NCBI RefSeq assembly: GCF_018614135.1
Contig: NZ_JAGGOW010000032.1
Location: 62,001-126,000 of the forward strand
Direction of reading: 5' to 3'
DNA from: Streptomyces sp. ISL-66
Lineage (GTDB): Bacteria; Actinomycetota; Actinomycetes; Streptomycetales; Streptomycetaceae
Length of the DNA stretch: 64,000 nucleotides
Each line of letters starts with the position of its first letter. Within the stretch, counting starts at the first letter, position 1. Shown in pieces: positions 1-64,000 of this stretch. The position numbers and the translations under genes were made by a program. The notes under the pieces were generated by a model. That model ran no database searches. It saw only the letters and a program-made list of their open reading frames with translations, and was not told the DNA's origin.

Positions 1-36
1 TACGGCATCACGACCGCGCCGGACCCGTTGGGCTGA
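1..36 (+). CDS. map: Methionine aminopeptidase, C-terminal fragment (partial)
   Basis: The window opens inside a reading frame encoding YGITTAPDPLG followed by TGA at 34-36. A C-terminus ending in PDPL and position directly before infA fit the methionine aminopeptidase gene that precedes infA in Streptomyces. Only eleven residues are present, so the identification rests mainly on gene order. No catalytic residues are inside the window. Confidence 0.55.
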   Translation, partial: YGITTAPDPLG

Positions 37-163
37 GCCGGACCCGCTCCGCGCCACGCCCAGGGGCGCCCAGCGCCACTCGCGGCGGCGCGGGCGGGGC
101 AATGATTGATGATCTACCCTGTAGGGCACACTTTCCGGATTCGTCTTTCGGTGGGCCCTGACG

Positions 164-169
164 TAGACT
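164..169 (+). promoter_or_regulatory. Candidate -10 box of the infA promoter
   Basis: TAGACT fits the actinobacterial TANNNT -10 pattern and lies 82 nt before the infA start. The -35 region is not consensus. A second AT-richer patch with TTGATG (106-111) lies further upstream and could be another promoter. Confidence 0.4.
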
Positions 170-251
170 GACTCGTCGGCTCCTTTGCACCCGCATGTCC
201 TCATGCGAAGGCGGGGGAGCTGATCAAGGTAGCCGATTCGAAAGGCGAAGC

Positions 252-473
252 GTGGCCAAGAAGCAAGGTGCCATCGAAATCGAGGGCACCGTGATCGAGT
301 CCCTCCCGAACGCGATGTTCAAGGTGGAACTCCAGAACGGTCACAAAGTCCTCGCGCACATCAGCGGCAAGATGCGCATGCACTACATCCGCATCCTCCC
401 TGATGACCGGGTTGTCGTGGAGTTGTCTCCGTACGACCTGACGCGTGGCCGGATCGTCTACCGATACAAGTAG
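252..473 (+). CDS. infA: Translation initiation factor IF-1
   Basis: 73 residues, the normal length for bacterial IF-1. A single S1-like OB fold covers the whole protein ([16 protein letters not shown] near the N-terminus, HISGKMR, ending RIVYRYK). IF-1 binds the 30S A site during initiation with IF-2 and IF-3. The GTG at 252 gives the canonical start MAKKQG; a longer upstream in-frame opening (from 195) adds residues absent from the family. A weak purine run (aaagg) precedes it. It heads the infA-rpmJ-rpsM-rpsK-rpoA-rplQ cluster. Confidence 0.97.
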
Positions 474-547
474 ATCTTGTCTTCACTCCGGTCCGGACGT
501 CCTGTCCTGGCACGGGTGGTGGCACTGACCCGGAGAACCTCACCAAC

Positions 548-661
548 ATGAAGGTCAAGCCGAGCGTCAAGAAGATCTGCGACAAGTGCAAGGTGATCCG
601 CCGTCACGGTCGGGTCATGGTCATCTGCGACAACCTGCGCCACAAGCAGCGCCAGGGCTGA
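548..661 (+). CDS. rpmJ: 50S ribosomal protein L36
   Basis: A 37-residue protein, [16 protein letters not shown]..., the usual size of L36. It has the zinc-ribbon ligands as two Cys pairs: C-D-K-C, a later Cys in VICDN, and the His of LRHKQRQG (C3H type). This is therefore the zinc-binding (C+) paralogue rather than a zinc-free copy used under zinc starvation. GGAG lies 11 nt before the ATG. Position between infA and rpsM is the classic actinobacterial order. Confidence 0.96.
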
Positions 662-862
662 CGCACGCCGACCGACCTGCACTCACGCAGTTCTTCGCGC
701 GACGTAAGAAAACGTACATACGCAGAACCCGCCCAGTCCTGACCAGGACCGGCGGCACCTCCGGCGGGGGCCGGGGACCCGGACGTACCACCACCCATCA
801 GGTGTGGTCGGCGGCCGGGGTTCGGTTCTGCGGAAGACCCCCGAACACACAGGAGCCATTGA
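662..862 (+). other. rpmJ-rpsM intergenic region
   Basis: About 200 nt without a convincing gene. The first part is comparatively AT-rich (gacgtaagaaaacgtacat) and may hold a promoter for the rpsM operon; the rest is GC-rich with several short inverted stretches. I cannot name a specific element. Confidence 0.4.
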
Positions 863-1243
863 ATGGCACGCGTTTCCGGTGTTGACATCCCGCGCGAAAA
901 GCGTGTGGAGATCGCACTTACCTACGTCTTCGGTGTCGGTCGCACCCGGTCCAAGGAAATCCTTGCGGCCACCGGTGTGAACCCCGACACCCGCGTTCGT
1001 GACCTGGCCGAAGAGGACCTCGTCAAGATCCGCGAGTACGTGGACGCCAACCTCCGCACCGAGGGTGACCTCCGCCGCGAGATCCAGGCCGACATCCGTC
1101 GCAAGGTCGAGATCCAGTGCTACCAGGGTGTCCGTCACCGTCGCGGCCTGCCCGTGCACGGTCAGCGCACCAGCACGAACGCCCGTACCCGCAAGGGTCC
1201 GCGTCGCGCGATCGCCGGTAAGAAGAAGCCGGGCAAGAAGTAG
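863..1243 (+). CDS. rpsM: 30S ribosomal protein S13
   Basis: 126 residues, normal for S13. N-terminus [20 protein letters not shown] with the helix-two-turn-helix core, and a basic C-terminal tail with the [12 protein letters not shown] signature and K-K-P-G-K-K end that reaches the P-site tRNA. AGGAG lies 7 nt before the ATG. It is followed by rpsK with a 54-nt gap and a good ribosome-binding site. Confidence 0.98.
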
Positions 1244-1297
1244 TCCTGTTCAGCGGTCTTGCGCTGTAGGACCGACCACCTCCCGTAGGAGATTTAG

Positions 1298-1702
1298 ATG
1301 CCCCCCAAGGGTCGTCAGGGCGCTGCCAAGAAGGTGCGCCGCAAGGAAAAGAAGAACGTCGCTCATGGGCACGCCCACATCAAGAGCACGTTCAACAACA
1401 CCATCGTTTCGATCACGGACCCCGCGGGCAACGTGATCTCCTGGGCCTCCGCCGGCCACGTCGGCTTCAAGGGCTCGCGCAAGTCCACCCCCTTCGCCGC
1501 GCAGATGGCCGCCGAGTCGGCCGCCCGTCGCGCGCAGGAGCACGGCATGCGCAAGGTCGACGTCTTCGTCAAGGGTCCCGGCTCCGGCCGTGAGACCGCG
1601 ATCCGCTCCCTCCAGGCCACCGGCCTCGAGGTCGGCTCGATCCAGGACGTCACCCCCACCCCGCACAACGGCTGCCGTCCGCCGAAGCGCCGCCGCGTCT
1701 GA
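1298..1702 (+). CDS. rpsK: 30S ribosomal protein S11
   Basis: 134 residues beginning [19 protein letters not shown], with the S11 core ([18 protein letters not shown]) and the conserved C-terminal [19 protein letters not shown]11 forms part of the mRNA exit platform of the 30S subunit. TAGGAGA lies before the ATG. It is separated from rpoA by 156 nt that contain a hairpin, so rpoA expression may be partly uncoupled. Confidence 0.98.
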
Positions 1703-1745
1703 CGCGTCGCGCTCAGGCTTCGCACCTGTGCGTTTTTGAGTGTCC

Positions 1746-1781
1746 GGGCGGTACGAACTCCTCGCGGGGGACGTACCGCCC
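1746..1781 (+). terminator. Hairpin between rpsK and rpoA
   Basis: Inverted repeat GGGCGGTACG (1746-1755) and CGTACCGCCC (1772-1781) with a 16-nt loop. No strong T-run follows. It may be a partial terminator or an mRNA processing or stability element inside the operon. Confidence 0.5.
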
Positions 1782-1858
1782 GTACCCTTGTAGTCCGCGG
1801 CCCCGTGCCGCACCCGTCGGGCGTCAAATAGTGGGCGTCCACGAATGAAGGAACACAC

Positions 1859-2881
1859 ATGCTTATCGCTCAGCGTCCGTCGCTGACCGAAGAGGTCGTC
1901 GACGAATACCGCTCGCGGTTCGTGATCGAGCCCCTCGAGCCGGGCTTCGGTTACACCCTCGGCAACTCCCTGCGCCGCACCCTGCTGTCCTCGATCCCGG
2001 GTGCCGCTGTCACCAGCATCCGCGTGGACGGCGTCCTGCACGAGTTCACCACCGTGCCGGGTGTCAAGGAAGACGTCACCGACATCATCCTCAACATCAA
2101 GCAGCTGGTCGTCTCCTCGGAGCACGACGAGCCGGTCGTGATGTACCTGCGCAAGCAGGGTCCCGGCCTGGTCACCGCTGCCGACATCGCGCCCCCGGCC
2201 GGTGTCGAGGTGCACAACCCGGACCTGGTCCTCGCCACGCTCAACGGCAAGGGCAAGCTGGAGATGGAGCTGACCGTCGAGCGCGGTCGCGGCTACGTCT
2301 CCGCCGTCCAGAACAAGCAGGTCGGCCAGGAGATCGGTCGCATTCCGATCGACTCCATCTACAGCCCGGTCCTCAAGGTCACCTACAAGGTCGAGGCGAC
2401 CCGAGTCGAGCAGCGCACCGACTTCGACAAGCTGATCGTCGACGTCGAGACCAAGCAGGCCATGCGCCCGCGCGACGCCATGGCGTCCGCCGGCAAGACC
2501 CTGGTCGAGCTGTTCGGCCTGGCGCGCGAGCTCAACATCGACGCCGAGGGCATCGACATGGGCCCGTCCCCGACCGACGCGGCCCTGGCCGCCGATCTGG
2601 CGCTGCCGATCGAGGAGCTCGAGCTCACGGTCCGCTCGTACAACTGCCTCAAGCGCGAGGGCATCCACTCCGTGGGTGAGCTCGTCGCCCGCTCCGAGGC
2701 CGACCTGCTCGACATCCGCAACTTCGGTGCGAAGTCGATCGACGAGGTCAAGGCGAAGCTGGCCGGCATGGGCCTGGCCCTCAAGGACAGCCCGCCCGGA
2801 TTCGACCCGACCGCCGCCGCCGACGCCTTCGGCGCCGACGACGACGCGGACGCCGGTTTCGTCGAGACCGAGCAGTACTAA
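1859..2881 (+). CDS. rpoA: DNA-directed RNA polymerase alpha subunit
   Basis: 340 residues, typical of Streptomyces alpha. The N-terminal assembly domain (residues 1 to about 230) contains [20 protein letters not shown]. After a linker, the C-terminal domain (about 250-315) shows [16 protein letters not shown] and [12 protein letters not shown], the helix-hairpin-helix surfaces that contact UP elements and activators. The C-terminus is acidic. AAGGA precedes the ATG. The subunit nucleates assembly of beta and beta-prime. Confidence 0.98.
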
Positions 2882-2978
2882 GCGCCACCAGCGCGACTGA
2901 ACTTTCCCGGGGCGTCCGCTCCGGGGGAACTGACACCGGTACCTGACACGGCCGGTGCAGATGTGAAGGAGTATGACC

Positions 2979-3443
2979 ATGCCGCGTCCCGCAAAGGGTG
3001 CCCGTCTGGGCGGCAGCGCCGCGCACGAGAAGCACCTCCTCGCGAACCTCGCGAAGGCGCTCTTCGAGCACGGCCGCATCACCACCACCGAGGCCAAGGC
3101 CCGCCGCCTGCGTCCCTACGCCGAGCGTCTGGTGACCAAGGCCAAGAAGGGCGACATCCACAACCGTCGCCTGGTGCTGCAGACGATCACGGACAAGAGC
3201 ATCGTGCACACGCTGTTCACCGAGATCGCCCCGCGCTACGAGAACCGCCCCGGTGGTTACACGCGCATCACCAAGATCGGCAACCGTCGTGGCGACAACG
3301 CCCCGATGGCCGTGATCGAGCTGGTCGAGGCCCTTACGGTCGCCCAGCAGGCCACTGGTGAGGCCGAGGCCGCCACCAAGCGCGCGGTCAAGGAAGCGGA
3401 GGCCGCTGAAGCTCCCGCCGCCGAGGAGACCAAGGAAGCGTGA
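2979..3443 (+). CDS. rplQ: 50S ribosomal protein L17
   Basis: 154 residues starting [20 protein letters not shown]. Two in-frame ATGs occur (2973 and 2979); only the second sits at a proper distance from AAGGAG, and it gives the family N-terminus. The L17 core ends around residue 115. A C-terminal extension rich in Ala, Glu and Lys (about 40 residues) is typical of actinobacteria. A strong terminator follows, closing the ribosomal transcript. Confidence 0.97.
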
Positions 3444-3519
3444 TCCGGCTTCCCCGCCGCGGCGGGGACGTACCGGAGGCCCGGTCCCGCTTCGGGATCG
3501 AGCCCGCTTGATCGGCTCT

Positions 3520-3561
3520 GAACGGGCCCGCCCCTTCCGGGGGCGGGCCCGTTCTGCATTT
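3520..3561 (+). terminator. Intrinsic terminator after rplQ
   Basis: A perfect 15-bp stem, GAACGGGCCCGCCCC (3520-3534) and its complement (3540-3554), with a 5-nt loop. The sequence tgcattt follows. It ends the infA-rplQ transcript before truA. Confidence 0.85.
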
Positions 3562-3586
3562 CGGCATGTCTGAAAGGATCTGTCAC

Positions 3587-4438
3587 GTGAGTGACGAGGT
3601 GGAGCCCGGACACGTCCGGGTCAGGCTGGACCTGAGCTACGACGGCAAGGACTTCTCCGGCTGGGCGAAGCAGCGGGTGCTGCGGACCGTCCAGGGCGAG
3701 CTGGAGTCGGCCCTGCGGACCGTCATGAGGCTTCCGGACCCGGTCGAGCTGACCGTGGCCGGGCGCACCGACGCGGGCGTGCACGCGCGCGGGCAGGTCG
3801 CGCAGTTCGACGTGCGCGACGAGGTGTGGGCCGAGCACCAGGACAAGCTGCTGCGCCGGCTCGCCGGCCGGCTGCCGCACGACGTACGGGTGTGGAAGGC
3901 CGCCGAGGCCCCGGCCGGCTTCAACGCGCGGTTCTCGGCGATCTGGCGCCGCTACGCCTACCGCGTCGGCGACCACCAGGCCGGGGTGGACCCGCTGCGC
4001 CGCGGCCACGTGCTGTGGCACCAGTGGCCCCTCGACGTGGACGCCATGAACGAGGCCGCCGCCGCGCTGGTCGGGGAGCACGACTTCGCCGCGTACTGCA
4101 AGAAGCGCGAAGGGGCCACGACGATCCGTACGCTCCAGCAGCTCTCCTGGGAGCGGGGCGAGGACGGGATCGTCACCGCCACCGTCCGGGCCGACGCCTT
4201 CTGCCACAACATGGTCCGCTCGCTCGTGGGCGCCCTGCTGCACGTCGGAGACGGCCACCGGCCGACCGACTGGCCCGGGAAGGTGCTCGGGGCCGCCGTA
4301 CGGGATTCCTCGGTGCACGTGGTCAAGCCGCACGGGCTGACGCTGGAGGAGGTCGGCTACCCGGCCGACGAGCTCCTCGCCGCGCGCAGCAAGGAGGCGC
4401 GCAACCTTCGCACCCTCCCCGGAGCGGGCTGCTGCTGA
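3587..4438 (+). CDS. truA: tRNA pseudouridine(38-40) synthase TruA
   Basis: 283 residues from the GTG at 3587. TruA isomerises uridines 38-40 of the tRNA anticodon stem. The catalytic aspartate lies in [13 protein letters not shown], and the N-terminus has the family [16 protein letters not shown]. An in-frame ATG exists at 3566, but GAAAGGA lies at the right distance only from the GTG. It follows rplQ, as usual in actinobacteria, with a terminator between them, so it probably has its own promoter or relies on read-through. Confidence 0.95.
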
Positions 4439-4502
4439 CCGGCCGCGTTGCCGTTTCGTGATCATGAGGGCCGCAACCATGGCGCCGTTCGTCGGTCTGT
4501 GT

Positions 4503-4527
4503 GAGGGAGGGCCTGAGGCCCTCCCTC
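4503..4527. terminator. Perfect hairpin between truA and the LAXTG gene
   Basis: GAGGGAGGGCC, loop tga, GGCCCTCCCTC: an 11-bp perfect stem without a T-run. It may end the truA transcript. It also lies only 24 nt before the next start codon, so it may shape that gene's 5' leader. Confidence 0.55.
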
Positions 4528-4551
4528 GGGGATCGACGGCAGGGATGGTCT

Positions 4552-5880
4552 GTGAAGAAGTTCGATGTCGGTGCCGCTGTGCGCCGTACCGCCGGTGTGC
4601 TGGGGGCGGGGGCCCTGGTCCTCATTGGAATGGCGGTGCCGGCCCAGGCCGACGCCCCTCTCCCGCGTGAGAACGACTTCGGGTTCCACGGCCACAAGGA
4701 CATCAAGAAGCAGACGAAGGCCGGGGAGAAGCAGAGCCTGCAGTTCGGTTTCACCAACGCGAGCGGGCGGGCGGCCGACGGCGCGCTCGTGGTGCTCAAG
4801 CAGGGACCGGGTCTCGCGTACGACGAGAAGTTCTCCAACTGCGAGTACGTCGACGGCGGGGCGGGCTACTTCGCCAAGTACACGATCTGCTCGTTCAAGG
4901 GGAACTTCGAGGCGGGTGCCTCGTACGCGTTCGACAAGAAGCTGACGCTGACCACGCTGCCGACGGCCTTCGTCGACTTCTTCGCGGCGTCCGCGTTCCC
5001 CGACACCCCCGCGATCCGCGAGAAGCTGCACAAGGAAGCGAAGTACACGCCCGGAAGCGGCCCCGAGCTCACCGTCACCCGGACCGACGCCTTCAGCGCC
5101 GCGGCGGGCGAGCACGGCGAGGACACGGTCTCCGCGGTGGGCAACCGCGCGGACTTCAGCGTCACGGGCGCCACGGGCGAGGGCGCCCCGGGCAGTACGG
5201 TCCCGCTGGAATTCGGCTGGCGCAACGACGGCCCGGCGACGATCACGGAGCCCTGGGACTTCAGCACGGTCGCGACCGTCGAGGTCCTGCTGCCCAAGGG
5301 CGTGACGATGGCCGACGGGTGCACCGCCCACGACGAGACGTCCGAGGGCGGCGGGAAGGGCCTGGTCTGGTACGCCTGCGGCGGCCCCTCGGGCTGGCAG
5401 GTCCCGGCGAACACGGGCGGCCGGGGCAAGCTGAAGGTGAAGATCGACGAGGGCGTGGCCAAGGGCGAGCTCGTCGGTGAGGTGAAGTGGAGCACGCGAC
5501 CGCTGCCGCACCACATGCGGCTCGGGACGTTCGACGACACCCCGGCGAACAACTCCGCCAAGCTCGTCCTCAAGGTGACCGGCTCCGGGAGCGGCGGGAC
5601 CGTGACCCCGGGGCCGTCCGTGACCCCTTCGGGCAAGGGCGAGCCCCCGGCGACCCCGTCGTCCTCCGCCGCCGGTACGCCGGCCCCGCCGACGCCGTCC
5701 GCGAGCGCGACGGTGACCGTGACGGCGACCGCGACCCCGGGCGTCGTCGCCCGGGGCGGCAGCGGCGGCGGGCTCGCCCGCACCGGTACGAGCGCACTCG
5801 CCGTCGGCGGTGCCGGGGCTGTGGCGGTCGGGCTCGGCGGTGCTCTGTGGATCATGGCTCGAAAGCGCCGGGTCGCCTGA
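4552..5880 (+). CDS. Sortase-anchored (LAXTG) secreted surface protein
   Basis: 442 residues from GTG 4552. The N-terminus VKKFDVGAAVRRTAGV is followed by a hydrophobic core and PAQADA, a Sec signal peptide with AXA cleavage. Two beta-rich repeats follow with phrases such as TVPLEFGWRNDGPATI and a Cys pair, resembling Ig-like/CARDB-type modules. A Pro/Thr/Ser stalk (about residues 345-405) precedes LARTG, then a hydrophobic helix and RKRRVA. LAXTG is the motif of class E sortases, so the protein should be linked to peptidoglycan. A longer N-terminal reading (from 4501) has no signal peptide at its start. A paralogue lies at 59663-61330. The ligand or function is unknown. Confidence 0.85.
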   Translation: MKKFDVGAAVRRTAGVLGAGALVLIGMAVPAQADAPLPRENDFGFHGHKDIKKQTKAGEKQSLQFGFTNASGRAADGALVVLKQGPGLAYDEKFSNCEYVDGGAGYFAKYTICSFKGNFEAGASYAFDKKLTLTTLPTAFVDFFAASAFPDTPAIREKLHKEAKYTPGSGPELTVTRTDAFSAAAGEHGEDTVSAVGNRADFSVTGATGEGAPGSTVPLEFGWRNDGPATITEPWDFSTVATVEVLLPKGVTMADGCTAHDETSEGGGKGLVWYACGGPSGWQVPANTGGRGKLKVKIDEGVAKGELVGEVKWSTRPLPHHMRLGTFDDTPANNSAKLVLKVTGSGSGGTVTPGPSVTPSGKGEPPATPSSSAAGTPAPPTPSASATVTVTATATPGVVARGGSGGGLARTGTSALAVGGAGAVAVGLGGALWIMARKRRVA

Positions 5881-5930
5881 CACGGGCAATCCGTTTGGGT
5901 GTGTCCCGTGCGGGGCTGTTGAATGCCCGC

Positions 5931-7550
5931 ATGGGACATCTCGAAGCCAGCCACCTGGAGTACTACCTTCCCGACGGGCGGGTTCTGCTCCCCGACGTCT
6001 CCTTCCGGGTGGGGGAGGGGTCGGTCGTCGCCCTCGTGGGGGCGAACGGGGCCGGCAAGACGACCCTGCTGAAGCTGATCTCCGGTGACCTCCAGCCGCA
6101 CGGCGGCGGGGTCACCGTCTCCGGGGGCCTCGGAGTGATGTCGCAGTTCGTGGGCTCGGTCCGCGACGAGACGACCGTACGGGACCTGCTGGTCTCGGTG
6201 GCCCAGCCGCGGATCCGGGAGGCCGCCGAGGCGGTGGACCGGGCCGAGCAGCTGATCCTGACGGTGGACGACGAGGCCGCCCAGATGGCGTACGCGCAGG
6301 CGCTCAGCGACTGGGCCGACGTACAGGGCTACGAGGCGGAGACGCTCTGGGACGTCTGCACCATGGCCGCGCTGGGGATCCCGTACGACTCGGCGCAGTT
6401 CCGCGAGGTGCGCACGCTGTCGGGCGGTGAGCAGAAGCGGCTGGTCCTGGAGGCGCTGCTGCGCGGGCCGGACGAGGTGCTGCTGCTCGATGAGCCGGAC
6501 AACTACCTCGACGTCCCCGGCAAGCGGTGGCTGGAGGAGCAGCTGAAGGCCACCCGCAAGACGGTGCTGTTCATCTCGCACGACCGGGAGCTGCTGACCC
6601 AGGCCGCCCAGAAGATCATCAGCCTGGAGCCGGGCCCCATGGGCACGGACGTGTGGGTGCACGGAGCCGGCTTCGCCACGTACCACGACGCCCGCAAGGA
6701 GCGCTTCGCGCGCTTCGAGGAGCTCAAGCGGCGCTGGGACGAGGAGCACGCCCGGCTGCGGGCCCTGGTGCTGCGGCTGCGGAACCAAGCGGCGAGCAGC
6801 CCCGACATGGCCTCGCGCTACCGGGCGATGCAGACCCGCTTCCAGAAGTTCGAGGAGGCCGGGCCGCCGCCGGAGCCGCCGCGCGAGCAGGACATCCGGA
6901 TGCGGCTCAAGGGCGGGCGTACGGGCGTGCGCGCGCTCACCGTCGAGAACCTCGAGCTGACCGGGCTGATGAAGCCGTTCTCGCTGGAGGTCTTCTACGG
7001 GGAGCGGGTCGCGGTCCTCGGCTCGAACGGTTCCGGCAAATCGCACTTCCTGCGCCTGATGGCGGGCGAGGACGTCAAGCACACGGGTACGTGGAAGCTC
7101 GGCGCCCGGGTGGTCCCCGGCCACTTCGCGCAGACCCACGCCCACCCCGAGCTGTTCGGCCGCACGCTCGTCGACATCCTGTGGACGGAGGCGGCGAAGC
7201 CGCTCGGCGCGGCGATGGGCGCCCTGCGCCGCTACGAGCTGGAGCGGCAGGCGGACCAGCCGTTCGAGAAGCTCTCGGGAGGCCAGCAGGCGCGGTTCCA
7301 GATCCTGCTGCTGGAGCTGGCGGGAACGACGGCGCTGCTCCTGGACGAGCCGACGGACAACCTGGACCTGGAGTCCGCGGAGGCCCTGCAGGACGGGCTG
7401 GAGGCGTACGACGGCACTGTGTTGTGCGTCACCCACGACCGGTGGTTCGCCCGCACATTTGACCGTTATCTGGTCTTCGGTTCGGACGGTGTCGTGCGGG
7501 AGACTACGGAGCCCGTCTGGGACGAACGTAGGGTCGAGCGCAAGCGCTAG
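5931..7550 (+). CDS. ABC-F family ATP-binding protein
   Basis: 539 residues with two ABC ATPase domains on one chain and no membrane segments. Walker A motifs are GANGAGKTTL (about residue 45) and GSNGSGKSHF (about residue 365). Signatures are LSGGEQKR and LSGGQQAR; Walker B motifs are VLLLDEPDNYLD and ALLLDEPTDNLD. A charged inter-domain linker follows the first domain. ABC-F proteins act on the ribosome as translation factors or in antibiotic resistance, not in transport. Which subgroup this belongs to cannot be told by eye. No clear Shine-Dalgarno precedes the ATG; TTGAAT lies 6 nt upstream and may be a degenerate -10 of a leaderless transcript. Confidence 0.93.
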   Translation: MGHLEASHLEYYLPDGRVLLPDVSFRVGEGSVVALVGANGAGKTTLLKLISGDLQPHGGGVTVSGGLGVMSQFVGSVRDETTVRDLLVSVAQPRIREAAEAVDRAEQLILTVDDEAAQMAYAQALSDWADVQGYEAETLWDVCTMAALGIPYDSAQFREVRTLSGGEQKRLVLEALLRGPDEVLLLDEPDNYLDVPGKRWLEEQLKATRKTVLFISHDRELLTQAAQKIISLEPGPMGTDVWVHGAGFATYHDARKERFARFEELKRRWDEEHARLRALVLRLRNQAASSPDMASRYRAMQTRFQKFEEAGPPPEPPREQDIRMRLKGGRTGVRALTVENLELTGLMKPFSLEVFYGERVAVLGSNGSGKSHFLRLMAGEDVKHTGTWKLGARVVPGHFAQTHAHPELFGRTLVDILWTEAAKPLGAAMGALRRYELERQADQPFEKLSGGQQARFQILLLELAGTTALLLDEPTDNLDLESAEALQDGLEAYDGTVLCVTHDRWFARTFDRYLVFGSDGVVRETTEPVWDERRVERKR

Positions 7551-7602
7551 GGGGAGACCGCCCCCCGGCTTGGTCGAGGGGACTGGTTGTGGGGCTGCGG
7601 CC

Positions 7603-7608
7603 TAGTGT
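7603..7608 (+). promoter_or_regulatory. Leaderless -10 box (TAGTGT)
   Basis: TAGTGT ends 7 nt before the ATG at 7616, the distance at which transcription would start on the initiation codon. No Shine-Dalgarno is present. Confidence 0.6.
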
Positions 7609-7615
7609 CTGGGTC

Positions 7616-8875
7616 ATGAAGTGGGACAGCCCGTCCTCCTGGGACCGCGGGGTGGAGTGGCTGTTGCGGCCCGCACCCCGGTCCTGGCGGGCCGTGGCAC
7701 TGGTGATCCTGCTGTCCGTGGCGGTTTCGGCGAGCCTGCGGGTGAACTGGGGCTCCGACAACGCCTTCGTCGTCAAGGCGGCGGACGCCCTGCTCGCGGG
7801 GGTGTCCCCGTACGAGGACAAGCGGTTCCTCTACCTGCCCAGTGCCGTGATCATGGCCATTCCCGAGGCGCTGCTGCCGACGCCCCTGCTGCGCTGCGTG
7901 CTGCCGCTGGGGATGACCGGGCTGGTGGGCCTGGGCTGGTGGGCGGCGCTGCGGCTGTTCTCGGTGCCGGTGCGCTCGCGGCTGGCGGTCGGCGGTTTCG
8001 GGCTGTTCGCGCTGGCCTACAAGCCGTACGTCAACCTCGTGCTGATCGGGAACTGGACCGCGATCTCGGTCGCCGCCCTGCCGGTGGCGCTGCTGCTGGC
8101 GCACCGGCGGTCCTGGGGGGCCGCCGGGCTGGTGGTGGGCCTGGCCATCGCGTGCAAGCCGATGCTGGTGCCGATCGGGCTGCTCTTCGTGCTGGCGCGC
8201 CAGTGGCGGGGGCTGGCCGTGGCGGTGGGCGTGCCGGTCGGGCTGTCGCTGGCGGGGGCGCTGATGATGCCGCACCCGATGCTGTTCTTCACCAAGACGC
8301 TGCCGTTCCTGCTGCAGGGCCAGGACTCCTACGCGCTGCCGTGGGACGCCTCGCCGATCGCGGCGCTGCCGAGGCTGGGGGTGCCGGAGCCGCTGGCGGT
8401 GCTGCTGTCCTTCGCGGGGGCCGGGTGCGGGCTGTGGGCGGTGTGGCGGCGCTGGCGCCGTCCGGTCGCCCTGGACGGCGACGGGGGCGAGCTGCGGCTG
8501 GTGGAGACGGCCTGCATGGTGATGCTCGCCGCATTCCTGGTCTCGCGGCCGTCCTTCGACCACTACCTGCTGGTGGTGCTCCCGCTGCTGCTGGCTTCGG
8601 GGGTGCGGGCGGGTTCGATGCCGCGCTCGCCCTGGTTCTGGCTGGCCCTGGTGCCCCAGGCGGCGGGCATCCCGTGGCCCTCGGAGTTCGAGCACAAGAG
8701 GCGGGCGTTCCGGGACATGGTGACCCTGTGCTCGCTCGCCGGACTGCTCGCGCGGCGTTCGCTGCGGCCGATCCGGGTTACGCTGGAAGTCGTACGAACT
8801 GCGGGGTCCCCACCCAGGACCGATCCGGAGTGCACCGCGAAGCCGGTAGAGACGGCTTCGCGGACCGCGTTTTGA
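7616..8875 (+). CDS. GT87-type polyprenol-phosphate mannosyltransferase-like membrane protein
   Basis: 419 residues with about nine hydrophobic segments. The short first extramembrane part contains NWGSDNAFVVKAADALLAG and the SPYEDKRFLYLP motif typical of glycosyltransferase family 87 (DUF2029), whose known members transfer mannose from polyprenyl phosphomannose. The donor and acceptor here are unknown; an envelope glycan is likely. The ATG at 7616 was chosen over an upstream GTG (7589) because TAGTGT sits 7 nt before it, as expected for a leaderless mRNA. The 3' end carries the rplM promoter. Confidence 0.8.
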   Translation: MKWDSPSSWDRGVEWLLRPAPRSWRAVALVILLSVAVSASLRVNWGSDNAFVVKAADALLAGVSPYEDKRFLYLPSAVIMAIPEALLPTPLLRCVLPLGMTGLVGLGWWAALRLFSVPVRSRLAVGGFGLFALAYKPYVNLVLIGNWTAISVAALPVALLLAHRRSWGAAGLVVGLAIACKPMLVPIGLLFVLARQWRGLAVAVGVPVGLSLAGALMMPHPMLFFTKTLPFLLQGQDSYALPWDASPIAALPRLGVPEPLAVLLSFAGAGCGLWAVWRRWRRPVALDGDGGELRLVETACMVMLAAFLVSRPSFDHYLLVVLPLLLASGVRAGSMPRSPWFWLALVPQAAGIPWPSEFEHKRRAFRDMVTLCSLAGLLARRSLRPIRVTLEVVRTAGSPPRTDPECTAKPVETASRTAF

Positions 8876-8901
8876 CCCTTCCAGGTCTTCACGGGTATCC
8901 T
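8872..8901 (+). promoter_or_regulatory. Promoter of rplM-rpsI (TTGACC-N18-TATCCT)
   Basis: TTGACC at 8872-8877 and TATCCT at 8896-8901 with an 18-bp spacer form a good housekeeping sigma (HrdB-type) promoter. The -35 box overlaps the stop codon of the preceding glycosyltransferase. The predicted start near 8908 gives a leader of about 200 nt before rplM. Confidence 0.75.
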
Positions 8902-8907
8902 GCTGGT

Positions 8908-9110
8908 TCGTTATGCGTATTGGCTTGCTCATTCTCACGTGAATTGGCCTTACGCCGGTCCACCGGGCCGATGACCAGCGGTACACACGGGTTGCGTCCC
9001 CGATGTGAACCAGGGCTGTCGTGATCGTCCGTGGTGACCCATGTCAGGACCCGTCCCTTCGGGCTCACCCCCCGGGGATGACCCACCACTGAAGAAGCGA
9101 AGGCATACGC
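8908..9110 (+). other. Long 5' leader of rplM
   Basis: About 200 nt transcribed without a gene. It contains GC-rich inverted stretches (for example ccggtccaccgggccgatgacc) and could fold, but I cannot assign it to a known ribosomal leader family. Autoregulation by L13 or S9 is a possibility only. Confidence 0.4.
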
Positions 9111-9554
9111 GTGCGTACGTTCAGCCCCAAGCCCGGCGACATCTCGCGCCAGTGGCTCGTCATCGACGCCCAGGACGTTGTCCTCGGCCGTCTGGCGACC
9201 CAGGCCGCTGCCCTCCTGCGCGGCAAGCACAAGCCGACTTACGCCCCCCACATGGACATGGGCGACCACGTCATCATCGTCAACGCCGACAAGGTTCACC
9301 TGTCCGGCAACAAGGCGACCCAGAAGATGGCGTACCGCCACTCTGGTTACCCGGGTGGTCTCCGCTCGGTGCGTTACGACGACCTCCTCGCGAACAACCC
9401 GGAGAAGGCCGTCGAGAAGGCCATCAAGGGCATGCTCCCCAAGAACACCCTGGGCCGTCAGATGCTCTCGAAGCTGAAGGTCTACTCGGGCGACACGCAC
9501 CCCCACGCTGCCCAGCAGCCGGTGCCGTTCGAGATCACCCAGGTCGCGCAGTAG
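9111..9554 (+). CDS. rplM: 50S ribosomal protein L13
   Basis: 147 residues, normal for L13. It begins (GTG) [19 protein letters not shown] and shows the family signature in [19 protein letters not shown] with HPHAAQQP near the C-terminus. The GTG at 9111 is preceded by a purine-rich gaagcgaagg. It forms the conserved pair with rpsI, 42 nt downstream. Confidence 0.98.
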
Positions 9555-9596
9555 TTCCGGCCACCCCCTAAGACGTAGAAAATTCTGAGGAGCATC

Positions 9597-10118
9597 GTGG
9601 CCGAGACCACCGCCGAGACGACCCCCGTCGAAGAGTTCGAGGGCAACGTCGAGGAGTACACCACCGAGTCCGAGGCCGTAGTCGAGGGCGACTACACCTC
9701 CGAGTCCCTTGCCGGTCGCTTCGGCGACCCCCAGCCGGCCGCCGGCCTGGGCCGTCGCAAGAACGCCATCGCCCGCGTCCGGATCGTTCCGGGCACCGGC
9801 AAGTGGAAGATCAACGGTCGCACCCTTGAGGACTACTTCCCCAACAAGGTGCACCAGCAGGAAGTCAACGAGCCGTTCAAGCTGCTCGAGCTCGACAACC
9901 GCTACGACGTCATCGCCCGCATCTCGGGTGGCGGCGTGTCCGGCCAGGCCGGCGCCCTGCGCCTCGGCGTGGCCCGTGCGCTGAACGAGGCGGACGTGGA
10001 CAACAACCGCCCGGCGCTGAAGAAGGCCGGCTTCCTCTCCCGCGACGACCGTGCGGTCGAGCGCAAGAAGGCCGGTCTCAAGAAGGCCCGTAAGGCTCCG
10101 CAGTACAGCAAGCGTTAA
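9597..10118 (+). CDS. rpsI: 30S ribosomal protein S9
   Basis: 173 residues. The core (about residues 45-173) ends in the conserved [18 protein letters not shown], whose C-terminal arginine reaches the P site. An acidic N-terminal extension of about 45 residues (rich in Thr and Glu) is typical of actinobacterial S9. The GTG start has GAGGAG just upstream. A strong terminator follows. Confidence 0.98.
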
Positions 10119-10142
10119 TCTGCGCCAGCTGTTCAGCACGAC

Positions 10143-10187
10143 ACCGCCCCGGCAGCACTCTGTGTGCTGCCGGGGCGGTTCGTTTCC
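10143..10187 (+). terminator. Intrinsic terminator after rpsI
   Basis: A perfect 16-bp stem, ACCGCCCCGGCAGCAC (10143-10158) and complement (10164-10179), with a 5-nt loop and a T-containing tail (tcgtttcc). Confidence 0.88.
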
Positions 10188-10251
10188 CGCCAAAAGCGGC
10201 AAATAATCGGCACAGCTGCTCACAGCGAAGTGCGAACTCGGGAGGACAACA

Positions 10252-11610
10252 GTGGGACGACTCTTCGGGACGGACGGCGTACGGGGCGTCGCCAACGCGG
10301 ATCTGACGGCCGAGCTCGCGCTCGGCCTCTCCGTGGCGGCCGCACACGTACTGGCCGAGGCCGGGACCTTTGCGGGCCATCGGGCCACCGCCGTCGTCGG
10401 CCGGGACCCCCGGGCCTCGGGCGAATTCCTGGAGGCCGCAGTCGTCGCGGGCCTCGCGAGCGCGGGCGTGGACGTCCTGCGCGTCGGTGTGCTGCCCACC
10501 CCGGCGGTGGCGTATCTCACCGGTGCGCTGGGCGCCGACCTCGGTGTCATGCTCTCGGCCAGCCACAACGCGATGCCGGACAACGGGATCAAGTTCTTCG
10601 CGCGCGGCGGCCACAAGCTCGCCGACGAGCTGGAGGACCGGATCGAGTCGGTCTACGAGGACCACCGCACGGGCGCGCCCTGGGCACGGCCGACGGGTGC
10701 CGGCGTCGGCCGCGTCTCCGACTACGACCAGGGCTTCGACAAGTACGTCGCCCACCTCATGGGTGTCCTGCCCAACCGCCTCGACGGCCTCAAGGTCGTC
10801 CTGGACGAGGCGCACGGCGCGGCCGCCTTCGTCTCGCCCGAGGCCTTCGCCCGGGCCGGCGCGGAGATCATCACCATCGGCGCCGAGCCCGACGGCCTGA
10901 ACATCAACGACGGCTGCGGCTCCACCCACCTCGGCCTGCTCAAGCAGGCCGTCGTCGAGCACGGGGCCGACCTCGGCATCGCGCACGACGGGGACGCGGA
11001 CCGCTGCCTCGCGGTGGACGCGAACGGGGAAGAGATCGACGGCGACCAGATCCTCGCGGTGCTGGCCCTGGCCATGCGCGAGTCCGGGCACCTGCGCGAG
11101 GACACCGTGGTCGCCACCGTGATGTCCAACCTGGGCTTCAAGCTGGCCATGGAGTCCGAGGGCATCCACGTCGTGCAGACCGGGGTCGGCGACCGGTACG
11201 TCCTGGAGTCGATGAAGGAGCACGGGTACGCGCTGGGCGGCGAGCAGTCCGGCCACGTGATCATCCTCGACCACGCCACCACCGGCGACGGCACCCTGAC
11301 CGGCCTGATGCTGGGCGCGCGCCTCGCGGCCACCGGCAAGTCGCTCGCGGAGCTGGCCGGCGTCATGGACCGGCTGCCGCAGGTCCTGGTCAACGTCCCC
11401 GACGTGGACAAGTCCCGCGTCACGACCTCGGCCGAGCTGGCCGCCGCCGTCGCCGACGCGGAGCGGGAGCTGGGCACGACCGGGCGCGTACTGCTGCGTT
11501 CCTCGGGCACGGAGCCGCTCGTTCGGGTGATGGTGGAAGCCGCCGACATCGAGCAGGCCCGCGCGGTCGCGGGGCGCCTGGCGGACGTGGTGAAGTCCGC
11601 GCTGGGCTAG
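10252..11610 (+). CDS. glmM: Phosphoglucosamine mutase
   Basis: 452 residues. It converts glucosamine-6-phosphate to glucosamine-1-phosphate for UDP-GlcNAc and peptidoglycan. The N-terminus is [11 protein letters not shown]. The phospho-acceptor serine is Ser104 in [12 protein letters not shown]. The metal loop is DGDADRC and the sugar loop GEQSGH. The C-terminal phosphate-binding loop is [15 protein letters not shown] start with GGGAGGA upstream. GlmS, the preceding step, is encoded 3.3 kb downstream in the same orientation. Confidence 0.96.
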
Positions 11611-11624
11611 AACCCGCGGACCTG

Positions 11625-11678
11625 GCGGACGGCCCCGCCGTACGAAGTCTCGAAGCTTCGTACGGCGGGGCCGTCCGC
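11625..11678. terminator. Bidirectional terminator between glmM and the DUF389 gene
   Basis: A perfect 23-bp stem: left arm 11625-11647, right arm 11656-11678, 8-nt loop tctcgaag. It lies between convergent stop codons and can serve both strands. Confidence 0.88.
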
Positions 11679-11699
11679 TTACCCGGAGCCTCCCGGGCT

Positions 11700-12656
11700 T
11701 CAGGCCTTGGGCGGCGCCGGCCTGCGGTTCCAGCGGCCGCGCTGGGTGCGCCAGAGGAGCTTTTGAGCGAGCAGGGTCAGTACGCCGGCCAGCACGATCC
11801 CGAACAGGTTCAGGAGCAGCTGCTCCGCCGAACCCCACATCTGCGCGAGGTCCCCGTAGCTCAGGGCCACGGCGGCGTTGGCGGCGGCCGGGACCGTGGT
11901 CACCGAGATCGCGACGCCGACCAGCGCACCGGACTTCGCCGAGGTCAGGGAGAGCACTCCGGCCGCGCCGGCGAGCAGCGCCACGACGAAGGAGAACGGG
12001 TCCGGCTGCCAGATGAAGCTGGTGCTCGGGCGCGGATCGTCCAGCATCCCCTGGTCGAACAGGTCGAGGGCGTCCATCACCAGGCTGAAGACGGTGGTGG
12101 CGGCCATCGCGGCCGCGAAGCCGACGATCAGGGCGAGCAGGGACCGCGCGGCCAGCCGGGGGGCCCGCTGCACCAGGCCGGTGCACACGCCCGCGAGCGG
12201 GCCGAACTCCGGGCCCACGGCCATCGCGCCCACGATCAGGACGGCGTTGTCGAGGACCACGCCGCAGGCCGCGATCATCGTAGCGATGATCATGAAGGCG
12301 CTGTAGGTGATGGTGAGCGTGGACTCCTCGTGGGTCGCCCCGCTCAGCTGCTCCCACAGGACGGCGTCGGCGCCCTCTCCGGGTGCCTCCTCCTCGGCCC
12401 GCTCGGCGCGCACCGACAGGGAGAGGTCGATGGCGCCGACCGCGATCGAGCCGTCCCGGTCGATGCCGAGCTCCCGGAGCGCGTGGAGGAGCTCGTCGCC
12501 CGCCTCGCGCGCCACGTCACACGTGACGATGTCGCCCGGGGGGATGCGGGCCGCGCCGGGCAGCACCACCAGGTGGGTGGTGCCGACCGTCTCCTCGACG
12601 ATGCGGACCACGGCGTCCGTCCGGTCGGCCGGGATGATCATCCGTACGTGCAGCAT
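11700..12656 (-). CDS. DUF389 domain integral membrane protein
   Basis: 318 residues. The N-terminal ~110 residues form a soluble region (MLHVRMIIPADRTDAVV). The DUF389 membrane region has about six helices and the conserved SAFMIIATMIAACGVVLDNAVLIVGAMAVGPEFGPL. A short basic tail ends the protein. The family is widespread but has no established function; it probably acts in the cytoplasmic membrane. TACTGT ends 6 nt before the ATG, suggesting leaderless transcription. It is not obviously coupled to coaA next door. Confidence 0.85.
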   Translation of the reverse strand: MLHVRMIIPADRTDAVVRIVEETVGTTHLVVLPGAARIPPGDIVTCDVAREAGDELLHALRELGIDRDGSIAVGAIDLSLSVRAERAEEEAPGEGADAVLWEQLSGATHEESTLTITYSAFMIIATMIAACGVVLDNAVLIVGAMAVGPEFGPLAGVCTGLVQRAPRLAARSLLALIVGFAAAMAATTVFSLVMDALDLFDQGMLDDPRPSTSFIWQPDPFSFVVALLAGAAGVLSLTSAKSGALVGVAISVTTVPAAANAAVALSYGDLAQMWGSAEQLLLNLFGIVLAGVLTLLAQKLLWRTQRGRWNRRPAPPKA

Positions 12657-12662
12657 GGCCGC

Positions 12663-12668
12663 ACAGTA
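12663..12668 (-). promoter_or_regulatory. Leaderless -10 box (TACTGT)
   Basis: On the minus strand TACTGT ends 6 nt before the ATG of the DUF389 gene. Confidence 0.55.
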
Positions 12669-12718
12669 GTCCTACTCGTGGTCCTGGTGCTGGTGCCGTG
12701 GCCTTCCCGGTTGCGGCA

Positions 12719-13783
12719 CTAGAGCTTGCGGAGGCTGAGCTTTTGCACCTTGTGGTCGGGGCCCTTGCGGACGACGAGGGTGGCGCGGCCGCGGGTGGGG
12801 GCCACGTTCTCCAGGAGGTTGGGCTTGTTGATCGTCCGCCACATCGTCTGCGCGTACTCCAGCGCCTCCTCCTCGGAGACCTGGGTGTACTTGCGGAAGT
12901 AGGAGAAGGGGTTCTGGAACGCCGTCTCGCGCAGCTTGCGGAAGCGGTTGAGGTACCAGCGCTCGATGTCCTCGGGGCGGGCGTCCACGTACACGCTGAA
13001 GTCGAAGTAGTCGGCGAGGCCCACCCGGGTGCGGCCGTCCTTGCCGGGCAGGGCCGGCTGGAGGACGTTGAGCCCCTCGACGATCAGGATGTCCGGGCGG
13101 CGCACGACGAGCTGCTCGCCGGGCACGATGTCGTAGATCAGGTGGGAGTAGACGGGGGCCGTGACCTCGTCCTTGCCGGCCTTGATATCGGCGACGAAGC
13201 GGGTCAGCGCGCGGCGGTCGTACGACTCGGGGAAGCCCTTGCGGGCGGTCAGCCCGCGCCGCTGGAGCTCCTTCATCGGGTAGAGGAAGCCGTCGGTGGT
13301 GACCAGTTCCACGCGCGGGTGCTCCGGCCAGCGGGCCAGCAGGGCCTGGAGGAGGCGGGCCACGGTGGACTTGCCGACCGCGACCGAGCCGGCGACCCCT
13401 ATGACGAAGGGGGTGCCCTGCTGGGCGCCGTGGCCGTTGCCGGCGTCGCCGAGGAAGGTGTTCAGGGTGCCGCGGAGGTTGCTGGTGGCGCCGACGTACA
13501 GGTTCAGCAGCCGGGAGAGCGGCAGGTAGACGTCCCGGACCTCGTCGAGGTCGATGACGTCGCCGAGCCCGCGCAGCCGCTCGACCTCGTCGGCCGTCAG
13601 CGGGAGCGGGGTCCGCTCGCGCAGGGCGCTCCACTCGGCGCGGGTGAGGTCTACGTAGGGGGAGGCCTCGTGGCCCCGGCGGCGTGTGGGGTGCGGGGCG
13701 TTCGCGGGGTGCGCGGGGTGCTCCGATCCGTCGGGGCGCTCCATTGCGCTGTCCGGCGTGCTTCGTGGCGGCGAAGTGATCAC
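12719..13783 (-). CDS. coaA: Type I pantothenate kinase
   Basis: 354 residues. It phosphorylates pantothenate in the first step of coenzyme A synthesis. The P-loop is [12 protein letters not shown] (about residue 125). Other family motifs are [30 protein letters not shown] and EGLNVLQ; the protein ends [10 protein letters not shown]. The GTG at 13783 gives a MI-S-P start like other Streptomyces CoaA proteins I recall; an ATG thirteen codons downstream (13744) is an alternative. Neither has a good Shine-Dalgarno. The N-terminal 40 residues are low-complexity and His/Pro-rich. Confidence 0.93.
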
Positions 13784-14074
13784 AGGGCCATTGTCGGGGC
13801 TAGCGGGCCGTTGTGGGTGGTGTGGTCGGTCACGTGGGGGCGGACCCCATGGCCCGGGACGTACGGGTCGTACGGGTCGTACCGGGTGCGGTCTCGATCG
13901 GAGGGCTCTGGGGTCTCATCGCCGTCACGATGCGCGGGGCGCGCGAATTGAGGGGGACGCCGGACGTGCGTTCCCGTACGGTGTTGATCACCGCAGCTCG
14001 TGACGGCGTCCCCTTCGGGGCGCCGCGGCCCGCTGCCCATGTCCCGTAGTCGTATTCCGTGGGGGAACCGCATC
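13784..14074. other. Divergent coaA/lipoprotein intergenic region
   Basis: 291 nt without a convincing gene. It contains three near-copies of the 9-bp unit gtacgggtc (13861-13887). A TACGGT candidate -10 for the lipoprotein gene lies at 13977-13982. Confidence 0.4.
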
Positions 14075-14842
14075 ATGCGCACCGCTCTCGTCCGCCGTAC
14101 CGTCCTGTCCGCCTCGGCCCTGTCGCTGGCGCTGCTCGCCACCGCGTGCGGCTCCGACACGTCGGACGCGAAGGATGACACCAAGGCGTCCGCCCCGGCT
14201 TCCGCCGCGGCCCCGGCGGCCAAGGGCAAGACGGACGCCGAGCTCGGCGGCCTGCTCCTGGTCCAGGCGGACCTGCCCGACCACGTCCTCAAGGCCGCCA
14301 CGCCGGAGGAGGCCAAGGCCGGCGACGGGTCCACCAGCGACAAGCCCGCGTGCCTCCCGCTGGTGAAGGCGCAGTCCATGTCCGCGCTGGGCACCTCCAC
14401 CGGCACCGCGCGGGTCAAGGCCGTCGCGAAGGGCAAGGAGCCGGCGGCGGGCGCGAGCGCGGAGGAGAAGCTGAAGGCCGGCATGGACGCCCTCGGCGCG
14501 ACCGCCACCGCCGTCACCCTGCAGTCGTACGACGGCAAGGGCGCCGCCGAGGCCTTCGCCGGGCTGAAGAGCGCCGGCACGGCGTGCGCTGGTGGCTACA
14601 CGGCCAGCCAGGCGGGCGAGTCCGGCAAGATCACGAAGGTCAGCCCCGGGGCCCCGGTCACCGCGGGGGACGAGGCGCTCGCCTACACCATCGACGCCGA
14701 CCTGGACGGCGAGTCGATCTCGACGCAGCTCGTGGTCGTGCGCAAGGGCAACACCCTCGCCACCTTCTCGGCCCTGAGCCTCGCCGGCACCGCCGAGCAG
14801 CCGACGGCCGTCGTCGCGGCGCAGGTGAAGAAGCTCGCCTGA
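14075..14842 (+). CDS. Putative secreted lipoprotein
   Basis: 255 residues. The N-terminus MRTALVRRTVLSASALSLAL leads into LLATAC, with the lipobox cysteine at residue 25, so it should be lipid-anchored outside the membrane. An Ala/Lys/Asp-rich linker follows. The remaining domain, with two further cysteines (PACLPLVK and GTACAGGY), resembles small sensor-like lipoproteins common in Streptomyces, but I cannot name a family. The ATG at 14075 follows GGGGGAA. A terminator separates it from glmS. Confidence 0.72.
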   Translation: MRTALVRRTVLSASALSLALLATACGSDTSDAKDDTKASAPASAAAPAAKGKTDAELGGLLLVQADLPDHVLKAATPEEAKAGDGSTSDKPACLPLVKAQSMSALGTSTGTARVKAVAKGKEPAAGASAEEKLKAGMDALGATATAVTLQSYDGKGAAEAFAGLKSAGTACAGGYTASQAGESGKITKVSPGAPVTAGDEALAYTIDADLDGESISTQLVVVRKGNTLATFSALSLAGTAEQPTAVVAAQVKKLA

Positions 14843-14865
14843 CGCTCCGCTCGAACACGCGTCGA

Positions 14866-14899
14866 ACCCGCCCCGGCACATGCGCCGGGGCGGGTTTTT
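14866..14899 (+). terminator. Intrinsic terminator after the lipoprotein gene
   Basis: 12-bp stem ACCCGCCCCGGC (14866-14877) and complement (14884-14895), 6-nt loop and a run of five T: a classical rho-independent terminator. Confidence 0.9.
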
Positions 14900-14938
14900 C
14901 GTCTTGTTCAGGTACCGGGCAGGAAGCCAACTACGGCG

Positions 14939-14944
14939 TACCCT
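14939..14944 (+). promoter_or_regulatory. Leaderless -10 box (TACCCT) of glmS
   Basis: TACCCT ends 7 nt before the glmS ATG. There is no Shine-Dalgarno and no room for a glmS ribozyme between the preceding terminator and the gene. Confidence 0.55.
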
Positions 14945-14951
14945 GCGGCTT

Positions 14952-16799
14952 ATGTGCGGAATCGTGGGTTACGTGGGAGCGCAGTCGGCGCTCGATGTGG
15001 TCATTGCCGGACTCAAGCGGCTGGAGTACCGCGGCTACGACTCGGCGGGTGTCGCCGTGCTCGCCGACGGGGGACTCACCGCCGTCAAGAAGGCCGGCAA
15101 GCTGGTCAATCTGGAGAAGGAACTGGTCGGGCACCCCCTCCCCGCCGGTTCCACGGGGATCGGACACACCCGGTGGGCCACCCATGGCGGGCCCACCGAC
15201 GTCAACGCCCACCCGCACCTCGACAACGCGGGGCGCGTGGCCGTCGTGCACAACGGCATCATCGAGAACTTCGCCGCGCTGCGCGCCGAGCTCGCCGAGC
15301 GCGGGCACCGGCTGGAGTCCGAGACGGACACCGAGGTCGTGGCGCACCTGCTGGCGGAGCGGTTCTCCTCCACCGGTGACCTCTCGGAGGCGATGCGGCA
15401 GGTGTGCCGGCTGCTGGAGGGCGCCTTCACGCTGGTGGCGGTCCACGCCGACGACCCGGACGTGGTGGTCGGCGCGCGCCGCAATTCGCCGCTGGTGGTG
15501 GGCGTCGGGGAGGACGAGAACTTCCTCGCCTCGGACGTGGCCGCCTTCATCGCCCACACCCGGTCCGCGATCGAGCTGGGGCAGGACCAGGTCGTCGAGC
15601 TCCGCCGCGACGGTGTCACGGTGACCAACTTCGACGGTTCGCCCGCGACCGTACGGGCGTACCACGTGGACTGGGACGCCTCGGCCGCCGAGAAGGGGGG
15701 CTACGACTACTTCATGCTCAAGGAGATCGCCGAGCAGCCGAAGGCCGTCGCCGACACCCTCCTGGGCAGGATCGACGCGAGCGGCCTGCTGACCCTCGAC
15801 GAGGTGCGCATCCCCGACTCGGTGCTGCGCGAGGTCGACAAGGTCGTGATCGTGGCGTGCGGTACGGCGTACCACGCGGGCATGATCGCGAAGCTGGCCA
15901 TCGAGCACTGGACCCGCATCCCGTGCGAGACGGAGCTGGCCAGCGAGTTCCGCTACCGGGACCCGATCCTGGACCAGCGGACGCTGGTGATCGCGATCTC
16001 GCAGTCCGGCGAGACCATGGACACCCTCATGGCGCTGCGCCACGCGCGCGAGCAGGGCGCCAAGGTGCTGGCCATCTGCAATACGAACGGATCGACGATC
16101 CCGCGCGAGTCGGACGCCGTGCTCTACACGCACGCGGGACCCGAGGTGGCCGTCGCCTCGACCAAGGCGTTCCTGACCCAGCTGGTGGCCTGCTACCTGG
16201 TCGCCCTGTACCTCGGGCAGGTCCGGGGCACGAAGTGGGGCGACGAGATCCGGGCGGTCATCCGGGAGCTGTCGGACATCGCCGCGGCGGTGGACACCGT
16301 ACTGGAGACGATGGAGCCGGTACGGGAGCTCGCGCGCTCCCTGGCCGACAAGAACACGGTGCTGTTCCTGGGGCGGCACGTCGGCTACCCGGTGGCGCTG
16401 GAGGGCGCGCTGAAGCTCAAGGAGCTGGCGTACATGCACGCTGAGGGCTTCGCGGCGGGCGAGCTCAAGCACGGGCCGATCGCGCTGATCGAGAAGGATC
16501 TGCCGGTGGTGGTCGTCGTACCGTCGCCGCGCGGGCGCTCGGTGCTGCACGACAAGATCGTGTCGAACATCCAGGAGATCCGGGCGCGCGGGGCGCGGAC
16601 CATCGTGATCGCCGAGGAGGGCGACGAGGCGGTGGTCCCCTACGCCGACCACCTCATCCGCATCCCGGCCACCCCGACGCTGCTCCAGCCGCTGGTGGCG
16701 ACCGTGCCGCTGCAGGTCTTCGCGTGCGAGCTGGCGACGGCCCGGGGCAACGAGGTGGACCAGCCGCGTAACCTCGCCAAGTCGGTGACCGTGGAGTGA
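14952..16799 (+). CDS. glmS: Glutamine--fructose-6-phosphate transaminase (isomerizing)
   Basis: 615 residues. It makes glucosamine-6-phosphate from fructose-6-phosphate and glutamine. MCGIVGYVG provides the catalytic Cys after Met removal. The N-terminal glutaminase domain (to about 240) contains GHTRWATHGGPTDVNAHPH. Two SIS domains (about 285-420 and 455-595) include SQSGETMDT and ELKHGPIALIE. The C-terminus ends NLAKSVTVE, the usual sugar-isomerase tail. The ATG at 14952 is fixed by the need for Cys2 and by TACCCT 7 nt upstream. Confidence 0.97.
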   Translation: MCGIVGYVGAQSALDVVIAGLKRLEYRGYDSAGVAVLADGGLTAVKKAGKLVNLEKELVGHPLPAGSTGIGHTRWATHGGPTDVNAHPHLDNAGRVAVVHNGIIENFAALRAELAERGHRLESETDTEVVAHLLAERFSSTGDLSEAMRQVCRLLEGAFTLVAVHADDPDVVVGARRNSPLVVGVGEDENFLASDVAAFIAHTRSAIELGQDQVVELRRDGVTVTNFDGSPATVRAYHVDWDASAAEKGGYDYFMLKEIAEQPKAVADTLLGRIDASGLLTLDEVRIPDSVLREVDKVVIVACGTAYHAGMIAKLAIEHWTRIPCETELASEFRYRDPILDQRTLVIAISQSGETMDTLMALRHAREQGAKVLAICNTNGSTIPRESDAVLYTHAGPEVAVASTKAFLTQLVACYLVALYLGQVRGTKWGDEIRAVIRELSDIAAAVDTVLETMEPVRELARSLADKNTVLFLGRHVGYPVALEGALKLKELAYMHAEGFAAGELKHGPIALIEKDLPVVVVVPSPRGRSVLHDKIVSNIQEIRARGARTIVIAEEGDEAVVPYADHLIRIPATPTLLQPLVATVPLQVFACELATARGNEVDQPRNLAKSVTVE

Positions 16800-16875
16800 G
16801 CGCGGCGAACGGAGCGGGTCGCCGACAATGGGGCACGGTCGGTGACGGTGAAGTGAGCGAAGCGAGTCTGTAGTT

Positions 16876-17244
16876 GTGATTATCGGTGTGGGGATTGACG
16901 TTGCCGAGATCGAGCGGTTCGGCGCCGCGCTGGAGCGGACGCCGGCCCTGGCGCAACGACTGTTCGTCGACGCCGAGTTGACCCTGCCGGGCGGTGAGCG
17001 GCGCGGGACGGCCTCGCTCGCCGCCCGGTTCGCCGCCAAGGAGGCGCTCGCCAAGGCGCTCGGCGCGCCCGGCGGACTGCTGTGGACCGACGCCGAGGTG
17101 TACGTGGAGGAGAGCGGGCAGCCGCGGCTGCGGGTGGCCGGGACGGTCCAGGCGCGGGCTGCGGAGCTGGGCGTCCGGTCCTGGCACCTCTCGCTCAGCC
17201 ACGACGCCGGTGTCGCCTCCGCGGTGGTGATCGCCGAGGGATAG
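16876..17244 (+). CDS. acpS: Holo-[acyl-carrier-protein] synthase
   Basis: 122 residues, the AcpS size class. It transfers 4'-phosphopantetheine from CoA to the acyl carrier protein. The metal-binding residues are the Asp of [13 protein letters not shown] and the Glu of [26 protein letters not shown] is the C-terminal family motif. The GTG start gives VIIGVGIDV. It is followed 16 nt later by nnrD, the usual actinobacterial order glmS-acpS-nnrD. Confidence 0.95.
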
Positions 17245-17260
17245 CGGGCAGGGTGGTCCC

Positions 17261-18673
17261 ATGCGAACTGCTTACAGCGTGGAGACCGTACGGGCCGCCG
17301 AGCGGGAGCTGATGGCGCGGCTGCCCGAAGGCGCCCTGATGCGACGGGCGGCGGCCGGACTGGCCGCCGTCTGCGCCCGGCTGCTGCCCCGGGTGTACGG
17401 GGCGCGGGTCGTGCTCCTGGTCGGCTCCGGGGACAACGGCGGCGACGCGCTGTACGCCGGCGCGCGCCTGGCCCGGCGCGGTGCCGGGGTGACGGCGGTG
17501 CCGGTGGATCCCTCCCGGGTGCACCCGGGCGGGCTGGCCGCGCTGCTGGCCGCCGGCGGCCGCCTCGACCCGGCGGTGCCCCCGGGGGCGGATCTCGTCG
17601 TGGACGGGCTCGTCGGGATCGGCGGCCGGGGCGGGCTGCGGCCGGCCGCGGCGGCGCTCGTGGAGCGGATCCCGGCGGGCGCGGTGGTGGTCGCGGTGGA
17701 CCTGCCGAGCGGGGTGGACGCGGACACCGGGGAGGTGGCGGCGGGGACGGCCGTACGGGCCGACGTCACCGTGACCTTCGGGGCGTACAAGCCGGGACTG
17801 CTCATCGCCCCGGGGGCCTCGCGGGCCGGCGTGGTGCACCTGGTGGACATCGGGCTGGAGTTCCCCGGGCCGCCGGAGGCGGAGGCCTTGCAGCACGCGG
17901 ACGTGGCGCGGCTGCTGCCGGAGCCGACGGAGACGAGCGACAAGTACCGGCGGGGCGTGGTCGGGATCGTCGCCGGGTCGGCGCGCTATCCGGGTGCGGC
18001 GGTGCTCGCGGTGGCGGGGGCCCTGCGCGGAGGTGCGGGCGCGGTGCGGTACGTGGGACCGGCGGCGGTCGCGGAGGCCGTGCTGGCGCGCTACCCGGAG
18101 ACGCTGATCGGGCCCGGCCGGGTCCAGGCGTGGGTGGTCGGCCCGGGGCTCGGCGACGAGGGCGGCGCGGAGGTCCTGGCGAAGCCCCTCGCGCAGCCGG
18201 TGCCGGTACTGGTGGACGCGGACGGCCTGCGCGGCCTGGACCCCGGGGCGCTGCGGGCACGGACGGCGCCGACCCTGCTGACCCCGCACGCGGGGGAGGC
18301 GGCGGCGCTGCTCGGGGTCCCGCGCGAAGAGGTGGAGGCGGGGCGGCTGGCGGCGGCGCGGCGGCTGGCGGCGCGGTACGGGGCGACGGTGCTGCTGAAG
18401 GGCTCGACGACGGTGGTGTCCTCCCCCTCGGGGGAGACCGTACGGGTCAACCCGACGGGCACGGCCTGGCTGGCGACCGCCGGGAGCGGGGACGTGCTGT
18501 CGGGGCTGGGCGGATCGCTGCTGGCGGCGGGCCTGTCGGCGGTCGACGCCGGATCGGTGGCGGCGTACCTGCACGGGCTGGCGGGGCGGCGGGCGTCCGC
18601 CGGTGCTCCCGCGCTGGCGCACGGGGTGGCGCGGGCCCTGCCCTCGGCCTGGCGGGACGTCAGGTCGGGCTGA
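17261..18673 (+). CDS. nnrD: Bifunctional NAD(P)H-hydrate epimerase / ADP-dependent NAD(P)H-hydrate dehydratase
   Basis: 470 residues. The N-terminal YjeF_N epimerase domain (about 1-205) has GSGDNGGDALYAGARLARRG and DLPSGVDADTGEV. The C-terminal ribokinase-like dehydratase domain (about 215-465) has KYRRGVVGIVAGSARYPGAA, TPHAGEAAALLG and GSGDVLSGLGGSLLA. Together they repair damaged hydrated NADH and NADPH. The ATG at 17261 yields MRTAYSVETVRAAE, the family N-terminus. It follows acpS closely and is probably co-transcribed. Confidence 0.93.
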   Translation: MRTAYSVETVRAAERELMARLPEGALMRRAAAGLAAVCARLLPRVYGARVVLLVGSGDNGGDALYAGARLARRGAGVTAVPVDPSRVHPGGLAALLAAGGRLDPAVPPGADLVVDGLVGIGGRGGLRPAAAALVERIPAGAVVVAVDLPSGVDADTGEVAAGTAVRADVTVTFGAYKPGLLIAPGASRAGVVHLVDIGLEFPGPPEAEALQHADVARLLPEPTETSDKYRRGVVGIVAGSARYPGAAVLAVAGALRGGAGAVRYVGPAAVAEAVLARYPETLIGPGRVQAWVVGPGLGDEGGAEVLAKPLAQPVPVLVDADGLRGLDPGALRARTAPTLLTPHAGEAAALLGVPREEVEAGRLAAARRLAARYGATVLLKGSTTVVSSPSGETVRVNPTGTAWLATAGSGDVLSGLGGSLLAAGLSAVDAGSVAAYLHGLAGRRASAGAPALAHGVARALPSAWRDVRSG

Positions 18674-18780
18674 CGGGGACCGGGACGCGCGGTCCCGGGG
18701 CGGAGTCCCGGGGGAGCGGCCGCACGGGTCCGGGAGTGGGCTCACCAGCGGCGGGTGGGGGTTCTGCGAGACTGGGGGGG

Positions 18781-19938
18781 ATGAATGAGACAGCCACCCG
18801 CGTGTACGCCGAGATCGATCTTGACGCCGTACGGGAGAACGTGCGCGCACTGCGCGAGCTGGCGCCCCGGTCCGAGCTGATGGCCGTCGTCAAGGCGAAC
18901 GCCTACGGGCACGGAGCCGTGGCCTGCGCCGAGGCCGCCCGGGAGGCCGGCGCGACCTGGCTCGGGACCGCCACGCCGGACGAGGCGCTCGCGCTGCGCG
19001 CCGCCGGCGTCGGCGGCCGGATCCTGTGCTGGCTGTGGACCCCCGGCGGGCCCTGGCAGCAGGCCGTCGAGGCCGACGTGGACGTGTCCGTCAGCGCGAT
19101 GTGGGCCCTGGACGAGGTGCGGGAGGCGGCGCGCGCCGCCGGGCGGACCGCCCGCGTCCAGCTCAAGGCCGACACCGGGCTCGGCCGGGGCGGCTGCCAG
19201 CCCGCCGACTGGGCCGAGCTCGTCGGCGCGGCCGTGGCCGCCCAGGCCGAGGGGACCGTCCGCGTCACCGGGCTCTGGTCCCACTTCGCCTGCGCCGACG
19301 AACCCGGCCACCCCTCCATCGCGCCGCAGCTGGCCGCCTTCCGCGACATGCTCGCGCACGCCGAGAAGGAGGGCCTCGAGCCCGAGGTCCGGCACATCGC
19401 CAACTCACCCGCGACCCTCACGCTGCCGGAGAGCCACTTCGACCTCGTCCGCTGCGGACTCGCCGTCTACGGCGTGTCGCCCGCCCCCGAACTCGGCACC
19501 CCCGCCCAGCTCGGGCTGCGCCCCGCCATGGCCCTGAAGGCCTCCGTGGCCCTGGTCAAGGAGGTCCCCGCCGGGCACGGCGTCAGCTACGGGCACCACT
19601 ACGTGACCGAGCGGGAGACCCGGCTCGCGCTGATCCCGGCGGGCTACGCCGACGGGATCCCGCGGCACGCCTCCGGCCGCGGCCCGGTGCTCCTCGGCGG
19701 CAGGATCCGCCACGCCGTCGGCCGCGTCGCCATGGACCAGTTCGTCGTGGACATCGGCCCCGAGGACCCGGTCCGCCCCGGCGACGAGGTCGTCATCTTC
19801 GGCGACCCCGAGCGCGGCGAGCCCTCCGCCGAGGACTGGGCCCGAGCGGCACAGACCATCGCGTATGAGATCGTCACCCGTATCGGGACGCGGGTCCCCC
19901 GCGTATACCGCAACGGCCGTACCGCGACGGCTGAGTGA
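18781..19938 (+). CDS. alr: Alanine racemase
   Basis: 385 residues. PLP enzyme supplying D-alanine for peptidoglycan. The PLP lysine lies in MAVVKANAYGHGA near residue 40; the second catalytic tyrosine region is HGVSYGHHY. YADGIPRHASGR and VGRVAMDQFVVD are family motifs. The ATG at 18781 was chosen over a much longer open frame (from 18130) because EIDLDAVRENVRAL is the standard N-terminus; a run of G precedes it. Confidence 0.96.
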   Translation: MNETATRVYAEIDLDAVRENVRALRELAPRSELMAVVKANAYGHGAVACAEAAREAGATWLGTATPDEALALRAAGVGGRILCWLWTPGGPWQQAVEADVDVSVSAMWALDEVREAARAAGRTARVQLKADTGLGRGGCQPADWAELVGAAVAAQAEGTVRVTGLWSHFACADEPGHPSIAPQLAAFRDMLAHAEKEGLEPEVRHIANSPATLTLPESHFDLVRCGLAVYGVSPAPELGTPAQLGLRPAMALKASVALVKEVPAGHGVSYGHHYVTERETRLALIPAGYADGIPRHASGRGPVLLGGRIRHAVGRVAMDQFVVDIGPEDPVRPGDEVVIFGDPERGEPSAEDWARAAQTIAYEIVTRIGTRVPRVYRNGRTATAE

Positions 19939-19948
19939 GGGCGGCGGC

Positions 19949-21175
19949 GTGAGCGAGAACTGGCGCAAGGCCGGCTGGGCCGGAGCGGCCATCGGCGTGA
20001 TGGCCGCGGGCGCCGCGGCCGGCGTCGCGGTCGAACGGATCACCGTCGGGCGCGGCATGCGCGTGCGGGCCCGCCTCGCCCTCGACGCGACCGGGGACTA
20101 CGGCTCCCTGCGCGGCACTTCGGGCACCGCGCGGGCCGAGGACGGCACCTCGCTCCACTACGAGGTCGACGAGCTGCCCGAGGAGGGCAAGCGGCGCCGG
20201 CTGCGCCGCAAGGCCCCCGCCCCGCCGACCGTGGTGTTCTGCCACGGCTACTGCCTCGCGCAGGACTCCTGGCACTTCCAGCGCGCCGCCCTGCGGGGCC
20301 TGGTCCGGGCCGTGTACTGGGACCAGCGCAGCCACGGCCGCAGCGGGCGCGGCCTCGCCCAGGCGCAGGGCGAGCCGGTGACCTTCGAGCAGCTCGGCCG
20401 CGACCTGCGGGCCGTCATCGACGCGGCCGCGCCCGAGGGCCCGCTGATCCTGGTCGGTCACTCGATGGGCGGCATGACCGTCATGGGACTGGCGGACCAG
20501 TTCCCCGAGCTCGTCCGGGACCGGGTCGCCGGGGTGGTCCTGGTCGGCACCTCCAGCGGCCGCCTGCACGAGGTGACGTACGGGCTGCCCTCCGTCGGCT
20601 TCGGGGCGGTGCGCCGGCTGCTGCCCGGAGTGCTCAGGGCGCTCGGCTCCCAGGTGGAGCTGGTGGAGAAGGGTCGCCGGGCCACCGCGGACCTGTTCGC
20701 GAGCATGGTCAAGATGTACTCCTTCGCCTCGCCCGACGTGGACCCGGGCGTCGCCCGCTTCGCCGAGCGGCTCATCGAGGGCACGCCCATCGACGTGGTC
20801 GCCGAGTTCTACCCGGCCTTCCAGACGCACGACAAGACGGCCGTGCTCCAGCGATTCGCGGACATCCCCGTCACCGTCATCGCCGGGGACCGCGACATGG
20901 TCACCCCGCCCGGTCACAGCCAGGCCATCAAGGACGCGCTGCCCTCCGCCGAGCTCGTCGTCCTGGAGTCCGCGGGGCACCTGATGATGCTGGAGCACCC
21001 GGACACCGTGACCCGGCTGCTGACCGAGCTGCTGGCGCGCACGGGCGTGGTGTCCGTACCGGCTAACGTTGGCGAGCATGGAAGAAGTAGCGCGGGAAGC
21101 ATCGCGCAGCCAGGCACAGGCACAGGCAGAGGCACAGGCGCAGGCACCGGGTCGGGCACAGGCACCGGCTCCTGA
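19949..21175 (+). CDS. Alpha/beta hydrolase
   Basis: 408 residues. An N-terminal hydrophobic stretch (AGWAGAAIGVMAAGAAAGVAV) looks like a membrane anchor. The fold core has TVVFCHGYCLAQDSWHFQ, the nucleophile elbow GHSMGG, a catalytic Asp in IAGDRDMVTPP and His in ESAGHLMMLEHP. The substrate is unknown. It starts with GTG 10 nt after alr. The last ~35 residues are low-complexity Gly/Thr/Ser encoded by a hexanucleotide repeat, and 98 nt of them overlap the start of tsaE in another frame. Confidence 0.85.
   Translation: MSENWRKAGWAGAAIGVMAAGAAAGVAVERITVGRGMRVRARLALDATGDYGSLRGTSGTARAEDGTSLHYEVDELPEEGKRRRLRRKAPAPPTVVFCHGYCLAQDSWHFQRAALRGLVRAVYWDQRSHGRSGRGLAQAQGEPVTFEQLGRDLRAVIDAAAPEGPLILVGHSMGGMTVMGLADQFPELVRDRVAGVVLVGTSSGRLHEVTYGLPSVGFGAVRRLLPGVLRALGSQVELVEKGRRATADLFASMVKMYSFASPDVDPGVARFAERLIEGTPIDVVAEFYPAFQTHDKTAVLQRFADIPVTVIAGDRDMVTPPGHSQAIKDALPSAELVVLESAGHLMMLEHPDTVTRLLTELLARTGVVSVPANVGEHGRSSAGSIAQPGTGTGRGTGAGTGSGTGTGS
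21064..21069 (+). promoter_or_regulatory. Leaderless -10 box (TAACGT) of tsaE
   Basis: TAACGT ends 8 nt before the tsaE ATG and lies inside the 3' end of the hydrolase gene. Confidence 0.5.
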
Positions 21176-21698
21176 CGCGGGAACCGAAGCGCACGTCACC
21201 ATCGGCTCGCCCGATGCCATGCAGGACCTCGGCCGCAGGATCGCCGGACTGCTGCGCCCCGGCGACCTCGTCCTGCTGACCGGGGAGCTCGGCGCCGGCA
21301 AGACCACCCTGACCCGCGGTCTCGGCGAGGGGCTCGGCGTCCGCGGGGCCGTGACCTCGCCGACCTTTGTGATCGCCCGGGTCCACCCGTCGCTGACCGG
21401 CGGTCCGGCGCTGGTGCACGTGGACGCGTACCGCCTGGGCGGCGGGCTGGACGAGATGGAGGACCTGGACCTCGACGTCTCGCTGCCCGAGTCCGTGGTC
21501 GTCGTGGAGTGGGGCGACGGCAAGGTCGAGGAGCTGTCCGACGACCGGCTGCACGTGGTGATCCGGCGGGCGGTCGGGCACGAGGAAGTCCTGGACGACG
21601 TACGGGAGGTCGTGCTCCGCGGGGTCGGCGCGCGCTGGTCCGGCGGGGCCGGCGGCGGGGCCGGCCTGCGGGCCCTCGCGGGAGTCCGCTCGGAGTAA
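21078..21698 (+). CDS. tsaE: tRNA threonylcarbamoyladenosine biosynthesis ATPase TsaE
   Basis: 206 residues. It works with TsaB and TsaD to make t6A37 in tRNA. The Walker A motif is GELGAGKTTLTRG (about residue 72), followed by TSPTFVIARVH and DAYRLGG; VVVVEWGDG is the Walker B-like segment. A ~30-residue Ala/Gln-rich N-terminal extension comes from a cag/gca repeat and is not part of the usual 150-residue enzyme. The ATG at 21078 is preferred over TTG 21069 because of TAACGT upstream. Confidence 0.92.
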   Translation: MEEVAREASRSQAQAQAEAQAQAPGRAQAPAPDAGTEAHVTIGSPDAMQDLGRRIAGLLRPGDLVLLTGELGAGKTTLTRGLGEGLGVRGAVTSPTFVIARVHPSLTGGPALVHVDAYRLGGGLDEMEDLDLDVSLPESVVVVEWGDGKVEELSDDRLHVVIRRAVGHEEVLDDVREVVLRGVGARWSGGAGGGAGLRALAGVRSE

Positions 21699-21701
21699 AC
21701 G

Positions 21702-21720
21702 TGCCGACAACTCGTCGGCA
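21702..21720. terminator. Short inverted repeat after tsaE
   Basis: TGCCGAC-aactc-GTCGGCA, a 7-bp stem beginning 4 nt after the tsaE stop. It could be a weak terminator or an operator. Confidence 0.4.
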
Positions 21721-21770
21721 AGATATTGCGCGCGCGGCAGGGCGCGTGGTCACATGGTACCGAGGGCTGG

Positions 21771-21784
21771 TTAGGCGTGCCTAA
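21771..21784. promoter_or_regulatory. Iron-box-like palindrome TTAGGC-gt-GCCTAA
   Basis: A near-perfect palindrome of the TTAGG...CCTAA type recognised by DtxR/IdeR/DmdR iron regulators, but shorter than the usual 19 bp. It lies 31 nt before a small gene. Confidence 0.3.
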
Positions 21785-21814
21785 GTACGGGCCGGCCCCG
21801 GCCAGGAGGCAGCC

Positions 21815-22075
21815 ATGTCGGCAGCAGGAGCAGTGGCACCGGGAGCGCGCACCCCCCGCCCGTCCGCCGTGTCCATGGGGGCGCTGCTCGCCGCGGGAGC
21901 GGCGGCCAGCGCGGTGTCCACGCCCCCCTCGCGCGAACGCGCGCGGCGACCGGACCCCGGGGCGGATGCCGTGGAAGGGGAAGGGGCTCCGGACGAGGCG
22001 GCCGCCGAAGCCGCCGAAGCCGGCGAAGAAGGCCGGGACGGCGAAGGGGCCGCTCCGGAGTCCGAAGCGGCCTGA
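21815..22075 (+). CDS. Small hypothetical protein
   Basis: 86 residues. I recognise no family. CAGGAGGC sits 6 nt before the ATG, one of the best Shine-Dalgarno sequences in the window, which is the main reason to believe it. The N-terminal half has a short hydrophobic stretch (SMGALLAAGAAASAVSTPP); the second half is acidic and Ala/Glu/Asp-rich. It lies between tsaE and a convergent gene. Confidence 0.55.
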   Translation: MSAAGAVAPGARTPRPSAVSMGALLAAGAAASAVSTPPSRERARRPDPGADAVEGEGAPDEAAAEAAEAGEEGRDGEGAAPESEAA

Positions 22076-22275
22076 GGAAGTGGCCCGAGGGGAAGCGTCC
22101 CGAGCGGAAGCCGCCCCGCGTGGAAAGCCCCGGCGGGGGCCGTCCCCGGCGAGGGCCGTCTCCGGTCCTCGCGTGTCCCTCGTACGAGTGAAATCAGCGT
22201 GTCGGATCCCGGACCGGATCGTGCATCGGATCCGGTCAGGATCCAGGTCCGGGTCCGGGTCCGGGTCCGGGAACG
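22076..22275. repeat. GC-rich intergenic segment with ggtccg repeats
   Basis: 200 nt between convergent genes. 22246-22274 consists of four copies of the hexamer GGTCCG or close variants, preceded by several GGATCC/GGATCCGG palindromic stretches. It may act in termination. I see no gene. Confidence 0.5.
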
Positions 22276-22836
22276 TCAGGGAACGACGACGACCTTCGAG
22301 CTGATGGTGGCGAAGGCCCACATCGCGTCGCCGTCCGCGCGCGTCATGCGGATGCCGCCGGTCTTCTTGGTCGTGTCGGGCGCCGGCACCGTGTTGTCCA
22401 CGCGGGCGCTGAAGCCGATCGCGATCCCCTCCGCGGTGGCGAAGCGGACCACGTGCTCGATCGGCACCCCGTCCGAGCCGGTCACCGTGCCCGAGCGGGA
22501 GCCGACCGTGTAGCTGCCGGGCGCCGGGTGCACCGTGCTCGGCATCACCGCGAAGGACTTCGGCTCCTGGTCGGCCGCGCCCACCAGCCACACGCGCTTC
22601 GCGCCGACCGAGTACACGACGCGCACCCCGGTGCCGGAACCGGCCGGTACGGCCACGGGCTTGCCCGGGTCGGCCTTGGCGGTGCCGGGGTCGGCCGGGG
22701 CGGGGGCGGGTGCCTGCGCGGCCGCCTTCGGCGGGTGCGCGGGGGCGCTGGCGGAGGCCTGGTAGCCGAGGAAGCCGATGACCGCGAGGGCCGCGGCGGT
22801 GAGCCCGGCCACGATTCCCGAGCTGCTGCGTGCCAC
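22276..22836 (-). CDS. Hypothetical protein with N-terminal membrane anchor
   Basis: 186 residues. The N-terminus (GTG at 22836) has a single hydrophobic segment (GIVAGLTAAALAVIGFLG) followed by an Ala/Pro linker, so the rest should be extracytoplasmic. The outer domain of ~115 residues (GTGVRVVYSVGAKRVWLVG...) contains KTGGIRMTRADGDAMW. This resembles the catalytic-turn region of L,D-transpeptidase-like folds but lacks a cysteine, so I do not assign that activity. A GGAG lies before the GTG. Confidence 0.65.
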   Translation of the reverse strand: MARSSSGIVAGLTAAALAVIGFLGYQASASAPAHPPKAAAQAPAPAPADPGTAKADPGKPVAVPAGSGTGVRVVYSVGAKRVWLVGAADQEPKSFAVMPSTVHPAPGSYTVGSRSGTVTGSDGVPIEHVVRFATAEGIAIGFSARVDNTVPAPDTTKKTGGIRMTRADGDAMWAFATISSKVVVVP

Positions 22837-22990
22837 CTTGCTCCACCTCTCCGCATGGTCTTCGAGGGCCCTGGCGCCGTGTTGCCGCCGTGTCGCCGAC
22901 GTGGGGGTGCCGTGATCGGTGACACCTGGGTCGAAGGTAGCAGCCGGGGTGCCCGCAGACCGGCCGCAAGGGCCCGGGGCCCCGGAGTCG

Positions 22991-22996
22991 TAGGCT
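22991..22996 (+). promoter_or_regulatory. Leaderless -10 box (TAGGCT) of tsaB
   Basis: TAGGCT ends 6 nt before the GTG start of tsaB; no Shine-Dalgarno is present. Confidence 0.55.
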
Positions 22997-23002
22997 GTTC
23001 GC

Positions 23003-23680
23003 GTGCTCTTGCTCGCTGTAGATACCGCCACGCCCGCCGTCACCGTCGCCCTGCACGACGGCGAGTCCGTCCTCGCCGAGTCGAACCAGGTCGACGCCCG
23101 CCGACACGGGGAGCTCCTGCTGCCCTCCGTGGACAAGGTCCTCGCAGAGGCGGGGGTCAAGCTCGAAGCCGTCACCGGCCTCGTCGTCGGAGTGGGCCCC
23201 GGCCCCTACACCGGGCTGCGGGTCGGCCTCGTCACCGCCTCGACCTTCGCCTCCGTCCTCGGCGTGCCCGTGTACGGACTGTGCACCCTGGACGGCCTGG
23301 CCTACGCGGCCGGCGCCGCCGGGATCGAGGGCCCCTTCACCGTCGCCACCGACGCGCGGCGCAAGGAGGTCTACTGGGCCCGGTACGAGGACCCGCGCAC
23401 CCGGGTCGGCGAGCCCGCCGTGGACCGGCCGGCCGACATCGCCGATCGCGTCGCCGGCCTGCCCGCCGTCGGGCAGGGCGCCCGGCTCTACCCGGAGGTC
23501 TTCACCGACGCGCGGGACCCCGAGCACCAGAGCGCCGGTGCGCTGGCCGCCCTGGCGGCGGAGCGGCTCGCGGCCGGGGCCGCCTTCGAGAACGCCCCGG
23601 GCGTGCCTCCGGCCCCGCTCTACCTGCGCCGGCCCGACGCGCAGGTGCCCAAGAACTACAAGGTGGTCACCCCGCAGTGA
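23003..23680 (+). CDS. tsaB: tRNA threonylcarbamoyladenosine biosynthesis protein TsaB
   Basis: 225 residues, ASKHA-fold partner of TsaD. N-terminus (GTG) VLLLAVDTATPAVTVALHDG; GVGPGPYTGLRVGL and TDARRKEVYWARYE are family features. It serves as the non-catalytic scaffold for TsaD and TsaE. Its stop overlaps the rimI start by 4 nt (GTGA), so the tsaB-rimI-tsaD genes are translationally coupled. Confidence 0.93.
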   Translation: MLLLAVDTATPAVTVALHDGESVLAESNQVDARRHGELLLPSVDKVLAEAGVKLEAVTGLVVGVGPGPYTGLRVGLVTASTFASVLGVPVYGLCTLDGLAYAAGAAGIEGPFTVATDARRKEVYWARYEDPRTRVGEPAVDRPADIADRVAGLPAVGQGARLYPEVFTDARDPEHQSAGALAALAAERLAAGAAFENAPGVPPAPLYLRRPDAQVPKNYKVVTPQ

Positions 23681-24192
23681 CGGCGGTCCTGCGCGAGATG
23701 CGCTGGTGGGACATCGAGCCCGTGCTGGAACTGGAGCACGAGCTGTTCCCCGAGGACGCCTGGTCCGCGGGGATGTTCTGGTCGGAGCTGGCCCACGCGC
23801 GCGGCCCCGGCGCCACCCGCCACTACGTCGTCGCCGAGACCCCGCAGGGCCGCCTGGTCGGCTACGCCGGGCTGGCCGCCGCCGGCGACCTGGGCGACGT
23901 ACAGACCATCGCCGCCGCCCCCGACCAGTGGGGCACCGGACTCGGTGCCCGGCTGCTGACCGACCTGCTGCGCGCCGCCACCGACTTCGAATGCGCCGAG
24001 GTGCTGCTGGAGGTCCGGGTCGACAACACCCGGGCCCAGAAGCTGTACGCACGCTTCGGCTTCGAGCCGATCGGCTTCCGCCGCGGCTACTACCAGCCCG
24101 GCAACGTCGACGCGCTCGTGATGCGCCTTTCCGACCCCGCACACTCCGTACCCGTAGACGGACCCGTACAAGGTGAGACGACCCATGGCTGA
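23677..24192 (+). CDS. rimI: Ribosomal-protein-alanine N-acetyltransferase RimI (GNAT)
   Basis: 171 residues with one GNAT domain. The acetyl-CoA loop is [11 protein letters not shown] (about residue 88), after [27 protein letters not shown] and [15 protein letters not shown] are typical of RimI. RimI acetylates the N-terminal alanine of S18 in E. coli; other targets are likely in actinobacteria. The GTG at 23677 overlaps the tsaB stop; the 3' end overlaps tsaD by 8 nt. Confidence 0.9.
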
Positions 24193-25348
24193 CGAACCGC
24201 TCGTCCTCGGCATCGAGACCTCCTGCGACGAGACCGGCGTCGGCGTCGTCCGGGGCACCACCCTCCTGGCCGACGCCATCGCCTCCAGCGTCGACGAACA
24301 CGCCCGCTTCGGCGGCGTCGTGCCCGAGGTGGCCTCCCGGGCGCACCTGGAGGCGATGGTCCCCACCATCGAGCGCGCGCTGAAGGAGGCCGGGGTCAGC
24401 GCCCGCGACCTCGACGGCATCGCCGTCACCGCGGGTCCCGGACTCGCGGGGGCGCTGCTGGTGGGCGTCTCCGCCGCGAAGGCGTACGCGTACGCGCTGG
24501 GCAAGCCGCTGTACGGGGTGAACCACCTGGCCTCGCACATCTGCGTCGACCAGCTGGAGCACGGGCCGCTGCCCGAGCCGACGATGGCGCTGCTGGTCTC
24601 CGGCGGGCACTCCTCGCTGCTGCTGGCTCCCGACATCACCTCCGACGTGCGGCCGCTCGGGGCGACCATCGACGACGCGGCGGGCGAGGCCTTCGACAAG
24701 ATCGCGCGCGTGCTGCAACTGGGCTTCCCCGGCGGTCCGGTCATCGACCGGCTCGCGCGCGAGGGGGACCCGAAGGCGATCAACTTCCCGCGCGGGCTGA
24801 CCGGGCCGCGCGACGCCGCGTACGACTTCTCCTTCTCCGGGCTCAAAACGGCCGTCGCCCGCTGGATCGAGGCGAAGCGGAAGGCGGGCGAGGAGGTGCC
24901 GGTGCGCGATGTGGCGGCGTCCTTCCAGGAAGCCGTGGTGGACGTGCTGACGCGCAAGGCCGTCCGCGCGTGCAAGGACGAGGGCGTCGACCACCTGATG
25001 ATCGGCGGCGGTGTCGCGGCCAACTCCCGGCTGCGCGCGCTCGCGCAGGAGCGCTGCGACGCCGCGGGGATCGTCCTGCGGGTGCCGCGGCCGGGGCTGT
25101 GCACGGACAACGGCGCGATGGTGGCGGCGCTGGGCGCGGAGATGGTCAAGCGGAACAGGGCGGCCTCGGACTGGGACCTGCCCGCGGACTCCTCGCTGCC
25201 GGTGACGCAGCCGCACGTTCCGGGCCGGTCCGGGGGCGACGGGCACACGCACGACGACGGCCACGGCCACGGGCATGACCACGGGCACGGGCACGGCCAC
25301 GACCATGACCACGTGCACGAGCTGAGCAAGGACAACCTGTACTCGTGA
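24185..25348 (+). CDS. tsaD: tRNA threonylcarbamoyladenosine transferase TsaD with His-rich tail
   Basis: 387 residues. Catalytic subunit of t6A synthesis. The N-terminus is [17 protein letters not shown]. The metal ligands are in [15 protein letters not shown] and [11 protein letters not shown] are ASKHA motifs. The catalytic body ends near residue 345. A ~35-residue tail follows with twelve histidines alternating with Gly and Asp, ending ELSKDNLYS. Such a tail is a metal-binding candidate and is not needed by the family. The ATG at 24185 follows AAGGTGAG. Confidence 0.95.
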
Positions 25349-25626
25349 GCACCGTCGCGCTGATGTGGGAGGCCCGGTCCGTCCCCGGGCGGGACAACGA
25401 GCTGCTGGAGTGGGCCCGTTCCCAGGTGCTCGCCCAAGATCCGGTGCGCCGCGAGGTGTTCCGGGCCCCGCACGACCGGGTGCTCGTGATCACCTGGTGG
25501 GAGACCTCCGAGGGGATCGCGGCCGAGTTGCCCGAACTCCCCGAGCCCGCTGCCGACTTGATCACACGGGCGGTCCACCGCTGGCGGTTCGAATCGGTGG
25601 AGACGGTCGAGGCCGGCGGAAGCTGA
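25345..25626 (+). CDS. Conserved hypothetical protein coupled to tsaD
   Basis: 93 residues. The GTG overlaps the tsaD stop by 4 nt, indicating translational coupling. The sequence ([32 protein letters not shown]) suggests a small dimeric alpha/beta-barrel of the antibiotic-biosynthesis-monooxygenase type, but the match is by general pattern only. I do not assign a function. Confidence 0.7.
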
Positions 25627-25679
25627 GCCTTCGCGCCGGGGGACGGGCGGGATCCGCGGGGTCCGCGCGGCGGGGCGGA

Positions 25680-25685
25680 TATGGT
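25680..25685 (+). promoter_or_regulatory. Leaderless -10 box (TATGGT)
   Basis: TATGGT ends 7 nt before the third of three closely spaced in-frame ATGs and selects 25693 as the start. Confidence 0.5.
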
Positions 25686-25692
25686 CATGCGC

Positions 25693-26364
25693 ATGCCCCG
25701 CCGTGAACTGCCCCCGCCGCCCCCTCCCGCGCACCTGCGCGCCTGGCTCGACGAGAGCACCGTACGGGCCGACCGCGCCCGGTTCCTGAGCGAGCTCGGG
25801 CGCCGCAGCCTGGGCATCGGGCGGCTGCTGCTGCTCTGGGCCGTGGCGGCGGTCTTCGCCCTCGGCTGGTCCTTCGTCGGCATGGCCCTGATGGCCTTCG
25901 AGGCGCACGACCCGTTCTCGTACCTCTTCGGCCTCATCTTCGCGGCGCTCGGCGTAGGCGTGCTGATCCCGGCCGGATTCTGGCTCGCCTGGGGCGCCAA
26001 GCGGGACCGGCAGGTACGCCGACTGCTGTGCGCGTGGGCGGAGCTGGGGCGGGACCCGGCCGCCGACTCCGCGGTGCGCGCTCCGGGGCTCAGCCTGACC
26101 TGGCTGCTCGCCTCGTTCGTCCTGTGCGGACTGGGGCTCTGGGTGACACTCGGATCGGCGGCGTCGGCCGTGCCCGGGGACGACACCTACGGCGAGGTCG
26201 CGTACACGATGGGCCTCGGCATGATCCTCTGGATCACCGGCCTGCTGGGCGCCGGCAAGGCGGGCGCGCACTACCGCTGGGCGCTACGCGCCTTCGGTGG
26301 CGGGTCGCGGTCCGCCGGGCCCGCGTCCGCCGAGACCGCGTCCTCCGGGCCCGTGTCGTCCTGA
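25693..26364 (+). CDS. Hypothetical four-helix membrane protein
   Basis: 223 residues. A Pro-rich cytoplasmic start (MPRRELPPPPPPAHLRAWL) is followed by four hydrophobic segments, at about residues 40-65, 75-100, 135-155 and 170-190. No known motif is visible. Three in-frame ATGs occur (25681, 25687, 25693); the TATGGT box favours the last. It is convergent with the downstream methyltransferase. Confidence 0.7.
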   Translation: MPRRELPPPPPPAHLRAWLDESTVRADRARFLSELGRRSLGIGRLLLLWAVAAVFALGWSFVGMALMAFEAHDPFSYLFGLIFAALGVGVLIPAGFWLAWGAKRDRQVRRLLCAWAELGRDPAADSAVRAPGLSLTWLLASFVLCGLGLWVTLGSAASAVPGDDTYGEVAYTMGLGMILWITGLLGAGKAGAHYRWALRAFGGGSRSAGPASAETASSGPVSS

Positions 26365-26419
26365 GCCCGCCAATTCCACCGGCCCGCCCGGGACGGCCCC
26401 CGGCGTCTTCCCCGGAGCG

Positions 26420-27670
26420 TCAGGGCCCGGTCGTCGGCGAGCCGATCAGCATCGAGGGGGCTCCCGCGACCCGGGTCAGGAACACGGTCGCGGAGTTCGG
26501 GCCCTGCGGCTTCACCTTCCGGCGCAGCTCCTCGGGCTCGATCGCGGAGCCGCGCTTCTTCACCGTCAGGATCCCGACGCCGCGCTCGCGCAGCAGCGCC
26601 TTGAGCTTCTTCAGTCCGAAGGGCAGCACGTCCGTGATCTCGTACGAGGTCGCGTACGGGGTCTCGCGCAGCTCGTCGGCGGTGATGTACGCGATGGTCG
26701 GGTCGATCAGCCGGCCGCCCAGCCGCTCCGCGACCTCGGCGACGAGATGGGCCCGGATCACGGCGCCGTCGGGCTCGTAGAGGTAGCGGCCGACGGGACC
26801 GGCCTGCGGATCGGGCAGCGGGTCGGCGGTCGCCAGCGCGCGCGGGCCGGGCAGCAGGGTCGCCCGGATCTCGCCCGGGGCGGTCCCGAACCACAGGACG
26901 GCCTCCTTCACGTCCCCGTGGTCGGAGATCCACTCGGCCTCGGCCTCGGCGGGGACCGCCTCGTGCGGGATCCCCGGCGCGATCTTGATGGCGGCGAACT
27001 TCGCGGAGCGGGCGGTGGCCACGGCCCACGACAGCGGCGGGGAGTAGGACTCCGGGTCGAAGACGCGCCCACCCGTCGCCCGGCCGCCACCCCTCACCGA
27101 CGCGCTCCGCGCGGCCCCCACCCCCTTGCCGCCCCGGCGGGCCGGGTCGATGAAGACGGCGTCGTAGCCCGCGGTGTCGACCTCCGTGACGTCCGCCTCC
27201 CGGACCTCGATCAGGTCCGCGAGCCCCAGCGCCCGCGCGTTGGCGCGCGCGACGGCGACGGTCAGCGGGTCGTGGTCCACCGCCAGCACGCGGATGCCGA
27301 TCCGGGCCAGGGCCAGGGCGTCGCCGCCGATGCCGCAGCACAGGTCCGCGAGGCTGCGTACGCCCAGGGCGGCGAGCCGCTCGGCGCGGTACGAGGCCAC
27401 CGACGCGCGGGTGGCCATCTCGCCCCCGCCGGGCGTGAAGTACATCCGGTGGGCGTCCTGCGCCCCGAACTTCGCCACCGCGCGCTGCCGCAGCCGGGCC
27501 TGCCCGAGGGCGGCGGACACCAGCGCGGCGGGGTGCTCGCGGCGCAGCCGGGTGGCGACGGCGATCTCCTGGGCGGGGTCGTAGTCCCGGAGCGAGTCGA
27601 GGAGGGCGCTGCCCTCGGGGGTGAGGAGCGCGGCGAAGTCTTCGGGGGTCACGGGTCCATTGTCGGCCAC
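26420..27670 (-). CDS. Class I SAM-dependent methyltransferase with THUMP-like C-terminus
   Basis: 416 residues. The N-terminal region (about 1-95) precedes a Rossmann methyltransferase core with the SAM motif DLCCGIGGDALALARIG, then AVDHDP and DAVFIDPARRGGKG (motif IV). The C-terminal ~75 residues (YEITDVLPFGLKKLKALL, VGILTVKKRGS) match the THUMP-like extension of bacterial RNA methyltransferase relatives. The substrate is probably RNA but unproven. The start is GTG at 27670; no strong Shine-Dalgarno. Confidence 0.82.
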   Translation of the reverse strand: MADNGPVTPEDFAALLTPEGSALLDSLRDYDPAQEIAVATRLRREHPAALVSAALGQARLRQRAVAKFGAQDAHRMYFTPGGGEMATRASVASYRAERLAALGVRSLADLCCGIGGDALALARIGIRVLAVDHDPLTVAVARANARALGLADLIEVREADVTEVDTAGYDAVFIDPARRGGKGVGAARSASVRGGGRATGGRVFDPESYSPPLSWAVATARSAKFAAIKIAPGIPHEAVPAEAEAEWISDHGDVKEAVLWFGTAPGEIRATLLPGPRALATADPLPDPQAGPVGRYLYEPDGAVIRAHLVAEVAERLGGRLIDPTIAYITADELRETPYATSYEITDVLPFGLKKLKALLRERGVGILTVKKRGSAIEPEELRRKVKPQGPNSATVFLTRVAGAPSMLIGSPTTGP

Positions 27671-27752
27671 GGTGGGCCACTCGGAGGAAGGTCGAATTCC
27701 CCTCGCGGTGTCGGCCCCGGCGCGGGTGGGGCGGGTGTAAAGATGCCCAACT

Positions 27753-28709
27753 ATGCAGCTAGTCCGACAAAAGGAACATAAGACGCAACAGGGTCACCGG
27801 ATCGCGGCAGCAACGCGAGGCCGGTTGGGGATGGCCGCCATGGCCGCACTGCTGGTCGCCGGACTGGCGACCGGGTGCGGATCCGCGGAGCCCGGGAAGC
27901 CGGACAAGGCCGCGAAGGCGAAGGCGGCCGCCGGAGCCGAGGCCGGAGCGGCCGGCGCACTCGGCAACCACGCCGAGAAGCTGAAGGCCGCCCAACAGGC
28001 GCGGGCGGTCGCCGCGAAGAAGTGGGGCCTGGCCAAACCGCCGCTCACGGCCCCGGCGGCCCCCAAGAAGAAGCCGGAGATCACCACCCGCGACGGCTTC
28101 GAGGTGGAGGACCAGGAGAACCTGCCGCCGGTCTTCACCACCGTCCCCACGGAGGAGAAGGTCGTCTTCCTGACGATCGACGACGGCGCCGAGAAGGACC
28201 CCGAGTTCCTGAAGATGATGCAGGAACTCAAGCTCCCGTACACCGCGTTCCTGAGCGACTACCTGGTGCGGGACAACTACCCGTACTTCAAGGCGATGCA
28301 GGCCGCGGGCGTCACCCTGAACAACCACACGCTCAACCACCGCTACATGCCAGCGCTCTCGTACGAGAAGCAGCGGCAGGAGATCTGCGGTCAGCAGGAC
28401 ACGATCCAGAAGCAGTTCGGCAAGCGGCCGACGCTGTTCCGTCCGCCGTACGGGAACTACAACGAGGACACGCTGCGCGCGGCCAAGTCCTGCGGGATCA
28501 AGGCCGTTCCGCTGTGGAACGAGGAGGCCTTCCCGAACCGGATGGACTGGAGGGAATGGGACAAGGACCTCCACCCCGGCGACATCATCCTCACCCACTT
28601 CCGGGGCAAGGAGGACTGGAAGGGGAGCATGACTGACATGATCCGTCATGTCATGAAGACCGTCACGGCCAAGGGGTACGCCGTGGCACGCCTGGAGGAC
28701 TATCTGTGA
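27753..28709 (+). CDS. Lipoprotein polysaccharide deacetylase (NodB family), first of a tandem pair
   Basis: 318 residues. A basic N-terminus and hydrophobic core lead to GLATGC, with the lipobox Cys at residue 42. The NodB domain (about 130-318) shows VFLTIDDGAEKDPEFL (motif 1), the metal motif NNHTLNHR (motif 2) and LFRPPYGNYN (motif 3), ending ILTHFRG and VARLEDYL. It should deacetylate a cell-wall or extracellular polysaccharide. Its stop overlaps the next gene by 4 nt. Confidence 0.85.
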   Translation: MQLVRQKEHKTQQGHRIAAATRGRLGMAAMAALLVAGLATGCGSAEPGKPDKAAKAKAAAGAEAGAAGALGNHAEKLKAAQQARAVAAKKWGLAKPPLTAPAAPKKKPEITTRDGFEVEDQENLPPVFTTVPTEEKVVFLTIDDGAEKDPEFLKMMQELKLPYTAFLSDYLVRDNYPYFKAMQAAGVTLNNHTLNHRYMPALSYEKQRQEICGQQDTIQKQFGKRPTLFRPPYGNYNEDTLRAAKSCGIKAVPLWNEEAFPNRMDWREWDKDLHPGDIILTHFRGKEDWKGSMTDMIRHVMKTVTAKGYAVARLEDYL

Positions 28710-29599
28710 AGCACACGCGCCGGTTGGTAGCCGGAACGCTGGCGGCCGGCGCGCTCGCGCTGTCCCTGACGGGGTGCGGGGACGGCGCGGATCCCACGGA
28801 GCGGCTCGGCCGCAAGGCGACGCAGACCACGCCGTCCCCGTCGCCTTCGGCCTCCGCCTCCTCGTCGCCATCCGGCCCGTCCGGGGCCGGGCCGGGGGCG
28901 GCGGGGGACGAGGCGTACAAGAAGTGGGGGCTGACCGCCCCCCTCCAGTACGCGCCCAAGCCCCGGGCCAAACCCCAGATCCCGTCGGCGAAGCCGGGCA
29001 GGGTCCAGGTCATCGACCGAATACCCGTCCCGGCGGACGACAAGGTCGTCTTCCTGACGTTCGACGACGGCGCGGAGAAGGACCCCGAGTTCCTGAAGAT
29101 GGCCGCCGACCTGAAGCTGCCGATCAGCATGTTCCTGACGGACAGCGTCGCCTCGGCGGACTACGGGCACTTCGAGAAGCTCCGCGACAACGGTTCCCGC
29201 AGCACGATAAACAACCACACGCTGACGCACCCGAACCTGCGGACCCTGCCCTTCGCGGCGCAGAAGAAGGAAATATGCGGCCAGCAGGAACGCCTGGAGA
29301 AGCGCTTCGGCGCGAAGCCGACGCGCTTTCGGCCCCCGTTCGGCAACTACAACGACGACACCCTCAGGGCCGCGAACGAGTGCGGGATAACCCAGCTCCT
29401 CCTGTGGCGCGTGTCGATGCAGATCAACAACTTCCAGTACGCCGAGGGCTCCGCCCTCAAACCGGGTGACATCGTCCTGGCCCACTTCCGCGGCCCCGCC
29501 GAGCTCAAGGGCTCGACGGAGATCGAGATGACCACGCGGATGCTCCGGCGGATACAGGAGCAGGGGTACCGCATCGGGCGGCTGGAGGACTACCTCTGA
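28706..29599 (+). CDS. Lipoprotein polysaccharide deacetylase (NodB family), second of a tandem pair
   Basis: 297 residues, clearly a paralogue of the preceding gene. Lipobox ...LSLTGC with Cys24, then a Ser/Pro linker. The NodB motifs are VFLTFDDGAEKDPEFL, NNHTLTHPN and RFRPPFGNYN, ending IGRLEDYL. The GTG lies in GTGA with the upstream stop, so the two are translated together. Compared with the first copy, the segment before the C-terminus (LLLWRVSMQINNFQYAEG) differs most, suggesting diverged substrates. Confidence 0.85.
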   Translation: MKHTRRLVAGTLAAGALALSLTGCGDGADPTERLGRKATQTTPSPSPSASASSSPSGPSGAGPGAAGDEAYKKWGLTAPLQYAPKPRAKPQIPSAKPGRVQVIDRIPVPADDKVVFLTFDDGAEKDPEFLKMAADLKLPISMFLTDSVASADYGHFEKLRDNGSRSTINNHTLTHPNLRTLPFAAQKKEICGQQERLEKRFGAKPTRFRPPFGNYNDDTLRAANECGITQLLLWRVSMQINNFQYAEGSALKPGDIVLAHFRGPAELKGSTEIEMTTRMLRRIQEQGYRIGRLEDYL

Positions 29600-29689
29600 G
29601 GGCTGCGACCGCGAGGGTTCACCGGGTCGCGACGCCCGGCACGGCCCGGCGAAGCATCCCCGCCACGGCACTACTGGCGCGCCACCGCA

Positions 29690-31090
29690 CTACTGGCGCA
29701 CCACCGCGGGCGTGATCGTCGTTTCCACCGGTCCCAGGCTGTCCGCCTCGCGCTGGCGTTCCGCGCTGTCGGAGATGCGCAGGAGCAGGGCGATCATGAT
29801 CCAGTTGGCCAGCAGCGAAGAGCCGCCCGCCGCGAGGAAGGGCAGGGCCTTGCCCGTCAGGGGGATGAGGCCCGTGACGCCGCCGGCCACCACGAAGACC
29901 TGGAGGGCCAGCGCCGAGGACAGGCCCACCGCCAGCAGCTTGCCGAACGGGTCCCGGGCGCCCAGGGCCATCCGCAGCCCCCGCTGCACGAGGAGCGCGT
30001 ACAGGACCAGGACGGCCATGACGCCGGCCAGGCCGAGCTCCTCGCCCACCGTCGTCAGGATGAAGTCGCTGCGGCCCGCGAACCCGATGAGCTCCGGGTG
30101 GCCCATCCCGAGCCCGGTGCCCGAGACGCCGCCCGTGCCGAAGCTGAACAGGGCCTGCGCGGACTGGTCCGAGACGACGCCCGGCGGCCGCTCCTTCCAG
30201 TAGTACGACAGCGGGTCCAGCCAGGCGGCCACGCGGCCCTTGACGTGCGGTTCGGTCGAACCCACGACGAAGGCGCCCGCCGAGGCCAGGACCAGGCCGC
30301 AGACGATCCAGCTGGTGCGCTCGGTGGCCACGTAGAGCATCACCACGAAGACACCGAAGAAGATCAGCGAGGTCCCGAGGTCGCGCTCGAAGACCAGGAC
30401 GAGCAGCGAGACGATCCACACGGTGACGATCGGTCCGAGCTGCCGCATCGGCGGCAGCCGCATGCCCATGAACTTGCGGCCCGACAGGGCCAGCGAGTCC
30501 CGGTGGACGACCAGGTAGCCCGCGAAGAAGACCGCGATCATGATCTTCACGAACTCGCCCGGCTGTACCGAGAGCCCGCCGATGATGATCCAGCGCTTCG
30601 CCCCGTAGGTGTCCGCGCCGAAGAAGGCGGGGGCGATCAGCGCCACCAGCGCGAGGACCATCGTGATGTAGATGAACCGCTGCAACAGCCGGTGGTCGCG
30701 CAGGATCCCCAGCACCGCGATGCAGGCCGCGACGCCGACCACCGACCACATCAGCTGGCCGGGAGCGTTCGCCACCGCGCCCTTGAACCGGTCGATGTAC
30801 CCCTGGTCGAGGCGGTGCAGGAGCACCAGGCCCATCCCGGTCAGCAGCAGGGCGAGCGGGAAGATCAGCGGATCCGCGTACGCCGCGAACCGGCGTACGG
30901 CCAGATGCCCCACCAGCGCGAGCAGCGACATGCTGATCACGAAGCCGGTGAGGCCGGGCGGCAGCGCGTCGCTCATCGCGAGGCTCGCGCTGATGTGTCC
31001 GGCCACCGTGACGCCGACGACGAGGACGAGCAGCAGCGCTTCCGTGCGGCGGCGCGCGCCCGCGGTCGTCAGGGGCTTCAATCCGCGCAC
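29690..31090 (-). CDS. FtsW/RodA/SpoVE family SEDS protein
   Basis: 466 residues with about ten transmembrane helices. SEDS proteins are peptidoglycan glycosyltransferases that act with class B penicillin-binding proteins. Family features are KRWIIIGGLSVQPGEFVKI, FERDLGTSLIFFGVF and the C-terminal MGLIPLTGKALPFLAAGGSSLLAN-type block (here GVTGLIPLTGKALPFLAAGG). It is not in a division cluster, so it is an additional SEDS member whose partner is not evident here. GTG start at 31090 without a clear Shine-Dalgarno. Confidence 0.9.
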   Translation of the reverse strand: MRGLKPLTTAGARRRTEALLLVLVVGVTVAGHISASLAMSDALPPGLTGFVISMSLLALVGHLAVRRFAAYADPLIFPLALLLTGMGLVLLHRLDQGYIDRFKGAVANAPGQLMWSVVGVAACIAVLGILRDHRLLQRFIYITMVLALVALIAPAFFGADTYGAKRWIIIGGLSVQPGEFVKIMIAVFFAGYLVVHRDSLALSGRKFMGMRLPPMRQLGPIVTVWIVSLLVLVFERDLGTSLIFFGVFVVMLYVATERTSWIVCGLVLASAGAFVVGSTEPHVKGRVAAWLDPLSYYWKERPPGVVSDQSAQALFSFGTGGVSGTGLGMGHPELIGFAGRSDFILTTVGEELGLAGVMAVLVLYALLVQRGLRMALGARDPFGKLLAVGLSSALALQVFVVAGGVTGLIPLTGKALPFLAAGGSSLLANWIMIALLLRISDSAERQREADSLGPVETTITPAVVRQ

Positions 31091-31200
31091 GGGACGCCGC
31101 CGTCGTCGATGGCGCCCGCTGAGCTCGGGCTCGCAGGGGCCTCGGGCCCGATCTGCTCGGCAATGAGCCGCTTTATCTTCATATCGTCTACGACGTTCAT
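31078..31200 (-). CDS. Possible 40-residue small protein overlapping the SEDS gene start
   Basis: A short open frame beginning MNVVDDMKIKRLIAEQIG, with a natural-looking composition. Its stop lies 13 nt inside the start of the SEDS gene, an arrangement that would couple their translation. GTG two codons upstream is an alternative start. There is no clear Shine-Dalgarno (GTGGAG touches the ATG) and I know no family. Confidence 0.3.
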   Translation of the reverse strand: MNVVDDMKIKRLIAEQIGPEAPASPSSAGAIDDGGVPCAD

Positions 31201-31367
31201 CTCCACGCCGTGGTTCCGGTCATGGTTCCTGTCGAAGCCCTCGAACGGAAGGGCCGGTGAAGACCCCGGCCAGGTTCGGCTTGCGGTTCCGGGTGGTTCT
31301 GGACGGTCCCCGGGCGGGGTTTCGGGCGCCCCGGACCGGCCCGGACGGGGAAAAACCGCGGCGCGTA
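31201..31367. other. Intergenic region upstream of the groES control region
   Basis: Between the SEDS gene and the first CIRCE. A direct repeat GGTTCC-ggtcat-GGTTCC occurs near 31213-31230; otherwise GC-rich with no recognisable gene. Confidence 0.4.
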
Positions 31368-31394
31368 TTGGCACTCCGCTTGACCGAGTGCTAA
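31368..31394. promoter_or_regulatory. CIRCE operator 1 (HrcA site)
   Basis: TTGGCACTC-N9-GAGTGCTAA, one mismatch from the CIRCE consensus TTAGCACTC-N9-GAGTGCTAA. It overlaps the -35 box of the groES promoter. Confidence 0.92.
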
Positions 31395-31409
31395 TCCCCG
31401 GAATAGTCT
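31380..31409 (+). promoter_or_regulatory. groES promoter (TTGACC-N18-TAGTCT)
   Basis: TTGACC 31380-31385 and TAGTCT 31404-31409, spacer 18 bp, between and overlapping the two CIRCE elements. This is where HrcA would block RNA polymerase. Confidence 0.8.
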
Positions 31410-31414
31410 CGCGT

Positions 31415-31441
31415 CTGGCACTCGCCCCTGGTGAGTGCCAA
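31415..31441. promoter_or_regulatory. CIRCE operator 2 (HrcA site)
   Basis: CTGGCACTC-N9-GAGTGCCAA, starting 47 bp downstream of the first and just after the -10 box, at the transcription start. Confidence 0.9.
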
Positions 31442-31537
31442 CACAGCGACAGGCAGATCCGGCACCCGCGACGACGGATCGACCTGGTCGCCACCTCAGA
31501 CAGTTGACCCCGGATCTCCGAAGGGGGAGGTCGGATC

Positions 31538-31846
31538 GTGACGACCACCAGCTCCAAGGTTGCCATCAAGCCGCTTGAGGACCGCATTGTGGTCCAGCCG
31601 CTCGACGCCGAGCAGACCACGGCCTCTGGCCTGGTCATCCCGGACACCGCGAAGGAGAAGCCCCAGGAGGGCGTCGTCCTCGCGGTAGGCCCGGGCCGCT
31701 TCGAGGACGGCCAGCGACTTCCGCTGGACGTCACCGTTGGCGACGTCGTGCTGTACAGCAAGTACGGCGGCACCGAAGTGAAGTACAACGGCGAGGAATA
31801 CCTCGTCCTCTCGGCCCGCGACGTGCTCGCGATCGTCGAGAAGTAG
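31538..31846 (+). CDS. groES: Co-chaperonin GroES
   Basis: 102 residues. Forms the heptameric lid on GroEL. Family features: [19 protein letters not shown], the mobile loop [32 protein letters not shown] and a C-terminus ending VLAIVEK. GTG start with GGGGGAGG 8 nt upstream. Two CIRCE operators show control by HrcA, so it should be heat-induced. Confidence 0.98.
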
Positions 31847-31870
31847 TCACTTCTTCAGTTTTGCTTTGAG

Positions 31871-31917
31871 CTACGCCCCTGGTCACCCCTGCTGATGCCG
31901 GGCGGCGAGGGGCGTAG
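31871..31917 (+). terminator. Hairpin between groES and groEL1
   Basis: CTACGCCCCT (31871-31880) and AGGGGCGTAG (31908-31917) pair around a 27-nt loop. It may cause partial termination or processing, giving a separate groES mRNA. Confidence 0.5.
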
Positions 31918-31969
31918 TTCGTTCTAGGCGGTCGCGGTGAGCGGCCGGGGATCGCAACGAGAGGGCTGA

Positions 31970-33607
<1,638 letters not shown>

Positions 33608-33626
33608 CCTCGTCAGTAGTCGCGGC

Positions 33627-33669
33627 AAAGCCCCGGTCACCGCTGCCAAGCGGTGGTGACCGGGGCTTT
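33627..33669. terminator. Bidirectional terminator after groEL1
   Basis: AAAGCCCCGGTCACC (33627-33641) pairs with GGTGACCGGGGCTTT (33655-33669), 15 bp, with A/T ends on both sides, between convergent genes. Confidence 0.88.
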
Positions 33670-33716
33670 CCCGTCTGTTTTCCCGGCTGCCTCTGCGGCT
33701 GCTTTCCCTACTGCGG

Positions 33717-34415
33717 CTATCCGGGCGTCATGCCCATCTGTCGCATCAGGCCCGGTGCGTCGTAGTACCACCAGTCTTCCGCGATCTGGCCGTTCTCGAT
33801 GCGGCAGGTCGTACAGCCCGACATGGAGACTTCCCTGCCGGTCGGCGCGACCCCCATGAACTCGCCCTTGTGGGTGCCCTTCCAGTCCCAGAGCGTGGTG
33901 ACGCAGTCCCCCTCGGCGATCTGGCGCGTCATGTCGAAGGTGAAGTCGAAGGCGGCCCGCCACATGCCCATGGTCATGCGCAGGCCCTCGCGGCCGTTGC
34001 CCCTGTCCCCGCTCTGCATGATGTCGTGGGTGACGTAGTCGGCCGCGACGCACTCGTCGATGGCGTCGAAGTTGCCCCTGGCCGCGATCTCGTCCAACAA
34101 CCGGGTCGCGACGAGCTTGTTGAGGTACTCGTCGCGGACCACGTCGAGGTTCATGAACGTGGGCATGCCCTCGCACAGGGCCACCATCTCCTGGAACATC
34201 CGGTCCGTTTCCGGGAGCTGAGAGTTCTTCATGGCCTCTTCGTAGGACGGGAACTCGACGAGGTCGACGTAGTGGGTCTTGGAGTCGCGGTCCCTGCCGA
34301 TGAGCGTGTGGGTGACCGTGCGCCGGCCGCTCGCCTGCTCCGCCCAGCGGTCGATGAGCGCGTTCATCTCGTCGAACCGCGTGGTCTCGTAATCGATCAC
34401 TTGTACGAATGTCAT
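33717..34415 (-). CDS. Two-domain protein: monooxygenase-like dimeric barrel plus SnoaL-like ester cyclase
   Basis: 232 residues. The N-terminal ~95 residues (FVQVIDYETTRFDEMNALID, THYVDLVEFPSYEEAM) look like a dimeric alpha/beta-barrel. The C-terminal ~130 residues (FDAIDECVAADYVTHDIM, GREGLRMTMGMWRAAFDF) match the SnoaL-like polyketide cyclase / ester cyclase fold. No polyketide genes surround it, so its substrate is unknown. The ATG has GGGAGG 6-7 nt upstream, so it is translated from a conventional leader. Confidence 0.78.
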   Translation of the reverse strand: MTFVQVIDYETTRFDEMNALIDRWAEQASGRRTVTHTLIGRDRDSKTHYVDLVEFPSYEEAMKNSQLPETDRMFQEMVALCEGMPTFMNLDVVRDEYLNKLVATRLLDEIAARGNFDAIDECVAADYVTHDIMQSGDRGNGREGLRMTMGMWRAAFDFTFDMTRQIAEGDCVTTLWDWKGTHKGEFMGVAPTGREVSMSGCTTCRIENGQIAEDWWYYDAPGLMRQMGMTPG

Positions 34416-34490
34416 CGCGTCGCCTCCCGCGCTGGATGGGACACATCCAGTCTAGGGAGATTTCACCCATATGCCGCGTTTGCCTGCCGG

Positions 34491-35264
34491 CTACTGCGGT
34501 CCGTACTTGCGCCCCGTGCGCGAGGAGACCCCGCCCAGCAACCCGCGCGGGGTCAGCTTCACGACACCCATCAGCGCCTTGTACCGGGGGTCCGGGATCG
34601 ACACCGTCTTGCCCCGCGCCAGGTCGGCCAGGGCCGCGGACACCAGCTTGTCGGCGTCCAGCCACATCCAGCCGGGAATGTTGTCCGTGCCCATGCCGGC
34701 GCGCTGGTGGAACTCGGTGCGCACGAAGCCCGGGCACAGCGCCATCAGCCGTACGCCCGAGCCGGTCAGGTCCTTGGCCGCGCCCTGCGTGAACTGCACG
34801 ACCCAGGCCTTGCTCGCCCCGTAGGTGCCGCGCGGCAGGAAGGCGGCCACCGAGGCCACGTTGATCACGCCGCCCCGCCCGCGCGAGCGCATCGACTCGG
34901 TCGCAGCCGAGGTGAGCCGCAGTACGGCCTCGATGTGGACCTTCAGCATCGTCAGCTCGTCGGCCATGGAGACCTCGAGGTAGCGGCCCTTGTTGCCGAA
35001 ACCGGCGTTGTTGACCAGCAGGTCCACCGGGTGCGTGCGGTCGCCAAGGCGTTTTTCGACCGACGTGATGCCCTCCTCGGTGGAGAGGTCCGCGGCCAGC
35101 ACCTCGGCTTCGATGCCGTGCCGGTCGTGCAGTTCGGTGGCCTGCTCGCCCAGCCGCTTGGTGTCCCGGGCCACCAGGACGAGGTTGTGCCCCTGGGCGG
35201 CGAGCCGCCGGGCGAAGGCGGCGCCGATGCCCGCCGTGGATCCCGTAATCAACGCAGTCGTCAT
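34491..35264 (-). CDS. Short-chain dehydrogenase/reductase
   Basis: 257 residues, classical SDR. NAD(P)-binding TGSTAGIGAAFA at the N-terminus, NNAGFGNKG, catalytic Ser in NVASVAAFLP and the YxxxK pair in GTYGASKAW. Lys/Arg residues after strand 2 (RDTKRL) suggest NADP(H). The substrate is unknown. TAGGTT ends 6 nt before the ATG, indicating a leaderless transcript. Confidence 0.88.
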   Translation of the reverse strand: MTTALITGSTAGIGAAFARRLAAQGHNLVLVARDTKRLGEQATELHDRHGIEAEVLAADLSTEEGITSVEKRLGDRTHPVDLLVNNAGFGNKGRYLEVSMADELTMLKVHIEAVLRLTSAATESMRSRGRGGVINVASVAAFLPRGTYGASKAWVVQFTQGAAKDLTGSGVRLMALCPGFVRTEFHQRAGMGTDNIPGWMWLDADKLVSAALADLARGKTVSIPDPRYKALMGVVKLTPRGLLGGVSSRTGRKYGPQ

Positions 35265-35270
35265 ACGCGC

Positions 35271-35276
35271 AACCTA
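35271..35276 (-). promoter_or_regulatory. Leaderless -10 box (TAGGTT) of the SDR gene
   Basis: On the minus strand TAGGTT ends 6 nt before the ATG at 35264. Confidence 0.55.
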
Positions 35277-35379
35277 GCCGCCCGGGCGGCCGCCGCCCGT
35301 ACCAGGTTCCGGATAGGGCCCCGGACCGGCCTTCGCGTCAGCTTCCTTGCGGTCGCCGCCACTTGGCGGGCTGCTCCAG

Positions 35380-36093
35380 TTACCGCACGGGCTCCCGCTC
35401 CGGCTCCGGCTTCCGTGCCCGCTCCCGCTCCTGTTCCTGCTGCGTGTAGGCCAGCGCCTTGTCCCGCGCCTTCGGCTCCAGGGCGTCCCCCGCGGCCAGG
35501 GTGCGCGGCAGCAGCTCCCGCTCGGTGGTGACGGCGCGGAACCAGAACCGCACCGTCACCTCGTGGTCCGGGCGGTGCACCACCTCGATGGTGTCGCCGG
35601 GGGAGACGGACCCCTCCTCGATCACCCGCAGGTACGCGCCCGGCCGGGCCTCCCGGGTGAACCGCTTGACCCAGGCCTTCTCGCCGAGCGCGCCCTGGAA
35701 GGTCCGGCACGGGATGCGGGCCGAGGCCACTTCCACGACCAGGTCCGGTCCGATCCGCCAGCGCTCGCCGAGCAGCGCGCCGTTCACGTCCAGGCCGGAG
35801 GTGGTGAAGTTCTCGGCGAAGGCCCCGCCGGGCAGCTCGCGATTCAGCTCGCGCGCCCACCAGTCGAGGTCCTCGCGGGCGTACGCGTACACGGCCTGGT
35901 GGTAGCCGCCGTGATGGCGCCGGTCGCAGACGTCGTCGCCGTCGAGCCCGCTCGCCGCGAGCCCCTTGGGGCCCGGCGCGAAGACCCGTACGGGACCGGG
36001 GGCGGGCAGCTTGCCGTGGCCGGTCAGCCCGCCCTCCCCGTCGGTGTAATCGACGGCCGTCGCGCGGCCGAGGTTCACGGAGATCAGATGCAT
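35380..36093 (-). CDS. MOSC domain-containing protein
   Basis: 237 residues of the YiiM type. Features: GDDVCDRRHHGGYHQAVYAY, ELPGGAFAENFTTSGLDVN and the conserved cysteine in ASARIPCRTFQ, the presumed sulfur/molybdenum-cofactor binding residue of the MOSC family. The C-terminal ~20 residues are charged Glu/Arg/Pro. TAGCGT ends 6 nt before the ATG. It is divergent from the LysR regulator, which may control it. Confidence 0.86.
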   Translation of the reverse strand: MHLISVNLGRATAVDYTDGEGGLTGHGKLPAPGPVRVFAPGPKGLAASGLDGDDVCDRRHHGGYHQAVYAYAREDLDWWARELNRELPGGAFAENFTTSGLDVNGALLGERWRIGPDLVVEVASARIPCRTFQGALGEKAWVKRFTREARPGAYLRVIEEGSVSPGDTIEVVHRPDHEVTVRFWFRAVTTERELLPRTLAAGDALEPKARDKALAYTQQEQERERARKPEPEREPVR

Positions 36094-36172
36094 GCGGTCA
36101 CGCTAACCGAATGGCCTCAAAGTGACTCAGGATTATTCGCGAGGTCGTCAAAGTAGGCCTTATGCTCGAGGG
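36094..36172. promoter_or_regulatory. Divergent MOSC/LysR control region
   Basis: 79 bp. TAGCGT (minus, 36100-36105) lies 6 nt from the MOSC start and TATGCT (plus, 36161-36166) 6 nt from the LysR GTG. TCAAAGT occurs twice in the same orientation, at about 36116 and 36148, a possible regulator-binding repeat. Confidence 0.55.
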
Positions 36173-37072
36173 GTGATCGAGGCACGTCATCTCCGAGTTC
36201 TGCGCGCTGTCGCCGGAACCGGATCCTTCTCCGCCGCCGCCCGCGAGCTCGGGTGCACCCAGCCGGCCGTCTCCCAGCAGATGAAGGCGCTGGAACAGTC
36301 CGCCGGCACCCCGCTGCTGATCCGCACCGGCCGCGAGATGCGGCTCACGCAGGCGGGTGGGGCGCTGGTCCGGCACGCCGCCGGGATCCTCGCCGGGCTG
36401 ACCGCCGCCGAGGAGGAGGTCGCGGCCATCGCCGGGCTGCGCGCGGGCCGGGTCCGGCTCGTCTCCTTCCCGAGCGGGAGCTCCACGCTGGTCCCCACCG
36501 CGCTGGCGGCGATGCGCGCCGCGCACCCGGGCACCCGGATCTCGCTGGTCGAGGCCGAGCCGCCGCGGTCGGTGGAGATGCTGCGCGAGGGTGACTGCGA
36601 TCTGGCGCTGGCCTTCCGCTACGGCGGCGCCGCCGGATCGGCGGGCGAGTGGGAGGACCTCGTGGTCCGGCCGCTGCTGACCGACCGGCTCGTCGGACTG
36701 GTCCCCGACGGGCACCGGCTGGCCGGCGCCGGGCGGGTGGGCATGGCGGAGCTGGCGGACGAGCCGTGGATCGCGGGCTGCCCGCGCTGCCGCCGCCATC
36801 TGGTCGAGGTGTGCGAGGGCGTCGGCTTCACCCCGCGCATCGACTTCGCCACCGACGACTACCCGGCCGTGGTCGGCCTGGTCGGGGCCGGGCTCGGGGT
36901 CGCGGTGCTGCCGGAGCTCGCGGTGGAGTCCGTACGGGCCAAGGGCGTGAGCACCCTCATCGTGGAACCGGCCGTCGAGCGGGAGGTCGTGGCGCTGACC
37001 CTGCCCGACCTGGCCCGGGTCCCGGCGGTCGCGGCGACCCTGACCGAGCTGGAGCGCGCGGCGCAGCGTTGA
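36173..37072 (+). CDS. LysR-family transcriptional regulator
   Basis: 299 residues. N-terminal winged helix-turn-helix (LRVLRAVAGTGSFSAAAREL, TQPAVSQQMKALE), then a two-lobed LysR substrate-binding domain (about 90-299) with three cysteines in a CxxC-like cluster (AGCPRCRRH, then VC). The GTG at 36173 is chosen because TATGCT lies 6 nt upstream and IEARHLRVL is a normal LysR start. It is divergent from the MOSC gene, its most likely target. Confidence 0.9.
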   Translation: MIEARHLRVLRAVAGTGSFSAAARELGCTQPAVSQQMKALEQSAGTPLLIRTGREMRLTQAGGALVRHAAGILAGLTAAEEEVAAIAGLRAGRVRLVSFPSGSSTLVPTALAAMRAAHPGTRISLVEAEPPRSVEMLREGDCDLALAFRYGGAAGSAGEWEDLVVRPLLTDRLVGLVPDGHRLAGAGRVGMAELADEPWIAGCPRCRRHLVEVCEGVGFTPRIDFATDDYPAVVGLVGAGLGVAVLPELAVESVRAKGVSTLIVEPAVEREVVALTLPDLARVPAVAATLTELERAAQR

Positions 37073-37077
37073 GTCAT

Positions 37078-37182
37078 GGCGCGTTGGGCCGCGTCGCGCG
37101 GAGATAAGCCGCGGCGCGTTGGGCCGCGGCGCGTGGAGGTAGGCGACGGCGCGTCGGGCCGCGGCGCGCGAAGCCGGCGGCG
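37078..37182. repeat. Three imperfect 35-bp tandem repeats
   Basis: GGCGCGTTGGGCCGCG occurs at 37078 and 37113 and, with one change, at 37148, exactly 35 bp apart, each followed by a similar purine-rich stretch. The array starts 5 nt after the LysR stop. No gene is present to the whiD terminator. Confidence 0.8.
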
Positions 37183-37298
37183 TCGCGCGGGGCCGGGCGG
37201 GTGGCCGGATCGGCCGCCACGCGAAAGAACCGTACGGCGGTACGGCCACTCGGGTGGCGGCCCGTCCGGTGACGGCGCCCCCGTGGGCGCCGGGATGG

Positions 37299-37332
37299 CG
37301 AGGGGAAACGTTCCTTCGGACGTTTCCCCTCG
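37299..37332. terminator. Terminator after whiD
   Basis: CGAGGGGAAACGT (37299-37311) pairs with ACGTTTCCCCTCG (37320-37332), 13 bp, ending 8 nt from the whiD stop. There is no T-run, as is common in Streptomyces. Confidence 0.75.
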
Positions 37333-37339
37333 CCCTTGC

Positions 37340-37666
37340 TCAGTGCGGAGCGACCGGTCCGATCACGGTCGCGGCGGGGATCAGGCGATGGCGGGCGCGG
37401 CCCATCAGTTCTTCGCGTTCGTCTTCGGTGAGGCCGCCCCACACCCCGTAGGGCTCGCGGACGGCGAGGGCGTGCGCGGCGCATTCCGCGCGCACCGGGC
37501 AGCGCATGCAGACCTCTTTAGCCGAGGCCTCGCGCGCGCTCCTGGCCGCGCCCCGCTCGCCTTCCGGGTGGAAGAAGAGGGAGCTGTCGACCCCGCGGCA
37601 GGCAGCCAGCAGCTGCCAGTCCCAGAGGTCGGCGTTCGGTCCGGGGAGGCGGGAGAAATCTGCCAT
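37340..37666 (-). CDS. whiD: Sporulation Fe-S regulator WhiD (WhiB family)
   Basis: 108 residues beginning MADFSRLPGPNADLWDWQLL. The [4Fe-4S] ligands are Cys23, Cys53, Cys56 and Cys62; the GVWGG turn and a basic C-terminal part (RARHRL) follow. Spacing and sequence match WhiD of S. coelicolor, required for late sporulation septation and spore maturation. The ATG at 37666 has AAGAGGA upstream. It is divergent from bldM, as in other Streptomyces. A TAGATT candidate -10 (minus, 37756-37761) and a palindrome CTACT-gtcgt-AGTAG (37720-37734) lie in its leader. Confidence 0.95.
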   Translation of the reverse strand: MADFSRLPGPNADLWDWQLLAACRGVDSSLFFHPEGERGAARSAREASAKEVCMRCPVRAECAAHALAVREPYGVWGGLTEDEREELMGRARHRLIPAATVIGPVAPH

Positions 37667-37891
37667 TGGTAGTCCTCTTGGTGCCGGTACTGAGGCGGAT
37701 ACGGTCCATGTCTCCACACCTACTGTCGTAGTAGATGTAAATATGACTCATTGGGAATCTAGCCTCAGACATGCGCCAAACGGAAGGAAAGCCGCCAAAT
37801 AGGGCATAACGCCAGATGGAGGACACGCCGTGAGTGGTGCCCGCGTTGTGTTCGCTTCCTCACGTAGAGTGCCGAAGGTGTCCGTCCGACC
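37667..37891. promoter_or_regulatory. whiD promoter side of the whiD-bldM intergenic region
   Basis: Comparatively AT-rich. Contains the palindrome CTACTGTCGTAGTAG (37720-37734), TAGATT on the minus strand, and one GACAC (37822-37826) with reverse-complement copies near 37879 and 37957; GACAC is the core WhiA recognition sequence. Individual sites are suggestions only. Confidence 0.45.
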
Positions 37892-37919
37892 CGTAACTCT
37901 TTCGAGTGACCATCGTTGA
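37892..37919 (+). promoter_or_regulatory. Sigma-BldN promoter of bldM (CGTAAC-N16-CGTTGA)
   Basis: CGTAAC at 37892-37897 and CGTTGA at 37914-37919, separated by exactly 16 bp. This is an exact match to the published sigma-BldN consensus; bldM is the classical BldN target. Transcription would start near 37926, about 120 nt before the ATG. Confidence 0.92.
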
Positions 37920-38045
37920 GAGTGCGAAGGCGGTTGAACCAATAAGTTCTCGGACAGGTGTCCGGGAGCATCGACCGCACAGGTGACGATACGTACCAGC
38001 CTGGAGGCTCAAGGTGACGCGCATCAGCAGCTGCGGAGGGCGGTC

Positions 38046-38657
38046 ATGACATCCGTCCTCGTCTGCGACGACTCCCCGCTTGCCCGAGAGGCGCTCCGTC
38101 GCGCGGTTGCCACCGTGCCCGGCGTCGAGCGTGTGACGACGGCTGCCAACGGCGAGGAAGTCCTCCGCCGCTGGGGTGCCGACCGTTCCGATCTGATTCT
38201 GATGGACGTGCGGATGCCCGGGCTCGGCGGTGTGGAGACGGTTCGCCGACTGCTCTCGGCCGACCCCGGCGCCCGCATCATCATGCTGACGGTCGCCGAG
38301 GATCTGGACGGCGTGGCCCTCGCGGTCGCCGCCGGTGCCCGGGGCTATCTGCACAAGGACGCCTCGCGCGCCGAACTGCGGGCCACGGTGACCCAGGCCC
38401 TGGCCGACCCGACCTGGAGGCTGGCCCCGCGCCGGCTCCGCTCGGCCGAGATGGGCGCCGCGCCCACGCTCACCGCGCGCGAGATCCAGGTGCTGGAGGG
38501 CATGAGCCACGGCCGGTCCAACGCGGAGATCGGGCGCGAGCTCTTCCTCTCCGAGGACACGGTCAAGACGCACGCCCGCCGTCTGTTCAAGAAGCTGGGA
38601 GCCTCGGACCGGGCGCACGCCGTTGCGCTCGGCTTCCGCTGGGGCCTGGTCCGCTGA
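38046..38657 (+). CDS. bldM: Developmental response regulator BldM
   Basis: 203 residues. The N-terminal receiver domain has Asp8/Asp9, phospho-acceptor-position Asp54 (LILMDVRMPG), a Thr in IIMLTVAED and Lys in YLHKDAS. The C-terminal LuxR-type helix-turn-helix contains LTAREIQVLEGMSHGRSNAE and LSEDTVKTHARRLFKKLG. No sensor kinase is adjacent; BldM is an orphan regulator and Asp54 has been reported as dispensable. It controls aerial development as homodimer or with WhiI. The ATG at 38046 has GGAGG 7 nt upstream. Confidence 0.97.
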   Translation: MTSVLVCDDSPLAREALRRAVATVPGVERVTTAANGEEVLRRWGADRSDLILMDVRMPGLGGVETVRRLLSADPGARIIMLTVAEDLDGVALAVAAGARGYLHKDASRAELRATVTQALADPTWRLAPRRLRSAEMGAAPTLTAREIQVLEGMSHGRSNAEIGRELFLSEDTVKTHARRLFKKLGASDRAHAVALGFRWGLVR

Positions 38658-38673
38658 CCGCACGACCGCACGA

Positions 38674-38697
38674 CCGCCGGCCCTCACCGGCCGGCGG
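38674..38697 (+). terminator. Hairpin after bldM
   Basis: CCGCCGGCC (38674-38682) and GGCCGGCGG (38689-38697), 9-bp stem and 6-nt loop, shortly after the stop codon. Confidence 0.6.
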
Positions 38698-38886
38698 CGC
38701 CGCGGCCGGGCCGCCGACACCGCGTCGGCCGCTTCGTCGAACCTCGGTGCGAACCGGGGGATTGGCGGGGCACAATCCGGGGGACGTGTCGCTTCGTGCG
38801 CGATGCCGCATGCTTGAGGGTGTGGCGCATCCTTGGAGATGACGCCGCGGCAACGATTCGGCCGAGCGGGAGGGGAGGGCCAGAGC

Positions 38887-39618
38887 ATGAGTTCCGGTGC
38901 ACCCACCCCTCATAACGCTTCGACGCACAACACGGACCGCGGTGCCGCGAACACTCCGGCGCCAAGGCACCATGGATTGATGCGCGACGACGAGGCCCAG
39001 GGGTCCCCCGCGGCCACAGGACCCACCCGCCCCGCCGGCGCCGCCCGGGGCGGCGGTGACGGGACCGCCAGCACGCTCGTGCGCCGCGCGGTCGAGGGCG
39101 ACGAGCAGGCCACGCACGACCTGCTGGCCTTCGTGCACCCCCTCGCCATCCGCTACTGCCGCACCCGGCTCTCGCGACTGCCCGGTGATGCCCGTCACTT
39201 CGTCGAGGACCTGGCGCAGGAAGTCTGCGTCGCCGTCCTGATGGCCCTGCCGCGCTACCGCGACACCGGGCGCCCCTTCGAGGCCTTCGTCTTCGCCATC
39301 GCCGCGCACAAGGTCGCCGACCTGCAGCGGGCCGCCATGCGGCACCCGGGCAGCACGGCCGTGCCCTCCGACGAGATGCCCGAGCGGCCCGACGACTCGC
39401 TGGGTCCGGAGGAGCGCGCGCTCCTCAGCAGTGACGCGGCCTGGGCCAAGAAGCTGCTGGCCAACCTTCCGGAGAACCAGCGCGAGCTCCTCGTACTGCG
39501 CGTCGCCGTCGGGCTGACCGCCGAGGAGACCGGGCAGATGCTCGGAATGTCCCCCGGAGCGGTACGCGTGGCACAGCACCGGGCGCTCAGCCGGCTCCGC
39601 GCGCTCGCCGAGCAGTAG
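38887..39618 (+). CDS. shbA: ECF-type RNA polymerase sigma factor ShbA
   Basis: 243 residues. After a ~55-residue disordered Ser/Pro/Thr-rich N-terminus come region 2 ([36 protein letters not shown]) and region 4 ([35 protein letters not shown]). Position directly after bldM and before guaB matches ShbA, which directs transcription of hrdB, the principal sigma factor. ATG 38887 has GGGAGGG upstream; a later ATG (38980) is possible. No anti-sigma gene is adjacent. Confidence 0.9.
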
Positions 39619-39679
39619 GCCGGAGTGGGTGAATCGGCCGGGGATGTTCCGTCCCGGTTCGCCGGGTCTGTCCTCGTAG

Positions 39680-41287
<1,608 letters not shown>

Positions 41288-41295
41288 ACGAGCAG

Positions 41296-41335
41296 CGTCG
41301 AAGGGGCGGACCCGGCCGGGTCCGCCCCTTCGACG
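41296..41335. terminator. Terminator after guaB
   Basis: A perfect 40-bp palindrome (20-bp arms, centre ggcc) beginning 8 nt after the guaB stop. It can function on either strand. Confidence 0.85.
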
Positions 41336-41451
41336 TGCCCGCCGCGGGCCGGCCCGGCCCGGCGCGCGCGTCCGTACAGCGGTCACCGGAACGCATGTCC
41401 CCGCGGTTCGGGGATACTGGACGGGCAGACCCAGAGGAAAGGCCACCACAC

Positions 41452-42576
41452 GTGACTGAGATCGAGATCGGGCGCGGCAAGCGCGGCCGTAGGGCGTACG
41501 CGTTCGATGACATCGCCATCGTCCCCAGCCGCCGCACCCGGGACCCGAAGGAGGTCTCGATCGCCTGGCAGATCGACGCCTACCGCTTCGAGCTCCCGTT
41601 CCTGGCTGCTCCCATGGACTCGGTCGTCTCCCCGCAGACCGCCATCCGCATGGGCGAGCTCGGCGGCCTCGGCGTGCTGAACCTCGAAGGCCTGTGGACC
41701 CGGTACGAGGACCCGCAGCCGCTGCTCGACGAGATCGCCGAGCTCGACGAGGCCTCCGCGACCCGCCGGCTCCAGGAGATCTACGCGGCCCCGATCCAGG
41801 CGGACCTGATCCGTCAGCGGATCAAGGAGGTGCGCGACTCCGGTGTCGTCACCGCCGCCGCGCTCTCCCCGCAGCGCACGGCCGAGTTCTCCAAGGTCGT
41901 CGTCGACGCGGGCGTGGACATCTTCGTGATCCGCGGCACCACGGTCTCGGCGGAGCACGTCTCCGGCGCCGCCGAGCCGCTGAACCTCAAGCAGTTCATC
42001 TACGAGCTCGACGTCCCGGTCATCGTGGGCGGCTGCGCCACCTACACCGCGGCCCTGCACCTGATGCGCACCGGCGCCGCCGGTGTCCTGGTCGGCTTCG
42101 GCGGCGGCGCCGCGCACACCACGCGCAACGTGCTCGGCATCCAGGTCCCGATGGCCACCGCCGTCGCGGACGTGGCCGCGGCCCGCCGCGACTACATGGA
42201 CGAGTCCGGCGGCCGCTACGTGCACGTCATCGCCGACGGCGGCGTGGGCTGGTCCGGTGACATCCCGAAGGCCGTCGCCTGCGGCGCCGACGCCGTGATG
42301 ATCGGCTCCCCGCTGGCCCGTGCCGAGGACGCGCCCGGCAAGGGCAACCACTGGGGCATGGAGGCCGTCCACGAGGACGTGCCGCGCGGCAAGAAGGTCG
42401 ACCTCGGCACGGTCGGCACCACCGAGGAGATCCTCACCGGCCCGTCGCACAGCCCGGACGGATCGATGAACCTCTTCGGCGCGCTGCGCCGCTCGATGGC
42501 CACCACCGGCTACAGCGAGCTCAAGGAGTTCCAGCGGGTCGAGGTCACGGTCGCGGACTCCCAGCACCACCGCTGA
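41452..42576 (+). CDS. guaB3: GuaB3 family IMP dehydrogenase-related protein
   Basis: 374 residues. Starts (GTG) VTEIEIGRGKRGRRAYAFDD, with the barrel motifs FLAAPMDSVVSPQTA and VIADGGVGWSGDI of the IMPDH/GMPR family but without CBS domains. At the catalytic loop, where guaB has GSICTTR, this protein reads GGGAAHTTR, so the nucleophile position is His222. The exact reaction of GuaB3 is less settled than GuaB. AGGAAAGG precedes the start. It follows guaB as in most actinobacteria. Confidence 0.92.
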   Translation: MTEIEIGRGKRGRRAYAFDDIAIVPSRRTRDPKEVSIAWQIDAYRFELPFLAAPMDSVVSPQTAIRMGELGGLGVLNLEGLWTRYEDPQPLLDEIAELDEASATRRLQEIYAAPIQADLIRQRIKEVRDSGVVTAAALSPQRTAEFSKVVVDAGVDIFVIRGTTVSAEHVSGAAEPLNLKQFIYELDVPVIVGGCATYTAALHLMRTGAAGVLVGFGGGAAHTTRNVLGIQVPMATAVADVAAARRDYMDESGGRYVHVIADGGVGWSGDIPKAVACGADAVMIGSPLARAEDAPGKGNHWGMEAVHEDVPRGKKVDLGTVGTTEEILTGPSHSPDGSMNLFGALRRSMATTGYSELKEFQRVEVTVADSQHHR

Positions 42577-42591
42577 CCGCACTCGCGTACG

Positions 42592-42638
42592 CATGCCGCA
42601 GGGCCGGCGCCCCGCACGGGGCGCCGGCCCTCCGGCAT
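42592..42638. terminator. Bidirectional terminator after guaB3
   Basis: GGGCCGGCGCCCC (42601-42613) and complement (42618-42630), 4-nt loop, with outer ATGCCG/CGGCAT pairs. It lies between convergent genes. Confidence 0.85.
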
Positions 42639-42676
42639 GTCCGGCCGGGGTCGGGGCCGTGGCCGGGTCGCGCCGG

Positions 42677-44427
42677 TCAGTTCTTGCTCTTCGACCGACG
42701 GTTCAAGCAGATGCCCCACGGGATGACGAAGACGCCCGCGACGAGCAGCAGTCTGAACAGGAACCACGCGTTGTCATGGGCGATCTGCCCGTGCTCGTCG
42801 CCCATGACGTAGCCGAGGGCGAGCGCCGCTGCGCCGATGAGCAGGCCGGGGGCGCCGAGCGCCCACAGCAGGACGGTGAACCAGAGGTCGGGTTCGGTGG
42901 CCGGGGCCCGGGGGGCCCGGGCCGGGGTGGGGCGGGGCGGCCGCGGGATCCGGGACGGTTCGCGCGACGGCACGGTGATCACCACGGAGGGCGGGACGGC
43001 CGCGTCGAGCGGGGCCAAGTCGGCCGGGCCGATCCCGTACAGGGCCGGCTCGATGGTGAGCGTGAAGCCGTCGTGGCCCACCAGGTGGCGGGCGCCGTCC
43101 GGATAGGCCTGGACCAGGGAGCACGCGGCGTAGCGGACGGTGATCCGTCGGTGCTCCGTGACCAGGCTGACGGCTTCGTCGCCCACGACCAGGACCGTGC
43201 CGGGGTCGGCCAGGGCCGGGTGGCGCCGCCCGGTGGCGGTCTCCGCGGATCCTGTGGGCGCTGCCGCGAGCTCTGACGCGAGGTCCGTCGTGAGCTCCGC
43301 CGTGAGCTCCGACGCCCGGTCCGCGCTCCGGCCGGGGAGCTGGAGCAGGGCGCCGGCCCACACGGCGTGCGCGACCTCGCGCAGGGATTCGACGCTGACC
43401 GCCTCGATCTCGGCCCGCTCCTCGGCGACGGTGGGGCTCCGGTGACCCAGCAGCAGGTCCACGGCGTGCCCGGGGAGCCGGTCGGCGGCGAGCCCGGGGG
43501 CGTCGAGGCGGGCGAGCGCGCGGGCCCGTACGGATTCCAGGTCGGACGGGTCGATCCGGCCGGCCCGCAGCTTCGCGAGGGCGCCGACGAATGCGCCGGC
43601 CATCGCCTCCTGCTTCTCGGGCAGCGCGTCGGCGTGGGCGACGAGGGTCGCGGAGGCGGCGTCGCGCGGGACGTACTCGGCGGTGGCCGTGTACGAGTAC
43701 CCGCTCTTGTGGCGCAGTTCGCGGTAGAGCTCCTTGCCCAGCACCTCGGCGAACAGGCTCGCCCCGGTGGAGCGGGGCAGTACGGAGGTCAGGACGACGC
43801 TGCCGTCCTCGCCCCGGAAGAAGGCGGGGAGGGCGGGCAGGGCGGCTGTGGGCTCGGGCGCGGGATGCCGGGTGCCCGGAGGAAGGGCGAGGTCGAGGCC
43901 GTCGGGGACGGCGCCGCCGGTGATGCACAGGACGGCGTTGCCGGTGGTGAACCGGGTCCGGGCCCAGTCGCGGACCTGCTGCCCGGTGAGCTGGGCGAGT
44001 CCGGCTTCGGCGTATTCGGCGAGGCCGTAGGAGCGGGATCCGTAGCGCCACAGGGTGGAGAGGCGGGCCGGACCGCGGCTGCGGCCGGCGGCTCGGTGCG
44101 GAGGATCTCCTTCTCGGTCTCCAGCCGTTCCACGGGCAGGTCGCGCAGGGAGGCGCAGACGCCGTTGAGGTACGCGACCACCTCGGCGGGGGTCCCGGTC
44201 ACCTGGAAACCGGTGTGCGCGGGGGCGGTGGCGCCGTCGTGGTGCGGGTCGCCGGGCGGCACGTGGCGGTGCAGGGCGAGGTGTTCGACGAGGTGGGTGA
44301 TGCCGCTGGTGGCGAGGGTCTCGTCGGCGCGGCCGACGCGGAAGAGCAGCCCGGCGGTGACCGGGCCCGGACCCGGCTGGTGGGCGAGGAGCGTCCGGAC
44401 GCCGTCGACGGTGGTTTCGGTGATCAT
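42677..44427 (-). pseudogene. M16-family metallopeptidase with C-terminal membrane segments, broken by a frameshift
   Basis: The N-terminal part (from ATG 44427, GAGGAG upstream) reads MITETTVDGVRTLLAHQPG and contains the inverted zinc motif HLVEH with flanking SGITHLVEHLAL, up to ETEKEILRTE. The frame then shifts at about 44091. In another frame the protein continues AGRSRGPARLSTLWRYGSRS and on to the second M16 domain (KELYRELRHKSGYSYTATAE), ending with two hydrophobic helices near the C-terminus. Adding one base (GAGCC to GAGGCC) restores a continuous frame of about 583 codons. This is either a real inactivation or a base-calling error. The stop is at 42677. Confidence 0.85.
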
Positions 44428-44633
44428 CTCGCTCCTCGGGCCCGGCCGCGGCGGCGCGGTGGGGTGACTCTGCTTGCGGCGCAGGCCGCGGTCGCCGGGA
44501 GCCCGGCGCGCCTCGACCGCATGCGGGCGCTGGTCACCGCCGTGCGGACCGCCGCGGACAGGCCGGCCCGGGGGCAGGCCGGCCCCGGAGGGTCCGGGTG
44601 CGGCTGCCCGGGGCGGAGGCGAGAGGGGCTGCC

Positions 44634-45179
44634 TCAGTCGCCGATCTTCTTGGCGGAGCCGTATCCGGTGAACGCGCCGAGGCCCAGGAAGATGACGGTC
44701 TTGAAGTTCGCTTCTTCCTTCCAGATGTCGACCAGGCCGGAGACGCCGACCTTGCTCAGCACGTCGCCCACGCTGATCTCGGCCATGTCGGCCATCACGA
44801 GCGCGTACATGAACAGCTCGCCGAGGAAGACGGCGGCGACCGAGAGGACCGCGGCGACGATCGGAAGGACCGGGTTGCGGCCGCCGAGCTTGCCCGCGAC
44901 GAAGCCGACGAGGGCGCCGACGCCGACCGCCGCGTAGCCGAACTCGCGGTCGATGGCGTTCATGATCCCGCCGTACGCCGCGGCCACGGCCAGGGCGGCG
45001 ACGAGCGCGGCGGCGATGCCGAGGCCCACGTTGCCCGCGCGCGCCTGGACCGGGGCCGGGAGCAGGAAGTCCGCTCCGGACTGGGCCGGGAAGCCGGCCG
45101 GTGCCGCGGCGCCGGCCGCGGGCGCGGCGGACTGGGGCGCGGCGGACTGGGGCGCGGGCGGCTGGAACTGCTGGCTCAT
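44634..45179 (-). CDS. Hypothetical membrane protein with Ala/Pro-rich N-terminus
   Basis: 181 residues. The first ~45 residues (MSQQFQPPAPQSAAPQSAAP) are low-complexity and cytoplasmic. Four hydrophobic segments follow (VGLGIAAALVAALAVAAAYG, YAAVGVGALVGFVAG, VLPIVAAVLSVAAVFLGELF, TVIFLGLGAFTGYG). The C-terminus is charged. I recognise no family. The N-terminus looks like that of actinobacterial proteins with disordered tails. Confidence 0.72.
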   Translation of the reverse strand: MSQQFQPPAPQSAAPQSAAPAAGAAAPAGFPAQSGADFLLPAPVQARAGNVGLGIAAALVAALAVAAAYGGIMNAIDREFGYAAVGVGALVGFVAGKLGGRNPVLPIVAAVLSVAAVFLGELFMYALVMADMAEISVGDVLSKVGVSGLVDIWKEEANFKTVIFLGLGAFTGYGSAKKIGD

Positions 45180-45328
45180 GAAGAAATCCCCCCCAAGGGA
45201 TGGAGCGCACGGGGAACCACACGTCTGTTCGTGGGACGTATGCGCGAGATAAGTCGACGCAGGCTAGCAGCAGCCCGTGACATCCGTTGAGGGGATTTCG
45301 GCGGACCGTGGGCGGTCCCGTGGGCGGG

Positions 45329-46558
45329 CTACAGCCGGTGCGCCGCGCCCGCCGGACTCGCGCCGCGGGTGTCGAGCAGCAGCTGCGCTTTGACCGCCAG
45401 TCCTTGGAGGTCGTAGGTGCGGTGGTGCTGGAGCAGGATCGTCAGATCGGCGTTGGCGGCGGCCTCGTACAGGGATTCGGCGCGGGGGACGGGCTGGTCC
45501 CGGACGCGCCATCCGCTGATGTAGGGGTCGTGGTAGCTGACCAGCGCCCCGAGGTCGAGGAGCCGGCTGGCGATCTCGCGGGCGGGGGAGCCCTCCTGGT
45601 CGGCGAGGTCCTGCTTGTAGGTGACCCCGAGCAGCAGGACCCGGGCCCCGCGGGCGGACTTGCCGTGCTCGTTCAGCAGGGCCGCGCTGCGCTGGATGAC
45701 GTACTGCGGCATCCGGTTGTTGATTTCCTGCGCCAGGCCGACCATGCGCAGCGGGTGGCCCGGGGTGCGGGTGGTGTGGGGGAGGTAGTTGGGGTCGAGG
45801 GGGACGCCGTGACCGCCGACCCCGGGGCCGGGGCGGAAGGCCTGGAAGCCGTACGGCTTGGTCTCGGCGCAGCGGATGACGTCCCACAGGTCCACGCCCA
45901 GGTCGTGGCAGAGGACGGCCATCTCGTTCATGAGGGCGATGTTGACGTGCCGGTAGTTGGTTTCGAGGAGCTGCACGGTCTCGGCCTCGCGCAGGCCGCG
46001 GGCCCGCACCACCTTGTCGGTGAGGCGGGCGTAGAAGGCGTGCGCGGACTCGGTGCAGGCGGGGGTGAGGCCGCCGATGACCCGGGGCGTGTTGGGGATG
46101 CCGTGCGTGCGGTTGCCCGGGTCGAGGCGGCTCGGGGAGTAGGCCAGATGGAAGTCCCGGCCGGCGCGCAGCCCGGAGCCCGATTCGAGGATCGGGCGCA
46201 GGTACTCCTCGGTGACGCCGGGATGGGCGGCCGATTCGAGGATGACGGTGGTGTGGGGGCGCAGCCGGGCGGCGAGCGTGCGGCCCGCCTCGCCGACCGC
46301 GGACAGGTCGAGTGCGCGGTCCGCGCCGAGCTGGGTGGGGGCGCAGATGACGGCGGTGCGGACCCGGCCGAGTTCGGCGGGGTTGGTGGTGATCCGGAAG
46401 CCGGCCGCCGACATGCGGCGGATCTCGGCGGCGGTGAGGGTGGAGTCCGTGGCCGGACCGCTGTCGTAGCCGACCGTCTCGATCCCGGCGGCCACTGCTG
46501 CCTGGGCGAGCGGGAGACCGAGATGGCCGAGTCCGATGACGGCGAGATCTGCGGGCAT
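45329..46558 (-). CDS. Nucleotide-sugar dehydrogenase-like protein lacking the catalytic cysteine
   Basis: 409 residues of the UDP-glucose/GDP-mannose dehydrogenase superfamily. N-terminal Rossmann domain MPADLAVIGLGHLGLPLAQA, central region LLETNYRHVNIALMNEMAVL and a C-terminal UDP-binding domain with LLLGVTYKQDLADQEGSPAR. The catalytic motif, normally GGHCIPxDP in this subgroup, reads GPGVGGHGVPLDP: Gly251 replaces the nucleophile cysteine. Either it has lost dehydrogenase activity or it catalyses a different NAD-dependent step. ATG 46558 is chosen because it begins the family N-terminus; a purine-rich stretch precedes it. Confidence 0.85.
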   Translation of the reverse strand: MPADLAVIGLGHLGLPLAQAAVAAGIETVGYDSGPATDSTLTAAEIRRMSAAGFRITTNPAELGRVRTAVICAPTQLGADRALDLSAVGEAGRTLAARLRPHTTVILESAAHPGVTEEYLRPILESGSGLRAGRDFHLAYSPSRLDPGNRTHGIPNTPRVIGGLTPACTESAHAFYARLTDKVVRARGLREAETVQLLETNYRHVNIALMNEMAVLCHDLGVDLWDVIRCAETKPYGFQAFRPGPGVGGHGVPLDPNYLPHTTRTPGHPLRMVGLAQEINNRMPQYVIQRSAALLNEHGKSARGARVLLLGVTYKQDLADQEGSPAREIASRLLDLGALVSYHDPYISGWRVRDQPVPRAESLYEAAANADLTILLQHHRTYDLQGLAVKAQLLLDTRGASPAGAAHRL

Positions 46559-46588
46559 GGGGGTGCCGTCCCTTCCCTTCCCTGACAT

Positions 46589-46785
46589 GCATGAGGGGGC
46601 GGAGCGCGCAAGTCCTGTGGAGGAGGAGAGCTGGCGCAATGTCAGACTAGGCGTATATATGACAGATATGTCGTATTCGGGGTTTGTGGTCGCCGTCGTG
46701 TTATCCACAGGCGGTGGCTGAGGTGGGTGCGGGCGGTCAGAATCATGAACGGGCGATGTGAGCGGGATCACCCACAACGAGTGGG
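46589..46785. promoter_or_regulatory. AT-rich divergent control region
   Basis: Between the dehydrogenase-like gene and glpD. Contains tatatat (46654-46660), the palindrome GACA-gata-TGTC (46661-46672) and TAGTCT on the minus strand (46644-46649). It is much less GC-rich than its surroundings and probably holds both promoters. Confidence 0.6.
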
Positions 46786-46833
46786 ATGACCCCATCGGGC
46801 GGGGTGACCCGCCCCAACGGGAGGCAGGCGGCT

Positions 46834-48585
46834 GTGAGGACGACAGGGACAGGCATGGGAGCGGGAGCCGGAGCCGGAGCGGGGGCGGCGGCGCTGGGTC
46901 CGGTCCAGCGGGCCGAGGCGCTCGCCGCGATGGCCGAGCGGGAGCTGGACGTGCTGGTGGTCGGGGCGGGCGTGGTGGGGGCCGGCACCGCCCTCGACGC
47001 CGTGACCAGGGGCCTGGCGACCGGGCTGGTGGAGGCGCGGGACTGGGCCTCCGGCACGTCAAGTCGCTCCAGCAAGCTCATCCACGGCGGGCTCAGATAC
47101 TTGGAGATGCTCGACTTCGCCCTCGTGCGGGAGGCGCTGAAGGAGCGCGGCCTGCTGCTGGGGCGCCTCGCCCCGCACCTCGTGAAGCCGGTGCCCTTCC
47201 TCTACCCGTTGCAGCACAAGGGATGGGAGCGCTGGTACGCGGGCTCCGGGGTCGCGCTGTACGACGCGATGTCGCTCTCCAGCGGCCACGGGCGCGGACT
47301 GCCGACGCACCGCCACCTCTCGCGCCGGCGCGCCCTGCGGATCGCACCGGCGCTGCGCAAGGACGCACTGGTGGGCGCCCTGCAGTACTACGACGCCCAG
47401 ATGGACGACGCGCGGTACGTGGCGACCTTGGTCCGAACGGCCGCGGCGTACGGGGCGCAGTGCGCCAACCGGGCGAGGGTCGTCGGCTTCCTCCGGGAGG
47501 GCGAGCGGGTGGTCGGCGCGCGGGTGCGGGACGTGGAGGGCGGAGGCGAGTACGAGATCCGCGCGAAGCAGATCGTGAACGCGACGGGGGTGTGGACGGA
47601 CGACACCCAGGCGCTGATCGGGGAGCGCGGGCAGTTCCACGTACGGGCGTCCAAGGGCATCCACCTGGTGGTCCCCAAGGACCGGATCCACTCGACGACG
47701 GGACTGATCCTGCGGACCGAGAAGTCGGTGCTGTTCGTCATCCCGTGGGGCCGGCACTGGATCGTGGGCACCACGGACACCGACTGGGACCTGGACAAGG
47801 CGCACCCGGCGGCGTCCAGCGCGGACATCGACTACCTGCTGGAGCACGTGAACTCGGTGCTCGCGGTGCCGCTCACCAGGGACGACGTCCAAGGGGTCTA
47901 CGCCGGCCTGCGGCCGCTGCTGGCCGGGGAGTCGGACGCGACGAGCAAGCTCTCGCGCGAGCACACGGTGGCGCACCCGGTGCCGGGGCTGGTGGTGGTC
48001 GCCGGCGGCAAGTACACGACGTACCGGGTGATGGCCAAGGACGCGGTGGACGAGGCGGTGCACGGCCTGGACCAGAGGGTCGCGGAATGCGTCACGGAGG
48101 ACGTGCCGCTGATGGGGGCCGAGGGGTACCGGGCGCTGTGGAACGGGCGGGCGCGGATCGCGGGGCGGACGGGGCTTCACGTGGTGCGGGTGGAACACCT
48201 GTTGAACCGGTACGGGTCGATGACGGAGGAGCTGCTGACGCTGATCGCGGCGGACCCGTCGCTGGGGGAGCCGCTGACGGGCGCCGACGACTACCTCCGT
48301 GCCGAAGTGGTCTACGCGGCCTCGCACGAGGGGGCGCGCCACCTCGACGACGTGCTGACGCGGCGGACGCGGATCTCGATCGAGACCTTCGACCGGGGGA
48401 CGAGATCGGCCCGGGAATGCGCGGAGCTGATGGCTCCGGTTCTGGGCTGGGACGAACAGCAGATCGAGAAGGAAGTGGAACACTACGAGAAGCGGGTGCA
48501 GGCCGAGCGGGAATCGCAGCGCCAGCCGGATGACCAGACGGCGGACGCCGCGCGGCTGGGCGCGCCGGACATCGTCCCGTTGTAA
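46834..48585 (+). CDS. glpD: Glycerol-3-phosphate dehydrogenase (FAD, aerobic)
   Basis: 583 residues. Oxidises glycerol-3-phosphate to dihydroxyacetone phosphate at the membrane, passing electrons to quinone. FAD motif VLVVGAGVVGAGTALDAVTR (about residue 40), then SSRSSKLIHGGLRYLE and GTTDTDWD, AGLRPLLAGE. The GTG at 46834 has GGGAGG 9 nt upstream; an in-frame ATG at 46786 and another at 46855 are alternatives. No glpF/glpK are in the window. Confidence 0.93.
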   Translation: MRTTGTGMGAGAGAGAGAAALGPVQRAEALAAMAERELDVLVVGAGVVGAGTALDAVTRGLATGLVEARDWASGTSSRSSKLIHGGLRYLEMLDFALVREALKERGLLLGRLAPHLVKPVPFLYPLQHKGWERWYAGSGVALYDAMSLSSGHGRGLPTHRHLSRRRALRIAPALRKDALVGALQYYDAQMDDARYVATLVRTAAAYGAQCANRARVVGFLREGERVVGARVRDVEGGGEYEIRAKQIVNATGVWTDDTQALIGERGQFHVRASKGIHLVVPKDRIHSTTGLILRTEKSVLFVIPWGRHWIVGTTDTDWDLDKAHPAASSADIDYLLEHVNSVLAVPLTRDDVQGVYAGLRPLLAGESDATSKLSREHTVAHPVPGLVVVAGGKYTTYRVMAKDAVDEAVHGLDQRVAECVTEDVPLMGAEGYRALWNGRARIAGRTGLHVVRVEHLLNRYGSMTEELLTLIAADPSLGEPLTGADDYLRAEVVYAASHEGARHLDDVLTRRTRISIETFDRGTRSARECAELMAPVLGWDEQQIEKEVEHYEKRVQAERESQRQPDDQTADAARLGAPDIVPL

Positions 48586-48734
48586 CTCCGCAATGCGGAG
48601 GGGGGAACCACGGACCCGGGGCTCCCGTCCGTTGCGGAGTAAGGGACAATGAGGGTTCTGCCGGGGCGGGTTACCGGGCACCCCGGCGGCTGCCGGGGGA
48701 ACCGGAGCGAGCGGCACGATCGCAGAGGGGACGC

Positions 48735-51290
48735 ATGTCGAAGCCGGAGCACACCGAGTCGCCGGATCCGTCTGTCGGGACGGGAACGCCGGTGTCTCCG
48801 GCGGCCGATCACGCGGACGCGAAGTCCGAGAAGCCGAAATCCGAGAAGCCGAAGCTCGAAAAGCCGAAGCCCGCAGAGCCGGAGCCGGCTACCGCGGTTG
48901 AGTCTGAGGACCCGAAGCCAGCGGTGGCGGCGGAGCCGGAGGACGCGAAGCCCGCGGCGGCGGCTGAGCCCGAGGACGTGAAGCCGAAGTCGGCCGCGAA
49001 GCCCGCGGCCGCGAAGCCCGCGGCCGCGAAGCCCGCGGTGGCGGCGGAGCCGGAGGACGCGAAGCCTGCGGCGGCGGCTGAGCCCGCGGCCGCGAAGCCG
49101 AAGTCGGCCGCGAAGCCTGCGGCCGCGAAGCCTGCGGCCGCGAAGTCCGCGGCCGCGAAGTCCGCGGCCGCGAAGTCCGAGCCTGCGAAGCCCGCTGCCG
49201 CGAAGGCGGATCTGGGCAAGCCCGCCGCGGTGGAGGTCGCTGGGCCGGGTGAGCCCGAGGGTGCGGAGCCCGCGGACGCGAAGGCTCCTGCGGTGAAGCC
49301 CGTCGCGGTGAGCAAGGCCGATGAGGTGGCGGCAGCCGTCAAGGCGGCCGCGGCCAAGGCGGAGGAGGACCCCCACGACGAGGGGCGGTTGCTCGCGGGC
49401 CGCTACCGGCTCGGCGACGTCCTCGGCAAGGGCGGTATGGGCACCGTCTGGCGCGCCGTGGACGAGACCCTCGGCCGGACGGTCGCCGTCAAGGAACTCC
49501 GCTTCGGCACCGGGGTCGACGACGACGAGAAGCGCCGCCTCATCACGCGCACCCTGCGCGAGGCCAAGGCCATCGCGCGGATCCGCAGCGGCGGGGCGGT
49601 GACCGTCTACGACGTCGTCGACGAAGACGGCCGGCCGTGGATCGTCATGGAGCTCATCGAGGGCCCCTCGCTCGCCGAGTTCATACGGGAGAACGGCCCC
49701 CTCACTCCGCGCCGCGCCGCCGAAGTGGGCCTCGCCGTGCTCGACGTGCTCCGCGCCGCGCACCGCCAGGGCATCCTGCACCGGGACGTGAAGCCCTCCA
49801 ACGTGCTCCTCGCCGACCACGGCAACGGCCGTGTGGTCCTGACCGACTTCGGCATCGCCCAGGTCGAGGGTGACCCGTCCGTCACCTCCACCGGCATGCT
49901 CGTCGGCGCCCCCTCGTACATCTCCCCCGAGCGCGCCCGCGGCCAGCGCCCCGGTCCGCCGGCGGACATGTGGTCGCTCGGCGGCCTGCTGTACGCGGCG
50001 GTCGAGGGCGTCCCCCCGTACGACAAGGGATCGGCGCTCGCCACCCTCACCGCCGTGATGACCGAGCCGGTCGACCCGCCCAAGAACGCCGGTCCGCTGA
50101 CCGAGGTCATCTACGGGCTCCTCGTCAAGGACCCGGCCCACCGGCTCGACGACGACCGCGCACGGGCCATGCTCACGGCCGTGATCGATGCCCCCGAGCA
50201 GCCGGCCGCCGTAGCGGGTCCGAGCCCCGAGGAAACCCGGCAGATATCGCTCGCCGAGGCCCAGGAGGCCGCGGAGAAGGTCACTGCCGAGAAGGCGGCG
50301 AAGGCTGCCGAGAAGGCGGAGAAGAAGGAACGCGAGCGCAGGGACCGCGAGCAGCGCGAGCGCACCCGCGCCGCGCTGAAGTCGGCCCGCAAGGCGGCGG
50401 CCACGGCCGGCGCCGCCGGCGCGACCACGGCCGTGACGGCCGCCGAACGCCCGGCCCCGCGTCCCGCGCCCGTCGCCGCGCCGCTCACCGACGTCATGCC
50501 GCGCCGCACCATCGCCCTCGCGATAGCCGGCGTGGTCCTCGTGCTCGCGGTCATCGGCTCGCTCGTCGCCTATGCCTTCAACGGTGACGACGAGGGCGGT
50601 GCGACGCGCGACGGCAAGGGCTCCACCGCCTCGAGCCCCGCCGCCGGTTCCTCGCCGTCCCCCGCCGCCTCGCCCTCGCCCTCGCCCTCGCCTTCGCCGA
50701 AGACCGGTGAGTCTGCGGGCAGCGGCGGCGCGAGCTCGCCGAGCCCGACTCCGAGTGCCGGTGGCGGCGCGGGTACCGGCACCAACGCGAGCCAGGGGCA
50801 GGGCACGACGCCCGGCGGTTCCGGGAGCGAGATCCCGCCCGGGTTCGCGCAGGTGACCGACCCCGGCTTCCACTTCGCGATGGTGATGCCCGAGGGCTTC
50901 AAACAGACCGACACGATAGGCAAGAACGACGGGGTCATATACAGCCGGGACGGCGGTTTCCCGCGGATCCAGATCGACTTCAACAACAAGCCGACGGACG
51001 ACGCACGCGCGGCGTGGGCGGAGCTGGCCCCCGCCGTCGCGGGCAGCAGCACGAACTACAAGCTGCTCCGGCTCGAGCTGACGGAGTACCGGAACTACCC
51101 GACCGTCGCGGACTGGGAGTTCGAGCGGGACCAGAAGGGCGTCCGGGTCCGGGTGCTCGACCGCGGGTTCAAAATCGACGCCAAGCAGGGCTTCGCCATC
51201 ATGATCAGCTGCGTCGCCGATCAGTGGGACGCCACCGAGTGCGCGCAGCTGCGCAAGACGGCGTTCGAGACGTTCCGGCCCATGGGCTGA
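48735..51290 (+). CDS. Transmembrane Ser/Thr protein kinase with histone-like N-terminal repeat
   Basis: 851 residues. The first ~215 residues are low-complexity Lys/Ala/Pro/Glu repeats (AAKPAAAKPAAAK type) encoded by a 12-15 bp repeat. The Hanks-type kinase domain (about 224-480) has GKGGMGTVWRA, Lys253, HRDVKPSN with Asp351 and DFG Asp371, so all catalytic residues are present. A charged juxtamembrane coil precedes one transmembrane helix (about 592-615). The Ser/Pro-rich stalk and an outer domain of ~150 residues (PPGFAQVTDPGFHF...) follow. First of three related genes. Confidence 0.93.
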   Translation: MSKPEHTESPDPSVGTGTPVSPAADHADAKSEKPKSEKPKLEKPKPAEPEPATAVESEDPKPAVAAEPEDAKPAAAAEPEDVKPKSAAKPAAAKPAAAKPAVAAEPEDAKPAAAAEPAAAKPKSAAKPAAAKPAAAKSAAAKSAAAKSEPAKPAAAKADLGKPAAVEVAGPGEPEGAEPADAKAPAVKPVAVSKADEVAAAVKAAAAKAEEDPHDEGRLLAGRYRLGDVLGKGGMGTVWRAVDETLGRTVAVKELRFGTGVDDDEKRRLITRTLREAKAIARIRSGGAVTVYDVVDEDGRPWIVMELIEGPSLAEFIRENGPLTPRRAAEVGLAVLDVLRAAHRQGILHRDVKPSNVLLADHGNGRVVLTDFGIAQVEGDPSVTSTGMLVGAPSYISPERARGQRPGPPADMWSLGGLLYAAVEGVPPYDKGSALATLTAVMTEPVDPPKNAGPLTEVIYGLLVKDPAHRLDDDRARAMLTAVIDAPEQPAAVAGPSPEETRQISLAEAQEAAEKVTAEKAAKAAEKAEKKERERRDREQRERTRAALKSARKAAATAGAAGATTAVTAAERPAPRPAPVAAPLTDVMPRRTIALAIAGVVLVLAVIGSLVAYAFNGDDEGGATRDGKGSTASSPAAGSSPSPAASPSPSPSPSPKTGESAGSGGASSPSPTPSAGGGAGTGTNASQGQGTTPGGSGSEIPPGFAQVTDPGFHFAMVMPEGFKQTDTIGKNDGVIYSRDGGFPRIQIDFNNKPTDDARAAWAELAPAVAGSSTNYKLLRLELTEYRNYPTVADWEFERDQKGVRVRVLDRGFKIDAKQGFAIMISCVADQWDATECAQLRKTAFETFRPMG

Positions 51291-51430
51291 CGCTTCCTCG
51301 GGCCGGGCCCGGGCCGGACCCGCGACGGGACAAGGGTGAGCCTTGTCAGGGCCGGGACGCGGGCGCCCTGGGCGACGTATCGTGTCAGCCGGGCAACGGG
51401 AACGGGCCCACAGCTCTCGGGGGAGGCGAT

Positions 51431-54118
51431 GTGGAGGACTACGCGGGCCGGATCCTGGCCGAGCGCTACCGCCTGCCGCTGCCCCCGTCCGACGAGTACG
51501 AGCTGATCGAGACCCGGGCCTTCGACACGCGGAGCGGGCAGGAAGTCCTGATACGGCAGGTGCCGTTGCCGGAGGTCGTGGACGCGGAGCTGCTGGACGG
51601 CGCGCGAGGCGGTCCCGCCGTCGCCGGCGGTCGGCGCGCCCCGGGCGAACTGCCCGCCGTGCGCAGGGCCATCGAGGCGGCGCAGGCGGCCGCGTCCGTG
51701 CCGGACCATCCGCGGCTGGACCAGGTCTTCGACGTGTTCGCGGAGGGCGGGTCGCTGTGGATCGTGAGCGAACTCGTACCGGCCAGACCGCTGGCGGCGC
51801 TGATCGCCGAGGAACCGCTGAGCCCGTACCGGGCCGCCGAGGTGGCGGCCGACGTGCTGACCGCGCTGCGGGTGCTGCACGCGCACGGGTGGACCCACCG
51901 GAACATCACGGTGCGGACGGTGCTGATCTGCGAGGACGGACGGGTCGTCCTGACCGGACTGGCCGCGGGGGCCGCCGAGGACGCGCTGTGCGGGTACGAC
52001 CCGGTGCCGTCGCCGGACGGCTTCGGGGGCCCGGCGGTCCGGTCCGGGGGTGCTGAACCGGGCCATGCGGGTCCTGCCGGTCCCGTCCGTTCCATCGATC
52101 CCGCCGGTCTCGTCCGTTCCATCGATCCCGCCGGTCCCGTGGACCCCGTGCATAACCCCGGAGCCGGGGCCGGAGCCGGGGGAGGGGGAGGGTCGGAGTA
52201 CGCGCCGATCGTGGCTCCCGGCTACGACACCGGGCCGAGGTACACCGACCACATCGTCCCCGGAAGCACCGGCGACGCCGGGGAGCGGCCCGATCCGAAG
52301 GCCGCGGCACGGGCCGGGGCCATCGCCTCGTACCGGGCCGGGGCGCAGGCCGCCGCCCGGATCACCGAGCAGCGGAAGGCCGGGGCGGATCCCGCCCTCG
52401 GTCCCGCGCGGGAGCCGAGGCCGGAGGGGTCGAACCTGCCGCAGGGGTACTCGTACCCGTACGGCGGCCCGGACGGCGGAGCGAGCTGGCACGGGGCCAC
52501 CCCGCGGCGCCGGGCCGCTCTGCCCGCCCCGCCGCCCCGGGACGGGGCCGAACCGCAGACTCCGCCGGTGCGCCCCGGGCCGCCCGAGGCGCAGACATCG
52601 GCGGTGCGTCCGTCGCTCCCCGAGGCGCAGACCCCGCCGGTGTATCCGTCGCTCCCCGAGGGGCAGAGCCCGCCCGTGCGCCCCGGGCTGCCCGCGCAGC
52701 TCGCCCTTCCCCAGGGATACCGCCAGGCGGACTCCCCGGAGGGCGCCCCCGACCCGGGCCGGCCCCTGACGCCCCGGCCGTCCCGGCAGTCCCGGCCGGG
52801 CGACGAGACGTACGGCTACGGGTACGGGAATGCGGCCCCGACCCCGGCCCCCCCGACCCCGGCTCCGCCCCCGCCCCCGCCCGGAGGCGGAGGCGGCGGG
52901 TGGGGGAGCGGGCCCCGGAGCGGGCTCGATGCCGAGCGGGCCCGGCAGACGCGGATGGCCGTCGTCGGGGCCGTCACCGAGCGGTGGTCGCCCGAGCAGG
53001 CGCAGGCCGTGCACGGCCCCTGGCAGCTGGCCGCGCCCGTCGGGCCGGCCACGGACCTCTGGGGGCTCGGCGCGCTGCTGTACCGGGCCGTGCAGGGCCA
53101 TGCCCCGTACCCCGAGGACAGCGTCGGCGAGCTCGTCGAGATGGTCTGCGCCGAGCCCCCGGCCTTCGCCGAGGAGTGCGGCCCGCTGCGCCCGGTCGTG
53201 GAGTCGCTGCTGCGCCAGGACCCGACCGAGCGTCCCGACTTCGAGGAGCTCCGCGGCTGGCTGCGCTCCCTCGTACGGTCCGCCCCCGAGCCCGACGCCA
53301 ACTTCGCCGCGCTGCTCCCGATACCGGAGCCGGATCCCGCGCGGCTGCCCGTCGTACGGCGGCGGGGCGATCTGCACGGCCGGCACCGCAGCGCCGAACA
53401 CCCCCGCAAGCCGCTCGCCCTGGGGCGGGCCCTGCTCCTCGGGGTGCTCGTCCTGCTCGCGGGCGCGGTGGCGTACGCCCTGTTCTTCATGCCCCGGTCC
53501 GCCGATCCCCAGGGCGACGGCGGGCAGAAGGCCGCCGGGATGAAGCCGCCGTCCGCCCAGCCGAAGTCCCCGGGCGCGAGCACCGGTCCGAGCCCGAAGC
53601 CGAACCCCTCGGGCGCGAGCCCCAGCGCGCCCGAATCCAAGCCCGCGCCGCAGACCAACGCGCCGGCCCCGGCCGGGTACACCACCCAGCAGGACGCCGA
53701 GCACTTCGAGATCACCGTCCCGAACGGCTGGGACCGTCGCGGAATGAACGAGTCCGGTCAGGTGCGCTACACGGAGGGGGAGTTCGCCCTCACCATCGTC
53801 CCCGGCCGGGACAAGGTCGAGGGCAACCCGGACCCGGCGACGTACCAGAAGGACAAGGAGCCCGAGCTGGCCCCGTACCGCTCCTCCACCTGGTCCAGCG
53901 TCAGCGACATCAAGTCCACCAAGGTCGGCAACCAGCTCCGCGTCACCGGCCGGTACACGTGGATCGACGGCAACGGCCGCTCGGTCGTGGCCCGCAACTA
54001 CGTCGTCGCGCTCGGCGGCTCGTACCACGTCGTCCTGGTCACGGGCCCGCAGGACCAGGAGGGCAAGGTCACCGAGGCCTTCGAGCAGGCAACGGCCAGT
54101 TACCGTACGGGCGGCTGA
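51431..54118 (+). CDS. Transmembrane pseudokinase with long disordered insert
   Basis: 895 residues from GTG 51431 (GGGAGG upstream). The kinase fold is recognisable but degenerate: no Gly-rich loop, Arg42 at the ATP lysine position (VLIRQVPL), HRN (Asn158) for HRD and Gly176 in place of the DFG aspartate (VVLTGLAAG). An insert of about 330 Pro/Gly-rich residues (about 185-515) splits it. The C-lobe resumes at ATDLWGLGALLYRAVQGHAP, then a transmembrane helix (about 667-690), a Pro/Ser stalk and an outer domain like those of both neighbours. Lacking catalysis, it is probably a scaffold or allosteric partner. Confidence 0.88.
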   Translation: MEDYAGRILAERYRLPLPPSDEYELIETRAFDTRSGQEVLIRQVPLPEVVDAELLDGARGGPAVAGGRRAPGELPAVRRAIEAAQAAASVPDHPRLDQVFDVFAEGGSLWIVSELVPARPLAALIAEEPLSPYRAAEVAADVLTALRVLHAHGWTHRNITVRTVLICEDGRVVLTGLAAGAAEDALCGYDPVPSPDGFGGPAVRSGGAEPGHAGPAGPVRSIDPAGLVRSIDPAGPVDPVHNPGAGAGAGGGGGSEYAPIVAPGYDTGPRYTDHIVPGSTGDAGERPDPKAAARAGAIASYRAGAQAAARITEQRKAGADPALGPAREPRPEGSNLPQGYSYPYGGPDGGASWHGATPRRRAALPAPPPRDGAEPQTPPVRPGPPEAQTSAVRPSLPEAQTPPVYPSLPEGQSPPVRPGLPAQLALPQGYRQADSPEGAPDPGRPLTPRPSRQSRPGDETYGYGYGNAAPTPAPPTPAPPPPPPGGGGGGWGSGPRSGLDAERARQTRMAVVGAVTERWSPEQAQAVHGPWQLAAPVGPATDLWGLGALLYRAVQGHAPYPEDSVGELVEMVCAEPPAFAEECGPLRPVVESLLRQDPTERPDFEELRGWLRSLVRSAPEPDANFAALLPIPEPDPARLPVVRRRGDLHGRHRSAEHPRKPLALGRALLLGVLVLLAGAVAYALFFMPRSADPQGDGGQKAAGMKPPSAQPKSPGASTGPSPKPNPSGASPSAPESKPAPQTNAPAPAGYTTQQDAEHFEITVPNGWDRRGMNESGQVRYTEGEFALTIVPGRDKVEGNPDPATYQKDKEPELAPYRSSTWSSVSDIKSTKVGNQLRVTGRYTWIDGNGRSVVARNYVVALGGSYHVVLVTGPQDQEGKVTEAFEQATASYRTGG

Positions 54119-54196
54119 CGGGCGCTCAGTACGGCAATTGCGTCACAGTGCGGCCCAACCGCCGCCGAGAGGTTCCGGCAGCGCCCGCGGGCTCCG

Positions 54197-54202
54197 TAGT
54201 CT
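54197..54202 (+). promoter_or_regulatory. Candidate -10 box (TAGTCT) for the third kinase
   Basis: TAGTCT lies 33 nt before the GTG, so the third kinase gene may have its own promoter. The -35 region is poor. Confidence 0.4.
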
Positions 54203-54235
54203 GACCGCAAGTGCACAGAGCGGCGGCGGGGATTC

Positions 54236-55915
54236 GTGGAACAGCAGACAGGCGCGGGCGCGGTGCTCGCGGGCCGGTACCGGCTCGTCGAGCCCATCGG
54301 CAGGGGCGGCATGGGCAAGGTGTGGCGCGCACACGATGAGCTGCTGCACAGGACCGTCGCCGTCAAGGAACTGACGGCGGGCCTGTACGTCGCCCAGGCC
54401 GACCGGGACGTCCTGCACGCCCGGACGCAGAAGGAGGCGCGGGCCGCGGCCCGGATCCAGCATCCCGCCGTCGTCACCGTCCACGACGTGCTCGAACACG
54501 ACGACCGGCCGTGGATCGTCATGGAGTACATCGACGGCCCCTCCCTCGCGGACGCGGCGAAGACGGCCGGCCGGATCGAGCCCCGCGAGGCGGCCCGGAT
54601 CGGGCTGCACGTGCTGCGCGCGCTGCGCGCCGCGCACGCGGTCGGCGTACTGCACCGGGACGTGAAGCCGGGCAACGTCATGCTCGCCAAGGACGGCCGC
54701 GTGATGCTCGCGGACTTCGGCATCGCGGCGATCGAGGGCGACTCCTCCATCACGCGCACCGGCGAACTCGTCGGATCCATCGACTATCTGGCTCCCGAGC
54801 GGGTCACGGGCGGGGTGCCGGACCCGGCGTCCGACCTGTGGGCGCTCGGCGCCACGCTGTACACGGCCGTCGAGGCCCGCTCGCCGTTCCGCCGTACGTC
54901 GCCCATCTCCAGCCTCCAGGCCGTGGTGAACGAGGAGCCGCCCGCCCCGACGCACGCGGGCCCGCTGGCTTCCGTCATCACGGCGCTGCTTCGCAAGGAT
55001 CCCAAGCACCGGCCGTCGGCCGCCGATGCCGAGCAGATGCTGCTGGAGGCGATGGAGGGCCGGGAGCCGAAGGCGGCGCACGCTTACGTACCGACGCGCG
55101 CGCTGGGCTCCGCCGAGCTGTCCTCCGCCCGCGAGCGGGCGGCGGACGGGCCCGCGCCTTCGGAGCTGGCGCCCGTGGCGGCGTTCGGATCCGAGTCGCG
55201 GACGGAGTCGAAGACCAGGGCGGAGCCGCGGGCGGCCCCGGGTGGCCGCACCGCCCCCGCCGCCGCGCCCGGCCGCGTCCGGCGCGCGGCGGTCGTCGCC
55301 CTGGTGGCGGCGCTGCTCGGCGGCGGCGGGATGTTCGGGGTGCTGAAGTACACCGGCGACGCGAGCGCCGAGGGCGGCGCCCCGGATCCGGGCAAGTCGG
55401 TCGGCGCGTCCGGCCAGTCGTCCGGCACGGGCCAGACCAAGGGGCAGAAGGAGGCGGTCGCGCCGGCGGGCTGGCACAAAGTCGTGGATCCCGTGGGCTT
55501 CTCCCTCTTCCTCCCGGACGGCTGGACGCGGCGGCTCGACGGGGAGCAGATCGACTACACCCCGGACGGCGGCAAGCACTTCGTCCGGATCGCGGTCGAT
55601 CCGGAGCCGGACTTCGAGAACCCGTACATGCACCTGCTGGACCTGGAGAAGCAGGTGGCCAAGCGCTCCGACTACGTGCGCGTGACGCTGCACCCGAACA
55701 CCTTCCGCGGGCAGGTCAAGGCCGTCCTGTGGGAGTTCACCTGGACGGAGAAGACGGGGGCTTTCCCCGGGCCCCGGCGGGCGGTGGAGCAGATGTACTA
55801 CGACCCCGCGGGGACGGAGTACGCGGTGTACATGTCGAGCCCGGCCGCGGACTGGCAGACGACCCGCTCGCAGTTCGACACGGTGCTCACCGGTTGGCAG
55901 CCGCCCGGGAATTGA
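54236..55915 (+). CDS. Transmembrane Ser/Thr protein kinase (active type)
   Basis: 559 residues. The kinase domain (about 12-275) has GRGGMGKVWRAHD, Lys44, HRDVKPGN with Asp142, DFG Asp160 and APERVTGG in the activation segment, so it should be catalytically active. A linker, one transmembrane helix (about 351-372) and an outer domain of ~145 residues (PAGWHKVVDPVGFSLFLPDG) follow. There are no PASTA repeats, so it is not a PknB-type muropeptide sensor. It shares the outer domain with the two preceding genes; GTG start. Confidence 0.94.
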   Translation: MEQQTGAGAVLAGRYRLVEPIGRGGMGKVWRAHDELLHRTVAVKELTAGLYVAQADRDVLHARTQKEARAAARIQHPAVVTVHDVLEHDDRPWIVMEYIDGPSLADAAKTAGRIEPREAARIGLHVLRALRAAHAVGVLHRDVKPGNVMLAKDGRVMLADFGIAAIEGDSSITRTGELVGSIDYLAPERVTGGVPDPASDLWALGATLYTAVEARSPFRRTSPISSLQAVVNEEPPAPTHAGPLASVITALLRKDPKHRPSAADAEQMLLEAMEGREPKAAHAYVPTRALGSAELSSARERAADGPAPSELAPVAAFGSESRTESKTRAEPRAAPGGRTAPAAAPGRVRRAAVVALVAALLGGGGMFGVLKYTGDASAEGGAPDPGKSVGASGQSSGTGQTKGQKEAVAPAGWHKVVDPVGFSLFLPDGWTRRLDGEQIDYTPDGGKHFVRIAVDPEPDFENPYMHLLDLEKQVAKRSDYVRVTLHPNTFRGQVKAVLWEFTWTEKTGAFPGPRRAVEQMYYDPAGTEYAVYMSSPAADWQTTRSQFDTVLTGWQPPGN

Positions 55916-55953
55916 AGGCCGGGGGCCGAAGGAAGCTCCGGTGGGCGATTTCC

Positions 55954-55986
55954 GCCATCCTGCCAGCGATCACTGGCAGAAATGGC
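55954..55986. promoter_or_regulatory. Extended palindrome upstream of the SSADH gene (probable operator)
   Basis: CTGCCAG-cgatca-CTGGCAG (55960-55979) nested in GCCAT...ATGGC. A two-part palindrome of this kind is a likely binding site for a dimeric regulator, 57 bp before the gene and upstream of its -10 box. Confidence 0.6.
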
Positions 55987-56029
55987 AAAATACGGTTACC
56001 GGCGGGTACCCAAAGGCCCCCGGGCGCAA

Positions 56030-56035
56030 TACGCT
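56030..56035 (+). promoter_or_regulatory. Leaderless -10 box (TACGCT) of the SSADH gene
   Basis: TACGCT ends 7 nt before the ATG at 56043; no Shine-Dalgarno is present. Confidence 0.6.
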
Positions 56036-56042
56036 CACCCGC

Positions 56043-57671
56043 ATGACGGACACGCAGGCCCCGGCCCCCCTCCGCAGCGCCCCGCAGCCCACCAACCCGG
56101 TCGCCCCCGCCCCGGCCGGCGCCCGGAGCGCCGCCGACGTGGTGACCCCCGAACTGGTCGCCCGGCTGACCCGCGGAGTGGCCGGCTCCGGCCGCACCGC
56201 CAACCACACCCCCTTCACCGGCGACAAGCTCGCGGACCTCCCCGAAGCCACGCCCGAGGACGTGGCCGAGGCCTTCGCCCGGGCCCGCGCCGCGCAGCCC
56301 GCCTGGGCCGCCGTGCCCGTACGCGCGCGGGCCGCCGTACTGCTGCGCTTCCACGACCTGGTGCTGTCGCGCCAGGCCGAGGTCCTCGACCTGATCCAGC
56401 TGGAGACCGGCAAGGCCCGCCTGCACGCCCACGAGGAGGTCCAGGCCGTCACGGTCGCCGCGCGCCACTACGGCCGCCGCGCCCCCTCGTACCTGCGCCC
56501 GAAGGGCCACGCGGGCGCCATGCCCACCCTCACCAAGGTCACCGAGCTGCGTCAGCCGCGCGGGGTCGTCGGCCAGATCGCCCCCTGGAACTACCCCTTC
56601 GAGCTGTCCATCGGCGACGCGTTGCCCGCCTTCGTCGCGGGCAACGCCCTCGTGATGAAGCCCGACACCGAGACCGCGCTCACCGCCCTGTGGGCCCGCG
56701 ACCTGATGATCGAGGCCGGGCTGCCGGCCGAGGTGTTCCAGATCGTCCTCGGCGAGGGCCCGGTCGTCGGCCCCGAGCTGGTCCGACACGCCGACTACGT
56801 TTCGTTCACCGGCTCCACGCGTACGGGCCGCGAGGTCGCCCAGGGTGCGGCCGCCCGCCTGGTCGGGGTCTCCCTCGAACTCGGCGGCAAGAACGCCATG
56901 CTCGTCCTGCGCGACGCCGACATAGAGAAGGCCGCCGCCGGCGCCGTCCGCGCCTGCTTCTCCTCCGCCGGACAGCTCTGCATCTCCATCGAGCGGCTCT
57001 ACGTCCACGCCTCGATCGCGGATGAGTTCGTCGCCCGCTTCGCCGCCCGTACGAAGGCCATGCGCCTCGGCTCCTCCCTCGCCTACGGCGCCGAGATGGG
57101 CTCCCTGGCCGGCGAGCGCCAGCTGGCCGCCGTACAGCGGCACGTGGACGAGGCCGTCGCCAAGGGCGCCACCCTCGTCGCGGGCGGCGTCGCCCGCCCC
57201 GACATCGGCCCGCTCTTCTACGAGCCGACCATCCTCGACGGCGTCGAGGCCCCCATGGCGGTGTGCGGGGAGGAGACCTTCGGACCGGTCGTCTCCGTCT
57301 ACCGCTTCACCGACGAGGACGAGGTCGTCGCCCAGGCCAACGCGACCGCCTACGGCCTGAACTCCAGCGTGTGGACGAAGGACTCCCGCCGGGGCCACGC
57401 TGTCGCCGCCCGCCTGCGCACCGGCACCGTCAACATCAACGAGGGCTACGCCCCGGCCTACGGCAGCGCCGGCGCTCCCATGGGCGGCATGAAGGACTCC
57501 GGCCTCGGCCGCCGCCACGGCTCCGAGGGGATCCTCAAGTACACCGAGGCCCAGACCGTCGCCCACCAGCGGCTGCTGCCGATGGCGCCCTCGCTCGGCA
57601 TGGACGACGAGAAGTACGCGGCGTTCATGAGCCGCAGCCTCAAGGTCATGAAGGCCCTCCGATTCCGCTGA
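56043..57671 (+). CDS. gabD: Succinate-semialdehyde dehydrogenase (NADP+)
   Basis: 542 residues, aldehyde dehydrogenase superfamily, GabD2-like. GQIAPWNYPFELSIGDALPA is the cofactor-binding start, SFTGSTRTGREV the Rossmann turn. The general-base Glu is in LELGGKNAML and the catalytic Cys in SAGQLCISIERL. A ~30-residue Pro/Ala N-terminal extension is typical of actinobacteria. It should convert succinate semialdehyde to succinate. The GMC oxidoreductase 26 nt downstream is probably co-transcribed. The exact substrate is inferred from family resemblance. Confidence 0.87.
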   Translation: MTDTQAPAPLRSAPQPTNPVAPAPAGARSAADVVTPELVARLTRGVAGSGRTANHTPFTGDKLADLPEATPEDVAEAFARARAAQPAWAAVPVRARAAVLLRFHDLVLSRQAEVLDLIQLETGKARLHAHEEVQAVTVAARHYGRRAPSYLRPKGHAGAMPTLTKVTELRQPRGVVGQIAPWNYPFELSIGDALPAFVAGNALVMKPDTETALTALWARDLMIEAGLPAEVFQIVLGEGPVVGPELVRHADYVSFTGSTRTGREVAQGAAARLVGVSLELGGKNAMLVLRDADIEKAAAGAVRACFSSAGQLCISIERLYVHASIADEFVARFAARTKAMRLGSSLAYGAEMGSLAGERQLAAVQRHVDEAVAKGATLVAGGVARPDIGPLFYEPTILDGVEAPMAVCGEETFGPVVSVYRFTDEDEVVAQANATAYGLNSSVWTKDSRRGHAVAARLRTGTVNINEGYAPAYGSAGAPMGGMKDSGLGRRHGSEGILKYTEAQTVAHQRLLPMAPSLGMDDEKYAAFMSRSLKVMKALRFR

Positions 57672-57697
57672 ACCAGACTCCGCTAAGGGGCAGCACC

Positions 57698-59497
57698 GTG
57701 TCTGAGTCCAACGACCACGACCACGACTACGACGTCATCGTCATCGGATCGGGCTTCGGAGGGTCGGTCTCGGCACTGCGGCTCACCGAGAAGGGCTACC
57801 GGGTCGGCGTCCTGGAGGCAGGGCGCCGCTTCACCCGCGAGGGCCTGCCGAAGAACAGCTGGGACATCCGCAACTACCTGTGGGCCCCGGCCCTCGGCCT
57901 GTACGGGATCCAGCGCATCCACCTCCTCGGCAACGTGATGGTCCTCGCGGGCGCCGGGGTGGGCGGCGGCTCGCTCAACTACGCCAACACCCTGTACGTG
58001 GCCCCCACCGCCTTCTTCGAGGACCGGCAGTGGGCGTCCATCACGGACTGGCGCGATGAACTCACCCCGTACTACGACCAGGCCAAGCGGATGCTCGGAG
58101 TACGGCTGAACCCGACGACCACCCCCTCCGACGTGCACCTCAAGGCCGCCGCCGAGAAGATGGGCGTCGCCGACTCCTTCCACATGGCCCCGGTCGGCGT
58201 CTTCTTCGGGGACGGCGAGGACGCCGAGGGCCGCTCGAAGGCGCGCCCCGGCGACGAGGTCGCCGACCCGTACTTCGGCGGCGCGGGCCCCGCCCGCAAG
58301 GCGTGTACCGAGTGCGGGGAGTGCATGACCGGCTGCCGGCACGGGGCGAAGAACACCCTCAACGAGAACTACCTGCACCTCGCGGAGCGGGCCGGCGCCG
58401 TCATCCACCCGATGACCACCGTCACGGCCCTCTCCGACCACCCCGAGGGCGGCTACCGCGTCCGCACCGTCCCCACCGACAGCCGTCGCCGCGGCAAGGC
58501 CAAGGTGCTGCGCGCCCGCTACGTGGTCGTCGCGGCGGGCACGTACGGGACCCAGACCCTGCTGCACACGATGAAGGACCTCGGCGAACTGCCCCGCCTC
58601 TCGGACCGGCTCGGCGAACTGACCCGGACCAACTCCGAAGGCCTCGTAGGCGCCCAGACCGACGACCGGCGCTACCGCGAGCGGCACGGCCGGGAACGGC
58701 GGGCCGACTTCACGCGCGGCGTGGCCATCACCTCCTCGGTGCACCCCAATGCCGACACGCACATCGAGCCGGTGCGCTACGGCAAGGGTTCCAACGCCAT
58801 GGGGTTCATGACGATCCTCCAGGTGCCGTACTCCGAGCGCCGGGTCCGGGCCTGGTTCGGGCGGACCGTCCGGCACCCGGTGCAACTGGTGCGCTCGCTC
58901 TCCAACCGGCGCTGGTCGGAGCGGACCATCATCGGCCTGGTCATGCAGTCGCTCGACAACTCCCTGACCACCTACCGCAAGCCCGGCGGCCTCGGCAAGG
59001 GCCTGCTCACCGCCCGCCAGGGCCACGGCGCGCCCAACCCGGTGCAGATCGCCGAGGCCACGCGGGCGGCGACGCTCCTCGCGGAGGAGATCAACGGATT
59101 CCCGGGCAGCAACGTCGGCGAGCTGATGGGCACCCCGCTGACGGCCCACTTCCTCGGCGGCTGCCCGATCGGCGCCTCGCCCGAGGAGGGCGTGGTGGAC
59201 CCGTACCACCGGCTGTACGGGCACCCGGGCATCTCGGTGGTCGACGGCTCGGCGGTCTCCGCGAACCTCGGCGTCAACCCGTCGCTGACGATCACGGCCC
59301 AGGCGGAGCGGGCGATGTCCTACTGGCCGAACAACGGCGAGCGGGACCCGCGCCCGGAGCAGGGCGGGGCCTACGTCCGCCTGGCCGCGGTGGAACCGGC
59401 CCGTCCGGCGGTCCCGAAGGAGGCCTTCGGGGCGCTGCGGCTGCCGTTCCTGGCGGTCCCGGAGCTCCCGCCGCGCAAAGCGGAACCGGCAGGCTGA
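57698..59497 (+). CDS. GMC family FAD oxidoreductase with a four-cysteine cluster
   Basis: 599 residues. FAD motif YDVIVIGSGFGGSVSALRL at the N-terminus and the C-terminal GLGVNPSLTITAQAERAM block typical of GMC/cholesterol-oxidase-like enzymes. Unusually, residues 203-213 carry CTECGECMTGC (Cys203, 206, 209, 213), a CxxCxxCxxxC pattern that suggests a [4Fe-4S] cluster. The enzyme probably oxidises an alcohol; the Fe-S centre could pass electrons onward rather than to oxygen. GTG start with AAGGGG. Predicted operon with the SSADH gene. Confidence 0.88.
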   Translation: MSESNDHDHDYDVIVIGSGFGGSVSALRLTEKGYRVGVLEAGRRFTREGLPKNSWDIRNYLWAPALGLYGIQRIHLLGNVMVLAGAGVGGGSLNYANTLYVAPTAFFEDRQWASITDWRDELTPYYDQAKRMLGVRLNPTTTPSDVHLKAAAEKMGVADSFHMAPVGVFFGDGEDAEGRSKARPGDEVADPYFGGAGPARKACTECGECMTGCRHGAKNTLNENYLHLAERAGAVIHPMTTVTALSDHPEGGYRVRTVPTDSRRRGKAKVLRARYVVVAAGTYGTQTLLHTMKDLGELPRLSDRLGELTRTNSEGLVGAQTDDRRYRERHGRERRADFTRGVAITSSVHPNADTHIEPVRYGKGSNAMGFMTILQVPYSERRVRAWFGRTVRHPVQLVRSLSNRRWSERTIIGLVMQSLDNSLTTYRKPGGLGKGLLTARQGHGAPNPVQIAEATRAATLLAEEINGFPGSNVGELMGTPLTAHFLGGCPIGASPEEGVVDPYHRLYGHPGISVVDGSAVSANLGVNPSLTITAQAERAMSYWPNNGERDPRPEQGGAYVRLAAVEPARPAVPKEAFGALRLPFLAVPELPPRKAEPAG

Positions 59498-59504
59498 CAC
59501 CGGG

Positions 59505-59537
59505 GGGTACCGCGCTCCCCCTCCAAGCGCGGTACCC
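59505..59537 (+). terminator. Terminator after the GMC oxidoreductase gene
   Basis: GGGTACCGCGCT (59505-59516) and AGCGCGGTACCC (59526-59537), 12-bp stem and 9-nt loop, 8 nt after the stop. Confidence 0.75.
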
Positions 59538-59662
59538 ACCGAGGTGCATGGGTGACAGATGTTCGGCCCAGATGGTTGTACCGGAATCCGGCAGGGAGGG
59601 CTGTGGTGTCCATCACAGGGTGAGCGGCGCAACTGCGGCGTGGCATCGCGGGTCAAGGGTGC

Positions 59663-61330
59663 ATGAGAATGCGCACCTCCCTGCTGGCGGCGGTCGGCCT
59701 GATGGCCGTAGGCCTGACCGCCGCCCCCGCGCACGCCGCGGATCCCGTCTTCACGCTCAGCGGCCCGGCCGAGATCGGCCTGCGTCCGCACCCCGGGCAG
59801 AGCGGCGAGCCGCAGAAGACCACGGTCGATTTCCGCGTCGCGAACGAGACCGGCACGGTCTTCGACCGGCAGAGCACCTACACGATCGACCTGAGCGCGC
59901 TCAAGGGGGTCGCCGACGTCGCGTTCACCCGGGAGCAGCACAACGGCTGCACCCTCGCCGCCGCGAAGGTGACCTGCAAGGCCTGGTCGATCTGGACGCA
60001 CGGCAGCCAGGTCGTGTCCCTGGACCTCGCGGCCGCCAAGGACAGCAAGGTCGGCGCCGTCGTCGACCTGACGATGACCGGCTCGGCGGAGGGCGCCACC
60101 TTCAAGCCCATCACCACCAAGGTCAAGGTCGGCGGCCCGGACCTGGTGCTGGAGGAGGCCCCCCTGAAGCCGGAGATGGTGCCGGGCCAGACGCAGGCCC
60201 TGCCGATCGTCCTCTCCAACGCGGGCACCGAGTCCGCGCGGGGCGTGGCGCTGGAGCTGGACACCACGCACGGCATCGACCTCGTCGAGAAGTACGACAA
60301 CTGCTCGTACAGCGTGTCCGACACCCCGGGCCAGCCCTGGAACACGGGTTGGGGCACCACGATCTGCACCTTCGCGGACGAGATCAAGCCGGGGACGGTC
60401 TACGAGACGGCGGAGCCGCTGACCCTGAAGGCGGCCCCGCACGCCTTCTTCGACGCGATCACCTACGCGGTCTACGAGAACGGCGACCAGCCGAAGACCA
60501 CGGAGAAGCTCGCCCCGTCCGCCACCACCAAGAAGCTGACGCTCAAGGAGCGCCCGGCCAGGGCCGCCGCGCTGCGCTCCGCCGACCTCGATCCGTGGAA
60601 CAACTACCACGAGTTCGCCTTCTCGGTGAAGAACTCCGCCGACCTCGTGGCCGGCGCCGTCTCCCTCAAGGGCAAGGCGGGCGAGACCGTCAAGGCGGAG
60701 CTCGGCTTCCAGAACAACGGCCCGGCGTGGGTCGCCTACCTCCGCTCCGGTGAGGCCGTCGCCCGCACGGACATCGTCATCCCGGCGGGTGTGAAGGTCA
60801 CCAAGGCGCCGGAGCAGTGCCGCGGGTTCGAGGCGAACGGCGAGCCCCGCGAGCAGAACCTGGGCGCCCCGCGCTACCACTGCTCCACCACGCACGTCAT
60901 CGGCGAGAAGCAGAAGTTCGCCTACCCGTTCGAGCTGAAGATCGAGAAGGTCATCGAGGGGGCCACGGGCTCGATCTCGGTGGGCCAGTGGGCTGACGAC
61001 ACCCCGGTCCAGGACTGGGACCCGAACAAGGCCAACAACCGGGCCGCCTTCGTGATCAACGGCAAGGACGCGGGCACCACCCCGACCACGGGCCCGTCCA
61101 CCGGGACCGGCACGCCGACCCAGGGCGCCTCGGCCACCGCCGCCGCAACCACCTCCGCGTCCGCCTCGGCCTCGGCCGTGCCGGGAGCCGGGAAGGGCCC
61201 CAAGGCCAACGGGGGCCTGGCCTCCACCGGCAGCACCGCCCTGCCCGTCGCGATCGGCGGAGCGGCGCTCGTCGCAGCCGGTGGGGCCTTGTACGTCGCC
61301 GTCCGGCGGCGGGCCGCCGCGCGGGCGTAG
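59663..61330 (+). CDS. Sortase-anchored (LAXTG) secreted surface protein, second copy
   Basis: 555 residues. A signal peptide (MRMRTSLLAAVGLMAVGLTA, then APAHAA) is followed by three or more beta-rich repeats with paired cysteines (NCSYSV...TICTFADE, EQCRGF...HCSTTH) and phrases such as LGFQNNGPAWV that parallel the protein at 4552-5880. A Thr/Ser/Ala-rich stalk (about 480-515) leads to LASTG, a hydrophobic helix and RRRAAARA, the class E sortase signal. It should be covalently wall-anchored. ATG at 59669 is an alternative start. Confidence 0.86.
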   Translation: MRMRTSLLAAVGLMAVGLTAAPAHAADPVFTLSGPAEIGLRPHPGQSGEPQKTTVDFRVANETGTVFDRQSTYTIDLSALKGVADVAFTREQHNGCTLAAAKVTCKAWSIWTHGSQVVSLDLAAAKDSKVGAVVDLTMTGSAEGATFKPITTKVKVGGPDLVLEEAPLKPEMVPGQTQALPIVLSNAGTESARGVALELDTTHGIDLVEKYDNCSYSVSDTPGQPWNTGWGTTICTFADEIKPGTVYETAEPLTLKAAPHAFFDAITYAVYENGDQPKTTEKLAPSATTKKLTLKERPARAAALRSADLDPWNNYHEFAFSVKNSADLVAGAVSLKGKAGETVKAELGFQNNGPAWVAYLRSGEAVARTDIVIPAGVKVTKAPEQCRGFEANGEPREQNLGAPRYHCSTTHVIGEKQKFAYPFELKIEKVIEGATGSISVGQWADDTPVQDWDPNKANNRAAFVINGKDAGTTPTTGPSTGTGTPTQGASATAAATTSASASASAVPGAGKGPKANGGLASTGSTALPVAIGGAALVAAGGALYVAVRRRAAARA

Positions 61331-61338
61331 CACCGTAG

Positions 61339-61410
61339 GGATCCCGGATCCCGGATCCCGGATCCCGGATCCCGGATCCCGGATCCCGGATCCCGGATCC
61401 CGGATCCCGG
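61339..61410. repeat. Heptanucleotide tandem repeat (GGATCCC) x10
   Basis: Ten uninterrupted copies of GGATCCC plus two bases, starting 8 nt after the LAXTG gene stop. The unit is self-complementary within GGATCC, so the array can fold in several registers. It may terminate transcription or be prone to copy-number change. Confidence 0.9.
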
Positions 61411-61522
61411 AAATCCGGAATCCCGTGCAACCTTCCGTGCTGACGGGCTGTCTCATCCATGCGTCCGGCGGGACCGCGCTCGGAGGGGGAGTGCGGTCCC
61501 GGTCCGTACCGGAGCACAGAAG

Positions 61523-61564
61523 AACGGCCGGCCCGGGGCGTCCCCCGGGCCGGCCGTTCCCTTT
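61523..61564. terminator. Strong terminator downstream of the repeat
   Basis: AACGGCCGGCCCGGGG (61523-61538) pairs with CCCCGGGCCGGCCGTT (61543-61558) around a 4-nt loop, followed by cctttt. Confidence 0.85.
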
Positions 61565-61792
61565 TGGGGTGACCGGACTGCTGTCCCCTGCCGTCCGGTC
61601 ACGCGAAGGAGCGAGGTCCCATGACGCGCCCCCGTGAGGGGTGCGTCTCATCGCTCCGCCGGAGCCACGCGCGGTGCTGCGTACCGCACCTGGCTGGCAC
61701 GGACACCGCATCAACGAAGGGTGCCGGGGGCGGTCACGGTCCGGACGGGTGACGAACGGTCGATCGCCGCCCGCCCGTGCGGCCCGTGCGCC
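61565..61792. other. Intergenic region without a supported gene
   Basis: GC-rich DNA between the terminator and the chorismate mutase stop. Open frames here have no ribosome-binding site or recognisable protein. Confidence 0.4.
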
Positions 61793-62101
61793 TCAGACCC
61801 GGCCGCGGCACAGCTCCAGCAGGGTCATGGCGAGCGCGGTGCCGGGCTTGCCGAGGGCGTCGCTCCAATGGCCCAGGACCTCCATCTCCCGCGACAGGTG
61901 CACCCGGCGGCCGCCCGAGCCGATCCGGGCCTCCTGGATGACTGCCGAGACGGCCATCCGCTCCTGGATCAGGCCGATGATCCGGTCGTCGAGGGCGTCG
62001 ATCCGGTCGCGGGAGCCGGCGATCAGCTGCTCGGGGGTCGTGGTGGCGGTGACGGCGGCGGTGACGGCGGCGGGGGCGGTGGTCGTGGCGGTGACGGACA
62101 C
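61793..62101 (-). CDS. Chorismate mutase (AroQ class)
   Basis: 102 residues. Converts chorismate to prephenate on the route to Phe and Tyr. The AroQ helical core (about 25-100) has RDRIDALDDRIIGLIQERMA, a basic IQEARIGSGGRRVHLSREME and a C-terminal LLELCRGRV. The first ~22 residues are a Thr/Ala/Val-rich extension. The GTG at 62101 has AGGAG 8 nt upstream. A leader with a perfect hairpin precedes it. Confidence 0.88.
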   Translation of the reverse strand: MSVTATTTAPAAVTAAVTATTTPEQLIAGSRDRIDALDDRIIGLIQERMAVSAVIQEARIGSGGRRVHLSREMEVLGHWSDALGKPGTALAMTLLELCRGRV

Positions 62102-62142
62102 GGGGATCTCCTGTGGGTGGGGGACCGGCAGGAGCGGAAACG

Positions 62143-62180
62143 CCAGAGCGCCCCGGTCCTGTCGGACCGGGGCGCTCTGG
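62143..62180. terminator. Perfect hairpin in the chorismate mutase leader (possible attenuator)
   Basis: A 17-bp perfect stem (62143-62159 with 62164-62180, loop 4 nt). On the minus strand it lies 41 nt before the chorismate mutase start and is followed by cgtttcc. It could act as an attenuator. Confidence 0.6.
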
Positions 62181-62203
62181 GAAGTCAGCGGCTCAAGCGA
62201 GCA

Positions 62204-62272
62204 TCACGATGACCCATGGCGACCGGACCGGCCGGTGCCATAGGTAAAGAGGAAGCTCAGCTGCTTGCGCAT
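62204..62272 (-). CDS. Possible leader peptide of chorismate mutase
   Basis: A 22-codon frame, MRKQLSFLFTYGTGRSGRH..., starts 6 nt after the -10-like TAATAAT and ends just before the hairpin. It contains Phe-Leu-Phe-Thr-Tyr, aromatic residues that are products of the pathway. A second overlapping mini-frame (62185-62217) ends 4 nt before the hairpin. Neither has a Shine-Dalgarno. Confidence 0.35.
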   Translation of the reverse strand: MRKQLSFLFTYGTGRSGRHGSS

Positions 62273-62279
62273 GAGTGGA

Positions 62280-62308
62280 TTATTACCCTCTGTCCCGCCG
62301 CCGGCCAA
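62280..62308 (-). promoter_or_regulatory. Candidate chorismate mutase promoter (TTGGCC-N17-TAATAA)
   Basis: On the minus strand TTGGCC (62308-62303) and TAATAA (62285-62280) are 17 bp apart, giving a start at about 62273. Confidence 0.6.
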
Positions 62309-62351
62309 GCGGGTTCGGATGGTGAGACGAAGAGGGTGGTCGGTCCCCCGG

Positions 62352-62357
62352 TAGAAT
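62352..62357 (+). promoter_or_regulatory. -10 box of the guaA promoter (TAGAAT)
   Basis: TAGAAT is close to the ideal -10 hexamer. Transcription would begin near 62364, leaving a ~33-nt leader before guaA. The -35 region is not consensus. Confidence 0.6.
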
Positions 62358-62396
62358 CAACAAAACAACCCCCTCTTCCGCCGGAAGGCCTGCCCC

Positions 62397-63983
62397 GTGC
62401 CTGAAGCCACCTCCGCCACCCACGACAGCGCTCCGGACACGGTCCTCGTCGTCGACTTCGGCGCCCAGTACGCCCAGCTCATCGCCCGCCGCGTCCGCGA
62501 GGCACGGGTCTACTCCGAGATCGTTCCCAGCACGATGCCCGTGGCCGAGATGCTCGCCAAGAGCCCCAAGGCGATCATCCTGTCCGGCGGCCCGTCCTCC
62601 GTGTACGAGGAGGGAGCCCCGCAGCTCGACGGCGCGCTCTTCGAGGCCGGCGTCCCCGTCTTCGGCATGTGCTACGGCTTCCAGCTGATGGCGGTCACCC
62701 TCGGCGGCACCGTCGACAACACCGGCTCCCGCGAGTACGGCCGCACTCCGCTGGCCGTCTCCAAGACCGGCTCCACCCTCTTCGAGGGCACCCCCGAGAG
62801 CCAGTCGGTCTGGATGTCCCACGGCGACGCCTGCTCCGCCGCCCCCGAGGGCTTCACCGTCACCGCGTCGACCGACGTCGTCCCGGTCGCGGCCTTCGAG
62901 AACGACGAGAAGAAGCTCTACGGCGTGCAGTACCACCCCGAGGTGATGCACTCCACGCACGGCCAGCAGATCCTGGAGCACTTCCTCTACCGCGGCGCGG
63001 GCCTCTCCCCCACCTGGACCACCGGCAACATCGTCGAGGAGCAGGTCGCGGCGATCCGCGAGCAGGTCGGCGACAAGCGCGCCATCTGCGGCCTCTCCGG
63101 CGGCGTGGACTCGGCCGTGGCCGCCGCGCTCGTACAGAAGGCCATCGGCTCGCAGCTCACCTGCGTCTACGTCGACCACGGCCTGATGCGCAAGGGCGAG
63201 ACCGAGCAGGTCGAGAAGGACTTCGTCGCCGCCACCGGCGTGCAGCTGAAGGTAGTCGACGCCCAGGAGCGCTTCCTGAACGCGCTGGCCGGAGTCTCCG
63301 ACCCGGAGACCAAGCGCAAGATCATCGGCCGCGAGTTCATCCGCGTCTTCGAGCAGGCCCAGGCCGAGATCATCGCCGAGGGCGGCCCGGACGTGGCCTT
63401 CCTGGTGCAGGGCACCCTGTACCCGGACGTGGTCGAGTCCGGCGGCGGCACCGGCACCGCGAACATCAAGTCCCACCACAACGTGGGCGGGCTCCCCGAC
63501 GACATCGAGTTCGAGCTCGTCGAGCCGCTGCGCCAGCTGTTCAAGGACGAGGTCCGGATGGTCGGCCAGGAGCTCGGCCTGCCCGCCGAGATCGTCCAGC
63601 GCCAGCCCTTCCCGGGTCCCGGCCTGGGCATCCGCATCGTCGGCGAGGTCACCAAGGAGCGCCTGGACCTGCTCCGCGAGGCCGACGCCATCGCCCGCCA
63701 CGAGCTCACCGCCGCCGGCCTCGACCGGGAGATCTGGCAGTGCCCGGTCGTCCTGCTCGCGGACGTCCGCAGCGTCGGCGTCCAGGGCGACGGCCGCACC
63801 TACGGCCACCCGATCGTGCTGCGCCCCGTCTCCTCCGAGGACGCGATGACCGCGGACTGGACGCGCATGCCGTACGAGGTGCTCGCGCGGATCTCCACCC
63901 GCATCACCAACGAGGTGCCCGACGTGAACCGCGTGGTCCTGGACTGCACGAGCAAGCCGCCGGGCACCATCGAGTGGGAGTAG
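62397..63983 (+). CDS. guaA: GMP synthase (glutamine-hydrolysing)
   Basis: 528 residues. Converts XMP to GMP. The N-terminal class I glutaminase domain has the catalytic Cys in [11 protein letters not shown] and the His of VQYHPEV; the ATP-pyrophosphatase domain has the P-loop [13 protein letters not shown]; the C-terminal dimerisation domain has [18 protein letters not shown], complete at 63983. GTG start with CGGAAGG upstream. It completes the guanine branch begun by guaB. Confidence 0.97.
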
Positions 63984-64000
63984 GACCTCCCGCCGCCTGC

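Follow-up and report, generated by a model that had tools for sequence, protein, structure and literature searches.

What function can a receptor-kinase-like protein have when it lacks catalytic residues and is encoded between two active receptor kinases? This question is raised by a 64,000-nt stretch of Streptomyces sp. ISL-66 DNA (the window), where the gene order is GlpD-KA-PSK-KC (Table 1). The PSK reading frame has a GTG start at 51431, after GGGGGAGG, and encodes 895 aa with a stop codon ending at 54118, which agrees with the initial annotation in coordinates and frame. Pfam detects PF00069 (Pkinase) over two separate stretches of the protein (E 3.3e-12). As judged from its sequence, PSK is a membrane-anchored protein that has the build of a kinase without the residues of a conventional one.

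Table 1. Positions of the pseudokinase gene PSK, its segments and the adjacent kinase genes in the window
Feature	Positions	Strand	Basis
KA, active receptor Ser/Thr kinase, 851 aa (kinase about 221–475, TM from 593, outer about 700–851); PkaH/SCO4775 ortholog by position	48735..51290	+	Pkinase E 1.7e-41
PSK, pseudokinase, 895 aa; SCO4776 ortholog by position; ActPs2 features	51431..54118	+	Pfam, alignments, ActPs2 description (PMC12599244, available text)
PSK residues 1–189: N-lobe up to degenerate HRN and TGL motifs; 18 extra residues beta3-alphaC	51431..51997	+	Alignments
PSK residues 190–498: Pro/Gly/Ala-rich activation-loop insert, largely pLDDT <50	51998..52924	+	Alignment, AF2
PSK residues 291–310: conserved insert island (Tyr301-Arg-Ala-Gly304, 80/80 rows), in low-confidence predicted helix 289–316	52301..52360	+	Column counts, AF2
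PSK residues 499–622: C-lobe, APE-like WSPE and Asp542/Trp544 retained	52925..53296	+	Alignment
PSK residues 668–686: single transmembrane helix, preceded by basic residues	53432..53488	+	Hydropathy scan, AF2, sequence
PSK residues 748–895: outer domain, PsbP/Mog1/LpqN-like fold (735–895 modelled)	53672..54115	+	AF2, structure comparison
KC, active receptor Ser/Thr kinase, 559 aa (kinase 12–270, TM from 352, outer about 410–559); PkaD/SCO4777 ortholog by position	54236..55915	+	Pkinase E 3.8e-47

Alignment to both neighbours places Arg42, Asn158 and Gly176 in the columns of the beta3 Lys, the HRD Asp and the DFG Asp, and the Gly-rich loop is absent; these four lesions had been read correctly in the initial annotation. 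There are further losses at the alphaC Glu (Ala83), the HRDxK Lys (Thr160) and the catalytic-loop Asn (Thr163). Tested against an active Hanks-type Ser/Thr kinase, PSK fails at the Gly loop, beta3 Lys, alphaC Glu, HRD Asp, catalytic Asn and DFG Asp. The ortholog alignment has 81 Streptomyces rows, i.e., the window and the best 80 of 483 loci found; in one locus (L032) the gene is broken across two reading frames and its row has a gap, which leaves 80 alignable rows. Arg42, Ala83, Asn158, Thr160, Thr163 and Gly176 are each identical in 80/80 of these (one of the six search patterns behind the set, HGWTHRNI, includes the HRN lesion). Trp519, Pro521, Glu522 (the APE site), Asp542, Trp544 and Arg601 are retained in 81/81 rows each. 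Such uniformity of the lesions points to more than chance or local mutation, and the pseudokinase reading is strongly supported.

Another 32 divergent relatives come from a whole-domain search and are free of the HRN pattern bias. The HRD Asp is replaced by Asn in 30 and by Ala in two, and the DFG Asp by Gly in 32/32. The beta3 site, in an N-lobe alignment that is uncertain, has no Lys, and shows Arg in 13, Glu in six, Asp in four, His in four, one each of Phe, Thr, Gly and Gln, and one gap. The dead state is, on these alignments, fixed across the Streptomycetaceae loci examined. Both neighbours are catalytically complete, as had been claimed: GxGxxG, the VAVK Lys, HRD, Asn and DFG are intact in 79/80 rows of KA (one row is gapped) and 77/77 rows of KC, window included.

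The dead core does not appear to be drifting. The median omega over 150 pairs is 0.10 for the PSK core, versus 0.13 for KA and 0.23 for KC, and omega is lower in the KA domain than in PSK for two of seven window pairs. Mean core identity to the window PSK is 0.835 and 0.872, near the 0.862 and 0.79 of the active kinase domains. By these measures purifying selection acts on the PSK kinase core, which is constrained as its active neighbours are. PSK is found in 281/295 Streptomyces genomes; the 14 without a match are all fragmented assemblies, and six of them hold the PSK C-lobe. A tree of 47 rows gives the family a single origin (SH-aLRT 100). Frame breaks are rare, the one split PSK gene being that of L032, whose locus has other split genes.

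Two genomes of the family, G692 and G712, gave no whole-domain match; their C-lobe matches lie in frames of 367 and 380 aa, and further kinase matches are found within about 2.5 kb. The best match in eight same-order genomes of other families is 7.3e-17, and a 394-genome sample of the class has none outside Streptomyces beyond 1e-25 (best 3.2e-24). At a threshold of 1e-18, 16 outside genomes passed, of which 10 were examined; the kinases at these 10 loci keep HRDxKxxN and DFG in 10/10 and VAxK in 9/10. The thresholds used outside Streptomycetaceae could miss more divergent pseudokinases.

The APE Pro lies 345 residues past the DFG column in PSK, versus 27 in each neighbour. This leaves 318 extra residues, mostly with AF2 pLDDT <50, close to the disordered insert of about 330 residues that had been proposed within the kinase fold. 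The extra residues number at least 200 in 80/80 rows (median 312.5), and the insert is 206–617 residues long across the 81 Streptomyces rows. AF2 modelling of the kinase part from 31 rows (the window and 30 of the 80 loci, picked for diversity) gave a mean pLDDT of 50.8 and a pTM of 0.32, and structure comparison of this model gave a best Z of 7.5 with an rmsd of 18.2; no geometry was taken from it. Residues 291–310 form a near-invariant island, and a search of the genome for a second copy found none at E <= 1.

The initial annotation had also proposed that the insert is a phospho-acceptor region, and this part was not borne out. Ser and Thr make up about 9% of the insert (raw fraction), and when 80 orthologs were scanned for columns that keep Ser/Thr, just one exceeded 60%, position 497 at the insert end; on this count the phospho-acceptor assignment was rejected. 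Most family members examined outside Streptomyces are also without the long insert. Both lobes could be aligned in 29 of the 32 relatives, where 17 compact forms have 26–98 residues at this place and 10 others have 42–71; a long insert is present only in L122 (158) and in L134 of the same genus (315). The compact form in sister genera, a group with support 77 in the 47-row tree, has neither the long insert nor the outer domain. Presence of the outer domain requires one change on this tree, either a gain on the Streptomyces-like side or a loss on the compact side, the root fork being open. It seems that the long insert was added late; it has a single near-invariant island and almost no conserved Ser/Thr.

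The transmembrane helix and outer domain that had been ascribed to PSK were both recovered. The most hydrophobic 19-residue stretch starts at residue 668 (mean hydropathy 2.6), and AF2 predicts a helix at 663–686 with block pLDDT of 81–96. The outer-domain model (735–895) has a pLDDT of 90.6 and a pTM of 0.85, and its fold matches PsbP (2vu4, Z 14.6), Mog1 (1eq6, Z 13.7) and LpqN (6e5d, Z 12.2). It shares this fold at about 9–16% identity in the rows compared, and the likeness implies no ligand or function. Fold comparison is informative for this domain. By sequence, no Pfam family is above cut-off for the window domain (Chitin_bind_4 has 19 bits versus a cut-off of 25), 5/31 members match Chitin_bind_4 at E <= 1 and 1/31 matches DcrB at 0.018, and a PDB sequence search returns one chain at E 0.4. 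Profile comparison of the outer domains gives 98.5% for KA-KC, 96.6% for KC-PSK and only 68.3% for KA-PSK. The KA profile matches 21/81 PSK outer domains, and the PSK profile matches 0/78 KA outer domains at 1e-3. On these profiles the PSK outer domain in Streptomyces has kin among the outer domains of the neighbouring kinases. PASTA repeats, which PknB-type receptor kinases have outside the membrane, gave no Pfam match at E <= 1 in PSK, KA or KC.

A PkaH-like kinase is directly upstream of PSK in 81/81 Streptomyces loci (74 by script, seven by inspection) and in 31/32 other relatives, the remaining one being at a contig edge. Within the clusters, most of which hold three to six kinases, PSK comes second among the kinase genes. 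In the S. coelicolor SCO4775–4779 spore-wall cluster of eukaryotic-type kinases (eSTPKs) the second kinase gene, between PkaH and PkaD, is SCO4776 (PMC4416010, available text). PSK is therefore the ortholog of SCO4776 by gene order alone, and the link to this cluster made in the initial annotation is supported. The clusters differ in that S. coelicolor has five kinases and the window three kinase-like genes. Numbering the row in the opposite direction would make PSK the ortholog of PkaI; this is excluded, as PkaI phosphorylates MreC and PBP2 (PMC4416010). Co-divergence was tried as a means of identifying the partner. Over 57 loci the partial r with PSK is 0.74 for KA versus 0.45 for KC, but within sub-clades of 40 and 17 loci the values are 0.40 versus 0.44 and 0.38 versus 0.34; since the KA excess is lost in both, co-divergence is not used here to point to any one partner.

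Seven families of bacterial pseudokinases have been annotated, and functions are given as unknown for those presented in the available text (O'Boyle et al. 2025, PMC12599244). PSK fits the description of one of them, ActPs2, and is thus of a kind already described, with membership resting on the described features. ActPs2 proteins are actinobacterial with a C-terminal TM, as in PSK, and their beta3 Lys is changed to Arg and HRD Asp to Asn, as at Arg42 (80/80 orthologs, 13/32 divergent relatives) and Asn158 (80/80; Asn in 30 relatives, Ala in two). The Arg is likewise numbered R42 in the ActPs2 representative, WP_053198479.1, which belongs to the Act2 group. About 90% of members have a beta3-alphaC insert of about 32 residues (18 in PSK; median 29, range 14–47 in 80 rows), and about 90% have a disordered activation-loop insert of about 250 residues, comparable to the low-pLDDT insert of PSK. 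Most members have a DFG deletion, whereas Thr-Gly-Leu of PSK aligns as a substitution, a result that depends on the aligner. The PSK family also differs in its PsbP-like outer domain and in having compact relatives, which are without the long insert and in part have another residue in place of the Arg. It has a constant kinase locus; for ActPs2 no Streptomyces, spore or locus link is given in the available text of PMC12599244.

Two other systems are comparable. ActPs3, the MurJ(MviN)-linked pseudokinase, is an actinobacterial membrane protein with a link to wall synthesis, as is PSK, but its lesions differ, with an activation-loop deletion (PMC12599244, available text), and it has another outer part. 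A likely ActPs3 copy adjoins MurJ in the genome of the window and is a separate gene from PSK. EssB/YukC of type VII secretion is a TM-anchored dead kinase that acts as a scaffold (PMC12599244, available text); its locus and outer part differ from those of PSK.

Loss of the catalytic parts, with the dead form kept beside working kinases, suggests that PSK probably controls its partners by binding. The reading that we favor, with a probability of roughly 55%, is that PSK is an ActPs2-type, non-catalytic, membrane-anchored, stoichiometric partner of the receptor kinases next to it, with the upstream PkaH-type kinase as the likeliest. The active kinase would pair with the kinase fold and TM helix of PSK, by analogy with pseudokinase domains in other kinase pairs, and this pairing would set the level of assembled or active partner kinase. 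For Streptomyces, a shared cell-surface input to the pair may come through the outer domain, and the insert island may dock another protein. A changed dose of PSK would then unbalance spore-wall control, though PSK phosphorylates nothing.

Published data from S. coelicolor bear on this last step. Ladwig et al. (2015, PMC4416010) treated SCO4776 as one of five kinases and made strains with the cluster deleted and strains with second gene copies. Spores were aberrant and vancomycin-sensitive when SCO4776 was present in a second copy, as they were with an extra pkaH, pkaD or pkaJ, and the damage was ascribed to excess kinase activity. For SCO4776, dosage of a dead partner fits better than excess kinase activity. 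The PkaH, SCO4776, PkaD and PkaJ proteins were all reported at higher levels in S. coelicolor than in S. lividans (PMC9739823, available text).

The initial annotation went further and proposed an obligate receptor complex. Of that reading the conserved pseudokinase and, by gene order, the SCO4775–4779 link stand, and the phospho-acceptor insert is not supported. A complex of PSK with the neighbouring kinases is plausible, since the upstream active kinase is a constant neighbour and the outer domains are related; gene order may also be inherited without any complex. Against the term obligate are several statements in the available text of PMC4416010: the five genes are transcribed separately, SCO4776 is transcribed throughout the life cycle whereas the pkaH transcript was undetected, and SCO4776, with six mentions elsewhere, is absent from the named two-hybrid partners of PkaI. 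A broader proposal is offered tentatively, as somewhat less likely than not: since the base of the family one membrane-anchored dead kinase would have been the dedicated non-catalytic subunit of a PkaH-type kinase, the spore damage from extra SCO4776 would be the first ActPs2 phenotype, and the insert with its YRAG island would be a later docking module.

An unlikely alternative is that PSK is an atypical nucleotide-binding pseudokinase, in which Arg42 replaces the Lys and ATP with one metal is bound, as a binding switch or for other transfer chemistry. ATP was modelled with R42 and R177 of the ActPs2 representative (iPTM 0.87), and biochemistry was called for (PMC12599244, available text); Arg42 is also invariant in the Streptomyces orthologs. 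However, the alphaC Glu, Gly-rich loop, DFG Asp and catalytic Asn are lost as well, and Arg is found at beta3 in just 13/32 divergent relatives. With Glu, Asp and other residues there, a basic residue is not a family-wide requirement, and the published idea of Arg42-based ATP binding cannot hold throughout the family if Glu or Asp is at this site in compact relatives.

Somewhat less likely still is a phospho-scaffold, where the active neighbours phosphorylate the long insert, which recruits FHA-type or spore-wall proteins. The insert's length, disorder and position beside active kinases suit this, as does the island at 291–310, but the low Ser/Thr content, the lone conserved column (though phosphosites in disordered regions can drift) and the occurrence of a long insert in only two of the 29 lobe-aligned relatives argue against it. 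That PSK is a decaying relic, a dead duplicate retained by chance or linkage, is very improbable: every catalytic motif is lost and no deletion of SCO4776 alone is described in the available text of PMC4416010, but the core is under purifying selection (omega 0.10), the lesions are unchanging, frame breaks are infrequent and the gene, of single origin, is in nearly all Streptomyces genomes.

New in this analysis are the position of PSK immediately after a single active receptor kinase gene in the loci examined, the PsbP/LpqN-like fold of its outer domain, and an insert with its island that is seemingly late, with a compact form in sister genera. ActPs2 thereby gains a link to the model S. coelicolor and to a genetically tractable locus there, and the wall-related kinase cluster gains a sensor type other than PASTA. 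The spore damage published for second-copy SCO4776 now offers a way to test non-catalytic kinase control directly. If the broader proposal on PSK is true, this phenotype would exemplify, in bacteria, the control of kinases through the dosage of a pseudokinase.

The pseudokinase gene (PSK) lies in Streptomyces-like, GC-rich DNA (65–78% GC in 2-kb steps) of a 7.7 Mb assembly. It starts with a GTG codon preceded by a purine-rich stretch. It is flanked by the genes of the active receptor kinases KA and KC, which are PkaH-like and PkaD-like by position. Ahead of its kinase domain, the KA protein starts with an Ala-, Lys-, Pro- and Glu-rich stretch of approximately 200 residues (window positions 48735–49400). 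The FAD enzyme upstream is presumably GlpD and is so named here; SSADH and GMC are likewise assumed labels, for frames downstream of the kinase genes.

Features of the kinase gene row in the window
Feature	Positions	Strand	Description
FAD enzyme of GlpD type	46786–48585		upstream of KA; Pfam DAO and DAO_C
KA, Ser/Thr kinase	48735–51290	+	intact Pfam kinase match, E 1.7e-41
PSK, pseudokinase	51431–54118	+	895 residues; between KA and KC; Pfam kinase match in two pieces, E 3.3e-12
KC, Ser/Thr kinase	54236–55915	+	intact Pfam kinase match, E 3.8e-47

Catalytic motifs were compared in an alignment of 81 rows, i.e., the window and 80 loci of named Streptomyces, the top 80 among 483 confirmed relatives. 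Aligned to KA and KC, PSK has PLPPSDEYE in place of the Gly-rich loop (GKGGMG or GRGGMG in the neighbours), Arg42 at the beta3 Lys column, Ala83 at the alphaC Glu column, HRNITVRT versus HRDVKPxN, and TGL versus DFG. Arg42, Ala83, Asn158, Thr160, Thr163 and Gly176 are each invariant in 80/80 alignable rows; the row of L032 is gapped because its PSK gene is split over frames, as are other genes of that locus. Asn158 was partly selected for, as one of the six search patterns includes HRN, but the remaining positions are absent from the patterns. At the same loci the scored motifs are all intact in KA (79/80 rows, 1 gap) and in KC (77/77). The initial annotation, which described a dead kinase with lesions in the Gly loop and at Arg42, Asn158 and Gly176 between two catalytically complete neighbours, is thus confirmed by the alignment. 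Trp519, Pro521, Glu522, Asp542, Trp544 and Arg601 are retained in 81/81 PSK rows, and therefore the fold, unlike catalysis, looks preserved.

The further kinases found downstream of KC in larger clusters are nearly all intact, with the HRD Asp in 124 and the DFG Asp in 125 of 131 rows (reference row included). A few lack the HRD Asp (Glu 2, Gly 2) or the DFG Asp (Gly 3, Gln 1) in this alignment, which may point to additional pseudokinases or to errors in the frames. A second degenerate kinase of the window's own genome (L101:1160–2983, minus strand; G000:C111) has a Pkinase score of 26.9 bits, below the cut-off of 31.7, and weakly matches F5/8 type C. This kinase gene adjoins MurJ (L101:3017–4999, E 4.7e-114); its product looks like a pseudokinase of the MviN-linked actinobacterial family ActPs3, encoded as a separate gene. 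The same genome has a weak kinase match inside a long protein (L102:29–2713, minus strand) that looks like a class III/IV lanthipeptide synthetase.

Selection on the PSK core (residues 1–49, 78–189 and 506–622) was estimated by pairwise NG86 with our own script from 150 random pairs, all with dS < 1.5. Median omega values are 0.10 (PSK core), 0.13 (KA kinase domain) and 0.23 (KC kinase domain); since dS is rough in GC-rich DNA, no more than their approximate size is relied on. Omega of KA is below that of PSK in 2 of the 7 pairs that include the window. Measured against the window protein, the two PSK core parts average an identity of 0.835 and 0.872, compared with 0.862 in KA and 0.79 in KC. 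As judged from these comparisons, a dead core with such constraint is one that has a job.

The usual order in the 81 Streptomyces loci is GlpD, KA, PSK, KC, 0–3 more kinases, SSADH and GMC. KA is the nearest kinase upstream of PSK in all 81: 74 by script, four where sorting masked an open KA frame starting before GlpD (L005, L008, L016, L019), and three whose closest upstream piece belongs to KA, as a frame of its outer domain (L055) or as an end truncated by the contig (L027, L039). KC follows PSK directly in 76/81. No KC or other kinase was detected from PSK to SSADH in S. inusitatus (L053), whose order is GlpD-KA-PSK-SSADH; KC can therefore be missing from a locus that retains KA and PSK. 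PSK is present in 281 of 295 Streptomyces genomes (E <= 1e-25). The 14 genomes with no match have 480–1770 contigs, and six of them have a strong C-lobe match, in four cases starting less than 900 bases from the contig's first base.

A PSK-type match is also found in 121 genomes of a 150-genome family sample, representing 15 of 17 genera (E <= 1e-25). The 32 further loci read, three of them (L133–L135) from the window's own genus, are all dead by motif: the DFG Asp is Gly in 32/32, the HRD Asp is Asn in 30 and Ala in 2, and the beta3 Lys is present in none (1 gap). A KA-type kinase is upstream in 31/32, the remaining locus being at a contig edge. Profile searches detect the PSK outer domain in 13/33 PSK frames; that of KA is detected in 26/30 KA-type frames, including 15 loci with a compact PSK. 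The compact pseudokinases (L104–L121) occupy the same slot in other genera, with frames of 361–529 aa and no outer domain detected; the frame of L109 is open further upstream (777), and in some the beta3 Lys is replaced by Glu or Asp. A tree was made of 40 PSK rows (11 Streptomyces and 29 of the 32 loci, leaving out three with no aligned C-lobe) and seven active KA/KC-type kinases. All pseudokinases are on one side (SH-aLRT 100), and 17 compact PSK lacking the outer domain split from 23 that have it (branch support 77). The long inserts require two changes on this tree. Most simply, the dead core, membrane helix and upstream partner would be old, and the long insert and its conserved island would have come later, on the Streptomyces side.

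The outer domain (PSK residues 735–895) has a confidently predicted fold (pLDDT 90.6, pTM 0.85). The best structural match is PsbP 2vu4 (Z 14.6, rmsd 2.6, 137 aligned), followed by Mog1p 1eq6 (Z 13.7) and mycobacterial MTC28 4pws and LpqN 6e5d (both Z 12.2). The ligand is not deducible from this common fold. Profile comparison gives 98.5% for KA-KC, 96.6% for KC-PSK and a weak 68.3% for KA-PSK. At 1e-3 the PSK profile finds 0/78 KA domains, and the KA profile finds 21/81 PSK domains. Because the KA-KC and KC-PSK profiles are related, a single type of outer domain is probably present in different versions in all three receptors, with KA and PSK linked mainly via KC.

PSK has two inserts. The beta3-alphaC gap has 18 extra residues in the window (median 29, 80 rows), and the activation loop has 318 (median 312.5; at least 200 in 80/80). 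The long insert spans 206–617 residues by alignment, consists chiefly of Ala, Gly and Pro, and is mostly below pLDDT 50 in the window PSK. It contains an island of 20 residues (291–310, window 52301–52360) that is nearly invariant in Streptomyces and lies within a weakly predicted helix (289–316). Tyr301-Arg302-Ala303-Gly304 and four Ala (Ala303 included) are identical in 80/80 alignment rows, and a strict pattern around the island matches 73/81 ungapped sequences. No second copy was found in the genome; an island-like stretch is present in 1/32 further relatives (L134, of the window's genus). The insert had been proposed as a disordered phospho-acceptor, and conservation gives this no backing: in residues 190–498, Ser/Thr is kept in more than 60% at one column only (497), and Ser plus Thr make up about 9% of the insert. 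Phosphosites could drift, however, and may escape column conservation.

The proposed link to the S. coelicolor cluster of eSTPK genes SCO4775 (pkaH), SCO4776, SCO4777 (pkaD), SCO4778 (pkaI) and SCO4779 (pkaJ) (PMC4416010) is supported by gene order, by which the PSK slot is that of SCO4776. Reverse numbering, which would make PSK PkaI, is excluded because PkaI phosphorylates MreC and PBP2 (PMC4416010). Second copies of all cluster genes except pkaI, SCO4776 included, produce aberrant, vancomycin-sensitive spores, which the authors interpret as the result of unbalanced kinase activity (PMC4416010). In the available text of that paper "inactive" occurs once, and is said of phosphorylated wall proteins and of no kinase. 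No paper naming SCO4776 a pseudokinase was found among the open-access papers searched.

Since PSK is non-phosphorylating by its motifs and would alter spore-wall quality by dose, it most likely acts by binding to a partner, in a way that depends on how much of it is present. The partner best backed by position is the upstream PkaH-type kinase; co-divergence analysis singled out no particular partner. Core contact would be through the kinase fold and membrane helix, rather than the outer domain or insert, because the compact relatives are a dead kinase and membrane helix only, beside a PkaH-type neighbour with an outer domain. The initial interpretation is partly supported: it stands as to the pseudokinase and lacks backing from conservation as to the insert, and an obligate complex with the neighbours is plausible, with several observations from S. 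coelicolor speaking against it. According to the available text of PMC4416010, the cluster genes are transcribed separately, the SCO4776 transcript is constitutive while that of pkaH was undetected, and SCO4776 is not among the named PkaI partners. Co-occurrence is favoured by proteome data in which PkaH, SCO4776, PkaD and PkaJ are all reported as more abundant in S. coelicolor than in S. lividans (PMC9739823).

The actinobacterial pseudokinase family ActPs2 is described as having Arg for the beta3 Lys, Asn for the HRD Asp, mostly a DFG deletion, inserts of 32 and 250 residues in about 90% of members, and a C-terminal membrane helix; an AlphaFold3 ATP model uses R42 and R177 (PMC12599244). Compared with the family by this description, PSK shares its features, except that the DFG loss, mostly a deletion in ActPs2, appears as a substitution in the PSK alignment, a reading that depends on the aligner. 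The review calls the functional significance of the inserts unclear, and no Streptomyces or sporulation link for ActPs2 was found in its available text. Judged by the described features, PSK is a new member of this known pseudokinase family, and its biological setting is new and testable.
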